The notes below the pieces were generated by a model, which was not told the DNA's origin, did not search any database, and saw nothing but the letters and a program-made list of their open reading frames with translations. A DNA stretch of 64,000 nucleotides from Leptospirales bacterium (GTDB taxonomy: Bacteria > Spirochaetota > Leptospiria > Leptospirales > Leptonemataceae): positions 210,348 through 274,347 of the forward strand of contig JAIBBN010000004.1 in NCBI GenBank assembly GCA_019694655.1, in the 5' to 3' direction. The position numbers and the translations under genes are program-made. This document shows, piece after piece, positions 1-64,000 of the stretch; position 1 is the first letter of the stretch; every line of letters starts with the position of its first letter.

Positions 1-279
1 AGCGCTATCATCTTTGACTACGCAATTGCCGACGCCCTGCACGGCGGAGGCGACTATCCTGGTTTAGGTCCTTTGCTGCGGATCAGCGCGCGCAAGGGCG
101 AGCCGATGCGCACGGGCTTTGATCCGCTGGAACTGGTTCAGCGCCTGGCCCAACTCGGCCTGGAGCTGGAGTGGATGCGCACTGCGCAAGATCTGCGGAG
201 CGGCCTGGAGTCCGCCGCAACGCAGTCGTACTCCTTGCCTGGCTTCTATGGCCTGGTCAGGGCCCGGCGTCCGCAATGA
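1..279 (+). CDS. C-terminal end of a class I SAM-dependent methyltransferase (LCMT/TIGR00027-like), 5' truncated by the window edge
   Basis: The reading frame is open from base 1 and stops at TGA 277-279, giving the last 92 residues of a protein whose start lies outside the window. The visible part begins with a hydrophobic strand ending in FDYA, then A-D-A-L, a G-E-P segment followed by F-D-P-L-E-L, and ends in a strand with G-F-Y-G-L-V. This order matches the C-terminal half of leucine-carboxyl-methyltransferase-like SAM methyltransferases, but the SAM-binding motifs are not visible. The substrate cannot be deduced. Family placement is from memory of the pattern, so it is moderate; the coding call is firmer because the frame is uninterrupted. 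Confidence 0.6.
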   Translation, partial: SAIIFDYAIADALHGGGDYPGLGPLLRISARKGEPMRTGFDPLELVQRLAQLGLELEWMRTAQDLRSGLESAATQSYSLPGFYGLVRARRPQ

Positions 280-349
280 AATCGGCCCGCGCACAAAGCT
301 TGACGCCCCGGCGCGCGCAATCTGTCCTGAAGGGCGCGCTTGCAGGAAT

Positions 350-1009
350 ATGTCTATGACTGTTGGCCGAGTCCTCATCTTGTGCATCGTTGCCAGCGGG
401 GTGTGCATTTCGGCCCCCGCCTGCATTCCGGCCGATCTGTGCCAGAACAGTGATTCCAGTTGCAACAGTTTTGCCCTCTACGCGCTATACGGAATCCAGA
501 GCCAGGCGGCGCCCTGCAATCCCTGCCGGGTCTTTTTCACCAATGCCACCACCACCGGCGGCGTTGGCGGAAAGGTCGGCGCCGATGCCTTTTGCATGGC
601 CGATACCGCGCGTCCCTTTGTGGCGACGTTCAAGGCGCTGCTGGTAGATCCAACCAATCGCAAGGCCTGTAGCACTGGCTTGTGTAGCGGAGATCCCGCC
701 GAACATGTGGATTGGGTAATGTATGCAAATACTCAGTATTTGCGCAGTCCCGATGGCCTATCGATTGGCGTTACGGATGCTGTGGGTCTCTTGACAGCAC
801 AGTCCGCGCCAATTGCGACCGCAGCACAGAATGCCTGGCTGGGCATGTTTACTAACTGGATTCCCAATCCCGGAAACAATTGTACCGGATGGACGGATGG
901 AACAGGCGGGGTTTCTGGAGCTAACAAGGACTTGAGCGCCACGGGCCTGGACAATACTATCAACAATGCATGCAGCAATACTTTTGCGCTACTCTGTGTG
1001 CAGCAGTAG
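350..1009 (+). CDS. DUF1554 domain lipoprotein/secreted protein
   Basis: A 219-residue exported protein. The N-terminus has a short basic start, a hydrophobic segment and a cysteine after S-A-P-A, compatible with a lipoprotein or ordinary signal sequence. The mature part shows V-F-F-T-N-A-T-T-T-G-G, G-G-K-V-G-A-D-A-F-C-M-A-D and a W-L-G-M core, with several paired cysteines and a C-terminal F-A-L-L-C. This is the DUF1554 pattern of Leptospira surface proteins; their function is unknown. The frame is open farther upstream, but AGGA at 344-347 supports ATG 350 or 356, and the earlier part overlaps the methyltransferase in another frame. A surface location is inference. Confidence 0.75.
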   Translation: MSMTVGRVLILCIVASGVCISAPACIPADLCQNSDSSCNSFALYALYGIQSQAAPCNPCRVFFTNATTTGGVGGKVGADAFCMADTARPFVATFKALLVDPTNRKACSTGLCSGDPAEHVDWVMYANTQYLRSPDGLSIGVTDAVGLLTAQSAPIATAAQNAWLGMFTNWIPNPGNNCTGWTDGTGGVSGANKDLSATGLDNTINNACSNTFALLCVQQ

Positions 1010-1069
1010 GTCGGCGCGAGGCTATAGGGTTCTGATTCTCCAGCGGAGGATTCTTGCCTGGTTTCGACG

Positions 1070-2161
1070 ATGACAGCAGAATTTTCGGAAGAATTGCGGG
1101 GGCTGTGGACGGCGCTGCGCCACTTGCTCCACGAATTTGGTCTGATTCAGGATCGACTGGACCCGGCGCGCCTTGGCGAATTCCGCAACCGTCTGGAACT
1201 CGCCGCCTCGCCCTTGCGGGCTCAACTGCAGTCTCCAGGCCCGACTTTGCGCGATCAGGATCAAGCAGCGTATGCCGCGCTCAGCCGCTCGGCAACTCAG
1301 GCCCTGCAGGGGGCGGCGCGCTTTGCCGCCGCCGGCGATGGCCAGCGCGGTCTATTGCAGGCCTTTCAATCTTTGCGCTCCGTGGCCCGCTCCCAGGAAA
1401 TCCTCTATGCACTGGCCGGCGTCTCCAGCGAAGTCAGTCGCTTCTTTCTGACTCCTGAGCTCAGCGACGATGCTGAGCTGCTGGATGCACTGCGGCGATC
1501 CGCCGGCGCGGCAGCGGAGGATTTCGGCGGCGTCCATGCTGTGGATCATGAACGCGGCAAGCGCGGCGGCTACTCCGTATATGTTCCTGAGTACTACGTA
1601 GCATCCCGGGACTGGCCATTGATTGTCGCCCTGCATGGCGGCTCCGGCCATGGCGCCGATTTCTTGTGGAGCTGGCTGCGCGAGGCGCGCACTTTTGGCT
1701 GCATTCTGGCGGCCCCCAGTTCCCAGGATCGAACCTGGTCGCTGCATCGACCGGGCGTCGATGCGGCTGCGCTCAATGCAATGCTGGCTTCGATTTCCGA
1801 ACGCTGGAATATTCGATCGCAGCGCATCCTGCTGACCGGCATTTCCGATGGCGGCACCTATGCCATGTTGCTGGCGACTGCAAAGCAATCGCCCTTTACG
1901 CACTATGCGCCGGTGGCCGCAGCAGTTCATGCGCTGCTGGGTCGCGACGGCGAAGCGGCCGTTCCACTGCGCGGATGCAAGGTGTATGATGTCCACGGCG
2001 CTCGGGATTGGATGTTTCCGGTCGAGCATGCTCGTCTGGCGGCTGAGGCCCTGCAGCGCGCCGGCGCCGAGCTGGTCTATAAGGAGATCGAGGATCTCTC
2101 ACATAACTATCCGCGCGACGCGAATACCGGTATTGTTCGCTGGTTCCTGGATCGCGGATGA
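1070..2161 (+). CDS. Alpha/beta hydrolase (phospholipase/carboxylesterase-like)
   Basis: A 363-residue protein with a helical N-terminal region (about 1-165) and a C-terminal alpha/beta-hydrolase domain (about 166-363). The domain shows L-H-G-G-S-G-H-G (oxyanion region), the nucleophile elbow G-I-S-D-G-G with Ser259, a V-H-G-A-R-D-W segment that can carry the acid residue, and a late His near 345 in L-S-H-N-Y. These match the phospholipase/carboxylesterase branch (PF02230-like). No signal peptide is seen, so it is probably cytoplasmic. The N-terminal helical part is not typical of minimal esterases and its role is unknown. ATG 1070 has only a weak ribosome-binding site. The substrate is unknown. 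Confidence 0.75.
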   Translation: MTAEFSEELRGLWTALRHLLHEFGLIQDRLDPARLGEFRNRLELAASPLRAQLQSPGPTLRDQDQAAYAALSRSATQALQGAARFAAAGDGQRGLLQAFQSLRSVARSQEILYALAGVSSEVSRFFLTPELSDDAELLDALRRSAGAAAEDFGGVHAVDHERGKRGGYSVYVPEYYVASRDWPLIVALHGGSGHGADFLWSWLREARTFGCILAAPSSQDRTWSLHRPGVDAAALNAMLASISERWNIRSQRILLTGISDGGTYAMLLATAKQSPFTHYAPVAAAVHALLGRDGEAAVPLRGCKVYDVHGARDWMFPVEHARLAAEALQRAGAELVYKEIEDLSHNYPRDANTGIVRWFLDRG

Positions 2162-2240
2162 CTTTGGCCGTCCAGGCGACGCAAAGCGAGCAAGTAGCCC
2201 GCCGCGCGGCCGCTGGCAACGAACCGGCGGCCGGGCTGGC

Positions 2241-2259
2241 GCCCAGGCTAAGCCTGGGC
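2241..2259. terminator. Inverted repeat overlapping the arsC stop codon
   Basis: A 9-bp perfect inverted repeat centred on one A (GCCCAGGCT / AGCCTGGGC) covers the TAG stop of arsC and lies between the convergent ends of the hydrolase and the arsenic operon. It could act as a bidirectional terminator or mRNA-end hairpin. There is no run of T after the stem on either strand, so intrinsic termination is only a possibility. Confidence 0.35.
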
Positions 2260-2634
2260 CAGGATCTGCTTCACTTTTTCGCCAATCAAGTCGCGGATTT
2301 TACGAAATTCTTCAGGCGCCATCTCGCGCGGGTCAGGAATTTGCCAGTCTAGGCGCTGCTTCGCCGGAATCCAGGGGCAGGCATCGCCACAGCCCATTGT
2401 TACCACGCAGTCAAACTCAATGGCCGGCAAATCGTTCAGCGATTTCGAGGCGTGAGTTGAAAGATCATATCCCAGCTCCTTCATAGACTCGACAGCCTTC
2501 GGATTCACTTTCCCCGAAGGTCTGGAACCGGCGCTGTAGGCCTCTACATTCTCGCCGCCATAGATGCGGGCAAACGCCTGGGCCATCTGGCTGCGATTGG
2601 AATTTTCTATGCACACAAATAGCAGTCGCTTCAA
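2248..2634 (-). CDS. arsC: Arsenate reductase ArsC (low-molecular-weight phosphatase fold)
   Basis: A 128-residue enzyme that reduces arsenate to arsenite in the cytoplasm. The P-loop C-x5-R is C8-I-E-N-S-N-R14. Further cysteines lie at 82 and 86 in the M-G-C-G-D-A-C-P segment typical of this ArsC class, and a D-P-R motif near 101 supplies the general acid. Length and motif order fit the LMW-PTPase-type arsenate reductases. It is the last gene of arsR-acr3-arsC, 10 bp after acr3, so its product arsenite would be exported by the neighbouring Acr3. A plain protein-tyrosine phosphatase is the alternative, but the double-Cys segment and the context favour ArsC. Confidence 0.9.
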   Translation of the reverse strand: MKRLLFVCIENSNRSQMAQAFARIYGGENVEAYSAGSRPSGKVNPKAVESMKELGYDLSTHASKSLNDLPAIEFDCVVTMGCGDACPWIPAKQRLDWQIPDPREMAPEEFRKIRDLIGEKVKQILAQA

Positions 2635-2644
2635 ATCATCCTCC

Positions 2645-3703
2645 TCAGGCCGCCGCTGTCCGCGCTGCGCGTCGATTCTTGATATATAGCGCCAGCTTCA
2701 CCAGCAGGATCATCACGGGCACTTCAATGAGAGGGCCAATGACTGCCGCGAAGGCCTGGCCTGATTCGATGCCAAAGCAGGCAATGGCCACTGCAATCGC
2801 CAATTCAAAGTCGTTGCTTGCCGCGGAAAAGGCTACAGCGACTGCGTCATCGTGCGCCGAACCCAGTGAACGAGCCGAAAAAAAGGTCAAGAGCCAGAGC
2901 AAAGCGAAGTAGACGATGAAGGGAATGGCGACACGCAGAACATCAAAAGGCTGGGATACAATGACTCTTCCTTTGAGGGAGAACATGACGACGATTGTGA
3001 AGAGCAGAGCGACCAGGGTCAACGGACTGATCTTTGGCGCCAGCACCGCATCAAACCATGTGCGCCCTTTGGTCTTCAACACGACGTACCGCGTAAGGAA
3101 GCCGGCGATAAAGGGAATTCCCAGATAGATGAAGACAGTTGTGGCAGACTCCGTCATCGAGATAGAAGCAGTCGACGTCGACCCCAGGCCGAAGAGGCGC
3201 AATCCAAGAGTCAGAAACAAATACATATAAACCGCATAGAAAAGAATCTGGAATAGCGCATTTAACGCGACGAGCGCCACGCCAAGTTCTCTATTGCCCT
3301 GAGCCAGGTCGTTCCAGACGACAACCATGGCGATACACCGCGCCAATCCGACAAGGATGACTCCGGTCATGAGGTCCGGCTTGTCCCGGAGCAAGAGGAC
3401 GGCCAGGAGAAACATGAGTGCGGGTCCCAGTAGCCAGTTCACGATCATCGAGAGAGTGATCAGTTTTCGCTGCCCCAGGCGTCGGCCGAGATCCTCATAA
3501 CGCACCTTGGCCAGCGGAGGATACATCATGACAATCAGTCCGACGGCAATCGGAATCGACGTGGTCCCCGCCGACAGGTTTGCAATGGAACTGGCGAACG
3601 CCGGGGTAAGATGGCCCAGCAGAATGCCAAGCGCCATAGCAAGAAAAATCCAGAGCGTGAGCCACCGGTCTAATGTTCCCAATCCGCTCGTTTTCACTTT
3701 CAA
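2645..3703 (-). CDS. acr3: Arsenite efflux transporter, ACR3 family
   Basis: A 352-residue inner-membrane carrier with about ten hydrophobic segments. The ACR3 signature G-L-A-R-C-I-A-M-V in the fourth segment contains the conserved Cys123, followed by V-W-N-D-L-A-Q-G-N. The family extrudes arsenite using the proton gradient. The gene starts at 3703 and overlaps the arsR stop by 4 bp (ATGA), so the two are translationally coupled, and arsC follows after 10 bp. It is therefore expected to be induced when ArsR leaves the operator at 4026-4056. It is Acr3, not the unrelated ArsB family, because of the length and the Cys signature. Confidence 0.92.
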   Translation of the reverse strand: MKVKTSGLGTLDRWLTLWIFLAMALGILLGHLTPAFASSIANLSAGTTSIPIAVGLIVMMYPPLAKVRYEDLGRRLGQRKLITLSMIVNWLLGPALMFLLAVLLLRDKPDLMTGVILVGLARCIAMVVVWNDLAQGNRELGVALVALNALFQILFYAVYMYLFLTLGLRLFGLGSTSTASISMTESATTVFIYLGIPFIAGFLTRYVVLKTKGRTWFDAVLAPKISPLTLVALLFTIVVMFSLKGRVIVSQPFDVLRVAIPFIVYFALLWLLTFFSARSLGSAHDDAVAVAFSAASNDFELAIAVAIACFGIESGQAFAAVIGPLIEVPVMILLVKLALYIKNRRAARTAAA

Positions 3704-4023
3704 GATCTTCTCCTGTTGCGCGCCGTCATCCTCTGGCCTGGCCCAGCATAGAATTTAGCGAACAATTGCTCTGCATCGCGCCAGCAATCGCCATTGATGC
3801 AGTATTTGATTCGCGGCGGTTCGTTACAGGCCTTGATGAGGCCAGCTTTGAGCAGAACTTTAAGGTGCTGGGAGAGCGTTGATGCGGCGACTGGAAGGCG
3901 GTCGGCCAGGCTTCCCGCATAGCAGCCCGCTGTTTCCGCGAGCAATCTGGCGACCCTGATCCGGATCGGATGTCCCAATGCTCTGGCATACAGTGCAAGC
4001 TTTCTGTCTTCGATCTTTGGCAC
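3700..4023 (-). CDS. arsR: ArsR-family metalloregulatory repressor
   Basis: A 107-residue winged-helix protein. The helix-turn-helix reads from S-L-A-D-R-L through S-T-L-S-Q-H-L-K-V-L at residues 38-57, followed by the G-L-I wing. The classical E-L-C-V-C metal box of Escherichia coli ArsR is not present; instead cysteines lie at 34, 66, 75 and 80, so arsenite may be sensed by a different Cys set. The only reasonable start is GTG 4023, because no ATG, GTG or TTG occurs in frame further up. That codon lies two bases from a perfect operator palindrome, and no Shine-Dalgarno sequence is present. First gene of arsR-acr3-arsC and presumably autoregulated. Confidence 0.9.
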   Translation of the reverse strand: MPKIEDRKLALYARALGHPIRIRVARLLAETAGCYAGSLADRLPVAASTLSQHLKVLLKAGLIKACNEPPRIKYCINGDCWRDAEQLFAKFYAGPGQRMTARNRRRS

Positions 4024-4025
4024 AA

Positions 4026-4056
4026 GTATTTCGTTATTCGTAGAATAACGAAATAC
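4026..4056. promoter_or_regulatory. Probable ArsR operator: perfect 14-bp inverted repeat with 3-bp spacer
   Basis: The arms are GTATTTCGTTATTC at 4026-4039 and its exact reverse complement at 4043-4056, separated by GTA. The AT-rich, dyad-symmetric form and its position directly before arsR fit operators of ArsR/SmtB repressors. Because it ends two bases before the GTG start, it leaves no room for a ribosome-binding site. The promoter and transcription start must overlap or lie inside it if the mRNA is leaderless. Confidence 0.8.
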
Positions 4057-4160
4057 GCTTTGCAGATACAGGGGAGGGAGGAAAGCTCTTTTTGCGTATC
4101 AAACAGGAATTTGGCTGGATGTCGGCTGAGCTGCCGCTACTGCGCAGATCTGCAATCCAT
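4057..4160. other. Upstream flank of arsR, no gene seen
   Basis: About 100 bp between the operator palindrome and the first 187-bp repeat. It contains a purine-rich stretch GGGGAGGGAGG near 4071 but no convincing coding frame. The arsR promoter elements probably lie here or inside the palindrome; I cannot assign -35/-10 boxes with confidence. Confidence 0.4.
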
Positions 4161-4669
4161 CGCAGAGCGACCCATGGGGAGGCCGCCTCTCAACATCCAT
4201 GTCTCTGGCGGCACTTGTCCATCCATGGACATCGCAAGCGCCCGATGCTTTGCATCGGGCGGAGGTTCAAGGGAATCGCGCGATCAACTGTGAGTCGAAC
4301 CGCAAGCGAAGTGCAGTTTGCAATTGCGCCCAGGAGAGGCGCGAACCCGCAGAGCGACCCATGGGGAGGCCGCCTCTCAACATCCATGTCTCTGGCGGCA
4401 CTTGTCCATCCATGGACATCGCAAGCGCCCGATGCTTTGCATCGGGTGGAGGTTCAAGGGAATCGCGCGATCAACTGTGAGTCGAACCGCAAGCGAAGTG
4501 CAGTTTGCAATTGTGCCCAGGAGAGGCGCGAACCCGCAGAGCGACCCATGGGGAGCGATGCGCCCGATGCTTTGCATCGGGCGGAGGTTCAAGGGAATCG
4601 CGCGATCAACTGTGAGTCGAACCGCAAGCGAAGTGCAATTTGCAATTGTGCCCAGGAGAGGACTTGAAC
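4161..4669. repeat. 187-bp direct tandem repeat, 2 full copies plus one shortened copy ending in tRNA-Leu
   Basis: Copy 1 is 4161-4347, copy 2 is 4348-4534 (same length, a few substitutions), and copy 3 starts at 4535. Copy 3 lacks an internal 56-bp piece, replaced by 4 bp after 4555, and runs into the 3' end of tRNA-Leu near 4669. Each full copy ends in a remnant of the tRNA 3' part (CCCAGGAGAGG then CGCGAACC, versus CCCAGGAGAGG then ACTTGAACC in the real tRNA). Each copy also holds a strong hairpin with 9-bp stem GCCCGATGC and TTT loop at 4240-4260, 4427-4447 (one G-T pair) and 4562-4582. Open frames crossing the repeats are products of the repetition and are not called as genes. Confidence 0.95.
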
Positions 4670-4732
4670 CTCCACAGGATTACTCCCACTAGTACCTGAA
4701 ACTAGCGCGTCTACCAATTCCGCCACCTGGGC
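4649..4732 (-). tRNA. tRNA-Leu (anticodon CAG)
   Basis: The 5' acceptor GCCCAGG at 4732-4726 pairs with CCTGGGC at 4656-4650, with discriminator A at 4649. The anticodon stem-loop TAGT-TTCAGGT-ACTA gives anticodon CAG, and the long variable arm is typical of class II leucine tRNAs. The T arm is GGAGG-TTCAAGT-CCTCT. The CCA end is not encoded (ACAATT follows). The sequence immediately 3' is the shortened third copy of the 187-bp repeat, whose other copies carry degenerate tRNA 3' ends. Confidence 0.95.
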
Positions 4733-4805
4733 AGGTGCGAAGAGCCATGGACGCACGCCTCGCCGGAGGGGCAAGTCTTTTGCATTGGCGGGGCGCAGCT
4801 GCGCG

Positions 4806-5897
4806 TCAGAAGGAGAGGGTGCGTGTGGCAATTGCATTCACGATGGCCGTGCTGGCCGGCGAGAGCGCCACGCGCCAATCGCTAACAAGTCCCGTTGTCG
4901 AGTAGAGAAAGGTTCCATTGGCGCCGCCGGCCAGAAAGCCGCTATCGCTGCAAGCGATGGCATGGAGATCTGCGCTGCAGCCGCTGACAGCAAAGGGCGC
5001 CGGATCATAACTCTGTCCATTGGCGCTGACGCTCAGTTCGCAGGCTGTTCTCACGATAACAAAGCGTCGGTTGTGGCAGTAGGCCGCAGCAAAGGGCGCG
5101 CCGGCTACGCCGCCAAAGGGAACCGGCGTCGCGCTGGTCCAGAGTCCGGCGGCGTCATCGCTCCAGCGACCGACCGGACTGCCGCCGCTTGCTCCGCCCA
5201 CCAGCAGTCTTGCCGTGCCATTGATTTCCGGTCCATTGACCACAAAGGCCGGGTCCAGGCCGATGGCGCTGCCGATGGTATTCCAGGAACCAAAGGGCGT
5301 GCGCGCCTTGGTCAGCTGTGTTTGTTGCTGCATGGCAACAAACTGGTTCAAGCGAGGAATGTAGGCGATGGACTCGATGGAATTTGCCGCTGTGGCCGCC
5401 CCGTCCATGTAATTGAGATTGAGCCAGCTGCCGCCGCCATCCGCCGAGTACATGGATTCGTATCCGCCAGCAAAGCCCTTGCCGACGATGGTAAATACGC
5501 CGCCGCCAAAGGCGATTCCGGTGAGCGCGGCGCTGGCGCCGACACAGGAGAGCTGCGTCCAGCGCTCGCCGTCGCGCGACGTCCAGAGGCCGCAGGTATT
5601 TCCGCCACGATCGCCGACTGCGACGAAAAGGCCTCCGGCATAGGTCATGGCGTTGACTGCGCCGGCGCTGCAACCGGGCAGAGCATTCAGCGCCGTCCAG
5701 TTGCGCCCGTCGAAGGAACGCCAGATGCTGCAGTTTGTGCCGCCGGCCATGTACAGCGGCGGGTACTGATAGAGCAGGCTGGCCAGAATCTGACAGTTGA
5801 CATCATTGCTGCTGCATACATCAGAATCGGCGCAGGCGGCGCCGCCGAGGCCGGCCGTCAGCGTTAGAATGAGGGCGATGGGAAGAAGCCTGCGCAT
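4806..5897 (-). CDS. Secreted lipoprotein with BNR/beta-propeller-like repeats
   Basis: A 363-residue exported protein. The chosen ATG 5897 gives M-R-R-L-L, a hydrophobic segment and a lipobox-like L-G-G-A-A-C; the frame is open upstream to 6014, but that part is arginine-rich and not signal-like. The mature protein repeats units with S-x-D-G-x-x-W (for example S-F-D-G-R-N-W, S-R-D-G-E-R-W, S-A-D-G-G-G-S-W), the sialidase/Asp-box style found in beta-propellers, separated by aromatic strands and pairs of cysteines. Enzymatic activity is not implied. It is probably anchored at the outer membrane or periplasmic face. Divergent from hisB. Confidence 0.7.
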   Translation of the reverse strand: MRRLLPIALILTLTAGLGGAACADSDVCSSNDVNCQILASLLYQYPPLYMAGGTNCSIWRSFDGRNWTALNALPGCSAGAVNAMTYAGGLFVAVGDRGGNTCGLWTSRDGERWTQLSCVGASAALTGIAFGGGVFTIVGKGFAGGYESMYSADGGGSWLNLNYMDGAATAANSIESIAYIPRLNQFVAMQQQTQLTKARTPFGSWNTIGSAIGLDPAFVVNGPEINGTARLLVGGASGGSPVGRWSDDAAGLWTSATPVPFGGVAGAPFAAAYCHNRRFVIVRTACELSVSANGQSYDPAPFAVSGCSADLHAIACSDSGFLAGGANGTFLYSTTGLVSDWRVALSPASTAIVNAIATRTLSF

Positions 5898-6028
5898 AGG
5901 GCCGCGGGGCGGCGCCTTCTCCTGCCAGGCCCGTCGCCGCCGGCAAGCCCGAAGCGAAAAAGCCGCGCGGCGCAGCGGAATTTCGTCGCTGACGGCGCCG
6001 ATCCTTATATTCAAGTGACCTCAGCGTT

Positions 6029-6655
6029 ATGAGCCAACCGCCTCGAGCCGATGCCAGCCCCCGACGCGCTCAGCTTGCGCGTCAGACAAGCGAAACCGAT
6101 ATCCGCATGGGCATCGATCTCGACGGGACCGGTCGTTACCAGCTGGACAGCCAGATTCCGTTTTTTGACCACATGCTCAGCCACATCAGCAAGCATGGCC
6201 TGATCGATCTGGAACTCTGGCTGCGCGGCGATACGGGCATTGATTGCCACCACTCCGTGGAAGATACGGCGATTGTCTTTGGCCAGCTGTTGCGCGAGGC
6301 CCTGGGCGGCCGCGCCGGCCTCTGCCGCTACGGCCACTTTACGCTGCCGATGGATGAAACGCTCTGCACCGTTGCCGTCGATCTGGGCGGTCGTTTTCAT
6401 TTCAGCTACCGCGGACCGGATTCAATCAAGATGGGCAAGTTCGGCATTTATGATGCCGAGTTGAGCCTGGAGTTTCTACAGAAGTTTGCTATGCATGCGG
6501 CAATGAATCTGCACGTCGTGGTTCATCAGGGCGACAATCGCCACCATATCCACGAGTCGGTTTTTAAGGCCCTTGGACGAGCGTTGCGTATGGCGGCGAG
6601 CATTGATCCGCGTCTGGATGGCGCGGTGCCATCGACCAAAGGACTGCTGGATTAG
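6029..6655 (+). CDS. hisB: Imidazoleglycerol-phosphate dehydratase HisB
   Basis: A 208-residue enzyme that removes water from imidazole-glycerol phosphate to give imidazole-acetol phosphate (sixth step of histidine synthesis, cytoplasmic). Family motifs are plain: F-F-D-H-M-L-S-H, the metal-binding D-C-H-H-S-V-E-D, a second similar half with H-A-A-M-N-L-H, and [10 protein letters not shown]. It is the monofunctional dehydratase, without the N-terminal phosphatase domain of enteric HisB. It is followed by hisH after 12 bp and hisA, forming a short his operon; hisI lies alone at 37920. Confidence 0.95.
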
Positions 6656-6667
6656 GAGCCTGCTGCG

Positions 6668-7279
6668 ATGCGCGAGGTGCTTGTCGTCAATTACGGCATG
6701 GGGAACATCCATTCCATTGTGAAGGCGCTGCGCCTTTACGCCGATGCTGTTCACTTCAGTGCAGATCCAGAGCGCATTGCTAAGGCCCCGGCCCTGGCGC
6801 TGCCTGGCGACGGCGCCTTTGCCGCCGCGATGCAGGGGCTTCACGGCGAAATTCGCGCCGCCTTTTTGCAGCGCGTGGCTGAAGGCGCTCCGACACTTGG
6901 CGTTTGCATAGGATTTCAGATTCTGTTTGAGAATTCGGACGAGGCGATCGGCGCCGCCGCAAACACCACTGACGGACTGGCCTTGATTCCCGGACGGATT
7001 CGTCGCTTTCGGCCAGCCAGCGCCGAGGTGCGCGTGCCGCATATGGGCTGGAACGAGGTGCGCTTTGTCGATGGCGCCGCCGCCAGCATGTACTTTATAC
7101 ATTCCTATCGCGCCGAAGGGGTGCCGCCAGAGTTTGTGGCCGGCGTAAGCGAATACGGAGAGGAAAAGTTTCCGGCTGTCGTGCAGCGCGGAAATCTGCT
7201 GGCCACACAGTTTCATCCCGAGAAGAGCGATCTGGCAGGCCTTGCTTTTTTGAAGCGCTGGGTAGCGAGTCTCAGTTGA
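6668..7279 (+). CDS. hisH: Imidazole glycerol phosphate synthase, glutamine amidotransferase subunit HisH
   Basis: A 203-residue class I glutaminase that supplies ammonia to HisF. The start shows N-Y-G-M-G-N-I-x-S, the nucleophile Cys is in G-V-C-I-G-F-Q-I-L-F-E (usual form G-I-C-L-G-M-Q), and the catalytic His-Glu pair is in Q-F-H-P-E-K-S. The usual L-P-G-V-G-A-F oxyanion segment reads L-P-G-D-G-A-F, a small difference. Its partner HisF is not in the window, so the his pathway is split over at least three sites. It lies between hisB and hisA with short gaps and is probably co-transcribed with them. Confidence 0.93.
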   Translation: MREVLVVNYGMGNIHSIVKALRLYADAVHFSADPERIAKAPALALPGDGAFAAAMQGLHGEIRAAFLQRVAEGAPTLGVCIGFQILFENSDEAIGAAANTTDGLALIPGRIRRFRPASAEVRVPHMGWNEVRFVDGAAASMYFIHSYRAEGVPPEFVAGVSEYGEEKFPAVVQRGNLLATQFHPEKSDLAGLAFLKRWVASLS

Positions 7280-7319
7280 AGGTTGGCCTCAGAGTTTCAG
7301 TCCGGCGAAGTTGAACCAA

Positions 7320-8075
7320 ATGAGTTATCGTTTTCAAGTCATACCAGCCATTGACATTCTTGATGGCAAGGTGGTGCGCCTGCATCAAGGGGACTACGGG
7401 CAGACCCGCGACTATCGTCGCGATCCGGCCGAACAGCTGCGTCAGTTTGTGGAGCAAGGCGCAGAGTTGATACACCTGGTGGATCTCAATGCCGCTCGCG
7501 ATGGCGATCGCGCCGTCAACCGTGAAAAGATCGGCGCGACCTTGCAGGCGGCGCGCGAGTGCAAGGTTCGCGTTGAGCTGGGCGGCGGCCTGCGCGATTT
7601 GAGCAGTATCGAGGCGATGTTGCAGCTTGGCGTCGACCGCTGCATCCTGGGCACCGCTGCCGTAAAGCAACCGGAATTGGTGCGCAGCGCCGTCGATCAA
7701 TTTGGCGCCGAGCACATTGTCGTTGGCGTCGATGCGCTGGATGGACAGGTGCGCGTTTCCGGATGGGAAGAGAGCAGCGGCGTTAGCGTCAGCCAATTTC
7801 TGGCGCAACTGGAAGTGCAGGGCTGCACAGAGGTGATCTTCACCGATATTTCGCGCGACGGGGCGCTGGCCGGCCCGGCGCTTTCAGCGCTCGAAGCGGT
7901 GCTGGAGTGGAGCGGCATGCGCATTGTTGCCTCCGGCGGCATCAGCGCCCTGTCCGACCTGCAAACGCTGATCGACCTGCGTCATCCGCGGCTGGTCGGA
8001 GTGATTACCGGCAAGGCAATCTACGAGGGAAAACTCGACCTGGCCGAGGCCCTTCGCCTGGCATCCGCCGTCTGA
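7320..8075 (+). CDS. hisA: Phosphoribosylformimino-AICAR-phosphate isomerase HisA
   Basis: A 251-residue (beta-alpha)8 barrel that opens the ribose of ProFAR to give PRFAR, the substrate of HisFH. The N-terminal half carries P-A-I-D-I-L-D-G-K-V-V-R-L with the catalytic Asp and H-L-V-D-L-N; the phosphate loops are G-G-G-L-R and A-S-G-G-I-S. The C-terminal half has the second Asp in F-T-D-I-S-R-D-G. ATG 7320 is preferred; an in-frame TTG at 7311 is possible, and neither has a strong ribosome-binding site. Third gene of hisB-hisH-hisA. Confidence 0.94.
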   Translation: MSYRFQVIPAIDILDGKVVRLHQGDYGQTRDYRRDPAEQLRQFVEQGAELIHLVDLNAARDGDRAVNREKIGATLQAARECKVRVELGGGLRDLSSIEAMLQLGVDRCILGTAAVKQPELVRSAVDQFGAEHIVVGVDALDGQVRVSGWEESSGVSVSQFLAQLEVQGCTEVIFTDISRDGALAGPALSALEAVLEWSGMRIVASGGISALSDLQTLIDLRHPRLVGVITGKAIYEGKLDLAEALRLASAV

Positions 8076-8088
8076 CTCTGGCGGATGC
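8061..8088. terminator. Inverted repeat at the convergent end of hisA
   Basis: Stem GCATCCGCC (8061-8069) pairs perfectly with GGCGGATGC (8080-8088) around a 10-base loop that contains the hisA stop. It lies between convergent hisA and the DUF4349 gene, so it may terminate either transcript. No T-run follows on either strand. Confidence 0.4.
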
Positions 8089-8099
8089 AAAGCGAAAGC

Positions 8100-8813
8100 T
8101 CAATCCCAGATGAAGAGCCAGCGCACTCCGCGGTAGAGTCCGTAGAGCACCCAGCCCAGGGGCCCCGGACGCGTCTCCTGTTCCTTGATCTGCAGCGCCA
8201 GTTCGATACGCGACATGGACACGCGCTGGTTCATGTCGCGTAGACGCGCTTCCATGCTTTCCAGTTCATTGGTGACGCGCTGTAACTCGCGCTCGATGGC
8301 CAGAACATCTTCCACCTTCTGGGCGCGCGATAGCAGTTCGTGCAGACGTTGCTTGAGTTTTCTGGCGTTCTCGATGCGAATATTGAGATCGGCATGCGCT
8401 TCGGTCACATCCTGAATCGTCACGCGCCGATCGACAATCTCGCCCAGCGCTTCCAACTCGCGCAGCGTCTGATCAAAGGCGGCGGACGGAACGGAAATCG
8501 TCAGACTGTAGCGGGATTCGGCCAGCACCAGGCCGCCGCGATCCTTGACCAGCTGACGGGCGCGATCCAGCACGCCGGCGCTGGCCTCGTCGGCGACACT
8601 GAGATAGAGGCTTGCGCTGCGGATCAGCAGTCGCTCCGCCGGGCCAGAGGCGCCGCCGCGGTCCTGGTCGGCGATCGTATCCGAGGATTCTTCGCCGGAC
8701 TGCTCTGCGGCGCGAAAGCCCGGGGCGTAGCTGCTGCCGCTGCTGCAGGCAGCCAACAACAACAGACCAAACAACGATAGAGAAAGGCGTAACGGGCGAT
8801 GATGCATGCTCAT
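8100..8813 (-). CDS. DUF4349 domain lipoprotein
   Basis: A 237-residue lipoprotein: a hydrophobic leader ends in the lipobox L-L-A-A-C, then a serine/glycine/acidic linker of about 35 residues. The folded part has the DUF4349 order: R-S-A-S-L-Y-L-S-V followed by a V-P-S-A-A-F-D strand, then a long coiled-coil (about residues 130-205, rich in E-R-E-L-Q-R and R-L-H-E-L) and a C-terminal hydrophobic/aromatic helix that may be membrane-inserted. The function of DUF4349 is unknown. The start is uncertain among GTG 8828, ATG 8813 and ATG 8807; none has a clear ribosome-binding site. The gene is convergent with hisA. Confidence 0.75.
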   Translation of the reverse strand: MSMHHRPLRLSLSLFGLLLLAACSSGSSYAPGFRAAEQSGEESSDTIADQDRGGASGPAERLLIRSASLYLSVADEASAGVLDRARQLVKDRGGLVLAESRYSLTISVPSAAFDQTLRELEALGEIVDRRVTIQDVTEAHADLNIRIENARKLKQRLHELLSRAQKVEDVLAIERELQRVTNELESMEARLRDMNQRVSMSRIELALQIKEQETRPGPLGWVLYGLYRGVRWLFIWD

Positions 8814-8884
8814 GAGACGTTGCCGCACATTGCTGAGTTCTTTGCAAGCACGACCTTTTTGGCGGCGCAGGACCTCCCACGCAC

Positions 8885-9640
8885 TCAGTGAATTCGATGG
8901 GGCGCCCAGACGATCGTTTCAATCTTGCGAGCAAAGAGCAAATGCGGCGGCCCTTCGAGGTGAATTCCCAGCGCCTCGGTCATGGAGTTGCGCTCGATCT
9001 GGGCGCTGGCTCTCTGCAAGGGCCATGGCGGATGGTGGACCTCGGCGCGAAACAGGCGACCATCGCGACTGCCGGCATAGAGACAGTAACGTTCGGCCAG
9101 AAAATATTCCAGACTGCCCGCCTGCGCCTGAAAACCTGCGTCGGCTGGAGCGTAGTCCGCCAGAAATTCTCCGCCGCCGGCGCGCCGGTCCCGTCGTTGC
9201 GCGTGGTAGCGAATGCCTTCGCCTGACCGGGCAATAGAGATATGCGAGTTGAAATAGTTTAAGTAAAACCACTGCCGCGCAGCAGCCACCGCCAGGCGAT
9301 TGTGTGCATCCAGGCTGAAAAACCAGACGCCAGGTTTGCCTCCATGGCGAACGTAGCTGCGCACATTGATTTCTGGAAAACGACTGAGACCCGGCAGCGG
9401 CGGCGTAGCGCGCAGTCGAATGCCGCTCATCCAGAAGGGTACGACGGCAATCCAGGCTCGTCCCTCTGTATCTTGATCGATTTCCAGCGGTTCAGGTATC
9501 AGCGCGCGCAGCTGCTTTACAGGGACCGGCCAGTGCGCAAAGAGCAGATCATGCCAGTTCTGACGCATGATCCAGGGACCCGGCGGCAGAGCATAAGGCC
9601 GATGCGCACTGGATTGCAACAGGCGGCCGGCCGCTCTCAT
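8885..9640 (-). CDS. DUF2071 (YqjF-like) family protein
   Basis: A 251-residue soluble protein with no signal peptide. Motifs of the DUF2071 family, which has an acetoacetate-decarboxylase-like fold, are visible: P-W-I-M-R-Q-N-W-H-D-L-L-F-A-H-W-P-V near the start, L-R-x-L-I-P-E-P-L-E-I-D, W-I-A-V-V-P-F-W-M, P-E-I-N-V-R-S-Y-V and F-F-S-L-D-A. An F-L-A-E-R-Y-C-L-Y segment follows near the C-terminus. No enzymatic activity is established for the family. The start overlaps the end of the upstream M20 peptidase by 4 bp, suggesting translational coupling, although a functional link is not obvious. Confidence 0.85.
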   Translation of the reverse strand: MRAAGRLLQSSAHRPYALPPGPWIMRQNWHDLLFAHWPVPVKQLRALIPEPLEIDQDTEGRAWIAVVPFWMSGIRLRATPPLPGLSRFPEINVRSYVRHGGKPGVWFFSLDAHNRLAVAAARQWFYLNYFNSHISIARSGEGIRYHAQRRDRRAGGGEFLADYAPADAGFQAQAGSLEYFLAERYCLYAGSRDGRLFRAEVHHPPWPLQRASAQIERNSMTEALGIHLEGPPHLLFARKIETIVWAPHRIH

Positions 9641-11397
9641 TGCATGCGCTCCAGATTGCCAATACGCATAATCATCTCAGTGAACATTTGTAGATCAAAG
9701 AGAAAATTCTCTTTAGTCTTGAATTCATTATCATTGTGGCCCATATATTTTTGATCCGGAAAGGAGGGTCCAAAATTGATGCCATTGGGCAGTTCGCGAG
9801 CCGTGGTGGCGCCGGCCGAAGATATTGGGCGACCTTCCCGTCCGCTAACGCCGCTATATACCGCAAGCAGAGTCCGAACCCAGGCGCCTTCAGGATTGCG
9901 CATCAATGCATCGACCTGTTGGTACTCCATTTGCAATTGCAACTGCCGCCGACGATTGAACCGATCCACCGCAGCCTGAGCCAGAGCGATCGTTTCTGTA
10001 GCGCTGCGACCGGCCGGCAGTCGAGCATTGGCGCCAAGCTCGACGCTGCCGTCCTCCCGGCCTTGAATCTGTGTCAAAGCCAGGGTATAGGGCCCCATCC
10101 AATCATGGTCCATTTGTAAATCGAGACCTCGCCCCAGGTAGTCGCGTCCAAAGAGCTCGGTTGCTGCGCAGGCCGCCCGGCTCCAGGTGTCATCGGCGCT
10201 CAGCTGATTCTTGCTCAGGACGCAGGCAAATTCCAGCAGCAGCGGCAGCGCGTTCTTACCCTTCTGCGGCTCCATTCCATGAGCTGAAATTCCGTAGGCG
10301 CTGGCCAGCAAACGATCGCCGACGCTGCGCAGCTCCAGACGTAGATCCTCATCGCCGGCAATCCCCTCGGCCAGCTGCCGGACACGATCAAGCAAGGCAT
10401 CAGCTGCGGCGCCATCGGCTGTTTGCCATTCGCCGGCAGCCTGTCCCGGAACCTGATTGATGGCCGGTGCGCCTTGCAGGCGTCTTGTGTAGAGCGGCGC
10501 TGAGCGGCTGTTGCTTGCTGCGGGGGCCGGAACCCGCAATCGCAATGCGCCAAAACCCTTTTCCGCCACCACCACCGGATAGGCGCTATCCAGGCCAATA
10601 TTGTAGGGAGGCAAAGAGTAGTGATCTTTATAGTATCGGATGCCCTCGCCGCCGGTCTCTTCCGTTGTCTCTACAAGCAATCGCACTCCGCGACGCAGGT
10701 TCAATCCAGAGCTGCGGGCGGCGCCCATGGCATGGATGGCTGCGACAATGGAACATTTGTCGTCTTCTGTTCCGCGACCATAGAGCCGGCCGTCTATCTC
10801 GCGCAGCTGAAAGGGATTGAGCGGCGTTCCGTCGGGCAATCCCCAGGTCTGGGCAATTGCGGGGACAACGTCGACGTGGGCATACATGCCAAACTCTTCG
10901 TCGCTCTGTCCACGCAGGCGAATCTCAAAAATGCGGTTTTGACGGTTGAAAAATTGCAGGCCATTTTCCCGGGCCATGCGCTGCAGCTCTTGCCCGGCCT
11001 TGATGATTGCCGGATTCTGGTATGGCGCCAGACCATCGCGGCGATAGGTCGGCAGAGCAACAAGGCGCGCAAGATCATCGAGCATGTGCGCGGCGCGCGA
11101 GGTGCGCGCTTGAAGCGCCAGCAAGCGATAGAGCGTTGTTTGCTGTTCCGGCTGCAGGGCGTCGCCGTGCTGGTAGCGCCGGATGGTCTGGCTGACCATG
11201 GGCGGCGCTGGCAATTGCAAGCTGCTGGAAAGGAATGTAGCAAAATTCAGGGCTGGCTGTCTTTCAAAATGCAGGCGCAGAGGCCGCAGATCATCGCCGT
11301 GCGGCGCTTGCTCAGGACCGCAGTGCAGTGCGGCGCAGGCTGAAAAGAGAAAGGCTGCCAGCTGATTATCGAATGACCGGATCCAACGCCAGCTCAC
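9637..11397 (-). CDS. M20-family dipeptidase (PepV-like zinc peptidase), exported
   Basis: A roughly 586-residue metallopeptidase. Zinc ligands lie in G-M-Y-A-H-V-D-V-V-P, G-R-G-T-E-D-D-K (bridging Asp region) and E-T-T-E-E-T-G-G-E-G, with later H-G-M-E and G-H-N-D-N-E-F motifs, the PepV/Sapep-like order with an inserted lid domain. GTG 11397 gives a short basic start, a hydrophobic stretch and cysteines resembling a lipoprotein signal, implying an extracytoplasmic enzyme; a longer frame begins at ATG 11475. The N-terminal 90 residues before the catalytic domain are not family-typical. It overlaps the DUF2071 gene by 4 bp. The substrate is probably small peptides, by family inference. Confidence 0.8.
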   Translation of the reverse strand: MSWRWIRSFDNQLAAFLFSACAALHCGPEQAPHGDDLRPLRLHFERQPALNFATFLSSSLQLPAPPMVSQTIRRYQHGDALQPEQQTTLYRLLALQARTSRAAHMLDDLARLVALPTYRRDGLAPYQNPAIIKAGQELQRMARENGLQFFNRQNRIFEIRLRGQSDEEFGMYAHVDVVPAIAQTWGLPDGTPLNPFQLREIDGRLYGRGTEDDKCSIVAAIHAMGAARSSGLNLRRGVRLLVETTEETGGEGIRYYKDHYSLPPYNIGLDSAYPVVVAEKGFGALRLRVPAPAASNSRSAPLYTRRLQGAPAINQVPGQAAGEWQTADGAAADALLDRVRQLAEGIAGDEDLRLELRSVGDRLLASAYGISAHGMEPQKGKNALPLLLEFACVLSKNQLSADDTWSRAACAATELFGRDYLGRGLDLQMDHDWMGPYTLALTQIQGREDGSVELGANARLPAGRSATETIALAQAAVDRFNRRRQLQLQMEYQQVDALMRNPEGAWVRTLLAVYSGVSGREGRPISSAGATTARELPNGINFGPSFPDQKYMGHNDNEFKTKENFLFDLQMFTEMIMRIGNLERMQ

Positions 11398-11497
11398 GCT
11401 CCCGTTGTTGGTCGCGCAGCGTTCAAGGCAAGCGAATGCTGTGTGGCCTGCAATTTCCTGTTGCCTGAGCGTCAAGCGGGCGGCAGGCAGGCGGAAT

Positions 11498-12079
11498 ATG
11501 CTTCGATTTTATCTGGCGGGTCCGGAAGTGTTCCTGCGCGATCCGCATGCTGTTGGCGAAGCAAAGAAGCAACTGTGTCGCCGCGCCGGAGTGGAGGGAG
11601 TATTTCCTCTGGATAGCAGCCTGGATCTTGCCGCACTGGCGCCGCGTCAGGCCGGCCTGCGCATCAGTGCAGCTAACGAAGAGTTGATGCGAAGCTGTCA
11701 GGCGGCGATCGCCAACCTGACGCCTTTCCGCGGCCCTGGCATGGATGCGGGCACGGCCTATGAGCTTGGCTTCATGCGGGCGCTGGGCCGCCCGGTTTTT
11801 GGCTACAGCAATCGCCGCGGCGGATACAGCGATCGCGTCATCGATTTTTACGCCGGGAAGTTGCAGCCGCGGGCCAGCGGCGAATGGGAGGACCCTGAGG
11901 GCTTGCTCGTCGAAAACTTTGGAATGCACGAGAATCTGATGATCGAAGGAGCAATTGTGGCCAGCGGCGGCAGCGTGGTCGTCGGCGATTCCAACGGTTC
12001 GCAGAGCTATAGCGATCTTCGCTGCTTTGAGGCTGCGCTTCAGCAGGCCGTTGCAATCATGGGCGATGCTCGGACTTAG
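11498..12079 (+). CDS. Nucleoside 2-deoxyribosyltransferase
   Basis: A 193-residue protein that matches PF05014: Y-L-A-G-P-E-V-F near the N-terminus (base and ribose binding) and D-A-G-T-A-Y-E-L-G-F-M-R-A-L-G-R-P-V, which contains the catalytic Glu. The family exchanges bases between deoxynucleosides in nucleotide salvage, and some members are hydrolases. Start ATG 11498 is chosen over an upstream extension because motif 1 begins four residues after it and GCGGA precedes it. It is divergent from the M20 peptidase and convergent with the RNase Z-like gene, overlapping its end by 23 bp. Confidence 0.87.
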   Translation: MLRFYLAGPEVFLRDPHAVGEAKKQLCRRAGVEGVFPLDSSLDLAALAPRQAGLRISAANEELMRSCQAAIANLTPFRGPGMDAGTAYELGFMRALGRPVFGYSNRRGGYSDRVIDFYAGKLQPRASGEWEDPEGLLVENFGMHENLMIEGAIVASGGSVVVGDSNGSQSYSDLRCFEAALQQAVAIMGDART

Positions 12080-12926
12080 TTGATCCGCGCGGCCCGGGCA
12101 AGAGCGGCAAGGTTTTCTCCAGCAGCCAGCGCGGCAGCTTACGTTGCAGCGTGGCTTGAATTTCCTCGCGTCCGTAACGCGGCGAAAAGTGAATCAATAC
12201 CAGCTGCTCAACATCGCGAAAACATTCAGCGTGAGCAGCGATCTCATCGAGGTGCGTATGTCCCCAGAGACGGGCCCGTTCCGTCGGCCGCTTCTCGCAA
12301 ATGTAGGTGCATTCCAGAAAGAGGATGCGGGCGCGCCTGGCCAGTTCGTGTTCAGTCACGAATTCGATGCGCGTGTCTCCGGAAAAGACCACGTGCGCGG
12401 CCAGGCCTTCGTAGAACAGATCATTGCGCTCTTTCTTCAACCTGGCGATTTCCGTCCCCGGCAACGAGCGAAACTCGTCGCGCAGCTTGATAGTTTTTTC
12501 CACAATTGCATAGCCATTGGAGGGCACGCGGTGAAAGCTGCGCAGTCCCTGGAAGCCCAGGTTGGAATTGAGCGGGTAGATGCGCTGGTAGTCGACGGCG
12601 TGGAGGTTGTAGACCGGCTGGTAGTCCTCGATTTGCGCCCAGAGCTCGAGGATCTTGCGCAGCGGCGGCTCCATTTCCGGCGGCATCCAGATGTCGGCTG
12701 GCGGCAGGCGGCGCAGATTGCGCTGCGACACATAGTAAGGAGCGCCGGCGCTGTGATCCAGATGTCCGTGGGTCAAGAGTAGACGCGGAATCTCCGTCAG
12801 CCGCGGGCTGCCTACGCCAATATCAAAAAGCAGGCGGACGCGGGGCACGGACAGGCAAGTGTGTACTCCGCCCTCGCTGACGCCGGTGAAGTGCCAGTCC
12901 TTGATCTTGTAGTCGTTGAGGCGAAT
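12057..12926 (-). CDS. Metallo-beta-lactamase-fold hydrolase, RNase Z-like, with a probable ATT start
   Basis: A 289-residue MBL protein. The metal motif T-H-G-H-L-D-H-S-A-G, F-S-G-D-T-R and late H-F-S-P-R-Y are the order of tRNase Z (3' end maturation of tRNA). The first conventional start, GTG 12848, would remove the conserved N-terminal strand pair that is plainly present in frame upstream (F-T-G-V-S-E-G-G-V-H-T-C). The frame is open to 12926, where ATT follows GGGAG with 7-bp spacing, so ATT initiation is proposed. It lies 14 bp after the M16 pair on the same strand. Whether it is the main RNase Z or an unrelated phosphodiesterase cannot be settled here. Confidence 0.8.
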   Translation of the reverse strand: MRLNDYKIKDWHFTGVSEGGVHTCLSVPRVRLLFDIGVGSPRLTEIPRLLLTHGHLDHSAGAPYYVSQRNLRRLPPADIWMPPEMEPPLRKILELWAQIEDYQPVYNLHAVDYQRIYPLNSNLGFQGLRSFHRVPSNGYAIVEKTIKLRDEFRSLPGTEIARLKKERNDLFYEGLAAHVVFSGDTRIEFVTEHELARRARILFLECTYICEKRPTERARLWGHTHLDEIAAHAECFRDVEQLVLIHFSPRYGREEIQATLQRKLPRWLLEKTLPLLPGPRGSTKSEHRP

Positions 12927-12940
12927 CGTTGCGCTCCCGA

Positions 12941-14398
12941 TCAGTTGGAATGGCCGACGTACAGCGGCGTCTCTGGTTGAACTACGACCACCGGACGAAT
13001 CTTTTCCAGTTCCGCTTTCAAAGCCGCCGGGCCGGCAACCACCACAAATAAGTTTTCGGCCTGCAGCAGTTGAGCGCTTTCGGCAATCTGCTCCGATCGC
13101 ACGGCGCGAATTTGTGCCGGAAATTGCTGCAAATAGTTCGGCGGCAGGCCGTCGCGCAAGAAGCGCAATTCATTGGAGACCGTCTCCTCCGGCGTCGAAA
13201 ACTGGAAGGCGAAGCCATTCAGGATGGAGTCCTGGGCCAGCTTCAACTCGCTTTGACTGACGCCGCGCGAAAGCTCTGGAATCATTTGCAGCATCAGACG
13301 CAGCGTATCGGCGGCCTGCGAATTGCGCGTGGCAGAACCGGCGTTGAACTCGCCGTCGCGTGCGCCAAAGTCATTGTAAGAATAGGCATAGTAGGCCAGC
13401 CCGCGTTGGACGCGAATCTCGCGCATCAATCGCGAGTTGAAGGAGCCGCCGCCCAGGATGTAGTTGCCGGTTTGCAAAGCATAGAACTGCGGCGAGGCAT
13501 GCTGCGGCAGATAGGCGCCAAGAGCGATCACTGCCTGCGCCGCCGGCGTGTCGACCAGCAAGATACGATTGCGGTAGGGGTCAGCAGCCGGCCTTCGTCG
13601 CAGCAGTTCGCTCATGCCGCCGGCCTCGGGCGGCGGCAGCTCGTTGGCTGTGGGCAGCTTCTGCAGCAGACTTTCCAGATCAGCGGCCAGCGGCAGTCCG
13701 CTCCAGTCGCCGGCGGACGCGATCACCATGGATTGCCGGCTCAGACGTCGGCGGAGCTCGGCGCGCATAGCGGCGACGCTCAGCGACTGAACGTTGGCCG
13801 CCTGCAGCGAGTAGCCGCGCCGCAAGCCTGGATAGAGCAACTCGTTCATACGGCGTGCGGCGACGCTTTCCGGCCGATCGTTGCGCCGTTCGATGGCGCT
13901 GAGCAAGCCCCGCTGGATGACTGGCAGTTCTTCCTCCGGAAAGCGCGGATTCAGCAGCGCTTCGCGCAACAGGCGCATCGCCTCGGCATAATCCTTCTTG
14001 AGGAAACGAATGCTCACGGACCAACTGGAGTAGCCGGCATCGAAGCCGATGCTGCCGCCCAGCCGTCCCAGCAAGGCGCTGCGCGCGGCGCCGTCCAGAT
14101 CGCCGGCGCCGCCCTGATCAAGCATCTGCAGCGTGGATTGCAATAGGCCCGCCTCGCCAATGCGCTCGCGATCCAGTCCGCCGGAAAAGTTGAAGCTTAA
14201 AGTGAAAAAAGGCAAGCTGGAATCCGGCGCCGCCAGCCATTGCACCTGACCGCCGGCCAGGTTGCGCCGCTCAATTTGCGGCGCCTGAAACTGCATCGGC
14301 GGGAATTGCAGTCCGTCCAGCAATCCCTGTCGTTCCGCGGCTGCGGGCCAGATGGCCAGAACTGCGCCCAGCGCCAGCAGTAAGATGCGCGATTTCAT
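12941..14398 (-). CDS. M16-family protein lacking the zinc motif (probable non-catalytic partner)
   Basis: A 485-residue secreted protein (signal peptide through W-P-A-A-A-E). The two-lobed M16 fold is recognisable (F-N-F-S-G-G-L-D strand, G-E-A-G-L-L-Q-S-T-L helix, F-N-S-R-L-M-R-E-I-R, G-L-A-Y-Y-A-Y-S). At the position of H-x-x-E-H the chain reads G84-L-L-Q87-S88, so all three ligands are lost. The R-x-x-x-x-G-L-A-Y-Y motif of the C-terminal lobe is kept. It overlaps the catalytic M16 gene by 4 bp (14395-14398). Paired active and inactive M16 subunits are known from mitochondrial processing peptidase and bacterial two-subunit M16 enzymes, so a heterodimer is likely. Confidence 0.88.
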   Translation of the reverse strand: MKSRILLLALGAVLAIWPAAAERQGLLDGLQFPPMQFQAPQIERRNLAGGQVQWLAAPDSSLPFFTLSFNFSGGLDRERIGEAGLLQSTLQMLDQGGAGDLDGAARSALLGRLGGSIGFDAGYSSWSVSIRFLKKDYAEAMRLLREALLNPRFPEEELPVIQRGLLSAIERRNDRPESVAARRMNELLYPGLRRGYSLQAANVQSLSVAAMRAELRRRLSRQSMVIASAGDWSGLPLAADLESLLQKLPTANELPPPEAGGMSELLRRRPAADPYRNRILLVDTPAAQAVIALGAYLPQHASPQFYALQTGNYILGGGSFNSRLMREIRVQRGLAYYAYSYNDFGARDGEFNAGSATRNSQAADTLRLMLQMIPELSRGVSQSELKLAQDSILNGFAFQFSTPEETVSNELRFLRDGLPPNYLQQFPAQIRAVRSEQIAESAQLLQAENLFVVVAGPAALKAELEKIRPVVVVQPETPLYVGHSN

Positions 14399-15990
14399 GG
14401 CGCCTCCTCTTCGCTGGCCGGCTGACTCTGACTTGATTCGGGCGGCAGCAGCCGCGCCGACATGGCTTGATCGGCGCGCAGGTAGCGAGCCGCGGCCGAT
14501 TGAATATCTGCGACGCTCAGCGAATCGATGCGCCCGTAGAAATCAAAGAGCGTATGGTAATCGCCAGTCAGGATCTCGTAGTAGGAAAGCGTATCTGCCA
14601 GGTCGTCAATGTTGCGCAGCTTGTAGAGGAAGGCGGCGCGCATGCTGGAGCGGACCTTCTCCAGTTCCTCGGAGCGGATGCCGTCGCGCACGACGCGCTG
14701 CAGCTCGTCCAGAATTGCCGCCTGGATGCGCTCATAGTCCGCGCCCGGCGCCGGCGTTACGTCGATCATGAAGAGATTGGTATAGCGCTCGCCAGGGTAG
14801 TCCGTCCAGACGCCAACGTCGGCGGCAAGCTCATCCTGAACGACCAGGCGCTGGTAGAGCCGCGAATCCTGCCCGCCAGAAAGGATCGCGCTCAGAACTT
14901 CAAGGTTCAGATGATCGGGATCAGGCAGGGGCGGCTTGAACCAACCCAGCATATACTCCGGCGAACCTTCCTTGCGCAGCTCGACGCGCAGCGCTCGGCG
15001 TTGCACGGGCGGCTCGCGCGGCGGAGCAGGAGTTGGTTTGCGTGCAATGCCCGAAAAGTAGCGTCCGACCAGAGCGGAGGTTCGGTCAAAATCGAGGTCG
15101 CCCACCAGCGCAATGACGCTGTTGTTGGGCGCATAGTGGGAGCGATAGAATTTCATCGCTTGATTGTAGTTTAAGAATTGGATGCTGGCCATCGGCCCGA
15201 TGACCGGACGGGCATAGGGATGTTCCGGTCCGTAAGCCTCGATCAGGAATTTTTCGAGCAGCGCGCGCGCGCCAACATTTTCAACGCGCATGCGCCGTTC
15301 TTCAGTGACGACAGTTCGTTCTACATAGAAATCTCGCAGCGTTGAATTCTGCATGCGATCCGACTCCAGCCGCGCCCATACCTCGAGGCGGTTGGCGGGC
15401 AATTGCACCTGGTAGTTGGTAAGATCGGCGGTGGTGTAGGCGTTGTAGCCGCGCGAGCCGTTCTGGCCGTAGAGCTGCGAGTCTTCTTCGGGCAAGATGA
15501 ACTGTCGCGCCATGCCATTGATCATGGCCAGGCGTCGCCGCCAGATGACAATCTGCGTCTGCGCCTCGCGATAGGCCGCATCATCGCCGCGACCTTGCGC
15601 TGCCAGCGCCCGGCGACGCCAGTCATCCAGGCGGTTGGCAAAGCTAACGCCAACTTCCAGGTATTTCTGCTCGCGCTGCCAGTCGCGGGTGCCTACCAGG
15701 TGCGTTCCTTTGAACAGCATATGCTCCAGCATATGTGCAATGCCGGAGCTGGCATCATCCTCGTCCGCCGAACCGGCGCGTACCTTGAGGTAGCAGGCGA
15801 CAGTCGGAGCGTAATCCTGCTTCATCATGATCAGCCGCAGACCGTTGGGATACTGGACGCGACGGATACGAGCTTCCAGCAGCCGAAAGACGCTTTGTAA
15901 ACTGTCATCCTCGGCGGCGGCGCTGCTTGCTGGCGAAAAAAACAGGGCCAGGAGCAGAACTGCAAGGCAGCGTCGTAGTAGAAGCTTCAT
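14395..15990 (-). CDS. M16-family zinc peptidase, catalytic subunit, exported
   Basis: A 531-residue insulinase-family peptidase with signal peptide. The inverted zinc motif is H86-M-L-E89-H90 in G-I-A-H-M-L-E-H-M-L-F-K-G-T, with the downstream third ligand region in the Y-T-T-x-D and R-M segments. An inserted helical region of about 70 residues (glutamine/arginine-rich, around 100-170) follows the motif. It precedes its inactive homologue with a 4-bp overlap. The location is periplasmic or outer-membrane associated. Roles in the family include degradation of peptides and leader sequences; the actual substrate is unknown. Confidence 0.9.
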   Translation of the reverse strand: MKLLLRRCLAVLLLALFFSPASSAAAEDDSLQSVFRLLEARIRRVQYPNGLRLIMMKQDYAPTVACYLKVRAGSADEDDASSGIAHMLEHMLFKGTHLVGTRDWQREQKYLEVGVSFANRLDDWRRRALAAQGRGDDAAYREAQTQIVIWRRRLAMINGMARQFILPEEDSQLYGQNGSRGYNAYTTADLTNYQVQLPANRLEVWARLESDRMQNSTLRDFYVERTVVTEERRMRVENVGARALLEKFLIEAYGPEHPYARPVIGPMASIQFLNYNQAMKFYRSHYAPNNSVIALVGDLDFDRTSALVGRYFSGIARKPTPAPPREPPVQRRALRVELRKEGSPEYMLGWFKPPLPDPDHLNLEVLSAILSGGQDSRLYQRLVVQDELAADVGVWTDYPGERYTNLFMIDVTPAPGADYERIQAAILDELQRVVRDGIRSEELEKVRSSMRAAFLYKLRNIDDLADTLSYYEILTGDYHTLFDFYGRIDSLSVADIQSAAARYLRADQAMSARLLPPESSQSQPASEEEAP

Positions 15991-16141
15991 ACTCGGTCAC
16001 ATTGCAATGCGTTGAGGTCGGCGGCGATTGTTTTCCCTGTACTGCGCGCCGCGCTTCAGCGGCGGGCTCTAGCGGGAAATGTACTTGCCGGAGCGGGGCC
16101 GGCGCCAACCCTGTCCGAGTCGGTTTTTGCCGACAGACCCC

Positions 16142-16215
16142 GGGCCAGTAGCTCAGTCGGTTAGAGCACTTCTCTGATAAGGAAGGGGTCGGAAGTTCGA
16201 GTCTTCCCTGGCCCA
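16142..16215 (+). tRNA. tRNA-Ile (anticodon GAT)
   Basis: Acceptor GGGCCAG (16142-16148) pairs with CTGGCCC (16208-16214), discriminator A 16215. D arm GCTC...GAGC, anticodon stem CTTCT/GGAAG with loop CTGATAA (anticodon GAT), T arm GGAAG-TTCGAGT-CTTCC. CCA is not encoded. No rRNA genes flank it; tRNA-Ala(TGC) lies 5 kb away, so this is not an rRNA-spacer pair. Confidence 0.96.
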
Positions 16216-16233
16216 CACAAGCGCAGCGCAACT

Positions 16234-19200
16234 TCAAGCGCGCGCTGCATTTTCCGTACTGCGGTCCAGGTCCATTTCCGCCAGATACCAATCCAGTTCG
16301 ATAGCCAGTCCGTGCCCCCGCTCATCCCGGCCAAAGCGCACATGGGCGCCGGCCGCGCGGGCCAGATTGCGTATGGCGCGCAGTCCGGCGCCGCGCTGCG
16401 GCTCTTCGCTGCCTGCGGTGCGTACCAATCCCTCGCCATTATCAACAATCCGAAAGCGCAGGCGATCGCCCTCGCGTTCCATGGCAATCATCAGCGCTGT
16501 CGCCTGGCTGTGCAACACGACGTTATCCAGCGCCTCCTGGCTGAGCCAGTAGAGATTGCGAAATCCGCCGCCAATGCGCGTCGCCAGTTCGCCAAGCGCC
16601 GCCTTATCCAGTTGCAGCTGCAGTTGCAGGCCGGCTGCCGCTCTGGCCTGTTCGCCCAGCGTCTCCATCCACTTCTGAAATAGTTTTTCGTGCGGGCCTT
16701 CGCCGATCAGCGCCGGCAGCGGCAACGAACTCTGGGCTTCAATCTCTTTGAGGATATCCGCCGGCAGCGCTTCGCCTTCGGGGCTGGACTTGATGCGCTT
16801 CAGCGTGCTGTCCGCCAATCGGCGCAAAGCCCCGGCGGCGCGCGCAAAGCGACGATCACGGTAACTGATCGCTTCGCGAAAGTGCTGGATGCGACTGCGA
16901 TGTAGCTGCAGTTCGGCGCGATGCTGTTCGTAGCGCAAGGCCACAGCAAAAAGCGGTGAAGCGCCAGCCAGCACGCGCATCGTCTGGGCGTCGGTTGGAT
17001 CGGCGCCGGCAAAGGCAATCGTAATCAGGCCAACGGACTCCTCGCCCTCCAGCAGCGGCAGAAAGACAAATCCGCCAGCTTGAGTTCTGTCCGCTCCAGA
17101 TGTCGCGCTCAGCCATGCGGCCAGCTCGCCCGGCAGGTCCGGCTCTGAAATCTCCTCGGTCGGCTGAAATTGTAGCGGCTTCAAACCGGTCAGGGCCTGG
17201 CCAAATACAGTTTCGCGCAGTGCAAGGGCCGGGGCGCCTTGCGTCTCCAGCGGCAGTCCTTCAAGCAGGGCGCGTTCCAGGCGCAGGGTGGAGCCGCCGG
17301 CAAAGCTGAAGACCAGAATACGACGCACCTCGCCGGATGCCGCAATCTGGTCAGAGAGCGTTTGCAATTTCTGATCGAGTCCTGGCTGGTTGGCAATGGC
17401 ATCGGTCAGTTGTGCCAGACGACGGCCTTCCTCCTGCGAGCCCTGGATACGCAATTGAGCCTGCTGCAATTCTTCGTTGAGTTTTCTTTCGCGACTTTGC
17501 ATATCGCCAAGCTCGCTGCGCAGCGACTGTATCTCGCGGCGCGCCCCGCTGAAATTTGATTCAAGTTCGCGGATGCGCTGCTGCTCCTCGCTGATGCGCG
17601 AATTCAGCCCGCGAATCTCCTCCTGCAATTGAGCAATATTCTGTTCCAGGCGCGCCTCGCGCTCGCGGCGAATGCCAATCTCGCTGCGCAACTTGCCTTC
17701 TTCTTCCACTTGCCGGGCGGCCCTTTCTTTGAGTTCGGCTATTTCGGCGGCGCGCTGCTGCAATTGCGCCTCGCGGCCGGACAGCGATGCGCTTTGTTTT
17801 TCCAGATCGCTCCGAAGAGCAGCCTCGGTGCGCGATGCCTCGGCGATGGTTGATTCCAGCGTCGCCTTTGTCTCGCGCAGATTGGCCAGCTCGCGCTGCA
17901 GATTGTCGACGCGTTGCTGCAAAGCTTCGCCGCGCTGGCGCTGCTCCTGGAGGGCCCGGTCCCGCGACTCGAGGTCTTTGCGTAAGCCGTCTTCGATCAA
18001 CGACGCCTGCTGCCGCGTCTCAGAAAGCGCTCGTTGCTGTTCCTGTTTCAAGCGATCCACGCTGCCAACGCTATCGCTAAGATCGCGCTCCAGTCGTTGC
18101 CGCTGGTCATCCAGTCCGGCGCTGCGCTTTTGCTCCGCGGACAGCGATTTTTCCAGGTCGGCGATGCGGTTACGTAGTTCACTGTTGCGCGACTCGCGAT
18201 TCTGAAGCTCAGTCTGGTTGCGTTCGCGTTCCTGTTGCAAGGCGGCTTCGGCTGCCGCAGAGCGGGCGCGCAAGGTCTCAGTTTCCTCGTCGAAGCGCTG
18301 CTTGCTATCGCGCGCGTCGCGTTGCTGTCGTTCCAGGGACTCGCCCAGGGTTTGAACGCGCTGACGCAGTTCGTAGGTCTGTCCGTGAAGGTCATTTTCC
18401 TTTTGCAGCAGTTCGCGGTCCTTGTTTTCCAGCTCCTTTTGCAGCTTCCCTCCGGCCTCAATCGCCGCGCTCAGCTGACGACGAATTTCGGCAGTCTCGC
18501 TTTCCTGGGCCGCGCGCCGTTGCTGCAATTCATCGCGCGTCTTTTGTAGCTCGGAGTTCAGCGATTGCGCTTCCGTGGCCGCCGCCGCAAGGCCGCTTTC
18601 GCGTTCGCTCAAGTCCTTTTGCAGCGCCTGAGTCTCCTGCAGCCGCTGCTGAAGGTCCAGGCGAGCGCGCTCCAGCTCCTGCCGCGTCCCGTCCAGCGCC
18701 CGGCGCAATTCTTCACGCTCCGTTTCAGCCGCCGCCCGCGCCGACTCATTCTCCTGCAGCAATTGAGTAGAAGCCTGGATATCGCCCTGTAAAACCTGTT
18801 CGCGCTGGCTGGCCTCGGATTTCAGGCGGTCAATGGCGCTTTGCAATTCCTGCAAACGAGCGGACTGCTCGCTCTCCCGCCTGGCCTGCGCCGCTTCCAT
18901 GTTCCGCGCGCGTTCCTCGGCGGCCTGCAGCGATTGTTGCGCGGCGCCGGCCTGCGCCTGGAATGCTTCGAGTTCGTCCACGCGGCGCTGCAGCTGCTGG
19001 CGCTGCTCATCGGATTTCTTTTGAGCCTCGGCCAGGCGCGACTCGGCCTCGCGCTGGCCGGCAGCCGCTTGCTCTTTGTGTTCGCTCTTGTTGCGCTCCA
19101 GTTGCTGCCCCAGCTGGCTCAACTCGGCTTGCAGGCTCTGGCGATGCTCATTGAATTCCGACTGCAATGCGGCTTCGCGTTCCTGCAGCGCACTTTTCAG

Positions 19201-20394
19201 GGCGGCTTGATGCGACCCGCGCTCTTGCTTTAGCTCCGCTTCCAGCGCGCTGATGCGCTCGCTGGCCTGCTTCTCGCGGCTGGCCCCGGCGGCGCCAAGC
19301 TGGCGACGTTCCTGTTCGAGGGCTTGCTGGCGTTCTTCGTCCGCTGCCTTTGCCGCGTTTTGCATAGCGGCTGCGTGTTGTTTCGCCAGCTCCTCGCTTT
19401 CCTGCCGTCGCTGGTTCTGTTCCTCTTTCAACCTGTTTTGCAGGCTGTGGTGTTCGCTCTGCAGCGCGCTGTGCTCACGACGCAACTGTTCTGTGCTGTC
19501 CTTGTGTTCGCGATCCGCGTCCGACAACCGATGTCGCCATTCTTCTTCAAGCGCTTTGCGCTCTTTCTCTGCCGTCGCCGACCTTTCGCGCAGCTGCTGT
19601 TCGCGCTGCTGAGCCTCGCTCAACTGTCGCTCCAGATTCTGGCGCGCGGCTTCCAGGCGTTGGAGATTGCTGCGGTCCTTTTCGGAATGATCGCGCAGCG
19701 CTTGCAGTTCGCTGGCTTCGTTCTTACGCGCCTGCTTCTGCTCTTCGATGCTGGCTCGCCAGTGCGCTTCGCGCTCGTGGGCGCTGAGCAGCGCCATGTC
19801 CTGTCCCAGCAGCCGTGCGGCGGCTTCTACAATGGCCAGGTCCTGCTCGGTATAGGCTGGCCGCGGATTGGCCAGGTTGACAGCAAGGGCGCCGATCGCC
19901 TGCCCGGCGTCGATGCAGGGAGCGACAAGGATCGAAAGCGTCTCCGCCGCATCGAAGGGTTGCGGCGTCGATTCGACCATTCTCATGGGTCGAAATCCGG
20001 TTTTGTGTGTGGCAACCAGGGCCGAATCAAGGGCCAGCTGACCGAGTTCAAGCGCCGGACCTTCGGCAATGGAAGCCGCCTGCCAGTACTGACCGTCGGC
20101 ACTGAGCGCCAGCAAATGCATTTTGCGTCCGCTGCGCATCAGAACGTTGAGACTGGAGAAGCCGGTCTCTTCGTGGAGCACGGCGGCCAGCTCACGGATA
20201 CGCGCCGAAAGTTCCTTGCCGCGCACGGCATCAAGCATGCGCAGCATGGCGCTGCGACCCTGCGCTGCGGCCGCCGGGCGCGACGCGCTTTTCCTGGCGG
20301 CGGGGGCAGGCGCTTTGCGGACGCTGCTCTTTTTGGCGGGCGCGCTCTTCTTTGCGGGCGCCTTTTTCGCTGTCTTCTTTTTGGATACGGCCAT
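16234..20394 (-). CDS. Giant GAF-coiled-coil-GAF-HATPase protein with a histone H1-like N-terminal tail
   Basis: A 1386-residue cytoplasmic protein. Residues 1-45 are Lys/Ala/Pro repeats (K-K-A-P-A-K-K-S-A-P type), like histone H1 tails and nucleoid-binding proteins. A GAF-like domain (about 55-205) follows, then about 800 residues of continuous heptad-rich coiled coil full of Glu, Gln, Arg and Leu (208-1010), a second GAF-like domain (1015-1170) and a C-terminal HATPase. The HATPase has Q-E-A-L-D-N as N box, D-N-G-E-G as D box and R-G-A-G-L as G2 box. The helical segment before it has no phospho-accepting H-box as in HisKA_3 kinases. It resembles a NarX-type ATPase end on a filament-forming protein. 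Its partner is unknown. Confidence 0.85.
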   Translation of the reverse strand: MAVSKKKTAKKAPAKKSAPAKKSSVRKAPAPAARKSASRPAAAAQGRSAMLRMLDAVRGKELSARIRELAAVLHEETGFSSLNVLMRSGRKMHLLALSADGQYWQAASIAEGPALELGQLALDSALVATHKTGFRPMRMVESTPQPFDAAETLSILVAPCIDAGQAIGALAVNLANPRPAYTEQDLAIVEAAARLLGQDMALLSAHEREAHWRASIEEQKQARKNEASELQALRDHSEKDRSNLQRLEAARQNLERQLSEAQQREQQLRERSATAEKERKALEEEWRHRLSDADREHKDSTEQLRREHSALQSEHHSLQNRLKEEQNQRRQESEELAKQHAAAMQNAAKAADEERQQALEQERRQLGAAGASREKQASERISALEAELKQERGSHQAALKSALQEREAALQSEFNEHRQSLQAELSQLGQQLERNKSEHKEQAAAGQREAESRLAEAQKKSDEQRQQLQRRVDELEAFQAQAGAAQQSLQAAEERARNMEAAQARRESEQSARLQELQSAIDRLKSEASQREQVLQGDIQASTQLLQENESARAAAETEREELRRALDGTRQELERARLDLQQRLQETQALQKDLSERESGLAAAATEAQSLNSELQKTRDELQQRRAAQESETAEIRRQLSAAIEAGGKLQKELENKDRELLQKENDLHGQTYELRQRVQTLGESLERQQRDARDSKQRFDEETETLRARSAAAEAALQQERERNQTELQNRESRNSELRNRIADLEKSLSAEQKRSAGLDDQRQRLERDLSDSVGSVDRLKQEQQRALSETRQQASLIEDGLRKDLESRDRALQEQRQRGEALQQRVDNLQRELANLRETKATLESTIAEASRTEAALRSDLEKQSASLSGREAQLQQRAAEIAELKERAARQVEEEGKLRSEIGIRREREARLEQNIAQLQEEIRGLNSRISEEQQRIRELESNFSGARREIQSLRSELGDMQSRERKLNEELQQAQLRIQGSQEEGRRLAQLTDAIANQPGLDQKLQTLSDQIAASGEVRRILVFSFAGGSTLRLERALLEGLPLETQGAPALALRETVFGQALTGLKPLQFQPTEEISEPDLPGELAAWLSATSGADRTQAGGFVFLPLLEGEESVGLITIAFAGADPTDAQTMRVLAGASPLFAVALRYEQHRAELQLHRSRIQHFREAISYRDRRFARAAGALRRLADSTLKRIKSSPEGEALPADILKEIEAQSSLPLPALIGEGPHEKLFQKWMETLGEQARAAAGLQLQLQLDKAALGELATRIGGGFRNLYWLSQEALDNVVLHSQATALMIAMEREGDRLRFRIVDNGEGLVRTAGSEEPQRGAGLRAIRNLARAAGAHVRFGRDERGHGLAIELDWYLAEMDLDRSTENAARA

Positions 20395-20429
20395 CTGCCG
20401 CTTCAGCAGTCAGGGCAGGCGCCGCGCGG

Positions 20430-21308
20430 TCAAGCCTGTTGGGACATAGCGTAGCGAACTGCGGAGCGCATCAACCAGTCGATCAGCGGCCTGGGCAGCA
20501 GTCGGTGCAAGGCATAGTACAGGTGCGCATCCAGACCCAGGCGGTAGCGCGCTGCGGGACGCTCTTTAAGGCAGATGCCAGCCAGGCGGCGGGCGGCAGC
20601 TTCCGCCGAGGTGGATAGGCGACTGTAGCCCTGGCGGTGGATCTGTTGATTCAGCGGCGCATAAGGAGAGTCCGGTTTCTGGCTGGCCGCCGGCGAGGCC
20701 ATATTGTTCTTGAAGTTCGTACGGATCAGACCGGGCTCAATGAGCGACGCCTGGATGTTGCGCGCTGCAAGCTCATAGCGTAACGCCTCGGTAAATCCCT
20801 CGACCGCCCACTTCGATGAACAGTAGGCTGTTCCTGTCGGCAGGGCGAGAAAGCCAAGCACAGAGCTAACATTGAGGATCCTCGGCCGCAGTCCGGCGGC
20901 AGCGCTGGCATGCAGCAGCGGCAGCATCGTCCGCGTCAGATCCAGCAGGCCAAAAAAGTTCGTGGCATATTGATCGCGAAACTCACTATCGCTCAATTCC
21001 TCAAAGGCGCCGTACAGTCCGTAGCCGGCGTTGTTCACCAGAACCAGCAGCTGGCGTCCATCCTTCTGAATGACCTTACGAGCCTGGTGCAGTTGCGCCG
21101 GTCTGGTCACATCCAGCGGCAAGAGTTTGCGCAGCGGGCTTTCACCCGGGTCCTGCCGGGCCCGGGAAAGGTTGCGCACGCCGGCATATACGAAAACGCC
21201 CAGACGCTCCAGTTCCAGGGCAAGGGCGCGACCAATGCCGGAACTTGCCCCGCTGATCAGTACAGCGGTCCGCAGCGCTGACGATTTGGAGCGCATATCA
21301 GAACTCAT
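20430..21308 (-). CDS. Short-chain dehydrogenase/reductase
   Basis: A 292-residue classical SDR. The dinucleotide motif is S-G-A-S-S-G-I-G, followed by N-N-A-G-Y-G after strand 4, N-V-S-S-V as the serine strand, and the catalytic Y-C-S-S-K (Tyr and Lys four apart). The loop after P-G-L-I-R-T is typical. Length and a hydrophobic C-terminal helix resemble lipid- or steroid-type SDRs, but the substrate is not predictable. Start ATG 21308 is preceded by GGACGAA; ATG 21296 and 21332 are alternatives. It is 35 bp downstream of the giant coiled-coil gene start on the same strand. Confidence 0.9.
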   Translation of the reverse strand: MSSDMRSKSSALRTAVLISGASSGIGRALALELERLGVFVYAGVRNLSRARQDPGESPLRKLLPLDVTRPAQLHQARKVIQKDGRQLLVLVNNAGYGLYGAFEELSDSEFRDQYATNFFGLLDLTRTMLPLLHASAAAGLRPRILNVSSVLGFLALPTGTAYCSSKWAVEGFTEALRYELAARNIQASLIEPGLIRTNFKNNMASPAASQKPDSPYAPLNQQIHRQGYSRLSTSAEAAARRLAGICLKERPAARYRLGLDAHLYYALHRLLPRPLIDWLMRSAVRYAMSQQA

Positions 21309-21421
21309 TTCGTCCAGCGTCGCCAGCCGCAAGGCTGCGACAAGGCGCTTTCGGCCAACAGTGGAAAGAGACTTTACAGGGCGCCTGCGGCCCGTTTCTT
21401 GACCGCAGTTGCAGCATTAAC

Positions 21422-21494
21422 GGGGACTTAGCTCAGTTGGGAGAGCGTCTGGTTTGCACCCAGAAGGTCGTCGGTTCGATCCCGATAGTCTCCA
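21422..21494 (+). tRNA. tRNA-Ala (anticodon TGC)
   Basis: Acceptor GGGGACT (21422-21428) pairs with AGTCTCC (one G-T pair), discriminator A 21494. D arm GCTC...GAGC, anticodon stem CTGGT/ACCAG region with loop giving TGC, T arm TCGG-TTCGATC-CCGA. CCA is not encoded. It stands alone, just upstream of the cyclase-like gene. Confidence 0.95.
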
Positions 21495-21611
21495 CAATAG
21501 CGCCTCTGAAGCCTTGCAGAGCGCCAGCTTTGCGGCGCTCCATTCAGCCGGCCAATAGCGTTTGACATCGTACTTGCACCAGGTCATTACTCGACGTCCA
21601 CCGGGTCTGGC

Positions 21612-22520
21612 ATGAAGCAACTGCGCAAAGCACTGGGCGATGTCCTCGTACAATCGTTGAATACGCAGCAGATGAGTCACCTCGGTCGGGAGGTGGACGG
21701 CGATTTCAGCATTGAAGAGATTTCCGGCTTTGGGGACAAGATTGTCATTCCGCGCAAGGTCGCCGCGGACTGCGTCCTGCAGCATTTTGGCAGCCCCGAC
21801 AAGTTGATGCAGTACATCGCCTTCATGCTGTCGCGCGAAGGTCAGGGCGCCAGCGGCGGCGTCATTCATGTCAAGGGCGCCGATCGATTGGTAGCGCTGT
21901 TGCAGGAGGATGGCTGGATCTTTGACCGACAGAATGCGCGCTTCGTCCGCGACCAGCGTGTGGAACAAAGTTCGGGCTGGGGCTTCATGCGCGACGGCGA
22001 AGAGTATCCCTTCTGTCTGGCCAGCATCGACGTTGTCGCCAGTTCGGAATTGGTGCGCACCAATGTGAAGGAAGACGTAGAAGCCACAATGAGTGCGATG
22101 GCCGCCAGCATCCAGCGTCAGGTGGAAAACTGGGACGGGCGCGTCTGGTACTGGCATGGCGATGGCGGAATGGCGGCGTTTCATGGCGAAAGCAGCGCGC
22201 CAATGACCGTGCTGGCCCTGGTTACAATTCTAAACTATTTGCCATTGTTCAATATCGTAGAAAGCCAGCTGCGCCCTGAGAATGACCTGAAGCTGCGCAT
22301 TGGCGTCCACTACGGACCCTGCGTTTACCGCAATGATGTCCGTCTGATCGCCAGCGATGATTTGAAATTGGCGCAGGAAGTCGAAAAGAAATACTCCGCG
22401 GCAAATTGCCTGGCGGTCACCAGCCCTGTGCATCGATTGCTGCCGGATGAAATTCGGCGACACTTCCGCGAAGGCGAGGAACTTCGCGGCATGCGCGTCT
22501 ATCAGTACCAGCCGACTTGA
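21612..22520 (+). CDS. Class III cyclase-like protein (degenerate catalytic site)
   Basis: A 302-residue protein. Residues about 1-125 have no recognised domain. From about 130 to 290 a class III nucleotidyl-cyclase fold is visible: S-I-D-V-V-A-S-S carries the first metal Asp, W-H-G-D-G-G-M-A-A-F the second, and L-R-I-G-V-H-Y-G the core strand. The segment that should carry the transition-state Asn and Arg (N-x-A-A-R) reads L-K-L-A-Q-E-V, so cyclase activity is doubtful although metal binding could remain. The gene ends 3 bp before the receiver-domain gene at 22524, so the two are surely co-transcribed. A regulatory rather than catalytic role is inferred. Confidence 0.65.
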   Translation: MKQLRKALGDVLVQSLNTQQMSHLGREVDGDFSIEEISGFGDKIVIPRKVAADCVLQHFGSPDKLMQYIAFMLSREGQGASGGVIHVKGADRLVALLQEDGWIFDRQNARFVRDQRVEQSSGWGFMRDGEEYPFCLASIDVVASSELVRTNVKEDVEATMSAMAASIQRQVENWDGRVWYWHGDGGMAAFHGESSAPMTVLALVTILNYLPLFNIVESQLRPENDLKLRIGVHYGPCVYRNDVRLIASDDLKLAQEVEKKYSAANCLAVTSPVHRLLPDEIRRHFREGEELRGMRVYQYQPT

Positions 22521-22523
22521 ACT

Positions 22524-23558
22524 ATGGAAATCCTGATCATTGATCCTGATCGGTCGGTGCGCGAATACTACAAGCGCATGCTGGAATCGGAGTTTCGCCA
22601 GGTGCAGGTCCACTTTGCCGCGACGGGGGCCGAAGCGCTGGGCTTTGTCGCCGCGCAAAGCTGCGACATCTGCCTGAGCGAAACGCGCCTCCCGGACCTT
22701 GATATCTTCGACCTGCTGATTCATTTTCATCAGCGTCGCATTCCGGTAATCGTTGTTACTTCGGAAGATTCCGAACGCCTGGCAGTGGAGTGCATGCGCG
22801 CTGGCGCTGCCGACTTCGTTTCGCGGGGCCATATCAAACTCGGGCACCTGCCGCTGGCGATTGCCCGCGCCGTGCTGGAATATGAGCGCGCCGAAAAAGC
22901 CCGCGCGGCTGGAGCAACCGTCGAATTGCCTGCGGAATACGATCGCATCAACCAGCGATTGAAGTCCTACATCCAGGTAGAGCGCGCCGAGTTGCGACGC
23001 CGCGTTGAATCGGCGGACGCCGATCCAGCCTTCATTGATGGAGAGCGCTACTGGATTACCTATCTTTATTTGCAGCTTTTTTATCCCGAGTCGATTCGAT
23101 CAACACTGGATGAGCGGCGGCTGCTGGCCCTGCAGGAACGGATCTTAAGTCGTCTTTGTGATATCCCCGGAACTCACGAGGGCAAGCTCTGGACGCGCAA
23201 AGAGGACGGGGCCTTCTTTGCCTTCCCTGGCGACACCTATCTGGGGGCCTTGTTGGCGGCGGTGGAGATGCGAGCGACGGTCAATATCCTGAATATGACT
23301 GTGGATAATCTGACTGAATCGGTTCAGATCAATATCGGTCTGGCCGCCGGGCAAACGGTCTACCGCGAGAACAAAAGCCAGATCTACAGCGAAGCGCTGA
23401 ATCTCAGTGCGCACATGGCTATCAACAATCCGGAGCGAAGCGTTTTGATGATGACCGCCGACATCTACGAGAAGATCGGTCCGCGGGCGCGGAAGTATTT
23501 CTTCGCCGCAGGTCAATTTGAAGGGCGCGAGGTTTATCGCTACGAACGCACCGCCTGA
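22524..23558 (+). CDS. Atypical response regulator: receiver domain with Asp-to-Glu change plus cyclase-like domain
   Basis: A 344-residue protein. Residues 1-120 form a receiver fold: I-D-P-D-R-S acidic pair, L-S-E53-T-R-L-P-D where the phospho-acceptor Asp is replaced by Glu, V-V-T-S with the conserved Thr, and A-D-F-V-S-R where the invariant Lys is Ser. It is therefore unlikely to be phosphorylated and may mimic the active state. The second half (about 190-340) resembles the upstream gene's cyclase-like domain (E-D-G-A-F-F-A-F, I-N-I-G-L-A-A-G, E-A-L-N-L-S-A-H-M), again with incomplete catalytic residues. The tight spacing with 21612-22520 suggests a heteromeric signalling pair. Confidence 0.75.
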   Translation: MEILIIDPDRSVREYYKRMLESEFRQVQVHFAATGAEALGFVAAQSCDICLSETRLPDLDIFDLLIHFHQRRIPVIVVTSEDSERLAVECMRAGAADFVSRGHIKLGHLPLAIARAVLEYERAEKARAAGATVELPAEYDRINQRLKSYIQVERAELRRRVESADADPAFIDGERYWITYLYLQLFYPESIRSTLDERRLLALQERILSRLCDIPGTHEGKLWTRKEDGAFFAFPGDTYLGALLAAVEMRATVNILNMTVDNLTESVQINIGLAAGQTVYRENKSQIYSEALNLSAHMAINNPERSVLMMTADIYEKIGPRARKYFFAAGQFEGREVYRYERTA

Positions 23559-23569
23559 GCCCAGGCTCA
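23556..23569. terminator. Short palindrome at a convergent gene junction
   Basis: TGAGCCCAGGCTCA is a perfect 14-bp palindrome spanning the stop codon of the receiver-domain gene and facing the end of the minus-strand gene that stops at 23587. It may form a small terminator hairpin, but it has no T-run and the stem is short. Confidence 0.25.
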
Positions 23570-23586
23570 ACTTGAAGCGAATAGAA

Positions 23587-24633
23587 TCAATAGTTGATCA
23601 GATAGATGGAGGTGTATCCATCGAAGCTTTCGGTCCGAGCCCCGCATTGCAGGCTGATGCGACTCTTGAAATAGAGAATATAGGGTCGGGTAAAGAAGGT
23701 GCGGATTACCCAGCGCAAGAGAGCGCTGACATGTTGCAGAATATAGTACTGGCCCAGGGGGGCGCCAAGCTCCTCGCGAATCGTGCAGCCTTCCGGCGAG
23801 CGATACTCGCTCTGCGTCGCGATGCGATAGTTGCTGAATGCATTGAGGCGCTCTTCGCTTGCTGTCAAGCGCAAGCGATCCTCGCCGCGAATTGCGCCGT
23901 CAATTCTCGCATAGGATATGAAATCGCCGGCAGCGACATCGTCACTGACGCGCATATGGGCCAGAAACAGTCCGCGGTTGACCTGAAAGGTGCGCGTCAG
24001 TTTCAGGCTGCGCGCATAGTGATGCGGCGATGAGGTCGCATAGAGCGCTTCGAGACCGGCAACGCCTTGCAGAATGCGTTCCTGATTGCCGATTTTCAAC
24101 CGCGCCCGCGCCGGTCCGCCTGCGGCTGGAATATCGGCGCGGATGAAGCCTCCGTCGCCCGAGCTCGCAATCGGACCGCCGCTCAAGCGCAATGCGGCGC
24201 CGGCGGCGGGCATCTGTACGTCGGCTTCCAGGCCGTCGAGGCGAACGGTCAGGATGTATTGGCCGTTGTGAAGCGCTATCTCACTGGTATAAACCTTGGC
24301 GCCAAATTGTCCGGGCCTGGCTTGCAGCAATTCATCATTGTATTCGGCAGTTTGAATGTGGTCCCGGCCATTCTCATGGACCAGGATGGAGACGCCGTTG
24401 TTCAAAGAGCCGGGGCCAAGATTGCTGATAACAATCGTAGCGTAGATGCTGACGCCGCCGCCATGAAAATTGTAATTCCAGGCCTGGGTATACTCGCTGC
24501 GCTCGCTGGGCTGATAGCTGACTTCCGCCGCTGGCAGTGCAGCTATGGGCAGGGGGGAGGTCTGCAGCGGCTGTAGAGCGGCGAAAAGCAGTGTGCCAAT
24601 TTTTGTAAGCGAATGCGAGGAAGTGCGCGGCAT
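23587..24633 (-). CDS. Secreted protein of unknown function, all-beta (lipocalin/Svf1-like pattern)
   Basis: A 348-residue exported protein. ATG 24633 gives a signal peptide (hydrophobic L-L-F-A-A-L, then A-L-P-A-A-E); the frame is open upstream to 24771, but that part has no signal-like features. The rest is dominated by alternating beta strands with F-H-G-G-G-V-S-I-Y-A-T-I-V-I-S-N-L-G, repeated aromatic-glycine turns and a C-terminal I-Y-L-I-N-Y. The W-N-Y-N-F then S-N-L-G-P-G-S arrangement recalls two-domain lipocalin-like proteins (Svf1, CrtC-like), but I cannot assign a family with confidence. It is divergent from the M3 peptidase gene. Confidence 0.55.
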   Translation of the reverse strand: MPRTSSHSLTKIGTLLFAALQPLQTSPLPIAALPAAEVSYQPSERSEYTQAWNYNFHGGGVSIYATIVISNLGPGSLNNGVSILVHENGRDHIQTAEYNDELLQARPGQFGAKVYTSEIALHNGQYILTVRLDGLEADVQMPAAGAALRLSGGPIASSGDGGFIRADIPAAGGPARARLKIGNQERILQGVAGLEALYATSSPHHYARSLKLTRTFQVNRGLFLAHMRVSDDVAAGDFISYARIDGAIRGEDRLRLTASEERLNAFSNYRIATQSEYRSPEGCTIREELGAPLGQYYILQHVSALLRWVIRTFFTRPYILYFKSRISLQCGARTESFDGYTSIYLINY

Positions 24634-24724
24634 GGGCGGAATCCGATGGCTGCAAAGGCCTGGTCCAGTCTTTTTGCGGAAATGAAGCTTGCCGTGGCGG
24701 GCGGCTCCCCAGCAAATCCCGGAC

Positions 24725-26800
24725 ATGCCCGCGGAACTTGAATTGGCCAACCCACTGCTGCAGCGCGACACTCTGCCGCCCTTTCAGGAAATCGAAGCCC
24801 GCCATATTGTGCCAGCGATTCGCAGCTTGCTGGCGGCGCTTGAGCAGCGTCTGCTGGAACTGGAAAAGGCGCCGCCAGCAGACGCCGCGTTGCTCGACGC
24901 CCTCGCCGATATCGACTATGAAATCCAGCGCAGCTGGGGGCCTGCCGGGCACTTGCTGGGAGTTATGAACGCCAGCGAATTGCGCGAGGCCTACGAAGCT
25001 GTGGAGCAGGAAGTTACCGCCTTCTACTTACGTATTGGGCAAAGTCGTCCGCTTTTTGATGCTCTGGAAAGGCTGGAGGCTTTCGGCGATTCTCTGGACG
25101 GGATACGCCGCCGCGCGTTGCATTTGCGGTTGCGCGACGCCCGCCATGCCGGCGTTGGTCTGGATGGCGCGGCGCGACAGGAATTCAACGACAACGCCCG
25201 TGAACTGACCCGTCTGGCGACCGAGTTTTCCAATGCGGTGCTCGACGCAACGCGCGCCTACCGGCTGGAGCTTGTGGAGGCGCAGGATGTGGACGGTTTG
25301 CCCCCGGCGGCGCTGGCCATGGCTGCCGCCAGCTGGAATCGGTCGCATCCCGGTGAAGCGCCGGCGGGCCCGGAGCAGGGACCGTGGCAATTCACCCTGG
25401 ACTTTCCTTCCTATATGCCGTTCATGCAGCACGCGACATCGCGTTCGCTTCGTGAAGCCATGTATCGAGCAAGTATTACGCGGTCAAGCGCTGGCGAGTT
25501 TGACAACACCGCCAGAATCTTACGCATCTTGAAGCTTCGTCGCAGGCAGGCGCAACTGCTTGGCTTCCAGAGCTGGGCGGAGTTGAGCGTCGATTCCAAG
25601 ATGGCGCAAAACGTAGAGGAGGTGCGTCAGTTCCTGGAACAACTGCTGGGCGCTTCGCGCGCAGCTGGCAGTCGCGAATATGCGGAGCTCAACAACTTTG
25701 CTGCGGAATCCGGTCTGGAGGGCCCACTGCGCCAGTGGGATGTTGCTTACTATTCCGAAAGATTGCGCGAATCACAATTCCAATTCAGCGACGAAGAGCT
25801 GCGTCCCTATTTTCCAATGCCGCGCGTTTTGCAGGGGCTCTTTGCGCTGGCCGAAGGTCTCTTTGGCGTGCGAATCGAAGCCGCCGATGGCGAGGCGCCG
25901 ATCTGGCATCCCGATGTCCGTTATTTTCGAATTCGCGATGGCGGCGGCGAGGCGCTGGCCTCGTTCTATCTGGATCCCTACTCGCGTCCGGAGAACAAGC
26001 GCGGCGGCGCGTGGATGGATGTCTGTATACCGCGTCGACGCCGGAAGCAAGACCTGGAATTGCCTGTCGCCTATCTGGTATGCAACGGTACGCCGCCGAT
26101 AGGCGAGCGACCTTCGCTGATGACCTTTCGGGAGGTGGAGACGCTCTTTCACGAATTTGGCCACGGTCTGCAGCATATGCTCACAGAAGTAGATTTCCCC
26201 GATGTTTCCGGAATCAGCGGCGTTGAATGGGACGCTGTGGAACTCCCCAGCCAGTTCATGGAAAATTGGTGCTACCATCTGCAAACCTTGCAGGGGATTT
26301 CGGCGCACATTGACAGCGGAGCGACTATCCCGGAGGACCTATTTGTACGCATCAAAGGCGCGCGCACCTTCCGTGCAGCTTCGGATATGCTGCGGCAACT
26401 GCGCTTTGCGCTGCTCGATCTCCAGTTGCATCACGACTGGCGTGGCGGCAGCGCCGACGAGCTGTTTGCTCTACAGCGGGAGATGGAGGCGCGGACTTCC
26501 GATCTGCCGCCGCTGGACGAAGACCGCTTTCTCTGTTCTTTTTCACATATTTTTGCCGGCGGCTACAGCGCCGGATATTACAGCTATAAATGGGCCGAAG
26601 CCCTCTCGGCCGATGCCTTCGAGGCCTTTGAAGAAGCGGGATTGGGAAATGCAGCGAGGGTTGCGGAAGTTGGACGCCGCTTTCGTCATACGGTGCTTGC
26701 TATGGGCGGCAGCCGACCGGCAATGGAGGTCTTCGAGCTATTTCGCGGGCGCAAACCTGGCATTGAGGCGCTCCTGCGACAGAGCGGCGTGGCCGCCTGA
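24725..26800 (+). CDS. M3-family oligopeptidase (oligopeptidase A-like)
   Basis: A 691-residue zinc metallopeptidase. The HExxH motif is H476-E-F-G-H in E-T-L-F-H-E-F-G-H-G-L-Q-H, and the third ligand region is G-V-E-W-D-A-V-E-L-P-S-Q-F-M-E-N-W, exactly as in M3A peptidases (PrlC/Dcp). The C-terminal Y-S-A-G-Y-Y-S-Y-K-W-A segment provides the substrate-binding tyrosines. Length is typical. There is no signal peptide, so it degrades peptides in the cytoplasm, for example after leader cleavage. ATG 24725 is chosen over 24689 because homologues begin near N-P-L-L. The 1739-residue signalling gene starts 11 bp downstream. Confidence 0.93.
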   Translation: MPAELELANPLLQRDTLPPFQEIEARHIVPAIRSLLAALEQRLLELEKAPPADAALLDALADIDYEIQRSWGPAGHLLGVMNASELREAYEAVEQEVTAFYLRIGQSRPLFDALERLEAFGDSLDGIRRRALHLRLRDARHAGVGLDGAARQEFNDNARELTRLATEFSNAVLDATRAYRLELVEAQDVDGLPPAALAMAAASWNRSHPGEAPAGPEQGPWQFTLDFPSYMPFMQHATSRSLREAMYRASITRSSAGEFDNTARILRILKLRRRQAQLLGFQSWAELSVDSKMAQNVEEVRQFLEQLLGASRAAGSREYAELNNFAAESGLEGPLRQWDVAYYSERLRESQFQFSDEELRPYFPMPRVLQGLFALAEGLFGVRIEAADGEAPIWHPDVRYFRIRDGGGEALASFYLDPYSRPENKRGGAWMDVCIPRRRRKQDLELPVAYLVCNGTPPIGERPSLMTFREVETLFHEFGHGLQHMLTEVDFPDVSGISGVEWDAVELPSQFMENWCYHLQTLQGISAHIDSGATIPEDLFVRIKGARTFRAASDMLRQLRFALLDLQLHHDWRGGSADELFALQREMEARTSDLPPLDEDRFLCSFSHIFAGGYSAGYYSYKWAEALSADAFEAFEEAGLGNAARVAEVGRRFRHTVLAMGGSRPAMEVFELFRGRKPGIEALLRQSGVAA

Positions 26801-26811
26801 GGTAGCCCAAC

Positions 26812-29800
26812 ATGCTCGAGCTGCAAGGGATTGAGCAGGGATCGCTGATTCATGCCAATGCCGAGTTCGAGCTGTACAATGGTCGCTACCTGTCCTCAGC
26901 CCGTAGCGCCTGTCTGATCAAGGCGCCGACGCCGGGCGCGCTGGACCCTGGCGCTCTGCTCAGACTGAATCGCGAAATTCGGATCGTGCGCGCCTTGAAG
27001 GGCGGTGCGCCGGCGCTGCTTGAAGTTCGTTCACACCAGCGCGGATCGATCCAAATTCTGGAGCATCCCGAAGGCGAGCTGCTGGCTCATATTTTGGAAC
27101 GCAATCCCTTGCGGCCCGAGCAATCGCTGCGCGCCGCAATCGCGATCGCTGCGGCGCTGGAAGCGATCCACGCGGCGCAGGTCGTTCACCGAAGCCTCGC
27201 CCCGGAGCGCATCTTCGTTGATGTCAACGCCGCTCGAGCTTCGGTGATCGATTTTTCCAGGGCCGCCAGGCTCTCCCGGCTGAATCGGCAACGGGAACGC
27301 TCCACTGATCCGCCGCAAAATCTGATCTGTATGGCGCCGGAACAAAGCGGCCGCACCAATCGTGACAGCGATCATCGCACCGATCTATACGCCCTGGGTG
27401 TGATCCTCTTCTGGATGCTTGCCGGTCGTCCGCCCTTTCAAGCCGCTTCGCCTGGCGAATGGGTTTATCTTCACCTGGCTGCAGCCCCGCCCTTGTTCAA
27501 GACGCTGCGACCGGAACTTCCGCCTATGCTCGATGAAATCCTCGCCCGCCTGCTGGCCAAGGACCCGGAACAACGCTATCGCAGCGTTTCCGGACTGATA
27601 CGCGACCTGCGTACTGCAGAAGACGTCTTGCAGGGAAACGCGTCGGGCGATGGCGGCATTGCCGGACAGGATGATCCGCCGGAAAGATTCGGCCTCAGCC
27701 AGCGTCTCTACGGCAGAGATCGCGAACTGGAATTGCTGGCGCAGGCTCTGGCCTCGGCGCGACAGGGACGACTGGCTGCGGTTGTTGTCGAAGGGGAGGC
27801 GGGAGCAGGGAAATCGGCGCTATTGCGTGAAGTTGAAACTGTCGCGTTGCGCCAGGCCATGTTCTTTAGCTACGGCCGTTTTGACGCGCTGGAGGCCGGC
27901 ATTCCTTATCGCGCCTGGCTGCAGGCCGCGCGGCGATTGCTGGCTGATCTGCAGGTCGCCGGCGGTTCGGCGCCGGCCAGTGTGCGCGCCGGTTTGCAGA
28001 GCGCCCTGGGAAATAGCGCAGCGGCGCTGATCCAATTGTTGCCAGAGCTGGCTCTCTGGCTGGGGCCGCAAGCTGCTGCGGAAGAACTGCCGGCGGCCGA
28101 GGCGCGGAACCGATTGCATCATCTGTTTCTGACTTTCTTTCGTGAATTTGCCGCTGGCGATCGAAGCCTTGCTCTGGTGCTGGATGATTTGCAATGGGCG
28201 GATCTGGCCTCGATCGATTTGCTGCGCAGCCTCTTGCACCTGACTGATGTTCGGATTGCCGTCTTGCTATCTTCGCGTCCGGCCGACGAACTTTCGCGTC
28301 AGCGCCTGGGAGCGGCAATGGAGGAACTACGTCGCAGCGGTTCGACGCTGCAAGAGATACAACTTGGCCCGCTGCGCGCCGAAGATCTGGCTCAGATGAT
28401 CGCCGAGAGTCTGGCGGCGCCGTGGGAAGAGGCGCTGAGTTTGGCGGCGGCGGTCCATGTGCGTACCGGCGGCAATGCCTTCTATTCGCTACGCCTGCTG
28501 TATGCCGGCGCCGGCGAAGGCTGGATTCGTTACGATGCCGGTCGTCGCCGCTGGAGCTGGAATCTGGAGGGGATGGGGGCGGTCGTTCCGGGCAGCATCA
28601 CCGAATTTCTGGTCGGTCGCCTTGCTGTTTATTCGGAGCAAACGCGTCAGGCCCTGGGAGCGTTGGCCCACATTGGCGCTGCGCCGGAGGAGGAGCTGTT
28701 TCAGCATATCTGGGCTCAGCTGCGCGGCGGCGATGCATCGGATCCGCTTGAAGAAGCGCTGGCCGATGGTCTGATTTCCTTTCGCGATGAAGGCGAGCGA
28801 CGCCTGATCGAATTTGCTCATGATCGCGTGCAGGAAGCGGCCGCCGCATTGCTGGGCGAGGATCAGGCAACTCAGCTTCGATTGCACGTCGGGCGTCGTC
28901 TGCTGCAAAAGCTGGATCAGGGAGAAGCGATCAGCATTTTCGCGATTGTTCGGCAATTGAATGGGGCAAGCGTTTCGGATCTGACGCAAGCTGAAAGAAT
29001 GCGCCTGATCGAACTCAATCTTTCCGCGGCGGCGGAGGCCATGCGCAGCGCAGCATGGGATCAAGCGGCGCAAAACTCGCGCGCGGCAATTGCCCTGCAG
29101 GAGGATCAGCTCTGGTCGCAGCGTCCGGAACTGGCTGCGCGCGCCTGGTCTCTTGCTCTGGAAAGCGAGTATCTCAGCGGGGACTACGGTTCAGCCGAGC
29201 AACGCTTTGCTGTTCTCGTGCAACGCTGCAAAGACCTGGATCTGGTCGCCGCAATACATCAAAAGCTGGTCGTACTCTACACCAATCAGGGCAGACACGG
29301 CGAGGCAATTCGAATGGGCCTGCGCGGTCTGCGTCTGCTGGGCCTGCGTTTGCGCGAGCGGCCGGGGAAAGCAGCGGTACTCTGGGAACTTGGCCGTCTG
29401 GAAATTGCCCGTCGCGGTCTGAGCGCCGCCGATTTTCAGCAGCTGCCTTTGATGCATCGGCCGCGACTGCTCATCGCCATGGAGCTGATGATGGCCCTTG
29501 CGCCGCCGGCCTTCTTCACCGATCAGAATCTGTTTGCGGTACTGTCGCTCCGGATGGCGCGGTTTTCTCTGCGTCATGGCCTGTCCGGCGCCAGCGGCTA
29601 TGCATTTATGATCTACGCGGCGCTGCTTACCGAGCCCCTCGGTCGACATGCAGAGGCCGATCGCATTGGTCGCGTCGCGATGGAAATCAACGAGGCCGCT
29701 GGCTCGGCCGCCTTGCGTGCAAGGATTCTGGTAATCTATGGCGGCTTCATCAACCACTGGCAGAATCCGATGCGCAGCAATCACAGCTATCTGCGGCGCG

Positions 29801-32031
29801 CCTTTCGCTCTGGCCTGGAAACGGGCGATCTGGTCTATGCCGGCTACGCTCTTGCCAATCGAATTTTCTGCGCCACGGCGCGAGGCGAACCGCTGCCGGA
29901 GCTGACCAGACTGGCGGAGACCTTCCTCCGCTTTACGGATCGCAGCGGCGATCGCGATGTAGAAGGCGACTTCCTGCTGGCGCTTCATTCCTGCCAGCAG
30001 CTCAGCGGGCAAAGCTCTTCGGCGCTTGCGGCGCGCGCCTACGATGCCGCCGAGCATCTGCGACAGATGCAAAGCGGCAACCCGGTGACCTTAATTTTTC
30101 GCCATTTTCTGGACCTGCGCGATGGCGTGCTGTTCGGGCAGTCGGAACGCGCGCTGCAGGCCATTGCCCTGGCAACGCCGATTTTTGAACCGGCGCGCCC
30201 GCTGGCCTTGGGGGTCTGCTTCGAAGTCTATGTGGTTTTGGCTCTGTCACAGCAATTGCGCAAAGGCAGCTTGTCGCGCCGGATGCGCTGGCGTCTGCGT
30301 CAGGCGGAAAAGCGAATTCGAAGACTACGACGCGATGACCCCGCGCCGCATTTTGAAACTCAGCAATACTTTGTGGAGGGGGAGGCGCGGTGGCGACGCG
30401 GCGATCTTAGCGGGGCAATTTCTGCCTTCAGCAAGGCGCAGCGCAGCGCCATTGGCGACGAAGATCTGCCGCTGGCGGCGATTGCCGCGCTGCGCAGTGC
30501 GGAATTGTTAGAGACCCTGGACGCCCGAGCTGCCGCGGACAGTGCGCGCGCCGGAGCCCGCCTGACACTGGAGCGCTGGGGTGCGCGCAAAGTAGCGGCG
30601 CTCTTGCATCCTGGTTCGCATCCGGTGCGCGCTGAAGTAGCGTTAGCCTCATCCTCTCCGCTTGTCGCCGCGGCGCTCAACGCGGCGCGCGCCATCTCCG
30701 GCGAGATTACGCTGGAGCGACTGGCGCCCCGGGCGCTGGAAGCGATCATGGTAGTTTCCGGCGCCCGTCGAGGCGCATTCTTGACGCCAAACGACACGGA
30801 GCTACGCGTACGCGCCTTTGGCGCCTTCGCCGCAGATTTGCAGGTGGAAGCGGCCGATTTGCCGGCGGCTCGCCTGGAGTTCTTGCCGCAAGCCGTGCTG
30901 CAACGGGTTCATGCCAGTCAGCAAGCCATAGCACAGTATGATGTGCGCGAACAGCTAGGCGCCGTCGATGGACCGGAGGGCGCCCGCTCGCTGTACTGCG
31001 CGCCAGTGCTGCAACGCGGGCGACTGATAGCGTTGCTTTATCTGGACAATGATCTGGCGCCCGGTATTTTTACTCCGGAGCGTATCGAGCTGATTGGGCT
31101 GCTTTCCGCACAAGCGGCGGCGGCTCTGGATAATGCCAGCCTCTATGCCCAACTGGAAGATCGAGTGGCAACGCGCACCCAGGAACTACAGCAAACCCTG
31201 CGTCAGTTGCGCGAACTGAAGCTGCAGCAGGACCTGGACTACTATCTGATCTCACAACTGGTTGAGCCGCTATCCAGCATTCGCTACGATTCAAAGCGCG
31301 TAGCGGCGCAGGCTTTCACCAGACAGATCAAGCAGTTTCAATTTAAACGATGGAACGAACAAATCGGCGGCGATATCAGCCTGGTGCGACGTTTACAGGT
31401 TGGCCAGCGGGACTGCGCTGTCTTCGTCAATGCTGACGCCATGGGCAAGTCGCTGCAGGGCGCCGGCGGAGTCTTGATTCTTGCAGCGGTATTTGAGGCG
31501 CTGACAGTTTCCGGTCGAAGCATCGAAAGTTCTCCGGAGGCATGGCTGCATCGCTGCTACCGCGAGTTCAGCTTGATCTTTTCGTCTTTTAGCGGATATA
31601 TGATGGCCTCCTGCATTCTGGGCGTGATCGACGCCGGCACTGGCGACTGCTGGCTGTCGCTGTCCGATCATCCGCCTCCGGCTTTGCTGGAAGGGGGAGA
31701 GGTGCGGTTGTTGAGCGAGGCCACGCAGGCGCCGCGCCTGGGGATGCCCGTCGCGCCAGATTTGCGTCTGCCGATTCATCATTTGCGTCTCAGCGCCGGC
31801 GCCTCGCTCTTGGCCGCCACGGATGGTCGCGACGATCTCTTGCTTGGCGATAGCGAGGAAGCGCGCAAGCTGGTCAGTTCTCCCGAAGTCTTTCTGGCGG
31901 CGGCCCGCGAGGCAATGGGCGATCCAGCCGAAATTTACCAGCTATTGCAGCGCCGCGGTCAGCTGACCGATGATATTTCTATTCTTCGACTGAAGTATCT
32001 TGGTCCCGCTGCCGGCGATACTGTGCCTTGA
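26812..32031 (+). CDS. Multidomain signalling protein: (pseudo)kinase, AAA ATPase, TPR-like region, GAF, SpoIIE/PP2C phosphatase
   Basis: A 1739-residue protein of the trifunctional Ser/Thr kinase/ATP-binding architecture, ending in a SpoIIE phosphatase. Kinase-like domain 1-275: the VAIK lysine is K37 and the DFG aspartate D147 is present, but the HRD loop reads H126-R-S128-L-A-P and DFG is D-F-S, so the catalytic Asp is missing. AAA/STAND ATPase: Walker A E-G-E-A-G-A-G-K-S near 326, Walker B L-V-L-D-D-L-Q-W-A-D near 458. Residues 700-1270 are helical repeats. GAF about 1300-1440, a coiled linker, then PP2C/SpoIIE with N-A-D-A-M-G-K-S, T-D-G-R-D-D and T-D-D-I-S. The output is probably dephosphorylation of an anti-sigma antagonist. 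Located 11 bp after the M3 gene. Confidence 0.9.
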   Translation: MLELQGIEQGSLIHANAEFELYNGRYLSSARSACLIKAPTPGALDPGALLRLNREIRIVRALKGGAPALLEVRSHQRGSIQILEHPEGELLAHILERNPLRPEQSLRAAIAIAAALEAIHAAQVVHRSLAPERIFVDVNAARASVIDFSRAARLSRLNRQRERSTDPPQNLICMAPEQSGRTNRDSDHRTDLYALGVILFWMLAGRPPFQAASPGEWVYLHLAAAPPLFKTLRPELPPMLDEILARLLAKDPEQRYRSVSGLIRDLRTAEDVLQGNASGDGGIAGQDDPPERFGLSQRLYGRDRELELLAQALASARQGRLAAVVVEGEAGAGKSALLREVETVALRQAMFFSYGRFDALEAGIPYRAWLQAARRLLADLQVAGGSAPASVRAGLQSALGNSAAALIQLLPELALWLGPQAAAEELPAAEARNRLHHLFLTFFREFAAGDRSLALVLDDLQWADLASIDLLRSLLHLTDVRIAVLLSSRPADELSRQRLGAAMEELRRSGSTLQEIQLGPLRAEDLAQMIAESLAAPWEEALSLAAAVHVRTGGNAFYSLRLLYAGAGEGWIRYDAGRRRWSWNLEGMGAVVPGSITEFLVGRLAVYSEQTRQALGALAHIGAAPEEELFQHIWAQLRGGDASDPLEEALADGLISFRDEGERRLIEFAHDRVQEAAAALLGEDQATQLRLHVGRRLLQKLDQGEAISIFAIVRQLNGASVSDLTQAERMRLIELNLSAAAEAMRSAAWDQAAQNSRAAIALQEDQLWSQRPELAARAWSLALESEYLSGDYGSAEQRFAVLVQRCKDLDLVAAIHQKLVVLYTNQGRHGEAIRMGLRGLRLLGLRLRERPGKAAVLWELGRLEIARRGLSAADFQQLPLMHRPRLLIAMELMMALAPPAFFTDQNLFAVLSLRMARFSLRHGLSGASGYAFMIYAALLTEPLGRHAEADRIGRVAMEINEAAGSAALRARILVIYGGFINHWQNPMRSNHSYLRRAFRSGLETGDLVYAGYALANRIFCATARGEPLPELTRLAETFLRFTDRSGDRDVEGDFLLALHSCQQLSGQSSSALAARAYDAAEHLRQMQSGNPVTLIFRHFLDLRDGVLFGQSERALQAIALATPIFEPARPLALGVCFEVYVVLALSQQLRKGSLSRRMRWRLRQAEKRIRRLRRDDPAPHFETQQYFVEGEARWRRGDLSGAISAFSKAQRSAIGDEDLPLAAIAALRSAELLETLDARAAADSARAGARLTLERWGARKVAALLHPGSHPVRAEVALASSSPLVAAALNAARAISGEITLERLAPRALEAIMVVSGARRGAFLTPNDTELRVRAFGAFAADLQVEAADLPAARLEFLPQAVLQRVHASQQAIAQYDVREQLGAVDGPEGARSLYCAPVLQRGRLIALLYLDNDLAPGIFTPERIELIGLLSAQAAAALDNASLYAQLEDRVATRTQELQQTLRQLRELKLQQDLDYYLISQLVEPLSSIRYDSKRVAAQAFTRQIKQFQFKRWNEQIGGDISLVRRLQVGQRDCAVFVNADAMGKSLQGAGGVLILAAVFEALTVSGRSIESSPEAWLHRCYREFSLIFSSFSGYMMASCILGVIDAGTGDCWLSLSDHPPPALLEGGEVRLLSEATQAPRLGMPVAPDLRLPIHHLRLSAGASLLAATDGRDDLLLGDSEEARKLVSSPEVFLAAAREAMGDPAEIYQLLQRRGQLTDDISILRLKYLGPAAGDTVP

Positions 32032-32115
32032 GCGGCATGGGCGCGCCAGATCAATGAAGCAGCTGTTTGGTCAGTCGATGATTCAAGGCGTAACAGACGG
32101 GGCTTGCCAGCAGCC

Positions 32116-33078
32116 ATGATGCAACTCTTACAGCGATTTACATACTGGTTTCCGCTCTGGACCATTCTGGCTGCGATCATTGGCCTGATCCATCCGCCAG
32201 CATTGTCTTGGGTCAAGGGCCCGATGATCTCCATTGGTCTGGCCGTAATCATGCTTGGCATGGGCTTGACCTTGAGTCTGGCGGATTTCCGACGCGCATT
32301 GTCGCGGCCAGCGCTCATCCTGCTGGGAGCATTGCTGCAGTTCACAATCATGCCGGCCGCTGGCTACATTCTTAGCCGCTGTCTCCCGCTTGAGCCGGCA
32401 ATGGTGGTTGGTCTGGCGCTGGTGGCGGCAGCGCCGGGCGGAACTGCGTCGAATGTGGTAACGTTTCTGGCGCGCGGCAATCTGAGCCTATCCGTTTGCA
32501 TGACAGCCCTGTCGACGCTGCTTGCCGTGTTGCTGACGCCATTCTGGACCTACGTTCTGGCCGGCGACTATATGCCGGTCGATCGATTGCAACTGATGCT
32601 GGATACGATCAAAGTAATTGTCGCCCCCGTCGTGCTGGGGCTTTTGCTGCGGCGCTATTTCCCACGCTTCACGCGTCTGCTCTTGCCCGTCGCGCCGCCG
32701 CTGGCGGTGATCGCGATTGCGATGATCGTCGGCGCGGTACTGGCCGCGCGCCGCGATGTAATCCTCGACGCCGGCTGGATGGTAGTGCTGTCCGTCTTCC
32801 TGTTGCACAGCACAGGCTTTGGTATTGGTTATCTGGCCAGCCGTCTATTGGCCAACGAAACGGAGGCGCGCACTATTTCCATTGAAGTTGGCATGCAAAA
32901 CAGCGGTCTGGCCGTGGACCTGGCGCGTAACAATTTCCCCGGCGTGGCAGCAGATTTACCGGGCGCGATTTCGGCTATGACACATTGTTTGATCGGCAGC
33001 CTGCTGGCCGCCTTCTGGAATTGGCGCAGTCGTCGGCTTCAGCCTTCAATGGCGACAGCAGCCCTCAAGCCGGATTGA
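32116..33078 (+). CDS. Bile acid:sodium symporter (BASS) family transporter
   Basis: A 320-residue membrane protein with about nine or ten hydrophobic segments. Typical features are M-G-L-T-L-S-L-A-D-F after the second helix, the crossover A-A-P-G-G-T-A-S-N-V-V-T-F-L-A-R-G-N, and the second crossover E-V-G-M-Q-N-S-G-L-A. These place it in PF01758 (sodium-coupled uptake of organic acids or export-type relatives). The substrate in bacteria varies (pantoate, 2-keto acids, others) and is not predicted here. ATG 32116 is preferred; a TTG at 32104 is in frame. Its end overlaps the convergent HATPase gene by 14 bp. Confidence 0.92.
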   Translation: MMQLLQRFTYWFPLWTILAAIIGLIHPPALSWVKGPMISIGLAVIMLGMGLTLSLADFRRALSRPALILLGALLQFTIMPAAGYILSRCLPLEPAMVVGLALVAAAPGGTASNVVTFLARGNLSLSVCMTALSTLLAVLLTPFWTYVLAGDYMPVDRLQLMLDTIKVIVAPVVLGLLLRRYFPRFTRLLLPVAPPLAVIAIAMIVGAVLAARRDVILDAGWMVVLSVFLLHSTGFGIGYLASRLLANETEARTISIEVGMQNSGLAVDLARNNFPGVAADLPGAISAMTHCLIGSLLAAFWNWRSRRLQPSMATAALKPD

Positions 33079-33718
33079 GTTTTGCCAGGCGTTTGCGAAT
33101 CGGCCGGTAGTCCTTGCTCAACGGAAATTCGATGCGCGCCACGGTACGCTGTCCGTCGGAAAAGACGCGAAAATACTCTGGATCGAATCCAAGATCGCGA
33201 ATCAGAAGAACGATCATAGCCAGCCCCAGCCCGCGCCCCTCCGTCTCGTCGCCATAGTGCATACTGAACTCGACGATGTTCTTGATATTCATCGACCCTG
33301 CCAACTGCCGACGGATGCGGCGCTCCTCCTCTGCGAGTATCAGCGCATTGTTGCGCACGTAGATCAACGCCCGTTCGTGGCTTACATCCACTTCAACATT
33401 CACGTGCAGATCGAGCTCATTGAGCGCCTGCTGGTATTCGAGATCGTCCGTGTTGCCGTAGTCGCCCATAAAGGACGCTATGCCCGCGGCGTAGCTTTCG
33501 CTGTTATCCATGTCGAAGTTGTGTCGGGCAAAATAGACGCGCTTGAGGTTCGCCTTTACAGCATTGCCTACAAGCTCCATCAGCACAAAGTGCATGGCGT
33601 GGGCCAGACCTTCGATCTTTAGATTGCCCTCGAGCTCTTCAGAGATATCCGTCAGCTGCTGGCGGACAAAATCATCAAGGGAGCGCAGAGTGAGCAGCTT
33701 GCGAGTTGGATCTACCAT
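33065..33718 (-). CDS. Stand-alone HATPase (GHKL) domain protein
   Basis: A 217-residue soluble protein consisting mostly of one GHKL ATPase domain. The N box is E-L-V-G-N-A-V-K-A-N and the G2 box is R-G-L-G-L-A-M-I-V-L-L; no dimerisation/His domain is present. Such proteins act as anti-sigma kinases or as stripped-down sensor kinases. In this window SpoIIE-type phosphatase output is encoded by the neighbouring locus at 26812-32031, so a partner-switching role is plausible. The start is taken as ATG 33718, which has GAAGG 8 bp upstream; the frame continues to ATG 33796 and beyond without a ribosome-binding site. Confidence 0.75.
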   Translation of the reverse strand: MVDPTRKLLTLRSLDDFVRQQLTDISEELEGNLKIEGLAHAMHFVLMELVGNAVKANLKRVYFARHNFDMDNSESYAAGIASFMGDYGNTDDLEYQQALNELDLHVNVEVDVSHERALIYVRNNALILAEEERRIRRQLAGSMNIKNIVEFSMHYGDETEGRGLGLAMIVLLIRDLGFDPEYFRVFSDGQRTVARIEFPLSKDYRPIRKRLAKLNPA

Positions 33719-33852
33719 GCGCTTGCCTTCGGTCAAGCCTGCGGCGCTTGCTGAAACTCTGTCAATTACAAAGACGCGGAGCGACGGTCGACTCATCGGC
33801 CATACAGCTTGATTTTGCTTGTCGCCGAGCGAAGGCGCGCCATTGCGGAGCG

Positions 33853-35817
<1,965 letters not shown>

Positions 35818-35996
35818 GCGCCGTAATTTTGGCCGCCGCGGCCGGCCTGTTGCGTTGTTACGCTCCGGGGCCGGACCTTGTATCGGTCAGCAAGCTCGGC
35901 GAAGGTTCGTCCGGTACCTGGACAAATTACGCTCGCCGAAGATTGATGGCATCGATATTTGTTTTACGGAAATGATCTGAGCAGAGGTTTGATTGA

Positions 35997-36905
35997 ATGG
36001 TGCGAAGAATATTCCTGATGTCGCTGACGGTGGTTTTGATCGTATCCACGATCACCTTTTTGGCCGCAGCTCTCGGCCTGGGCCGCTACCTGCCAGGAAA
36101 CTACGTCGGCCTTTTCGTAATGGCGACGATCGTTGGCTTTGGCGGCGCTTTCTTTTCGCTGGCCGCCTCGCGCTGGATGGCAAAGACGATGATGGGCGTT
36201 CAGGTGATTGCGCCCAGCAGCAGCGAGCCGCGATTACGGCAGCTTGTGGAGCGAGTGCACCGCCTGGCGCGCGCCGCCGGACTGGAGACAATGCCCGAAG
36301 TCGGCGTCTGGCATGGCGCCGAGATGAACGCCTTTGCTACCGGCCCCTCCCGCAATCGATCGCTGGTAGCCGTCTCCAGCGCTCTGCTGCAGCACATGGA
36401 TGATTCAGAATTGGATGGCGTACTGGCCCACGAAATCGCGCACATTTCTAATGGCGACATGGTGACCATGACTCTGCTGCAGGGCGTCATCAATACCTTT
36501 GTATTCTTCCTGGCGCACATTCTGGCCACCGCTGCCACCGCCTTCTTGAGCGGTCGCGGTCAGGACGACGATCGGCGATCGTTTGGCGGCGGCTTTGCTT
36601 ACTACGGAATCCTGATGTTGATGGAACTTGTCCTCGGTCTGCTCGGGATGCTGGTGGTCTCGGCCTTTTCGCGCTTCCGTGAATTTCGGGCCGATGCCGG
36701 CGGCGCCTCGCTGGCCGGCCGGCAGAAGATGATTGCAGCGCTCCGGGCGCTGCAGCAGAACATGCGGCTGCCCTCGCAGAAGCCAGCGGAAAGCTTTGCG
36801 TCGATGCAGATTTTCGGACGCAATGAAGGTTTCCGCGCTCTGTTTGCGACCCATCCGCCGCTGGAAAAGCGTATTGCCGCCCTGCAGGCCGCCAGTATTC
36901 CGTGA
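35997..36905 (+). CDS. htpX: Membrane zinc protease HtpX
   Basis: A 302-residue M48 metalloprotease of the inner membrane that degrades misfolded membrane proteins. Two N-terminal hydrophobic segments (about 8-30 and 37-57) precede the catalytic domain with H145-E-I-A-H149 in L-D-G-V-L-A-H-E-I-A-H-I. Two more transmembrane segments lie at about 165-225, and the third zinc ligand Glu is in F-R-E-F-R-A-D-A-G-G-A. The C-terminal T-H-P-P-L-E-K-R-I is diagnostic. Start ATG 35997 follows GCAGAGG. hemB begins 4 bp after the stop, so the two are co-transcribed. Confidence 0.96.
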   Translation: MVRRIFLMSLTVVLIVSTITFLAAALGLGRYLPGNYVGLFVMATIVGFGGAFFSLAASRWMAKTMMGVQVIAPSSSEPRLRQLVERVHRLARAAGLETMPEVGVWHGAEMNAFATGPSRNRSLVAVSSALLQHMDDSELDGVLAHEIAHISNGDMVTMTLLQGVINTFVFFLAHILATAATAFLSGRGQDDDRRSFGGGFAYYGILMLMELVLGLLGMLVVSAFSRFREFRADAGGASLAGRQKMIAALRALQQNMRLPSQKPAESFASMQIFGRNEGFRALFATHPPLEKRIAALQAASIP

Positions 36906-36909
36906 TCGA

Positions 36910-37893
36910 ATGCTGGAACGTCCCAGACGCAATCGACGCAGCGCAGCGCTGCGAAACCTGACGCGCGAATCAAGCGTTTCTGCGGCCAATTTGATTCAGC
37001 CGCTGTTCGTGGTCGATGGTCGCAATCAGCGGCAGGCGATCGAGTCCATGCCGGGCATGGAACGGTTGAGCATTGATCAGCTGCTGGTTGATGTCGAAAA
37101 GCTTTTGCAGCTTGGCGTGTCGGCGGCGGCGCTTTTTCCGCGCATCGAAGAGGAGCGCAAGGACGCTCGCGGCAGCGAATCGCTGCGCGTAGATGGACTT
37201 TATCCGAGAGCCATTCGCGCCCTGAAAGAGGCATACCCGCAATTGTGCCTGTTCAGTGATGTGGCCCTCGATCCTTACAGTTCCGATGGCCACGATGGAT
37301 TGCTGTCTGCGGATGGCCGCATCTTGAATGATGAGACGCTGCCGCTGCTGGCGGAGATGGCCTTAGTCCAGGCGCAGGCTGGCGCCGACTTTGTCAGCCC
37401 CTCCGATATGATGGACGGACGCGTCGCCTTCATTCGCAAGGCGCTCGACAATCAGGGCTACACTGAAACGGGCATTCTGGCCTATACGGCTAAGTATGCT
37501 TCCGCCTTCTATGGCCCTTTTCGCAATGCTCTGGAAAGCGCGCCCCGCTCCGGCGACAAAAAGACCTACCAGATGGATCCCGCCAATCGTCGCGAGGCGT
37601 TGCGCGAGGCGCGTCTTGATGCCAGCGAAGGCGCCGACATTCTCATGGTAAAACCTGGCCTGCCTTATCTCGATGTGATTCGGGCCCTTGCCGAGAGCAG
37701 CGACCTGCCGATCGCCGCCTACAACGTGAGCGGCGAATACGCCATGCTGCGCGCCGCCGGCGAACGCGGCTGGCTCAACTATCGCGCAGCGGCGATGGAA
37801 ACCCTGCAGTGTTTGCGCCGCGCCGGCGCTGATATGATTCTTACCTATCATGCCGCAGAAGCCGCGGCCTGGTTGCGGGAAGAACCGTACTGA
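36910..37893 (+). CDS. hemB: Delta-aminolevulinic acid dehydratase (porphobilinogen synthase)
   Basis: A 327-residue enzyme joining two 5-aminolevulinate molecules into porphobilinogen for heme. Schiff-base lysines are K195 in Y-T-A-K-Y-A-S-A and K248 in I-L-M-V-K-P-G-L-P. The metal loop reads D-V-A-L-D-P-Y-S-S-D-G-H-D-G, with aspartates where zinc-type enzymes have cysteines, so this is the Mg-dependent form. The N-terminal R-R-N-R-R and L-I-Q-P-L-F motif is normal. Start ATG 36910 is chosen because the upstream part of the frame lies inside htpX. Convergent with hisI. Confidence 0.96.
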   Translation: MLERPRRNRRSAALRNLTRESSVSAANLIQPLFVVDGRNQRQAIESMPGMERLSIDQLLVDVEKLLQLGVSAAALFPRIEEERKDARGSESLRVDGLYPRAIRALKEAYPQLCLFSDVALDPYSSDGHDGLLSADGRILNDETLPLLAEMALVQAQAGADFVSPSDMMDGRVAFIRKALDNQGYTETGILAYTAKYASAFYGPFRNALESAPRSGDKKTYQMDPANRREALREARLDASEGADILMVKPGLPYLDVIRALAESSDLPIAAYNVSGEYAMLRAAGERGWLNYRAAAMETLQCLRRAGADMILTYHAAEAAAWLREEPY

Positions 37894-37919
37894 GATCCGG
37901 CTGGCGCCGGCGATTCAAA

Positions 37920-38351
37920 TCATTCTGCACGCCGCCAGCGCAGCAACGGACCTTCGCCTTCGATGCTGCGATAATAACAGCTGCCTCGCGTTTGTCCATC
38001 GCTGTCGCGCGTGTGGCAGACGCCCGCCGCCGGTCGCACCAGAAAAAGCAACGAGTTCTGCTCACAGTTAACCAGCGCCTGTACCAGCTGCATGCGATCG
38101 CCGGAGCTTTCTCCCTTGATCCAGAGTTGCTGGCGCGATGTGCTGTAAAATACACAGCGTGATTCGCTGAGCGAACGCTGTAAGGCCTCTCGGTTGACGT
38201 AGGCCAGAATCAGTACTTCGCCGCTATCAGCGTGCTGGACAACAACCGGCAGGACAGCCTCGCCGGCGGCCACGCTCTTCAGCTTGTCAAAATCCAGCTG
38301 TAGCTTGAGGCCCTCTTCCAGTTCCCGACGTTCCACATCGGCAGCCTGCAC
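37920..38351 (-). CDS. hisI: Phosphoribosyl-AMP cyclohydrolase HisI (variant metal motif)
   Basis: A 143-residue protein without the fused HisE domain. It opens the adenine ring of phosphoribosyl-AMP in histidine synthesis. Conserved parts are V-L-I-L-A-Y-V-N-R-E-A-L, F-Y-S-T-S-R-Q-Q-L-W-I-K-G-E-S-S-G, G-V-C-H-T and the C-terminal S-C-Y-Y-R. The usual D-C-D-x-D metal-binding motif reads N-C-E-Q-N, while the three Zn cysteines are retained. Start GTG 38351 is likely; GTG six codons further in is possible. It stands alone, convergent with hemB and divergent from aroA. Confidence 0.88.
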   Translation of the reverse strand: MQAADVERRELEEGLKLQLDFDKLKSVAAGEAVLPVVVQHADSGEVLILAYVNREALQRSLSESRCVFYSTSRQQLWIKGESSGDRMQLVQALVNCEQNSLLFLVRPAAGVCHTRDSDGQTRGSCYYRSIEGEGPLLRWRRAE

Positions 38352-38440
38352 TCCGCCAGCCGGCGGTCAATGTTTCTCTGCGAGGCCAGTCGGCGAAGAT
38401 TTTTGTTTCGCCTGACGGGGCGCAGGGCGCTGCTGTTCCT

Positions 38441-39754
38441 GTGAAGTCGGAACTGTTCTTGCCGAAGATCGATTCGTTTCAAGGGCAGTGTGTTGCGCCT
38501 GGTTCGAAGTCCATTGCCAATCGCGCGCTGCTGCTGTCGGCCTTGAGTTCCGGTCGAACTCTGCTGCACAATCTTCCCGATGCCGAGGATATTGACGTCC
38601 TGCGCCGCGCCCTGCCGCAACTGGGTGTGCGTCTGGAGCGCGACCTGGCTGCTGCCGACAGTTGCACAGTCTATGGCGTCGGCGGCGCCTTTCCGGCCGC
38701 TGGCGCAGAGCTGCAGCTGGAAAACGCCGGCACTGCATTGCGGCCGCTTACTGCCATCCTGTGCGCCAGTCACGGGCATTTTCGCATTGATGGCAACGAA
38801 CAGATGCGTCGCCGACCGGTGCGCGATTTGATTGATGCCCTGCAGAAATTGGGGATCGCCATTCAGAGCAGTCCAGATGGCTGTCCGCCGGTGACGCTGG
38901 AAGCCCGGGGCATCCCGGGCGGCAGAGTGCAATTGTCCGGGGCCGTTTCCAGTCAGTTTTTATCGGCGCTGCTGATGGCCGCGCCGCTGGCCCAATCGCC
39001 GCTGGAAATCGAACTGCCGGAGGAGCCGGTCAGCAAACCTTATATCGATCTGAGTCTGGCGATGATGGCTGACTTTGGCGTGCTGGTTGAGCGCGAGGGA
39101 TATCGCCGCTTCCGCATCCAGGCGCCGCAAGTCTATCAGGCGCGCGGCGAATATTTCGTGGAAGGCGACGCCAGCGCCGCTACTTACTTTCTGGCGGCGG
39201 GCGCGCTGCCTGGCTCGGGCCCGGTGCGTGTGCGCGGCCTCGGTAAAGAATCGCGGCAGGGCGACATCGGTTTCTTGCAGTTGCTGCAGCAAATGGGCGC
39301 GACCATTGAGAGCGGCGATGACTATCTGCAATGCAGCGGACCGCCGGCCGGCGCTGCGCTGCGGGCCCTTGATGTGGACATGAACGCCATGCCGGACGCG
39401 GCAATGACTCTGGCCGTACTGGCGCTTTTCTGTACTGGCCAGACGCGCATCCGCAATATCGCCAACCTGCGCGTCAAAGAGTCGGAGCGCATCCGCGGCC
39501 TTGCCGCGGAGCTTGGCAAGCTTGGCGGCATCGTAGAAGAATTTCCTGACGCGCTCTATATTCTGCCGCCGAAGCAATGGCGTTCGGCGCATATCGAAAC
39601 CTACAGGGATCATCGCATGGCCATGGCCTTTGCACTGGCGGCGGCCGGCGTCGATCTTTACATTCGGGATCCAGGTTGCGTCGCCAAGACCTACCGCCGC
39701 TTCTTTGATGATTTTCTGCCGCTGGCGCGGAGGAGCGCCAATGCGATCGCATAG
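38441..39754 (+). CDS. aroA: 3-phosphoshikimate 1-carboxyvinyltransferase (EPSP synthase)
   Basis: A 437-residue shikimate-pathway enzyme that condenses shikimate-3-phosphate and PEP. Motifs are P-G-S-K-S-I-A-N-R-A-L-L at the N-terminus, E-N-A-G-T-A-L-R-P-L in the PEP site, V-E-G-D-A-S-A-A-T-Y-F, P-D-A-A-M-T-L-A-V with the catalytic Asp, and Y-R-D-H-R-M-A-M-A-F near the end. Full length. The start is a GTG at 38441 without a clear ribosome-binding site. Its end overlaps the start of fapA by 14 bp. Confidence 0.95.
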   Translation: MKSELFLPKIDSFQGQCVAPGSKSIANRALLLSALSSGRTLLHNLPDAEDIDVLRRALPQLGVRLERDLAAADSCTVYGVGGAFPAAGAELQLENAGTALRPLTAILCASHGHFRIDGNEQMRRRPVRDLIDALQKLGIAIQSSPDGCPPVTLEARGIPGGRVQLSGAVSSQFLSALLMAAPLAQSPLEIELPEEPVSKPYIDLSLAMMADFGVLVEREGYRRFRIQAPQVYQARGEYFVEGDASAATYFLAAGALPGSGPVRVRGLGKESRQGDIGFLQLLQQMGATIESGDDYLQCSGPPAGAALRALDVDMNAMPDAAMTLAVLALFCTGQTRIRNIANLRVKESERIRGLAAELGKLGGIVEEFPDALYILPPKQWRSAHIETYRDHRMAMAFALAAAGVDLYIRDPGCVAKTYRRFFDDFLPLARRSANAIA

Positions 39755-41495
39755 CGATTTCTTGCGCGATATTGAAGAAAGCGAAAACGGCCGCTTTCTG
39801 GTGGAGGAGCGCAACGGACGCGCGCTGCTGTCGGTCTTTGCCCCCGGCGCACGCGGCAAGGCCGTGCGCAGTCAGGATGTTTTTGCGCGCCTGGATCTGT
39901 TCAAGATTGAATACGCCGACCGTCCGGCGATTGAAGAGATCGTAGCGCAGGCCGACGGCGCGACTCATGATGTCGGCGCCTGGCGGCCGCCGCAGTCTGT
40001 CGATGCCAGCGTTGTTGTGGAAGTAGACAAGGACGCCATGCGCGCCTGGCTGGAATTAGCCCCGCCGCGCTTTGGCGGTCGCCTGCCGGCCGCTGATGAA
40101 CTGCGGGCGCTCTTGGCCGAGAGCGGCGTCGTCGCCGGTATTGATGAGTCGCTGCTGCAACGTGTGGCCAGCGGCGCGGTTTTCCAGCAATCGGCAGATA
40201 CTTCCGCCAGACGCTTGCCGCCCGTCGGACCGGCGGCGCCGCTGGGCGAGATCTTTCAAAGTCCGGAACGCTTGCGACTGGAAGCGGCGCGCGGAAGCCA
40301 TCCAGCGCCAGGCCGACCGGCGAAAGTGAATTATCGTTTCAATCCCCATCCGCGCGCGGCGCCGGAATCGAGCGAGGGTCGCGTCGACTTTCGCCAACTG
40401 AATGTAATTCAGACCTGCCACAGCGGCGAGTTGCTTGCTGAACTGCTGCCGGGAGAAGAGGGATCTGCCGGCTTCAACGTACGCGGAGAGTCGCTGCCGC
40501 CGCCGGCCAGTGCTACGCCGGAAATCATTGCGGGCGCCAATGTAACATTTGATAGCGCCCTGCGCACGGTGACAGCAGGCATCGATGGACATGTGCGCGT
40601 GGAACAGCCCGAGGGACTCTGCCCGCGCATCTCCGTCGAGCCGATTCTCGAATTGAACGATGTCGACTACAGTGTGGGTAACATTGATTACCCCGGTACG
40701 GTACGCATTCAGGGAACTGTCCTCGACGGCTTTTCCGTAACAGCCAGCGGCGATATTGCCATCGAGAAAACAATTGGCAATGTGCGATTGCAGGCTGGAG
40801 GCGATATCAGTTTGGCCGGCGGCGCCTTCTGTCGCAACGCCGGAATGATACATTCCGGCGCAAACGTTTACGCTCGCTTTGTCCAGGACGGCAATATCTC
40901 AGCCAATGGCAGCGTTTATATCGAGGAAGCCGCGATCAATTCGCGAATCAGCGCCGGTAAGGATATCATCGTCCTTGGCGGCCGCGGCGAAATCATCGGC
41001 GGCGTACTTCTTGCGGGCGCACGCGTCCGCGCCAGCAAGCTCGGCGCGCGCTCGGAAGCCCTGACCCAGATTACCGTTGGCGTTACGCCGGAAGAAATGG
41101 CGCGCATCCAGACCCTGCTTGCTGAATTGTCCGAGGCCGAAAATACGCTGCGACGCGCTGAGGGTCACCTCGCCCAGCTGAACGAATCGCTGCGACGCGG
41201 CCGTCCCGCCGCGAAGGAAGAAGAGGCAACTCGCGACAAACTGGAACGCATTGTAGCGAAGTATCAATCCGCAGTGCGCAACCTTGAAGACCAGCGCAAG
41301 AAACTCTACGCCGCGACGACTCCGGCGCCGGAAGCTGAGGTCAGCGCCGAGCAGGCCATCTTTCCCGGCGTGGAAGTCGACTTTGGCGCCGGCATCCGTC
41401 GTTATCGTCTGGAGGGCGGCGGGATCAGCGGCGGCGGCCGCTTCCTGTTGATGGACGGCCGAATCATACTGCGGCGACGTGATTTTGGCTCATGA
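39741..41495 (+). CDS. fapA: FapA (DUF342) family protein
   Basis: A 584-residue cytoplasmic protein of the flagellar assembly protein A family. An N-terminal globular part (1-200) is followed by the repeated beta-helix domain rich in G-x-I and A-G-G-D-I (I-Q-G-T-V-L-D-G-F-S-V-T-A-S-G-D-I, L-Q-A-G-G-D-I-S-L-A-G-G, I-S-A-N-G-S-V). It then has a coiled-coil (about 455-535, E-A-E-N-T-L-R-R) and a small C-terminal strand domain. ATG 39741 has a good GGAGGAG ribosome-binding site inside aroA, which it overlaps by 14 bp. No flagellar genes are next to it. Confidence 0.92.
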   Translation: MRSHSDFLRDIEESENGRFLVEERNGRALLSVFAPGARGKAVRSQDVFARLDLFKIEYADRPAIEEIVAQADGATHDVGAWRPPQSVDASVVVEVDKDAMRAWLELAPPRFGGRLPAADELRALLAESGVVAGIDESLLQRVASGAVFQQSADTSARRLPPVGPAAPLGEIFQSPERLRLEAARGSHPAPGRPAKVNYRFNPHPRAAPESSEGRVDFRQLNVIQTCHSGELLAELLPGEEGSAGFNVRGESLPPPASATPEIIAGANVTFDSALRTVTAGIDGHVRVEQPEGLCPRISVEPILELNDVDYSVGNIDYPGTVRIQGTVLDGFSVTASGDIAIEKTIGNVRLQAGGDISLAGGAFCRNAGMIHSGANVYARFVQDGNISANGSVYIEEAAINSRISAGKDIIVLGGRGEIIGGVLLAGARVRASKLGARSEALTQITVGVTPEEMARIQTLLAELSEAENTLRRAEGHLAQLNESLRRGRPAAKEEEATRDKLERIVAKYQSAVRNLEDQRKKLYAATTPAPEAEVSAEQAIFPGVEVDFGAGIRRYRLEGGGISGGGRFLLMDGRIILRRRDFGS

Positions 41496-41606
41496 TATCG
41501 AGACGCAGTCTCAAAAAAATTGTTGCCAGGATTTGAGCCCCGCCTGAGTCGGTTGCGGACTCTTCCCTGGACCAAGCGTTCCAGGGACAAAGGAACAATA
41601 CTGAAT

Positions 41607-43238
41607 ATGGCTCACATCCGCCGCCGACTGCTGCAACTTAGCCAGGGACTCTCCCTGCTACTGCCCCTGATTCTGCATACGACCCTGGCTGCCCAGACGC
41701 AGCCGACTGCTCCGCCCGCGTCACAGCCTTCAGCCGAGGAGCGCATTGGAATCCTGGAAGAGGAGCTGGAAAAGTTGCGCCTTTCGCGAGCGACGCACAG
41801 CTACGAAAGCGTCGGCGGACTGGGACCGGCTGCCTCCAGCGCCTACACCAGCGGCGAAGGACTTTCGTGGGGCGGCTATGGCGAGGTGAAATACCGCAAC
41901 TACCGCTCCAACTACCGCAGCGACCAGACCGATCTGCATCGTTTCATTCTGTATGCCGGCTATCGCTTCAATGACTGGATTGTGCTCAATAGCGAGCTGG
42001 AGTACGAGCACGCCGGCTTCGAAGAAGAAACAGTTGTGACTGAAGTATCGACGGATTCAAGCGGCCTGGTAACTTCCAGCGAGAGCGAATCGATTGCCGC
42101 TTCAGAGGTCGCAGTGGAGTTTGCCTACCTTGATTTGCATTTTGCCGATGCCTTGCAATTGCAGGCCGGGCTCAATCTGGTTCCCTTCGGAATATATAAC
42201 TATCGTCATGAACCAACCACATTTCTGCCCGTAGAGCGCACTCGCACAGAGACGGACTTGATCCCTTCTACCTGGCGCGAGATCGGGCTCTTACTGCATG
42301 GCAATCTTGGAGATTTGCTGTACTACCGCGCCGGTATTGTCAACGGGCCGCGCGGTTCGAAGTTCAGCGACAGCACGTGGATTCGCAGCGGACGCAGCAA
42401 GGGATCGCAGGCGCGCGCCGAAGATTTTGCCTGGGTAGGACAGCTGGATTTGCACCTGGCCGAAGGCTTCAGTCTGGGTGCGGCGTATTACTCGGGCGAA
42501 GCCGACCAGGGAGAACTTGCCGCTGTAGATTGGAAAAGCAATCTCTATGATCCGCTGGCAGGGCTGAATGATTCCACCGGACTGCTTGCTGTGGCCAATC
42601 AGATCAAAGGCAATTTGCGCAAAGACGCACGTTTGCGCGTCCAGATGGCCGAAGGCCACCTGGAATTGGACCGCGGGCCGTGGCGCGGCCGGGCCCTTTA
42701 CACAGAGGGATGGCTCAATGAGGACGGCGTACGTGCAGTGAACAATGCAACGAACAAAAATATTGGCAAGCGCGTCTGGGGCGCCTACGGGGAGATCGGC
42801 TTCAACGTGCTGAGCCTGTTCGCTTCAGAGCAGAAACTTTATCCCTACCTCCGCTACGAGCGACTCAATACGCAATGGCAAACTGTGCAGCGCTATCCGG
42901 GCGGAGAGGAGGACCAGCTTGATCTCCTGTGTGCGACTGCACTTGGCGGAAGCTGTCCGGGCAATACGCGCAGCGCGGCGTTGAACCGGGCCCGCGGCAT
43001 TATCCAGAGCCGCGCCGCCGAGACCGAGGCCTACGGCGTTCAGGGTTTGGCCGATCGCGTCAACGACCAATCGATTGTGACCATGGGCCTGGCCTGGTAT
43101 CCCCATCCGAATGTAGTTATCAAAGCGGAGTATGAACAACATGAATCCGCAACCAGGCTGCATCGCGATATTGAGGGGCGCCGTCCTTCCAACAACAAGG
43201 TCGATCAGATCAATGTAGCCGTCGGTTTTATCTTCTAA
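41607..43238 (+). CDS. Outer-membrane porin-like protein (OprP/phosphate-selective-like beta-barrel)
   Basis: A 543-residue outer-membrane protein. After the signal peptide (hydrophobic L-S-L-L-L-P-L-I-L, cleaved near A-A-Q) there is a proline-rich stretch and a short coiled-coil (E-E-R-I-G-I-L-E-E-E-L-E-K-L). This is the trimer-stabilising arrangement of phosphate-selective porin relatives. The rest consists of alternating aromatic-ending strands (G-Y-G-E-V-K-Y-R, Y-A-G-Y-R-F-N-D-W) and it ends in G-F-I-F, the C-terminal aromatic recognised by the BAM machinery. The substrate is unknown. It overlaps the convergent membrane-protein gene by 11 bp. Confidence 0.87.
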   Translation: MAHIRRRLLQLSQGLSLLLPLILHTTLAAQTQPTAPPASQPSAEERIGILEEELEKLRLSRATHSYESVGGLGPAASSAYTSGEGLSWGGYGEVKYRNYRSNYRSDQTDLHRFILYAGYRFNDWIVLNSELEYEHAGFEEETVVTEVSTDSSGLVTSSESESIAASEVAVEFAYLDLHFADALQLQAGLNLVPFGIYNYRHEPTTFLPVERTRTETDLIPSTWREIGLLLHGNLGDLLYYRAGIVNGPRGSKFSDSTWIRSGRSKGSQARAEDFAWVGQLDLHLAEGFSLGAAYYSGEADQGELAAVDWKSNLYDPLAGLNDSTGLLAVANQIKGNLRKDARLRVQMAEGHLELDRGPWRGRALYTEGWLNEDGVRAVNNATNKNIGKRVWGAYGEIGFNVLSLFASEQKLYPYLRYERLNTQWQTVQRYPGGEEDQLDLLCATALGGSCPGNTRSAALNRARGIIQSRAAETEAYGVQGLADRVNDQSIVTMGLAWYPHPNVVIKAEYEQHESATRLHRDIEGRRPSNNKVDQINVAVGFIF

Positions 43239-43722
43239 TAGGCCGGGCGATTGTAAGCCGGATGGCGAGCCATCCGGCGGTAAAAAGCGAGCTTCCAAGG
43301 TAAAGTAGAACCGAAGCAAGACGAAAGCTGCCAGGCAGGTCCAGCGCTCTGGTCAGAAAAGGCGCCGCAAGTTCGATTGCGCATAGCGCATAGTAGACGC
43401 CAAGCCATGCGTCGACCAAGAAGGGCGGACCCTGGCAGCTGCTGCGCAGCAGGTGGCCCAGAACAAAGGCCGTAAGACCATAGACAAAAACATGTGCCAG
43501 ACCGAGTTTGAGAATGCCGTCGTAGGTCTTTGCCTGCAGATAGCGATCTGGAGTTCCGGGATAGCGTAGCATCGCCGCCTCCGAACCTGCATAGTAGGCA
43601 TAGGTTGTCGCGGGCGTATAGCCCTGGCGCAGGCCGTAAAGCGCCGCTGCGCTGACCAGCTGAATTAGAAAATAGAGCAAGAAAACGGCTACAATACTGC
43701 GCTGGCCAGATTGCTCGTTCAC
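43228..43722 (-). CDS. Four-helix membrane protein, possible heme-binding partner (third gene of flavin module)
   Basis: A 164-residue integral membrane protein with four hydrophobic helices (about 8-30, 68-95, 103-125 and 135-158). Between helices 1 and 2 there is a roughly 45-residue extracytoplasmic loop (Y-A-Y-Y-A-G-S-E-A-A and R-Y-P-G-T-P). Helix 2 has two histidines twelve residues apart in L-A-H-V-F-V-Y-G-L-T-A-F-V-L-G-H, suitable for heme ligation. The start is GTG 43722, overlapping the previous stop as GTGA. The same layout is seen in the upstream 165-residue neighbour, so the two may be paralogous subunits. I do not recognise the family. Confidence 0.65.
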   Translation of the reverse strand: MNEQSGQRSIVAVFLLYFLIQLVSAAALYGLRQGYTPATTYAYYAGSEAAMLRYPGTPDRYLQAKTYDGILKLGLAHVFVYGLTAFVLGHLLRSSCQGPPFLVDAWLGVYYALCAIELAAPFLTRALDLPGSFRLASVLLYLGSSLFTAGWLAIRLTIARPIRR

Positions 43723-44216
43723 TTCGCCGCCTTCCCGTCCGATCTGCGCCACAGTACGGCCAGCAGCGTTGCAATGGATGCCAGGTAGCACAGGTATAGC
43801 GCCGGCGCTGTGGCCAACGCTGCCCAGGCCAGATTGGCGTAGAGGTGCATCAGGTATCGAAAGCATTGATAAAGCAGCGGCGTTAGCGCGGCGGCGCAAA
43901 TCAGCGTACGCTTCCAGGCCGCGGGCAGCGGCAGCGCCTGTAAAGTCGAGGCAATCAGCAGGAATAGAAAAGAAAATAAGAATAGATCAATGTGCAGGTC
44001 TTGCAGGGCGGCGCTGCTTTCCGGCGAAGAAAAGTTGCGAGGCTGCCCATCCGGCGCGGCCAGCTCGGAGGCGACGCGCTCCGGGGAAAAGCTCCAGTAG
44101 GAGGCTTCGCGCAGCGCGTGAGCGCCCAGAAAACAAAGCGCAAAGAGCAGAGCGAAGCTGAGCAGCAGCCGCGGACCCTCCGCTCCCTGCAGCTTCCCTG
44201 TGGCCAGAAACTTCAC
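43719..44216 (-). CDS. Four-helix membrane protein, possible heme-binding partner (second gene of flavin module)
   Basis: A 165-residue membrane protein with four hydrophobic helices and the same plan as the downstream gene: helix 1, a polar loop of about 45 residues (P-E-R-V-A-S, then S-S-P-E-S-S-A-A-L-Q), then three helices. Histidines occur at the end of helix 1 (G-A-H-A-L), at the start of helix 2 (L-Q-D-L-H-I-D-L-F) and in helix 3 (Y-L-M-H-L-Y-A-N). GTG 44216 overlaps the FMN-protein stop as GTGA, and its own stop overlaps the next GTG the same way. Probably a transmembrane electron carrier, but this is inferred from context. Confidence 0.65.
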   Translation of the reverse strand: MKFLATGKLQGAEGPRLLLSFALLFALCFLGAHALREASYWSFSPERVASELAAPDGQPRNFSSPESSAALQDLHIDLFLFSFLFLLIASTLQALPLPAAWKRTLICAAALTPLLYQCFRYLMHLYANLAWAALATAPALYLCYLASIATLLAVLWRRSDGKAAK

Positions 44217-44764
44217 AGGCCATCTATCCCGCGGCTGCGCAGCAGATCATAAAGCCATAGGGCGCGACGGACAGCGCGCGCGCTGGCCGTGCTGGTCATC
44301 GTTGCGCCGGTGATGGCTGGCAAATCTGAGCCTGGCTGTAGCGAGTCGGCGCGCGTTCTGTTGCGAAAGAGATCGAGCCAGCGTTGCGGCGGCAAAAAAT
44401 CCGTTGGTTCAAAGAACGAGATGATGCGGACCTGCAGGATTCGGCCGCCCGGCGCGACGGCGATGCAAAGCGTCTGTTCTTTGGTTCGGACGCGGTGTGT
44501 ATCAAAGAAGGCGATGCCTTCGAGCCGACCCTGGCGCCGGGCCAGGTATGCCGTGAAAAAACGGCCGGCATCGCCGCCGCCCTGCATTGCCAGCTGAGAC
44601 TGTTCTGCCTCACTGAGATAAATGCTCTGGCGTTGCACTTCGCTTCCAGGAAAGACTTGTTCCAGAGCGCGCTCTGGCAGCAGGTAGACGCGAGCCGTAA
44701 CCGCTCCTGCCATCAATGCAGGCATAGTTACAGCCAGCGCGGCAACCAGGCGACGTCGGGGCAC
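44213..44764 (-). CDS. Exported FMN-binding domain protein with flavinylation motif
   Basis: A 183-residue protein with a short N-terminal hydrophobic anchor/signal (residues 6-25) and an FMN-binding domain (PF04205-like). The motif I-T-G-A-T-M-T-S (residues 151-158) fits the S/T-G-A-T-x-S/T sequence at which ApbE attaches FMN covalently in NqrC/RnfG-type proteins. The domain core V-R-I-I-S-F-F-E-P and Q-T-L-C-I-A-V-A is also typical. The start is GTG 44764. It is followed by two overlapping membrane-protein genes, making a candidate extracytoplasmic flavin transfer module. No Nqr/Rnf genes are near. Divergent from the glutaredoxin-like lipoprotein. Confidence 0.82.
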   Translation of the reverse strand: MPRRRLVAALAVTMPALMAGAVTARVYLLPERALEQVFPGSEVQRQSIYLSEAEQSQLAMQGGGDAGRFFTAYLARRQGRLEGIAFFDTHRVRTKEQTLCIAVAPGGRILQVRIISFFEPTDFLPPQRWLDLFRNRTRADSLQPGSDLPAITGATMTSTASARAVRRALWLYDLLRSRGIDGL

Positions 44765-44798
44765 GCATCCAGGCTGCCGGCGGCAGGGGAGAGGTCAA

Positions 44799-45215
44799 AT
44801 GGAAATGAAACAAGTTGCGGCAGCGCTTTGCCTGTTTGTGGCGCTGGCATCCTGTCAGAGCGCAGCGGCCCGATTCAGCCGCGATAACCAGATTGATGTT
44901 TACGGACGCCATGGCTGCGGTTTCTGTCAGGAAATGGTGCGTAATCTTGAGCAGAGCGCGTTGGCCTACCGATTCTTTGACATCGACGAGAGTGAAAGTC
45001 GGCGCAGAGAGATGTGGCAGCTGGTTCGCCAGACCGACCCGACCGTAGAGAGCTTCCATCTGCCGGTCATGCGCGTCAATGGCGCGGTGCTGATCGGTCC
45101 GGAATGGTCGGCGGTGGAGGCGCTTCTGAAGCCGGCGCCCAGGCCGGCCACAGCGGAGCAGGCGGAAGAAGATGACTTTGATCCCGACTACAATGCCAAT
45201 CCAAACAGTCGATGA
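44799..45215 (+). CDS. Glutaredoxin-like lipoprotein with CGFC motif
   Basis: A 138-residue protein with lipobox L-A-S-C (Cys19). A thioredoxin/glutaredoxin-like domain runs from about residue 30: D-V-Y-G-R-H-G-C40-G-F-C43 is the redox pair, followed by F-D-I-D-E-S, the cis-proline strand L-P-V-M-R-V-N-G and an end helix. The last 25 residues are acidic. Expected in the periplasm attached to a membrane, where it could reduce or isomerise disulfides. It is divergent from the FMN gene with a 34-bp gap, so shared regulation is possible. Confidence 0.82.
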   Translation: MEMKQVAAALCLFVALASCQSAAARFSRDNQIDVYGRHGCGFCQEMVRNLEQSALAYRFFDIDESESRRREMWQLVRQTDPTVESFHLPVMRVNGAVLIGPEWSAVEALLKPAPRPATAEQAEEDDFDPDYNANPNSR

Positions 45216-45218
45216 GAC

Positions 45219-47288
45219 TCAGAGCGTGTCGCCGTCAATGCGCGTAACGTGAATCACCCCCGGAACGCCCTGCAGCGACTCGAAAATTTCCCGCAGATGG
45301 TCAATGTGCTCCACCTCCACCAGAAAACGAGCGTGCATCGTGTCCTCGCCGTTGCGCGGAATATCCGCTTCGGCCTTTAGTATGTTGGTGTAGGTTCGAG
45401 TGATTCCGCCCACCAGATCGAGATACAGTCCCTGCCGGTCGCGAGCGCGGATTTCAATTGGCACCGGATATTTCTCAGTGAGACCTTCCCATTTGACAGA
45501 AATGATGCGATTGCGCTCGCTGCGGGTAAGGTGCGGACAATCAACGCGGTGTACGGTAACGCCTCGGCCGCGAGTAACAAAACCAATGATGCGGTCGCCT
45601 GGCACCGGTCGGCAGCAGCCGGCATAGCGCACCGGAATATCGGTAGCGCCCGCTACCTCAATGGGCACCAACTTCGGGTCGTCGGTCTTGGCGCGGCGAA
45701 TGCGGATTTCCTCCAGATCCTCCAGCCGCCCGCGTTTCCGCGGCGGAGTCTGCTGCACGTCGTCGCGCGCTGGCGCTGGCTGCTCTTCTTCCTGGATGCG
45801 CCGAAAGTAGGAGCGCAATTTCTGCCGGGCCCTCGGCGACTTGATGTAGCGCAGCCAGCTGGGAGAAGGTTGTGCGCTCTTATCGGTTAAGATTTCTACA
45901 CGGTCTCCGCTTTTCAATTCGTGACGCAGGGGGACAATGCGATCATTGACGCGCGCGCCCCTGCAGCTCAGGCCGATTTCAGTGTGAATGCGAAAGGCGA
46001 GATCGAGAACAGTGGAGCCAACCGGCAAATCAATAACATCCCCCTTTGGCGTAAAAACGTATACCTCATCGGGGTGTAGCTCCTGGCGCAGGTCCTCGAT
46101 AAATTCGCTGGAATCGTCGCCGCCTTCCATCAATCGCTTCAGCCGCTTGAGCCATTTGATGCGCGTTAAGTCCATGGTAGCGGCGCCGCCGCTTTTGTAG
46201 ATCCAGTGCGCAGCAACGCCGTAGTCCGCGACTTCGTTCATTTCCTGGGTCCGGATTTGAATCTCCAGGGGCTTGCCGTCCGGTCCCACCACCGTAGTAT
46301 GCAGACTCTGGTAGCCGTTGTTCTTGGGCATTGCAATGTAGTCTTTGAATCGGCCCTGGATCGGCGGCCAGAGCGTATGGACGATGCCCAGCGCGCCGTA
46401 GCAATCGCGCATTTCATTGACGATGATGCGAATGCCGCGCAGATCGTAGATTTCGCTGAGCCGTTTCTCCTGCTGAATCATTTTCTGATGGATGGAGAAG
46501 GTATGCTTGGCTCGACCTTCAATGCGCGCCGAGATATGAATCTCCTGCAGGCGCTGAAACAGGACCTTCTTGATTGTATTGATGAATTCTTCGCGATCGT
46601 GCCGCGATTGCGCCAGCGTCGCTTCGATAGCGCTGAATTCATCCGGATTCAACCGCGAAAAGGCAAGGTCCTCCAGTTCCGATTTCATACGAAACATGCC
46701 CAGCCTGCCGGCAATCGGCGCATAGATATCCAGGACTTCGCGGGCAATGCGTTGCACCTTTTCCGCCTTCTGGAATTGCAGCGTTCGCATATTGTGCAGC
46801 TTGTCTGCCAGTTTGATCAGAATGACGCGGACGTCCTGGGCCGTGGCCAGCAGCATCATCCGAATGTTTTCCGCGGCTTCGCGCTCCTTCAGTCGCGAAT
46901 AGAGGCGCGGATTGTCCTCCCGTACGCTCTTGTTCTTCACCAGCGAGATCTTGGTGACCGCTTTGACCAACGCGTTGACTTCGTCGCCGAAGCGACGCTG
47001 GATCGAATCAGCGCTGAATTTTGTATCTTCGACGACATCATGCAGAAGTCCGGCGGCAATGCTGGCTGAATCGAGGCTCTGTTCAGCCAGCAAGGCGCTT
47101 ACGGCTAAGGGATGGATGATGTAGGGCTCGCCAGAAAGGCGCTTTTGATCGCGATGTGCGCGGTTGGCAAAGCGAAAGGCCTGGCGAATTTGATGAAGAT
47201 CTGGATTGCGTACGTTTTTGCGCACGAGACGGATCAAATCGCGGTATGATTTGAGTATCTTGAACGCCGATGCGTCCGTAGCAATCAT
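45219..47288 (-). CDS. Bifunctional (p)ppGpp synthetase/hydrolase (Rsh, RelA/SpoT)
   Basis: A 689-residue cytoplasmic stringent-response enzyme. In order: an HD hydrolase domain (Y-I-I-H-P-L-A-V, L-L-H-D-V-V-E-D-T with the HD pair), the synthetase domain (Y-D-L-R-G-I-R-I-I-V, D-Y-I-A-M-P-K-N-N-G-Y-Q-S-L-H-T, Q-I-R-T), TGS (Y-V-F-T-P-K-G-D-V), a Cys/His-rich segment (G-C-C-R-P-V-P-G-D) and a C-terminal ACT domain. Both the HD pair and the synthetase loop look intact, so it should both make and hydrolyse (p)ppGpp. Convergent with the glutaredoxin-like gene, 3 bp between stops. Confidence 0.95.
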   Translation of the reverse strand: MIATDASAFKILKSYRDLIRLVRKNVRNPDLHQIRQAFRFANRAHRDQKRLSGEPYIIHPLAVSALLAEQSLDSASIAAGLLHDVVEDTKFSADSIQRRFGDEVNALVKAVTKISLVKNKSVREDNPRLYSRLKEREAAENIRMMLLATAQDVRVILIKLADKLHNMRTLQFQKAEKVQRIAREVLDIYAPIAGRLGMFRMKSELEDLAFSRLNPDEFSAIEATLAQSRHDREEFINTIKKVLFQRLQEIHISARIEGRAKHTFSIHQKMIQQEKRLSEIYDLRGIRIIVNEMRDCYGALGIVHTLWPPIQGRFKDYIAMPKNNGYQSLHTTVVGPDGKPLEIQIRTQEMNEVADYGVAAHWIYKSGGAATMDLTRIKWLKRLKRLMEGGDDSSEFIEDLRQELHPDEVYVFTPKGDVIDLPVGSTVLDLAFRIHTEIGLSCRGARVNDRIVPLRHELKSGDRVEILTDKSAQPSPSWLRYIKSPRARQKLRSYFRRIQEEEQPAPARDDVQQTPPRKRGRLEDLEEIRIRRAKTDDPKLVPIEVAGATDIPVRYAGCCRPVPGDRIIGFVTRGRGVTVHRVDCPHLTRSERNRIISVKWEGLTEKYPVPIEIRARDRQGLYLDLVGGITRTYTNILKAEADIPRNGEDTMHARFLVEVEHIDHLREIFESLQGVPGVIHVTRIDGDTL

Positions 47289-47360
47289 AGCAGAAGGAGG
47301 GGGCCGGGGCGGGTCGGGGGCAAGTCAAAAATATGTGACGTCAGGATCGCGGTTTCTGCG

Positions 47361-48215
47361 TCATTCCCGAAGGCGCAGCAGCAGCGCGCTCAGACCATCT
47401 AGAAATTTGTTGCGATTTGCCGCGGCAAGTCGTCCCGATAGTTCGGCGACGCTTTCAAATTCAATGCGCAATTCGAGGCGCAGATCCTCCAGATCCTCCG
47501 GGATTTCCAGCTGAACGCCGCGCGGCAGGCCGAGGGCCCGCTTGAGCCGATAGACCTCGCTCTTCAAGGCGCTGTAGGCCGGTCTGCGCAGGCTGCGAAC
47601 GGTATCACGAATCAACTCCGCCGGAAAACTCTGGCTTTTGCCACTAAAGCCGCGATCCTCAGCTTCGGCGCTTTGCCAGGCTTCCTGGCGCCTGGCTTCG
47701 TCCAGTTCGACCAGATCCAGCATCAGATCGCGCACCAGATTGCGACGTATGGACCGCTTTCGAAAAAGATTGCTCCAACGATTTCTTTCGAGCTCTGGAA
47801 GTCGCTCCCAGAGGCGCAAGATCGGGAAGGGCGGATCAAAGTCGACTGCCAGCTGCAAACAATCCTCGGCCAGTTTTGCCCAGCCCTGCCATTCCTCCAG
47901 ATTCTTGTAGTTCAAGGATTGCCCGAGGGCGTTCAAAGCTGCCTGTGGACTGGCCTCGGCAAATTGCCCAAGCCAGCGCGCCAGTTGGCCTTTATGCAGC
48001 GGAAAGAGGCGCATCAAGATCTTCAGCGAGCGATCCGAAGCCAGGTCGTCAATCTCCAGCAGCAGCGCAGCAGCGGACGGATCTGCACTCTTGCGCAACA
48101 GATAGACGGACTCCCCGCGCTGCAGCAGGAGTTGGAGACCGCAGTCATCTTTCCCCGGATAAGCATAGCTATGGTCGGTGATGGCCTTCAGCTGATCGCC
48201 ATGGATCCATTTCAT
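47361..48215 (-). CDS. Hypothetical protein
   Basis: A 284-residue soluble, charged, mostly helical protein with no signal peptide. ATG 48215 (M-K-W-I-H-G-D) is chosen; the frame is open upstream to 48275, but the extra residues are an unnatural Arg-rich stretch. Visible features are helical segments with L-x-x-L repeats, R-R-N-L-V-R-D-L-M-L-D-L-V-E-L-D, and a C-terminal helical part containing P-R-G-V-Q-L-E-I-P-E-D-L-E-D. I do not recognise the family. Its start overlaps the divergent mtgA start by 15 bp. Confidence 0.55.
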   Translation of the reverse strand: MKWIHGDQLKAITDHSYAYPGKDDCGLQLLLQRGESVYLLRKSADPSAAALLLEIDDLASDRSLKILMRLFPLHKGQLARWLGQFAEASPQAALNALGQSLNYKNLEEWQGWAKLAEDCLQLAVDFDPPFPILRLWERLPELERNRWSNLFRKRSIRRNLVRDLMLDLVELDEARRQEAWQSAEAEDRGFSGKSQSFPAELIRDTVRSLRRPAYSALKSEVYRLKRALGLPRGVQLEIPEDLEDLRLELRIEFESVAELSGRLAAANRNKFLDGLSALLLRLRE

Positions 48216-49037
48216 CTGCCGCCAAGCGGCCCGCCGCCTCCTGGATTGCCAGAAAAATCTGGCAGCGCGAAGCAAGGCAGCCGCTACTGCCCTGTGCGAC
48301 AGGCCTGGCTGACGCTGATCTGGATTCTCTTATTTCCGGCATGCGTCTATGCCTTCCAGACGCTTGCAGTTGCCATTCTTGAGGCCAGAGCCGGCTTCAA
48401 CGGCAGCCGTCCGGCGCTGCTATCTGCCGATGGTCGACTGCTGCTTCGCGAGTTTGATGCGCTACGCAGCAGCGCGCCGCCGCCAACAGCATTGGCGTCG
48501 ATCGATCGATTGCCCGAGGCCTGCCTGGTTGGATTGCTTTTCCAGGAGGACCAGCAATTCTACGAACATCGCGGCTTGAGTCTTCGTGAATTGTCGCGGT
48601 CGCTGCGACGAGCGCTGGCTGGCGGTCGGTTGCGAGGCGCTTCGACCATCACCCAGCAACTGGCGCGCAGCCTATTCCTCAGTCGAGAGCGGACGCTCTG
48701 GCGCAAGGTGCGCGAAGCTCGTATGGCGCAGGCCATGGAAGCGAGCTTCAGCAAACGGGAAATCCTGGAGTTGTATTTGAATCGAGTCTACTGGGGCGGC
48801 GCCGAATCTGGACTGGAATCTGCGGCGCAACGCCGCTTTGGTCGGCCGGCCAGCCGCCTGGATCGCGAGCAATGCGCGATGCTGGTAGCCGGACTTCCCT
48901 CGCCGGCGCTATGCGCGGACAGCAGGAACTGCCGCGATCTTGCAACCTTGCGGCGAAAGCGTCGTATCCTTAGTTTTCTGGAAAAGCGCGATCGTGGTCG
49001 CCTTCGCGGGGAGGGCGAACCCTTTCGCGTCGAATAG
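48201..49037 (+). CDS. mtgA: Monofunctional peptidoglycan glycosyltransferase MtgA-like (GT51)
   Basis: A 278-residue membrane-anchored GT51 enzyme that polymerises lipid II into glycan strands. One transmembrane helix (about 35-60) precedes the domain. The catalytic Glu116 is in L-F-Q-E-D-Q-Q-F-Y-E-H-R-G, followed by G-A-S-T-I-T-Q-Q-L-A-R-S-L-F-L, R-K-x-x-E-A, E-I-L-E-L-Y-L-N-R-V-Y-W-G and P-S-P. There is no transpeptidase domain. ATG 48201 overlaps the divergent gene at 48215; a GTG 30 codons downstream would avoid the overlap but lacks an obvious ribosome-binding site. Confidence 0.88.
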   Translation: MDPFHLPPSGPPPPGLPEKSGSAKQGSRYCPVRQAWLTLIWILLFPACVYAFQTLAVAILEARAGFNGSRPALLSADGRLLLREFDALRSSAPPPTALASIDRLPEACLVGLLFQEDQQFYEHRGLSLRELSRSLRRALAGGRLRGASTITQQLARSLFLSRERTLWRKVREARMAQAMEASFSKREILELYLNRVYWGGAESGLESAAQRRFGRPASRLDREQCAMLVAGLPSPALCADSRNCRDLATLRRKRRILSFLEKRDRGRLRGEGEPFRVE

Positions 49038-49116
49038 GACCGCCGCCGACTGCTGGCTCAGAGTCTGGTGAAAGCAATTTCTGGTTGCGGGCGCCGCCGG
49101 TCCTCGCGCGGCTAGT

Positions 49117-49596
49117 ATGGCTATGGAAAAGGTCACGAGCCTGTTACAAAAGATCTATCTGTTTAAGGACATGAGTCCGCAGGAGGTCGACCGCATCGCT
49201 CGCCTGATAGAGGAAAAGAGCGTCAGTTCCGGCCAGACCATTTTCTATCAGGGCGAGGAACCACAGGCGATCTATTTCGTGGCGCTGGGTACCATGCGCC
49301 TGGTGGGCAAAGACGAAGACCGCGACTACGGAATTCTGGGGAGCGGGGCCCATTTTGGCGAATTGCCTTTTCTGGACGGACAGCCGCATACTTTTACGGT
49401 GCGAGCGGCGGAGCCCGGCGCTCTATTTGTGCTGAGCTACGAAAGACTGCGCAAGTTGCTGGAACATGAGCCGGCGATTGCCTCCAGTTTTTACCGCTCT
49501 GTAGCGCACTATCTCTCCACGCGTCTGCGGGCTGTCACCAGCGACCTGATGTTTGCTCGCGAACAATATCAGGCGCTACACGACCGACATCACTGA
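49117..49596 (+). CDS. Cyclic nucleotide-binding domain protein without DNA-binding domain
   Basis: A 159-residue protein formed by one cNMP-binding (CRP-like) beta-roll and a C-terminal helix. Recognisable parts are I-F-Y-Q-G-E-E-P-Q-A-I-Y-F-V-A-L-G-T and the cassette H-F-G-E-L-P-F-L. In CRP the cassette continues with the Arg-Ser that holds the cyclic phosphate; here the corresponding place reads P-H-T, so classical cAMP binding is doubtful. No helix-turn-helix follows, so it is not a transcription factor by itself. Ligand and partner are unknown. Convergent with the amidase gene. Confidence 0.8.
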   Translation: MAMEKVTSLLQKIYLFKDMSPQEVDRIARLIEEKSVSSGQTIFYQGEEPQAIYFVALGTMRLVGKDEDRDYGILGSGAHFGELPFLDGQPHTFTVRAAEPGALFVLSYERLRKLLEHEPAIASSFYRSVAHYLSTRLRAVTSDLMFAREQYQALHDRHH

Positions 49597-49631
49597 TTAA
49601 GCGCAGAAAGGGGCGGACCGCTGGCTGAAGC

Positions 49632-50990
49632 TCAATCGACTACCGATTGGAAGTAATTGCCCCCGGGCAATTCGCGGTAACGCTGAAAATCGAGCGCCTG
49701 ACCGCGCGGATAGTAGGGACTGGCTGCAGCGGCGCGATCGATTTCCAGACCAACGAACAGCGAGTAGACTCCGGCAGCCAGCGCCCGCGCCACCTCCTCG
49801 CGTTTGCCCATCAGTAGATCGCGGTCCCGTCGTACGTCAATATAGCCAATTTCCAGGTAGGCATTGATTGCATTGATCAATTCGGGCATACTGTAAGCGC
49901 TCACGTAAGGAGGCGCCAATCGTCCCATGGCCCGGGCGCGTCTGGCCGGCGGCAATTGTGCGCGTACTGCAAACTGAACAAAGCGCATCAACTCATCGGA
50001 GGCCAGGTAGTTGTCGCCGCCAAAACCCATGACTCCTCCCTCGCGTCTCCACGCTTCGGCTTGCGCCTGCTCTCGTTCCCAGAAAACGCCAGTCGGCCGA
50101 AAATCGGCAAAGGAATGGGCATAGGGGCCAGGTTGATTGGGCTCGTACAGTTTTTCCCAGCCCGGCGGTTGGGCATAGCGCCATTGGACCATGTTCTGTC
50201 GCAAACCGCGATTCTTGCGCGAGTCGATGCGCGATCCATCGCGCAACGTGCGGTAGCCATTGAAATAGACCCAGGTGTCGGCGCGCGCCGCTTCCCACTG
50301 ACTCCATCCCGGATCAGTAACCAGCCACGTCCCGTACCAAGGGCTCTGCTTGAAGTCTGCAAGCGGACGTTGTCCCAGATGAATGGCGCGCAGCATGTCA
50401 AAGGTGGCATAGCCTGGCGTAAGTACTGCAGCCATGCCGCCCGGATGGTTGGGTCCGGCTGGATTCATGTGCAGCGATAGCACCAGCTCTGGCTGGCGAC
50501 TGTTAATGAAGGAAATGCGGCCGGGTTGGATGCGGCCATCGGCATCCGGAAAGTCATAAAGTCGAAAGGGCGCGTTGCGGTCTTCGCCGCTGCGATAGCG
50601 GTGCGTTGCAAAGTTATCCGTGCGCGACATTGAAGTTTCAAAGATCACACGCTGGAATCGACTCTGCCTGGAGAAGCGTTGCAGGATTGACTGGAATTCG
50701 CGCCAGCCAGACTCCGTCTGCGTCAGGTCCAGGTAGCGCTGTACACGCTTTCCCAGATCCAGAACGATTACATGTTCGCGGTAACCGCGATATCCGGCGC
50801 CGTACAGGAAGGGACTGAGGTACTGGCGGGTTACCGGATCCCACTTGTCGTCGTTACCGCGGCCATTGGCCCCGCCATGACCCGGATCAACAACTACCCG
50901 ATAAACCGGTATGCCGTTTTCGCTGCCCAGCGGCGAAAGCGCGGCACAAGATACGATTAGAAGAAATGCAAAGAGCAGTCTGCCAGTCAC
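49632..50990 (-). CDS. N-acetylmuramoyl-L-alanine amidase (Amidase_3 family), exported
   Basis: A 452-residue exported zinc amidase cleaving the amide between MurNAc and the stem peptide. After a signal peptide (lipobox-like V-S-C) the first zinc ligand is H38 in V-V-V-D-P-G-H-G-G, and a later ligand is in L-V-L-S-L-H-M-N-P. The N-terminal half has a long inserted region between motifs (residues about 45-170), and the C-terminal part ends the fold with Y-L-E-I-G-Y-I-D-V. It is longer than simple AmiC catalytic domains. Preceded by the 51007-51771 gene with a 16-bp gap, so co-transcribed. Confidence 0.85.
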   Translation of the reverse strand: MTGRLLFAFLLIVSCAALSPLGSENGIPVYRVVVDPGHGGANGRGNDDKWDPVTRQYLSPFLYGAGYRGYREHVIVLDLGKRVQRYLDLTQTESGWREFQSILQRFSRQSRFQRVIFETSMSRTDNFATHRYRSGEDRNAPFRLYDFPDADGRIQPGRISFINSRQPELVLSLHMNPAGPNHPGGMAAVLTPGYATFDMLRAIHLGQRPLADFKQSPWYGTWLVTDPGWSQWEAARADTWVYFNGYRTLRDGSRIDSRKNRGLRQNMVQWRYAQPPGWEKLYEPNQPGPYAHSFADFRPTGVFWEREQAQAEAWRREGGVMGFGGDNYLASDELMRFVQFAVRAQLPPARRARAMGRLAPPYVSAYSMPELINAINAYLEIGYIDVRRDRDLLMGKREEVARALAAGVYSLFVGLEIDRAAAASPYYPRGQALDFQRYRELPGGNYFQSVVD

Positions 50991-51006
50991 CGGCCAAGCG
51001 GCCCCG

Positions 51007-51771
51007 TCAGGACGAAGCCCCCCCCTGCTGGCCTTGATTGCCAGACAGTCCTTCGGCGTCCAGGAGATCTACATGATAGCGATCGGCGACTTCGCGCTGT
51101 TTGGCGGGATCATTTTGAAGCTGGGACAGCGCCGAAATTGCAAAGCGCTTTGCCAGCCGCAGATGATCTACGGCCAGGTCCGGCCGTTGCTCATTGAGCA
51201 TCTGCCGCGCGTTAGCCGACTGCTGGTAGGCCAGCTGCAATTTGAAGGCGCCCTGCCGAATGCGACGGCCGTCCTGGTAGTTGGCGACTTGTCCAGGTTC
51301 CGTTCCAAAGGTCATCTCCTGATCGACGATCTGGCTGGAGAGTTGCGTGATGATTTCGGAAAGCTGCCGTTGAAAACGATCGGCGAATTTGCCATACGCA
51401 GCCCGAGCCAGTTCATGCGCTTCACGGTGCTTGCTGCGAGAAAGCAAATAGCGGCGGGTATAAAAGGCTTCCTGGGCTTCGCGGTAGAGTTCCTTGATTT
51501 TGGTCAGATCTTCGGCGGTTCCCTGAACCTGCGTGCCGAAGTTGGCAACCAGCACCGCCAGTCGCCGGATATCTGTAAGATTGAGCCGCTGGAGAATCTC
51601 CACTTCCTGCGAGGCCAGGTGGCGATCAAGGGCATTGCCGCCTTCCGCCTGGAGATTGGCTGGCGCTGAGTCTGAAGCGCCTGGTTCCACGTTCTGAGCG
51701 CCAAGCGGCGCCAGGCCTGCGGCAAAGGCCAGGCCAAGCAGGAATAGGGAAATCCGACTGTGAATCGTCAT
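51007..51771 (-). CDS. Secreted helical protein of unknown function
   Basis: A 254-residue exported protein. The signal peptide is clear (I-S-L-F-L-L-G-L-A-F-A-A-G-L, cleavage near L-G-A-Q). The mature region is helical with patterns such as A-Q-E-A-F-Y-T-R-R-Y-L-L-S-R-S-K-H-R-E-A-H-E-L-A, consistent with TPR-like hairpins, and ends in a Gly/Gln-rich tail. No catalytic motif is seen. It is the first gene of a probable operon with the cell-wall amidase; a periplasmic helper role is only a guess. Confidence 0.6.
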   Translation of the reverse strand: MTIHSRISLFLLGLAFAAGLAPLGAQNVEPGASDSAPANLQAEGGNALDRHLASQEVEILQRLNLTDIRRLAVLVANFGTQVQGTAEDLTKIKELYREAQEAFYTRRYLLSRSKHREAHELARAAYGKFADRFQRQLSEIITQLSSQIVDQEMTFGTEPGQVANYQDGRRIRQGAFKLQLAYQQSANARQMLNEQRPDLAVDHLRLAKRFAISALSQLQNDPAKQREVADRYHVDLLDAEGLSGNQGQQGGASS

Positions 51772-51930
51772 ATTAGAAGAGCTCCGGGGAAAGCGGCCTG
51801 ATCGGGCTGTTTTTTCAGCAATCTGTCAAACGAAAAACCCGCCCCCTGCCGCAAGCTCGATTCGTTTCTTCTGCACTCTTAAGCGGAAGCGATCGACATA
51901 AGAAGGAAGGGCGGCAAACGGTTCGAAACG

Positions 51931-54516
51931 ATGGTCAGGCGGAGAATTCTAATCTGGACAGCTGCAGCGCTCTTGCTGACAGCTCTGTCGCCGGCGCGAG
52001 CCATAGAGCTGCGCGTCAGTTTTCCGGGGCGCACCCTGGCGCTTGCCGACCTCCATGCCGACGACTGGCGCGGGATGTCGCTTCCGGAAAAGCGCCTGCT
52101 GATACCCCACCTGATTGAGTACGGCGCCACACTCCTCTCGCCAAGCGAACGTCGCAATTGGCTGAGCGTATGGAGTACGGAAAGCGACGAGTTTCTACGG
52201 GCTGCAAACGGAATTGCTGCCATCTACTTTCAGACTTCCGATCCGGCAGAGCGGCAGAGTCGCTTGATTCGCCTGCGCGCCGCGCTGCCCGGTCCGGTGA
52301 CGCGCGCTCTGGTTGAATATCATCTGGCTCTGGAAAAGCAGCGCAGCGGCGCGACGGTAGGCGCTGTCAGCTTTACTTCCATTTGCTCTTTTGCCGAGCA
52401 GGCTGCGTCCTGTCGTCTGGCCCGCCTGCTTCTGGCCAGCGAGAAGATTGAAGCCGCCGGTCCGGATAGCGCGTCGCTCCGTTCTCTCTTGCAACTGGGT
52501 CAACCCTACCTGGCGCGGGAGGCTCTGCGACCGCCTTTCTTCGATGATGTGGCAGCGCCATTGCCCGATCGACTGTTTCATATCGGACTGCCGCTGGAAG
52601 CGGCGCTGCTTGCCGAACGGATGACGCACAACGAAAGCGGGGTTGTCGTCGATCATTTGCGTTCGCGCATCCCGCTGTATCTGGCCGGCGCCGGCGATTT
52701 TGATTCGGCGTTGCGCTACTCGCGGCGACTCAATGAACAACCGGGGCCGGAAGCGATGGCAGCCTGGCTCGATTGGCTGACTCTTGCCGGGCGCTACCGC
52801 GAGGCGCTGAATCTGGTAGCGCAGGCCGGCCCAGCACGCCTTGCCTCCTCGCGACTGGCCGCCCAGTCGGACTACTGGACTGGATTTCGGTATTCAGCAG
52901 AGGGGCTGCGGCTGCGCAGCGCTATGCTGCTCTATCTTGCCGGGGATGTAAAGAAGGCGGCCGAAGGGCTGGAACTGCTCAAAGAGATGTCCGGCGATTT
53001 CCATGGCGAACCGGCCCGCTACTTCGCCCGCTTGCGGTTGGCGCAGATTCTGCTGCGCGAGAACCCGGAGTTAGCCCAGAAGATAGCGGAAGACATCAGC
53101 TATGTTGCTCAGGAAAATAGCTGGCCGGTACTGGAATACCACGCAACCATTCTGGATGGTTGGGCGCACCTGAAATGCGGTCGACCCTACAAGTCCGTAA
53201 TCAACTTCATTAAGGCCCGCGGCATCCTTCCGACCAACCGCGCCGATCATGGCGCGGAGTACTCGCGTCTGCTCGGGCTGCTGGCCTCGCGCAATGCGCT
53301 GGCCCCGCGCAGCAACAATAGCTCCCTGATTCAGGAAATCAATGCGCTGCTGGAGCGTCGCCCTTACAACGAAGCGATCTATGCCATCCGCGACTGGTCC
53401 CCGGTGGAGTCCGCGCCGGACTACTTTTTGCGTGAAGCTGTCCGCAACATGACGGTGCGCGGCGCTCGCTGGGATGCGCTCAATTTATTGCTCGATCATA
53501 GCCGTCGTCGCGAAGCCTTCTTCGAACCCGGAAAAAATCCAGGCGGGATTCGCGGCTTTCAGTCTTCTGTGCTCTGGACGGCAGAAGAAGGGCGCTTTGC
53601 TTATGTCGATGCAAGGCGCTTTCGGTTGAGCGCCGGCGCCCTGGCTGCCGCCCGCCGCGGCGCCATCGGACCGGAACGACCGGTTCTCGGGCCTCGCAAC
53701 TTCTTGAGAAATGGCGTCTATGTGTTCAGCTTTCCAGTGGCCGGAGGGCAATATGTATTCCTGGTGCGCGGAGCGGCGCGCGGCGGCGAGATCGATGTTC
53801 AGTTCTTGAAATCGGAAGAGGCAGTGCAGTTGAGTAGCGCCTGCATGCCCGGTCGCACCGAAGGCTGTCAGCTTGGGGCGGAGATGCTTGGCGGACTGCG
53901 GCGGGCTGTTCCCTCCGGACGTCCGATTTATGCTCAGTACAATCCGGAATTCAACATCGATTGGCGCAGCGCCCTGGCCGGAGCTCAGGGTCCGGCGCTG
54001 GTTCGTTTCTACCGCGCAACGCCGGGAAGCGCCTGGAAGCTTCGCAGTCAGAATCGCTACCGTTCCGATGCTTGCCCCGCGACAACCGGGCTCAACGCGA
54101 TTCCCCAACCGGGCTTCGAGGCAAGCTTCAGCGGTGCGCTTGCCGCCCCCGCTGCTACCTGGATCTGGCCGGAACTCCTTGATGAACGTTTGGGCAGCGA
54201 TGGACAGGAACGTCCGGTTTACCTGCGACGTTTTCTTTGTGGCCGAGAACGCCTGCGTCTCTGGGATCTCGATCGATTCTTTGCCTCGACCGATCTTGAC
54301 CTGGTCATATACCGCCGGCGTTCTGGAGAAGCGGCCCTCGACCGGGCATTTGCGCGTCCCTTTGCCGAGCAGGGGGCGGCGCTGCTGGAGATCGGCGGCA
54401 GTTCCGGCGATCGAGCTCTGATTGAAGCAATCTTGAGCAGCGACGAGCCCCTGTCCAGCTACCAGCAATCCGCGGCTGAGAGTACGCTGACCCTGATTCT
54501 GCCGGCGTTGCCCTGA
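51931..54516 (+). CDS. Large exported helical-repeat protein with an uncharacterised C-terminal domain
   Basis: An 861-residue exported protein (signal peptide M-V-R-R-R then hydrophobic segment, cleavage near A-R-A). Residues about 60-480 are helix-turn-helix repeats rich in A-L-x-x-A-R and Y-L-A-G patterns, resembling a TPR/SLEI-type solenoid. From about 530 to the end the chain is beta/alpha with R-N-F-L-R-N-G-V-Y-V-F-S-F, I-Y-A-Q-Y-N-P-E-F-N and a final F-A-E-Q-G-A-A-L-L-E-I-G-G-S-S-G. This vaguely recalls a CHAT-type caspase fold, but no clear His-Cys dyad is visible, so I leave it unassigned. Confidence 0.6.
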   Translation: MVRRRILIWTAAALLLTALSPARAIELRVSFPGRTLALADLHADDWRGMSLPEKRLLIPHLIEYGATLLSPSERRNWLSVWSTESDEFLRAANGIAAIYFQTSDPAERQSRLIRLRAALPGPVTRALVEYHLALEKQRSGATVGAVSFTSICSFAEQAASCRLARLLLASEKIEAAGPDSASLRSLLQLGQPYLAREALRPPFFDDVAAPLPDRLFHIGLPLEAALLAERMTHNESGVVVDHLRSRIPLYLAGAGDFDSALRYSRRLNEQPGPEAMAAWLDWLTLAGRYREALNLVAQAGPARLASSRLAAQSDYWTGFRYSAEGLRLRSAMLLYLAGDVKKAAEGLELLKEMSGDFHGEPARYFARLRLAQILLRENPELAQKIAEDISYVAQENSWPVLEYHATILDGWAHLKCGRPYKSVINFIKARGILPTNRADHGAEYSRLLGLLASRNALAPRSNNSSLIQEINALLERRPYNEAIYAIRDWSPVESAPDYFLREAVRNMTVRGARWDALNLLLDHSRRREAFFEPGKNPGGIRGFQSSVLWTAEEGRFAYVDARRFRLSAGALAAARRGAIGPERPVLGPRNFLRNGVYVFSFPVAGGQYVFLVRGAARGGEIDVQFLKSEEAVQLSSACMPGRTEGCQLGAEMLGGLRRAVPSGRPIYAQYNPEFNIDWRSALAGAQGPALVRFYRATPGSAWKLRSQNRYRSDACPATTGLNAIPQPGFEASFSGALAAPAATWIWPELLDERLGSDGQERPVYLRRFLCGRERLRLWDLDRFFASTDLDLVIYRRRSGEAALDRAFARPFAEQGAALLEIGGSSGDRALIEAILSSDEPLSSYQQSAAESTLTLILPALP

Positions 54517-54580
54517 CTTTCAAGGGAGCGGCCAAAGATTCTGGATTGCCCGATGCCTGCTCTGGCAGCGTTTGGCCACC

Positions 54581-55720
54581 ATGCCACCAAGAGAGCCGCC
54601 GTCCGCTCCCTCGCGCAGCTCCGCTGGCGAGTCTGCCTATCAGTACTTTGGTTCGATCGGGGCGCTTGCCGTGTTGCTCTTATGTGTGCTGGCTTTCAAA
54701 GATTTCATCATGGATGCCAACAACATTCCAACCGGCTCGATGATTCCGACGCTAAAGGTCGGCGACTATCTTTTTGTCAATCGTATGCGCTATTCGCTGC
54801 GTATCCCCTTCGTTGAAACCGAAATCGCCCACATTGATGATCCATCGCGCGGAGACATCATTACCTTTCTGCCGCCGATTGATCAATACACGGACAAGAA
54901 CTATGTCAAACGGGTCATGGCTTTGCCCGGAGATCGGATTCGTATTCGCAATATCAAAGCCTGCCAGTTGAGCGAGTATCTGGCAGGCAGTTCCACAGGA
55001 CCGGAGGGCTGGAAGCCGGAAATGGCCTCGTTGCCTGCGGCGGAGCGCGAGTATTCCTGTGCGCCGGGCGATCCCGGACGAGAGCCTCAGCCGGTGGTTG
55101 CAGTTGTAGAATATCGCGAGCAAGACGCAGGGCCCTGGCGCAACTACGGTCCGGTGCAGCTCAGCGCGGAACTCTCCCGCGAGATGACCAGCGACGCCGA
55201 CGACGCCAATATCCTGCATCCTGACATGCGCGATACTGTGCGTCTCGATCCCTCCGGCCCGCGCTCAATCTTTCAGGAAACGGTCGGCGGCATAACCCAC
55301 TTCTTTGCCGAATCAGACAATGCACCGGGGACCGGCGGCGGCGCCTTCTGCCAGGAAATTGAAAGCGCCGGATGCATAGTGCCTTCCGGCAGCTACCTGG
55401 CGATGGGCGACAATCGCGACGATTCTCAGGATTCAAGGGTCTGGGGCTGGGTCAGTCGAGATCGCATCTTTGGCAAAGCGATCATCATCTACTTCAGTGC
55501 AAATTGGTATGATCAGATCTGTCGCGAGTACCGATTGCCTGGCTTCGCTCTGCCGGAGTTCCCGCCTGAGGCTCAGGCGCGCTGGTGCGCTCCGGAAGTT
55601 GGGCGCGAGTACGGCGAGATATTGCCGCGGTTCCTGGGTCGCTGGATCTGGTACACCTTGCGCTATCGGATTCCACGCATGAGTGTTCGCTGGTCGCGCA
55701 TCGGTCATCTCTTGCATTGA
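54581..55720 (+). CDS. lepB: Signal peptidase I
   Basis: A 379-residue inner-membrane serine protease that removes signal peptides. The transmembrane segment is at about 25-42, the nucleophile Ser53 in I-P-T-G-S-M-I-P-T-L, the general base Lys110 in Y-V-K-R-V-M-A-L-P-G-D, and the box E motif is M-G-D-N-R-D-D-S-Q-D-S. The region between the Lys and box E carries a variable insert of about 140 residues. A TTG three codons upstream (54572) is an alternative start. It sits directly before the ATP synthase operon, 9 bp from atpZ, so it could be co-transcribed. Confidence 0.94.
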   Translation: MPPREPPSAPSRSSAGESAYQYFGSIGALAVLLLCVLAFKDFIMDANNIPTGSMIPTLKVGDYLFVNRMRYSLRIPFVETEIAHIDDPSRGDIITFLPPIDQYTDKNYVKRVMALPGDRIRIRNIKACQLSEYLAGSSTGPEGWKPEMASLPAAEREYSCAPGDPGREPQPVVAVVEYREQDAGPWRNYGPVQLSAELSREMTSDADDANILHPDMRDTVRLDPSGPRSIFQETVGGITHFFAESDNAPGTGGGAFCQEIESAGCIVPSGSYLAMGDNRDDSQDSRVWGWVSRDRIFGKAIIIYFSANWYDQICREYRLPGFALPEFPPEAQARWCAPEVGREYGEILPRFLGRWIWYTLRYRIPRMSVRWSRIGHLLH

Positions 55721-55729
55721 GGCGTTATC

Positions 55730-56122
55730 ATGGCCGCATCCGGGCCAAAGGTTACCGCATATTCGTACGCCGGCCTGGGTTTTGAATTCCTGGGCGCCCT
55801 GGGCATGTTTGGCCTCCTGGGTTTTTTTGGCGACCGCTGGCTTGGCTGGCAACCCTGGCTATTGATCGTCGGCGTCTTTATTGGATTTGGCGCGGGTCTC
55901 TGGCATGTGATTCGACGGGCATCAGCTATTCAAAGGGTGCTGGAAGAACAGGAGCGAGAAGAAGCCGGCGCGGCGCCGCTGGTCAGCGATCGGCAGCGAC
56001 TCGATCAGCTGGATGCACGTCTGCAGCAAACAGAGCGGCAGCTGCAATCCGGCATCGAAGAAATGCAGAGGAAACTGCGCAAAACGCAGGAACGCGGAGA
56101 TAAATCGGGAGCCGAGGACTGA
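55730..56122 (+). CDS. atpZ: AtpZ/AtpI-type ATP synthase accessory membrane protein
   Basis: A 130-residue protein with two transmembrane hairpin helices (F-E-F-L-G-A-L-G-M-F-G-L-L-G-F-F-G-D-R and W-L-L-I-V-G-V-F-I-G-F-G-A-G), the pattern of AtpZ in F-type operons, followed by a charged Glu/Gln/Arg coiled-coil tail of about 60 residues. AtpZ/I proteins aid c-ring assembly and possibly Mg/Ca uptake. It is the first gene of the atp cluster and is followed by an AtpI-like gene. Confidence 0.85.
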   Translation: MAASGPKVTAYSYAGLGFEFLGALGMFGLLGFFGDRWLGWQPWLLIVGVFIGFGAGLWHVIRRASAIQRVLEEQEREEAGAAPLVSDRQRLDQLDARLQQTERQLQSGIEEMQRKLRKTQERGDKSGAED

Positions 56123-56148
56123 ACAGTCTATTCAAGAGTCTGCTGCGA

Positions 56149-56526
56149 TTGAGTCCTGGTCCGCTGGCCTTCGCGACGATCCTTGGCCTGCGACTCTATT
56201 TTCAGCGTTACGAGGCCCCGCCGGCATTCTGGATGGGAGCAATTCCGGCGTCGCTGGCTTATTTTGCGCCACAGCTGGCAATCGAGGCGGCCCTCCGTCT
56301 GCGGCCGGAAGCGATTACAGCAATTGTGCTGAGTTCGACCTTGATTCGCTTGCTGGCCCTTGCCCTCAGCATAGCGCTGGCCTGGAAAATTGAATCGCAG
56401 GATGCTGCGCCGCAAGCAGCGCTGGCTTTTGTCGCTGTCGCTCTGGCCGCGATGCTTTTTACGGTTGTCACGATGTTTGCGGCGCCAATTCATGGCGCCG
56501 GCCCGGAACCTTCCGGGGATGCTTGA
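56149..56526 (+). CDS. AtpI-like small membrane protein
   Basis: A protein of about 125 residues with four hydrophobic helices, placed where AtpI or AtpR occurs in F-type operons. The frame has no ATG near its beginning: TTG 56149 is the first usual start. An in-frame CTG at 56119 overlaps the atpZ stop as CTGA and follows GAGGA, so coupling from CTG is possible and would add 10 residues. It is needed presumably for c-ring assembly; family identity is inferred from position and hydrophobic pattern. Confidence 0.7.
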   Translation: MSPGPLAFATILGLRLYFQRYEAPPAFWMGAIPASLAYFAPQLAIEAALRLRPEAITAIVLSSTLIRLLALALSIALAWKIESQDAAPQAALAFVAVALAAMLFTVVTMFAAPIHGAGPEPSGDA

Positions 56527-56531
56527 AACGG

Positions 56532-57626
56532 ATGCACCTTCGACTTGTCAGGTCCTTCATCTTGCTTGCTGCACTGCTCATCGCCCCTGCGGCTTTGCAG
56601 GCCGAGGGCGGTGAATTCGATTTTCAGGCCAAACTGAATCATCACCTGAACGACTCGGTGATTTTTCCGCTGCAGATCTGCGATTTTGGAACGCGCGCCT
56701 GCTCGAAAATCCGTCCAGGCGATGCCGCCTATGAGGACGTGAAATTTGTCCGCACCTATGAGTTTCGCGACGAGCAGGGGCTCTTCAAGTACAGCGAGGG
56801 CTTGCCATTGCACATCACGCGCCGTGTGGCGATGATGTTGGTGGCCGCGTTGATCCTGTGCGTGTCTCTGATCTACGCTGCGCGCAAAATCGCGCGCAAC
56901 CCCTACCGCGTCAGCAGTCGCTGGGGTAACATGATTGAAAGCATGTTCCTCTGGATGCGCAGTGATGTTGCCGAAGAGGGGATGCACGATCATTCGCGCG
57001 GATTTGAACCCTATTTGCTCACGCTCTTTTTCTTCTTGCTGGTTTGCAACCTCTTCGGACTTTTCCCGCCGATCGGAGAGGCAGCAGTCAACATCGTTGG
57101 CGCCCTGAGCGGCCATCCCCACCACGAGCACGTAGCAGGCGCAACGGAGTCGCCGCTGATCGCCATCTGGCCGGGCATCACTGTGACGGGCGACATAGCC
57201 GTCACCATGTCGATGGCCCTGATTACAATGGTGATGACCTGGGTTACCGGTTTTCGCTACCAGGGCTTTAAGTTTCTCTGGACTGTCGTACCTAATGGCG
57301 TTCCGCTGCCGCTCTACTTCATCATGTGGCCGCTGGAATTTATCGTCAGCCCTATTGCGCGTTCCTTTGCACTCACGGTGCGTCTTCTGGCCAACATGAC
57401 CGGCGGTCACGTTCTGCTGCTGGCGCTGATCGGCTTTATATTTCAGGTCAAGATGTTATGGTTTTCCGGGGTTGGCAGCGCCATGGGCGCCGCCGGTATT
57501 ACCCTGGCTTCGGTGGCCGGTTCGGTCGCGATTTACATGCTTGAGGTCTTTGTGGCCTTCTTGCAGGCTTTCATATTTGCAATTCTAACATCGCTTTTCA
57601 TTGGCGGAGTAATGCATCGCCACTGA
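56532..57626 (+). CDS. atpB: ATP synthase F0 subunit a
   Basis: A 364-residue inner-membrane subunit carrying the two half-channels for protons. A signal-like N-terminus (A-L-Q-A cleavage) and about 90 extra residues precede the helices, so it is longer than the roughly 270 residues of E. coli. The essential Arg is in F-A-L-T-V-R-L-L-A-N-M-T-G-G-H, and the penultimate helix shows the usual small/hydrophobic mix. TTG 56523, overlapping the preceding stop as TTGA, is an alternative start to ATG 56532. Confidence 0.94.
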   Translation: MHLRLVRSFILLAALLIAPAALQAEGGEFDFQAKLNHHLNDSVIFPLQICDFGTRACSKIRPGDAAYEDVKFVRTYEFRDEQGLFKYSEGLPLHITRRVAMMLVAALILCVSLIYAARKIARNPYRVSSRWGNMIESMFLWMRSDVAEEGMHDHSRGFEPYLLTLFFFLLVCNLFGLFPPIGEAAVNIVGALSGHPHHEHVAGATESPLIAIWPGITVTGDIAVTMSMALITMVMTWVTGFRYQGFKFLWTVVPNGVPLPLYFIMWPLEFIVSPIARSFALTVRLLANMTGGHVLLLALIGFIFQVKMLWFSGVGSAMGAAGITLASVAGSVAIYMLEVFVAFLQAFIFAILTSLFIGGVMHRH

Positions 57627-57650
57627 TTCAGCGGCGAACGATGGTTTGTG

Positions 57651-57672
57651 GTCTTAAAATGAATTCTAAGAC
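57651..57672 (+). promoter_or_regulatory. Intercistronic inverted repeat before atpE
   Basis: GTCTTA (57651-57656) and TAAGAC (57667-57672) can pair around a 10-base AT-rich loop in the 64-bp gap between atpB and atpE. The strong ribosome-binding site GGAGGAG follows before ATG 57691. Such intercistronic structures often help to raise c-subunit expression or stabilise mRNA; that role is inferred only. Confidence 0.35.
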
Positions 57673-57690
57673 AAGTGACTGGAGGAGTAA

Positions 57691-57978
57691 ATGATCTCTC
57701 TTGGTATTATTGGAATTGGTCTGGGCGCTGGACTGGTCCTTCTGGGTATTGGTCTGGGCATCGGTCGCATTGGCGGCGGCGCAGTAGAAGGCATCAGCCG
57801 CCAGCCAGAAGCATCCGGCAAGATCCAGACGGCTATGATTATCTCGGCCGCTCTGATCGAAGGCGCCGGTCTGTTTGCACTGGTAATTGTCCTGCTGGCT
57901 GGACTGAACTTCGACAAAGCGCTGCTTGAGAAGTATGCTCCGCAAGCGCCGGCGCAGACGATCGAACAGCCGCGCTGA
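57691..57978 (+). CDS. atpE: ATP synthase F0 subunit c
   Basis: A 95-residue two-helix proteolipid. Helix 1 is glycine-rich (G-I-G-L-G-A-G-L-V, then G-I-G-L-G-I-G-R-I-G-G-G), the polar loop is R-Q-P-E, and helix 2 contains the ion-carrying Glu in L-I-E-G-A-G-L-F-A-L-V. The Na+-type signature (Gln in helix 1, Ser/Thr after the Glu) is absent, so proton coupling is likely. Ten or so polar residues extend the C-terminus. The ribosome-binding site GGAGGAG is the strongest of the operon, fitting the high copy number of c. Confidence 0.95.
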   Translation: MISLGIIGIGLGAGLVLLGIGLGIGRIGGGAVEGISRQPEASGKIQTAMIISAALIEGAGLFALVIVLLAGLNFDKALLEKYAPQAPAQTIEQPR

Positions 57979-58010
57979 TCGCGTAACACACTCCAGCAAG
58001 GCGGTGGATC

Positions 58011-58538
58011 ATGACGCTTGAATTTCTGGCAGGAGAGGGCGGAATCGCTCTGCTCGACGTAAATCCCGGTTTGGTGATCTGGACATTCCTGATCTTCGGA
58101 CTGGTGCTTCTGATTCTCTGGAAGTTCGCCTGGTCACCCATCGCCTCGGCTCTCGATGAGCGCGCTCGCCGGATTCATTCCGATATTGATCGGGCTGAAC
58201 AGCTGCGGGTTGACGCCGAGTCTAAGTTGCAGGAGTATATGGAGAAGCTCAACGGCCTTCGCGCTGAAGGTCAGGAAATCCTGGCCGAGGCGCGCAAGGA
58301 TGCGGAGCACGTGAAACAGCAGATTCTCAGTGAAGCGCGCAAAGATGCTGAAGACGTAAAATCGCGCGCGTTGCGGGAAGTTCAGCTGGCTCGCGACGCA
58401 GCGCTGGAATCGATCCACCAGACTGTAGCTACTCTCTCTATGGAAGTCGCTGCTCAAATTCTGGAGCGCACGGTGCAGGCGCCAGACCATGACAAGTTGG
58501 TCAAAGAGTCTGTGGCGCGCATCAAGGCGCTGAACTGA
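58011..58538 (+). CDS. atpF: ATP synthase F0 subunit b
   Basis: A 175-residue peripheral-stalk subunit. One transmembrane helix (about 20-40, [17 protein letters not shown]) is followed by an Ala/Glu/Arg-rich coiled-coil to the end, with repeated E-A-R-K-D-A-E and V-K segments. Length is normal. It lies between atpE (32-bp gap) and atpH. Only one b gene is present, so the stalk should be a b homodimer. Confidence 0.94.
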
Positions 58539-58566
58539 GCGGAAACTTCCAGAGCAGGAAGCGGAA

Positions 58567-59139
58567 ATGCAATCCGATCCGAAATTGAACAATGTCTACG
58601 CTGAGTCGCTGGTCGAGTTAGCCGAGGAGCAAAAGACCCTCGAGCAAACCGATCAGGAACTACGCGAGGTCGCCGCATTGTTGCACGCCGATACCGCCGT
58701 GTGGGCCTTCTTTCGTTCTCCGGTAATGGACCCGGCGGAGAAAGTGCGCGCGATGGAGCGTTCGCTGAAGCCGGCCTTGAGCGCGACGCTCTACAATTTT
58801 CTGGGCGTACTGGCCCGTCGTCGCCGCTTTGACAGTCTGCCGCAGATTGCACTGGCATTCAGCAAGCTGGCGGATGAGAAGCTGGGACGTCGTCATGTGC
58901 GTGTGCAAAGCGCTCGCGCCCTCACTGATTCCGAACGCAAAGATCTGAGCGAAGCGCTGACCGCTTATTTGAAGCGTAAAGTGCTGCTCGATGAAGAAGT
59001 GCAGGCCAGCTTGATTGGCGGCGTTGTGGTGCGTTCCGGAGATCTTGTAATCGATAGCAGTATTTCCAGTCGCTTGAAGCGGCTCAGACAAATTCTTCTG
59101 GCGCGCAAAGTTGCCGGCGAGGCGTTCTATGAAAATTAA
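58567..59139 (+). CDS. atpH: ATP synthase F1 subunit delta
   Basis: A 190-residue subunit joining the stalk to the top of F1. The N-terminal Y-A-E-S-L-V-E-L-A helix, [19 protein letters not shown] and the C-terminal strand pair [18 protein letters not shown] are family signs. Its end overlaps atpA by 11 bp, which suggests coupled translation. Confidence 0.94.
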
Positions 59140-60661
59140 AACAGACGAAATTACAAGCGTTCTCAAGAAAGAGATCTCCAGCTTTCAGAGCAAGCTGGAC
59201 CTTGCCGAAGTCGGCGAAGTCATCTCGGTGGGCGACGGCATTGCCCGGGTCTATGGCCTGGACAATGTAATGTTCAACGAAATGGTGGAGTTCAGCAACG
59301 GGACTCTGGGCCTGGCGTTCAACCTGGAAGAAAGCTCGGTGGGCGTTGTCGTCCTTGGCGAGTATACCAACATTACGGAAGGCGATCAGGTCAAGCGCCT
59401 GGGCCGCGTTCTGGAAGTTCCGGTCGGCGAGGACCTTCTCGGACGCATCGTCGATCCAATGGGCCGTCCGGTGGACGGACGGGGGCCGATCAAGTCCAGG
59501 GGTACGCGCCCAATTGAAATTATCGCTCCGGGCATTGCCCGCCGCCAGCCGGTCCACGAGCCGATGCAGACTGGCGTCAAGGCCATTGACGGCATGATTC
59601 CGATCGGCCGCGGCCAGCGCGAATTGATCATTGGCGACCGGGGCACCGGCAAGACCGCCATTGCCCTCGATACCATTCTCAACCAGAAGGGCAAAGACGT
59701 AATCTGCGTCTATGTTGCCATCGGTCAGAAATCATCCAGTATTGCGGCGATGGTAGAGCGGCTGCGCGGCAAGGGCGCTATGGATTACACGATTGTGGTT
59801 CTCGCCTCCGCCTCTGATCCGGCCCCGCTGCAATACCTGGCGCCTTTTGCTGGCACGGCCATGGCTGAGTACTTCATGTACGATGAGAAAAAGGCCACGC
59901 TTTGTGTCTACGATGACCTCTCCAAGCATGCCAACGCCTATCGTCAGATGTCGCTGTTACTTCGCCGCCCGCCAGGTCGCGAGGCCTATCCGGGCGACGT
60001 ATTTTATCTGCACAGCCGCCTGCTGGAACGCGCCGTGAAGATGTCCGACAAATACGGCGCTGGCAGCCTCACGGCCCTGCCGATCATTGAGACCCAGGAA
60101 GGCGAAGTTTCGGCTTACATCCCGACCAACGTCATTTCCATCACTGACGGTCAGATCTATCTGGTGCCCAACCTCTTTGCTGCGGGCCAGCGTCCGGCGG
60201 TCGACGTGGGTATTTCAGTGAGCCGCGTCGGCGGCGCTGCGCAAATCAAAGCCATGAAGTCGGTGGCCGGCAAGCTCAAGCTTGACCTTGCCCAGTTCCG
60301 CGAGCTGGAGGCCTTTGCCCAGCTTGGCACCGAACTGGACCCCGCCACCCAATCGCAGCTGGACCGCGGCTACCGCGTTCTGGAAGTGCTCAAGCAGAGT
60401 GAATCCGAGCCGTGGCCAGTCGAAGAGCAGGTGGTGTCCATCTTTGCTGTGACACGCGGACTGATGGACAAGATCGAGGTCGGTCGCATTCGCGAGTTTG
60501 AAAAGCTTCTGATCGAGCATATGCGCAGTGCACATCCGGAGTACCTGAAAGGCATTCGGGAATCAAAGAAGATCGATGATGAGCAGGGATTGGAGCGGAC
60601 CATTCTCGATTTTGCAGACTCTTTCCGCAAGGGGCAGGCGGCGGACGTTCGCGCCCGTTGA
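59129..60661 (+). CDS. atpA: ATP synthase F1 subunit alpha
   Basis: A 510-residue non-catalytic nucleotide-binding subunit. N-terminal beta-barrel, then the P-loop [23 protein letters not shown], and the arginine-finger region [10 protein letters not shown]. Start ATG 59129 has GAGG upstream and lies inside atpH. A six-residue-longer frame starts at 59111 but without support. Standard length and full motif set. Confidence 0.97.
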
Positions 60662-60681
60662 ACTGAGCAGGACCAGAGGCA

Positions 60682-61560
60682 ATGGCTGGCGCCAAAATAA
60701 TTAAGAAGCGGATCGCCTCCGTTAAGAACACGCGTAAGATCACGCGCACCATGGAGATGGTCTCCACGGCCAAATCCAAGAAATTGGTCACGAGGGTCGC
60801 CGGGGCGCAACCCTACGCTCGCAAACTGCGCGAGATGATGGCATCGCTGGGCGATTTGGGATCGCGTATCGACTCCCCCTTCTTGCGGGTGGAAGAGCAT
60901 CCGCGCAATGTCGCTTTCGTTGTGATAACCGCCAATCGCGGATTGTGCGGCGGCTACAATTCCAACGTGCTCAAGCTGTTGCGCGCGCAATATCTGATTC
61001 AACAAAGCGAGGGACGCCAGCCAACGGTCTATGCCATAGGCAAGAAGGCGATCAGCTATCTGCGCTTTGTCAAGATCGGCGTGGCCAGGAGCTGGACCCA
61101 TTTCGATGACAACTTCAGCTACGAAATGGCGGAGGAGCTGGCCGAGTTCTTGATGGAAGAATTTGCCGCCGGACGTCTCGATCGTGTGGAAATTATTTCG
61201 ACTATCTATCACTCGGCAGGCAGCCAGCGTCCTGGCATCACCCAGCTGCTGCCGCTCTCCTACGCCGAAGCGGCTGCCGACGGCGCTGCGCCCAAGGAAT
61301 CGCCAGGTCCGGTTATCTATGAGCCGGCGCCAGAATTGATCGCCGCGCAGATGATTCCGCTCTCGATCAAGACCTCGCTTTTTCGAGCGCTGCTGGAAGC
61401 GGTGGCTTCGGAGCAGATTGCACGGCGCGTGGCAATGAAGAATGCTACCGATGCCGCTGGCGAAATGCTGCGCCTCATGACTCGATATTACAATCGCGTG
61501 CGTCAGGCCGGAATTACGCAGGAACTGGCCGAAATTGTGGGCGGCGCGGACGCCCTTTGA
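60682..61560 (+). CDS. atpG: ATP synthase F1 subunit gamma
   Basis: A 292-residue central-shaft subunit. The N-terminal helix (K-R-I-A-S-V-K-N-T-R-K-I-T-R-T-M-E-M-V), the T-A-N-R-G-L-C-G-G-Y-N-S-N core and the C-terminal helix with T-D-A-A-G-E-M-L-R-L-M-T-R-Y-Y-N-R-V-R-Q all fit. Length is normal and there is no chloroplast-type regulatory insert. It lies 20 bp after atpA. Confidence 0.96.
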   Translation: MAGAKIIKKRIASVKNTRKITRTMEMVSTAKSKKLVTRVAGAQPYARKLREMMASLGDLGSRIDSPFLRVEEHPRNVAFVVITANRGLCGGYNSNVLKLLRAQYLIQQSEGRQPTVYAIGKKAISYLRFVKIGVARSWTHFDDNFSYEMAEELAEFLMEEFAAGRLDRVEIISTIYHSAGSQRPGITQLLPLSYAEAAADGAAPKESPGPVIYEPAPELIAAQMIPLSIKTSLFRALLEAVASEQIARRVAMKNATDAAGEMLRLMTRYYNRVRQAGITQELAEIVGGADAL

Positions 61561-63012
<1,452 letters not shown>

Positions 63013-63017
63013 GGCGG

Positions 63018-63422
63018 ATGGCCGGCATAGATCGAAACATCGAGCTGAGCATTGTTTCGCCCTCGAAGAATCACTACGAGGGCGAGGTGCTCTCCGCCCA
63101 AATCCCGATGCACGATGGGCTGATTGGCGTTCTGCCAGGGCACGCTCCGCTGGTCGGACTGATGGGCTTTGGTCTTCTAACGCTGCAGGATGATGCCGGA
63201 AGGCGTTCCTTTGTGATCGATAGCGGATTTGTAGAAATTCAGCCAGGCCGCATCACCGTACTGGCCAACCATGCCGAAGACCTGGAGCTTGTCGATCTGG
63301 CGCAGGCGGAAAAATCGTTGAAAGAGGCCCTGGCAATGCATGCCGAGGGCGAGTATCAGGTTCAGCAGCGATTGGACCGAATCGCTGCGGCGCGCACCCG
63401 GGTCCGCTACGGCGCCGCCTGA
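63018..63422 (+). CDS. atpC: ATP synthase F1 subunit epsilon
   Basis: A 134-residue subunit of the rotor. The N-terminal beta-sandwich shows V-S-P-S-K-N-H-Y-E-G-E-V, G-L-I-G-V-L-P-G-H-A-P-L-V and the C-terminal helical hairpin is present, which can inhibit ATP hydrolysis. It starts 5 bp after atpD. Last recognised gene of the atp operon. Confidence 0.94.
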   Translation: MAGIDRNIELSIVSPSKNHYEGEVLSAQIPMHDGLIGVLPGHAPLVGLMGFGLLTLQDDAGRRSFVIDSGFVEIQPGRITVLANHAEDLELVDLAQAEKSLKEALAMHAEGEYQVQQRLDRIAAARTRVRYGAA

Positions 63423-63646
63423 TCCCTGCTGACGCAAATCTACGAGCTACGGACCACTGATTGCTCCAGGAAATGGGGCAATGATGTCCCGCCGGCAGCT
63501 TTTTGATCGCTCTTTTGTCTCGCCTGCATCAAATTTGTGGGGGGCCGTTTCCGACACTTTAGAAGGCGTCCAGGCAGGTCCAGGAACCGCTGCTGGCCAG
63601 ACTCAGGATGAGCAGGACCAGCCGCCAATGACGACAGGAAACAGGG
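63423..63646. other. Intergenic stretch after atpC, no clear gene
   Basis: About 220 bp between atpC and the acidic-protein gene. A small open frame at 63481-63675 overlaps the next gene in another frame and is not supported. No strong terminator hairpin with a T-run is seen, so readthrough from the atp operon into the next gene is possible. Confidence 0.4.
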
Positions 63647-64000
63647 ATGGAAGAGCAACAAGCCCAGAATGGTGAGCTGGATGATTTTCCGGCCCTGGAC
63701 GATCTGGACTTCAAGCTGGATGAAAGTCCGCTGAGTCTGGATTCGCAGGATGATTCTGGAGACGACCCCTTTTCGCTTGGCACTTTGCACCCCTTGGACG
63801 AGCCCGCGATGGGCGACGACCTGAATCTCGAGCCGCATGATGAGCAATTGCCTGCTCTCGATGATTTAGCCGGAGACCTTTCCGTTGACTCTTCAGAGCC
63901 GGAACAGGTCGCCTTCAGCATGGATGCCAGCGAAGGCGCGGACCTGCCCCCGGAACTTTCCATCCTGGAAGGCGACGGCGATGAATCTGTCAGTCTGAGT
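63647..64000 (+). CDS. Very acidic protein, N-terminal part only (3' truncated by the window edge)
   Basis: The frame from ATG 63647 (AGGA upstream at about 8 bp) is open to the window end, giving 118 residues. The composition is dominated by Asp, Glu, Leu, Ser and Pro with repeated short D-D-L/D-D-F and L-D-x-L patterns, so it is probably disordered. No domain is visible; a folded domain may lie beyond the window. The strand is that of the atp operon. Function unknown. Confidence 0.6.
   Translation, partial: MEEQQAQNGELDDFPALDDLDFKLDESPLSLDSQDDSGDDPFSLGTLHPLDEPAMGDDLNLEPHDEQLPALDDLAGDLSVDSSEPEQVAFSMDASEGADLPPELSILEGDGDESVSLS

Follow-up and report, generated by a model that had tools for sequence, protein, structure and literature searches.

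Electrons are known to reach flavoproteins outside the cytosol, flavinylated by ApbE, through several kinds of membrane carrier: NapH-like, MsrQ-like, PepSY-like, DsbD and Nqr/Rnf-like proteins have been described (PMC8238504), and DUF4405/FezC is also a carrier, FezC having been modelled to build its heme sites by homodimerisation (PMC11334425). The locus that we describe here lies in a stretch of 64,000 nucleotides from a Leptospirales bacterium (the window), and encodes an FMN-binding protein together with two small membrane proteins, which we call M1 and M2 (Table 1). The likeness to the MsrQ, PepSY, NapH, DsbD and Nqr/Rnf-like systems lies in the combination of a putative membrane electron carrier with an extracytosolic protein that ApbE would flavinylate (PMC8238504), but M1 and M2 match none of those membrane families. 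We propose that the trio is a flavinylation-based transmembrane electron path, in which electrons would pass from quinol through M1/M2 heme to the FMN protein and on to a periplasmic acceptor; we give this reading, which is drawn from sequence, a probability of about 0.62.

Table 1. The trio and its neighbors in the window
Feature	Position in window	Strand	Basis
FMN-binding protein, exported, 183 aa, GTG start	44213..44764	(-)	FMN_bind, RnfG profile match
M1, 4-helix membrane protein, 165 aa	43719..44216	(-)	helix prediction, alignment
M2, 4-helix membrane protein, 164 aa	43228..43722	(-)	helix prediction, alignment
Porin, OprO/P-like, N-terminal coiled coil	41607..43238	(+)	co-occurrence and adjacency
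Glutaredoxin-like lipoprotein, CGFC	44799..45215	(+)	Glutaredoxin, 33.8 bits

The three minus-strand genes are joined by two GTGA overlaps, at the FMN/M1 and M1/M2 junctions, just as the preliminary description had them. Our survey covered 296 Spirochaetota genomes, 22 of them Leptospiraceae MAGs of the window's own GTDB family and 274 others. The order FMN-M1-M2 was intact in 16 of the 22 same-family genomes, split in one (G190, with FMN-M1 on one contig and M2 beside a porin gene on another) and found at a contig edge in one (G199, where the porin gene is followed by an FMN gene cut by the contig end). A search with the M2 profile of the 274 genomes outside the family gave zero relatives. 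The arrangement is therefore not unique to its own genome: 16 other loci keep the order at 20-47% protein identity to the window proteins (FMN protein, 29-47%; M1, 22-32%; M2, 20-30%), so it is not due to chance. Since the flanking genes vary on both sides in the loci examined, several genera having a Mur-ligase-like gene upstream, the trio itself is the conserved unit. A search of public contigs with a subset of the alignment returned seven loci from spirochaete MAGs, their titles mostly naming Leptospiraceae, and relatives were not found in the plasmid collection that was searched. In G190 (L107 7514-8600, L029 8169-9359), M2 seems to continue in frame into a lipoprotein-like tail.

The flavin part of the system, as first described, is strongly supported. 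The FMN protein does have an N-terminal signal/anchor helix, an FMN_bind domain and the motif D-L-P-A-I-T-G-A-T-M-T, in agreement with the earlier claim of an exported FMN-domain protein carrying T-G-A-T-M-T. The domain score in the window protein is narrowly above the Pfam cut-off (24.3 versus 22 bits), and those of the other members fall above and below it; a profile built from 17 homologues finds RnfG in a solved Rnf complex with an E value of 4.6e-7, the GATMT region included. Across these 17 sequences, T157 of ITGATMT, the predicted ApbE flavinylation site, and G153 are invariant, and the motif can be written (S/T/A)-G-(A/S)-x-(L/M)-T, with the threonine in 17/17. The FMN_bind domain and the flavinylation threonine are common to this protein and RnfG/NqrC, but the protein of the trio is about 180 aa long, has a conserved segment of its own (FxEPxxYxPxxRWL) and comes without Rnf or Nqr partners.

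ApbE itself tends to accompany the trio. The search for apbE suggested in the preliminary description found a single ApbE in the window's own genome (217 bits; a hydrophobic segment lies at its N-terminus), and the window's FMN protein is the only FMN_bind protein there. In G172, two operon copies each read porin-FMN-M1-M2-ApbE, with ApbE directly after M2, and this genome has no ApbE genes beyond these two. G148 and G208, which belong to the genus of G172, lack the trio, ApbE, FMN_bind and the porin altogether. Over the family, ApbE is present in 15/17 trio genomes versus 1/5 others. From these patterns, the FMN protein is very probably flavinylated by ApbE. The trio would also explain the presence of an ApbE, otherwise an orphan, in Leptospiraceae genomes without Nqr and Rnf. 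In the window's own genome, no complete Nqr or Rnf complex was recognised that could partner the flavin protein. The only NqrB/RnfD-like protein of that genome was considered as a second ApbE client and rejected, its sequence being devoid of the flavinylation motif; a 295-aa RnfD-like membrane protein without this motif is encoded at L227 4085-4972 (contig C5) beside a larger exported-looking gene, and genes similar to it are present in G190 and G208.

M1 and M2 could instead export FAD for ApbE or mature the FMN protein, with no part in electron transfer. Their genes accompany that of a predicted ApbE substrate, joined in G172 by the ApbE gene, and an ECF transporter supplies extracytosolic flavin in Listeria (PMC9973259). 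We nevertheless regard this as highly unlikely: the invariant histidines described below suit heme better than flavin transport, and neither protein resembles a known transporter family in Pfam or NCBIfam.

Four helices are predicted in each of M1 and M2, with a loop of about 40 residues following helix 1, so the common plan first noticed for them holds; to call them histidine-rich was an overstatement, with three histidines in M1 and two in M2. The placement of histidines in or next to helices 1-3 was also too generous, because M1 H33 on helix 1 is histidine in 9/17 sequences and M1 H124 is not conserved. The only histidines invariant across 17 sequences are M1 H75, M2 H77 and M2 H90, all on helix 2, the latter two being spaced 13 residues apart. 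Judging from hydropathy and charge distribution, helix 2 would carry H75 and H77 at its periplasmic end, and H90 would sit close to the opposite, cytoplasmic end. Other invariant features are Y44-x-G-S of M2, in a predicted periplasmic loop, and the M1 N-terminus MxFxxxG...GP, predicted to be cytoplasmic.

As single proteins, M1 and M2 gave no family match in Pfam or NCBIfam, and sequence profiles of PDB entries gave nothing meaningful for either. When 17 M1 and 17 M2 members were compared with Pfam, the matches were to cytochrome b561 only, and weak; DUF4405, MsrQ, PepSY, NapH, DsbD and NqrB/RnfD did not appear. DUF4405, which had been a candidate family for M1/M2, was set aside on this result and on an hhalign Prob of 9.5 at best. 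The b561 family Ni_hydr_CYTB (PF01292) was matched by 5/17 M2 members with a best E value of 1.6e-4, all members scoring below the gathering cut-off of 30.1 bits (22.0 bits for the best). Helices 1-2 of M2 align to profile positions 103-165, corresponding to b561 helices 3-4. In hhalign against b561 proteins from the same phylum, M2 reached Prob 55 and E 1.2e-4, with H77 and H90 placed on two histidines of b561 helix 4; for two control families, unrelated membrane proteins encoded at these loci, Prob stayed below 1. These alignments make M2 a distant relative of b561 helices 3-4 and put its two invariant histidines at heme-ligand positions of that family. The remaining M2 helices and the whole of M1, however, have no counterpart in b561 (M1 matched no cytochrome family in Pfam or by hhalign), and the trio splits its membrane part over two proteins.

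M1 and M2 also resemble each other. Their profiles align with Prob 86 and E 5.5e-6, versus a median Prob of about 1 and a maximum of 36 for 20 reversed or block-shuffled controls; on this difference the two are likely paralogous, with the histidines two residues out of register in the alignment. In L043, M1 and M2 are in frame and separated by a TAG and six bases. AlphaFold2 modelling of this pair as one chain, with the stop read through, gave a confident, all-helical model with four long helices in each half (pLDDT 84.8, pTM 0.81; the remaining four of five models, 66-77). Foldseek found nothing significant for this model among solved structures, the best E value being 0.32 and the second, heme A synthase, 0.41. 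The idea of paralogous heme-bearing subunits is plausible: it gains from a profile similarity well above most shuffles and from the match of histidine on histidine between M2 and b561, but the latter stays below the Pfam cut-off. Neither a match of M1/M2 to a non-redox family, nor a lack of conserved histidines, nor a gene order confined to this genome was found, and we consider it probable that M1/M2 hold heme b.

The preliminary description listed partners without the porin or the ApbE linkage. The porin is encoded convergently with M2 in the window, their 3' ends overlapping by 11 bp, and our results support it far above the glutaredoxin that was suggested as a possible accessory. Orthologues of the porin occur in 17/17 trio genomes plus G199, and are absent from the other four genomes of the family, two of which are incomplete. 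Fisher's test of porin against trio gives P = 7e-4, falling to 1.4e-4 if G199 is taken as having the trio; related genomes are treated as independent here, so these values overstate the significance, and the within-genus loss in G148 and G208 is the most telling part of the co-occurrence. The porin gene also lies next to trio genes in five genera, at six loci in all, and in two arrangements: in the window, G190 and G164 it converges on M2, and in G199 and the two copies of G172 it is co-directional and immediately precedes FMN. It resembles the OprO/P type of porin (PF07396), the window porin scoring at E 0.017 and that of L023 at 20.3 bits, under a cut-off of 20.9 bits. Judged by this distribution, the porin is quite probably a true partner and a fourth component of the system. 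A second porin copy in G141 (L214 7716-10310) is apparently broken by an insertion with a transposase-like gene. In genus g5 (L210 6786-9928, L209, L211), a LytTR response regulator gene comes after an unlinked porin gene, and in L210 an ArsC/glutaredoxin-family gene lies upstream of the porin on the opposite strand.

Based on these findings, we propose the following scheme. M1 and M2 would form an inner-membrane heterodimer that holds heme b at its interface. One heme would be bound between M1 H75 and M2 H77, both at the end of helix 2 that faces the periplasm. M2 H90, on the cytoplasmic side, would either be a ligand of a second heme or act where quinol is oxidised; with three invariant histidines, no conserved partner ligand is left for such a heme. 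Electrons would be drawn from the quinol pool and pass via heme to the FMN on T157, the residue that ApbE would modify, and the FMN protein would hand them to a small periplasmic acceptor entering through the partner porin. Both the quinol donor and the direction of flow are what we infer. The proposed interface site has a parallel in FezC, whose modelled heme sites lie across a homodimer interface, and DUF4405/FezC proteins likewise are small, sit in the membrane, have links to flavinylation or iron and bind heme b by conserved histidines (PMC11334425). Unlike them, M1 and M2 are two different genes rather than one, and have three conserved histidines rather than four.

While the principle of such a path is established, the M1/M2 pair and the porin link are absent from the flavinylation surveys that we consulted; in one of them, PMC8238504, the word porin does not occur. 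Tentatively, and with somewhat less than even confidence, we suggest an undescribed class, in which a split heterodimeric heme b core feeds a flavoprotein served by a dedicated porin, the five-gene set linking the quinol pool to a substrate that crosses the outer membrane. If this is true, M1/M2 would add, to the handful of membrane systems that such surveys list as reducing extracytosolic flavoproteins, one that domain libraries do not recognise, and its heme site would be shared by a pair of small paralogs. That the trio is so strictly paired with the porin suggests that the substrate crosses the outer membrane by a dedicated pore, which would offer a concrete way to look for it.

Some hints at the substrate come from G172. 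One of its copies (L023 1843-10489, G172:C68) adjoins genes for imelysin, a di-haem oxidoreductase, a lipoprotein and an FTR1 permease, followed by ZrgA and an ABC transporter; this neighborhood is an iron/zinc uptake island. The other copy (L036 2501-16461, G172:C78) lies between two RND (AcrB-type) efflux operons. The first copy resembles the P19-FTR1 iron uptake clusters in having FMN_bind and FTR1 together (PMC8238504), but no P19 was seen, and FTR1 occurs in one genus only and is absent from the window's own genome. FTR1 was dropped as a general partner for its restriction to that genus, and an iron acceptor is weakly based for the same reason; ferric iron, reduced for assimilation, is our first guess at the periplasmic acceptor, though less likely than not.

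The same neighborhoods bear on another possibility, that M1/M2 are a permease for ferrous iron or another metal, with the histidines binding metal, the FMN protein reducing it before uptake and electrons arriving by another route. Besides the imelysin, ZrgA, FTR1 and RND genes near the G172 copies, flavinylation and iron transport often co-localise (PMC8238504), and Foldseek of M2 alone returned 4u9l/4u9n (a "membrane protein" entry) and MgtE at E values of 0.2-0.4. These matches are not significant, and because M2 alone was modelled poorly (pLDDT 73) we ignored them. As the profile similarity of M2 is to cytochrome b561, histidine on histidine, and as the flavin protein would otherwise be left without a recognised complete Nqr/Rnf partner in its own genome, we consider a permease unlikely.

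Electron flow from quinol to the periplasm remains our preferred reading. Sequence cannot reveal direction, and the path might start from a donor in the periplasm, such as Fe(II) or, through the glutaredoxin-like lipoprotein, a thiol, which would be oxidised with electrons passing to the quinone pool. The CGFC lipoprotein gene is indeed divergent from the FMN gene, at a distance of 34 bp, but a homologue occurs near trio genes in only one other genus (G190), and described flavinylated systems are mostly reductive (PMC8238504), making such a reverse flow quite unlikely. For want of linkage beyond that one genus, the accessory role first suggested for the lipoprotein is rejected, and it is probably a neighbor, not a component. 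In G190, it is syntenic with the porin, M2 and Rel, which suggests an old neighborhood rather than function.
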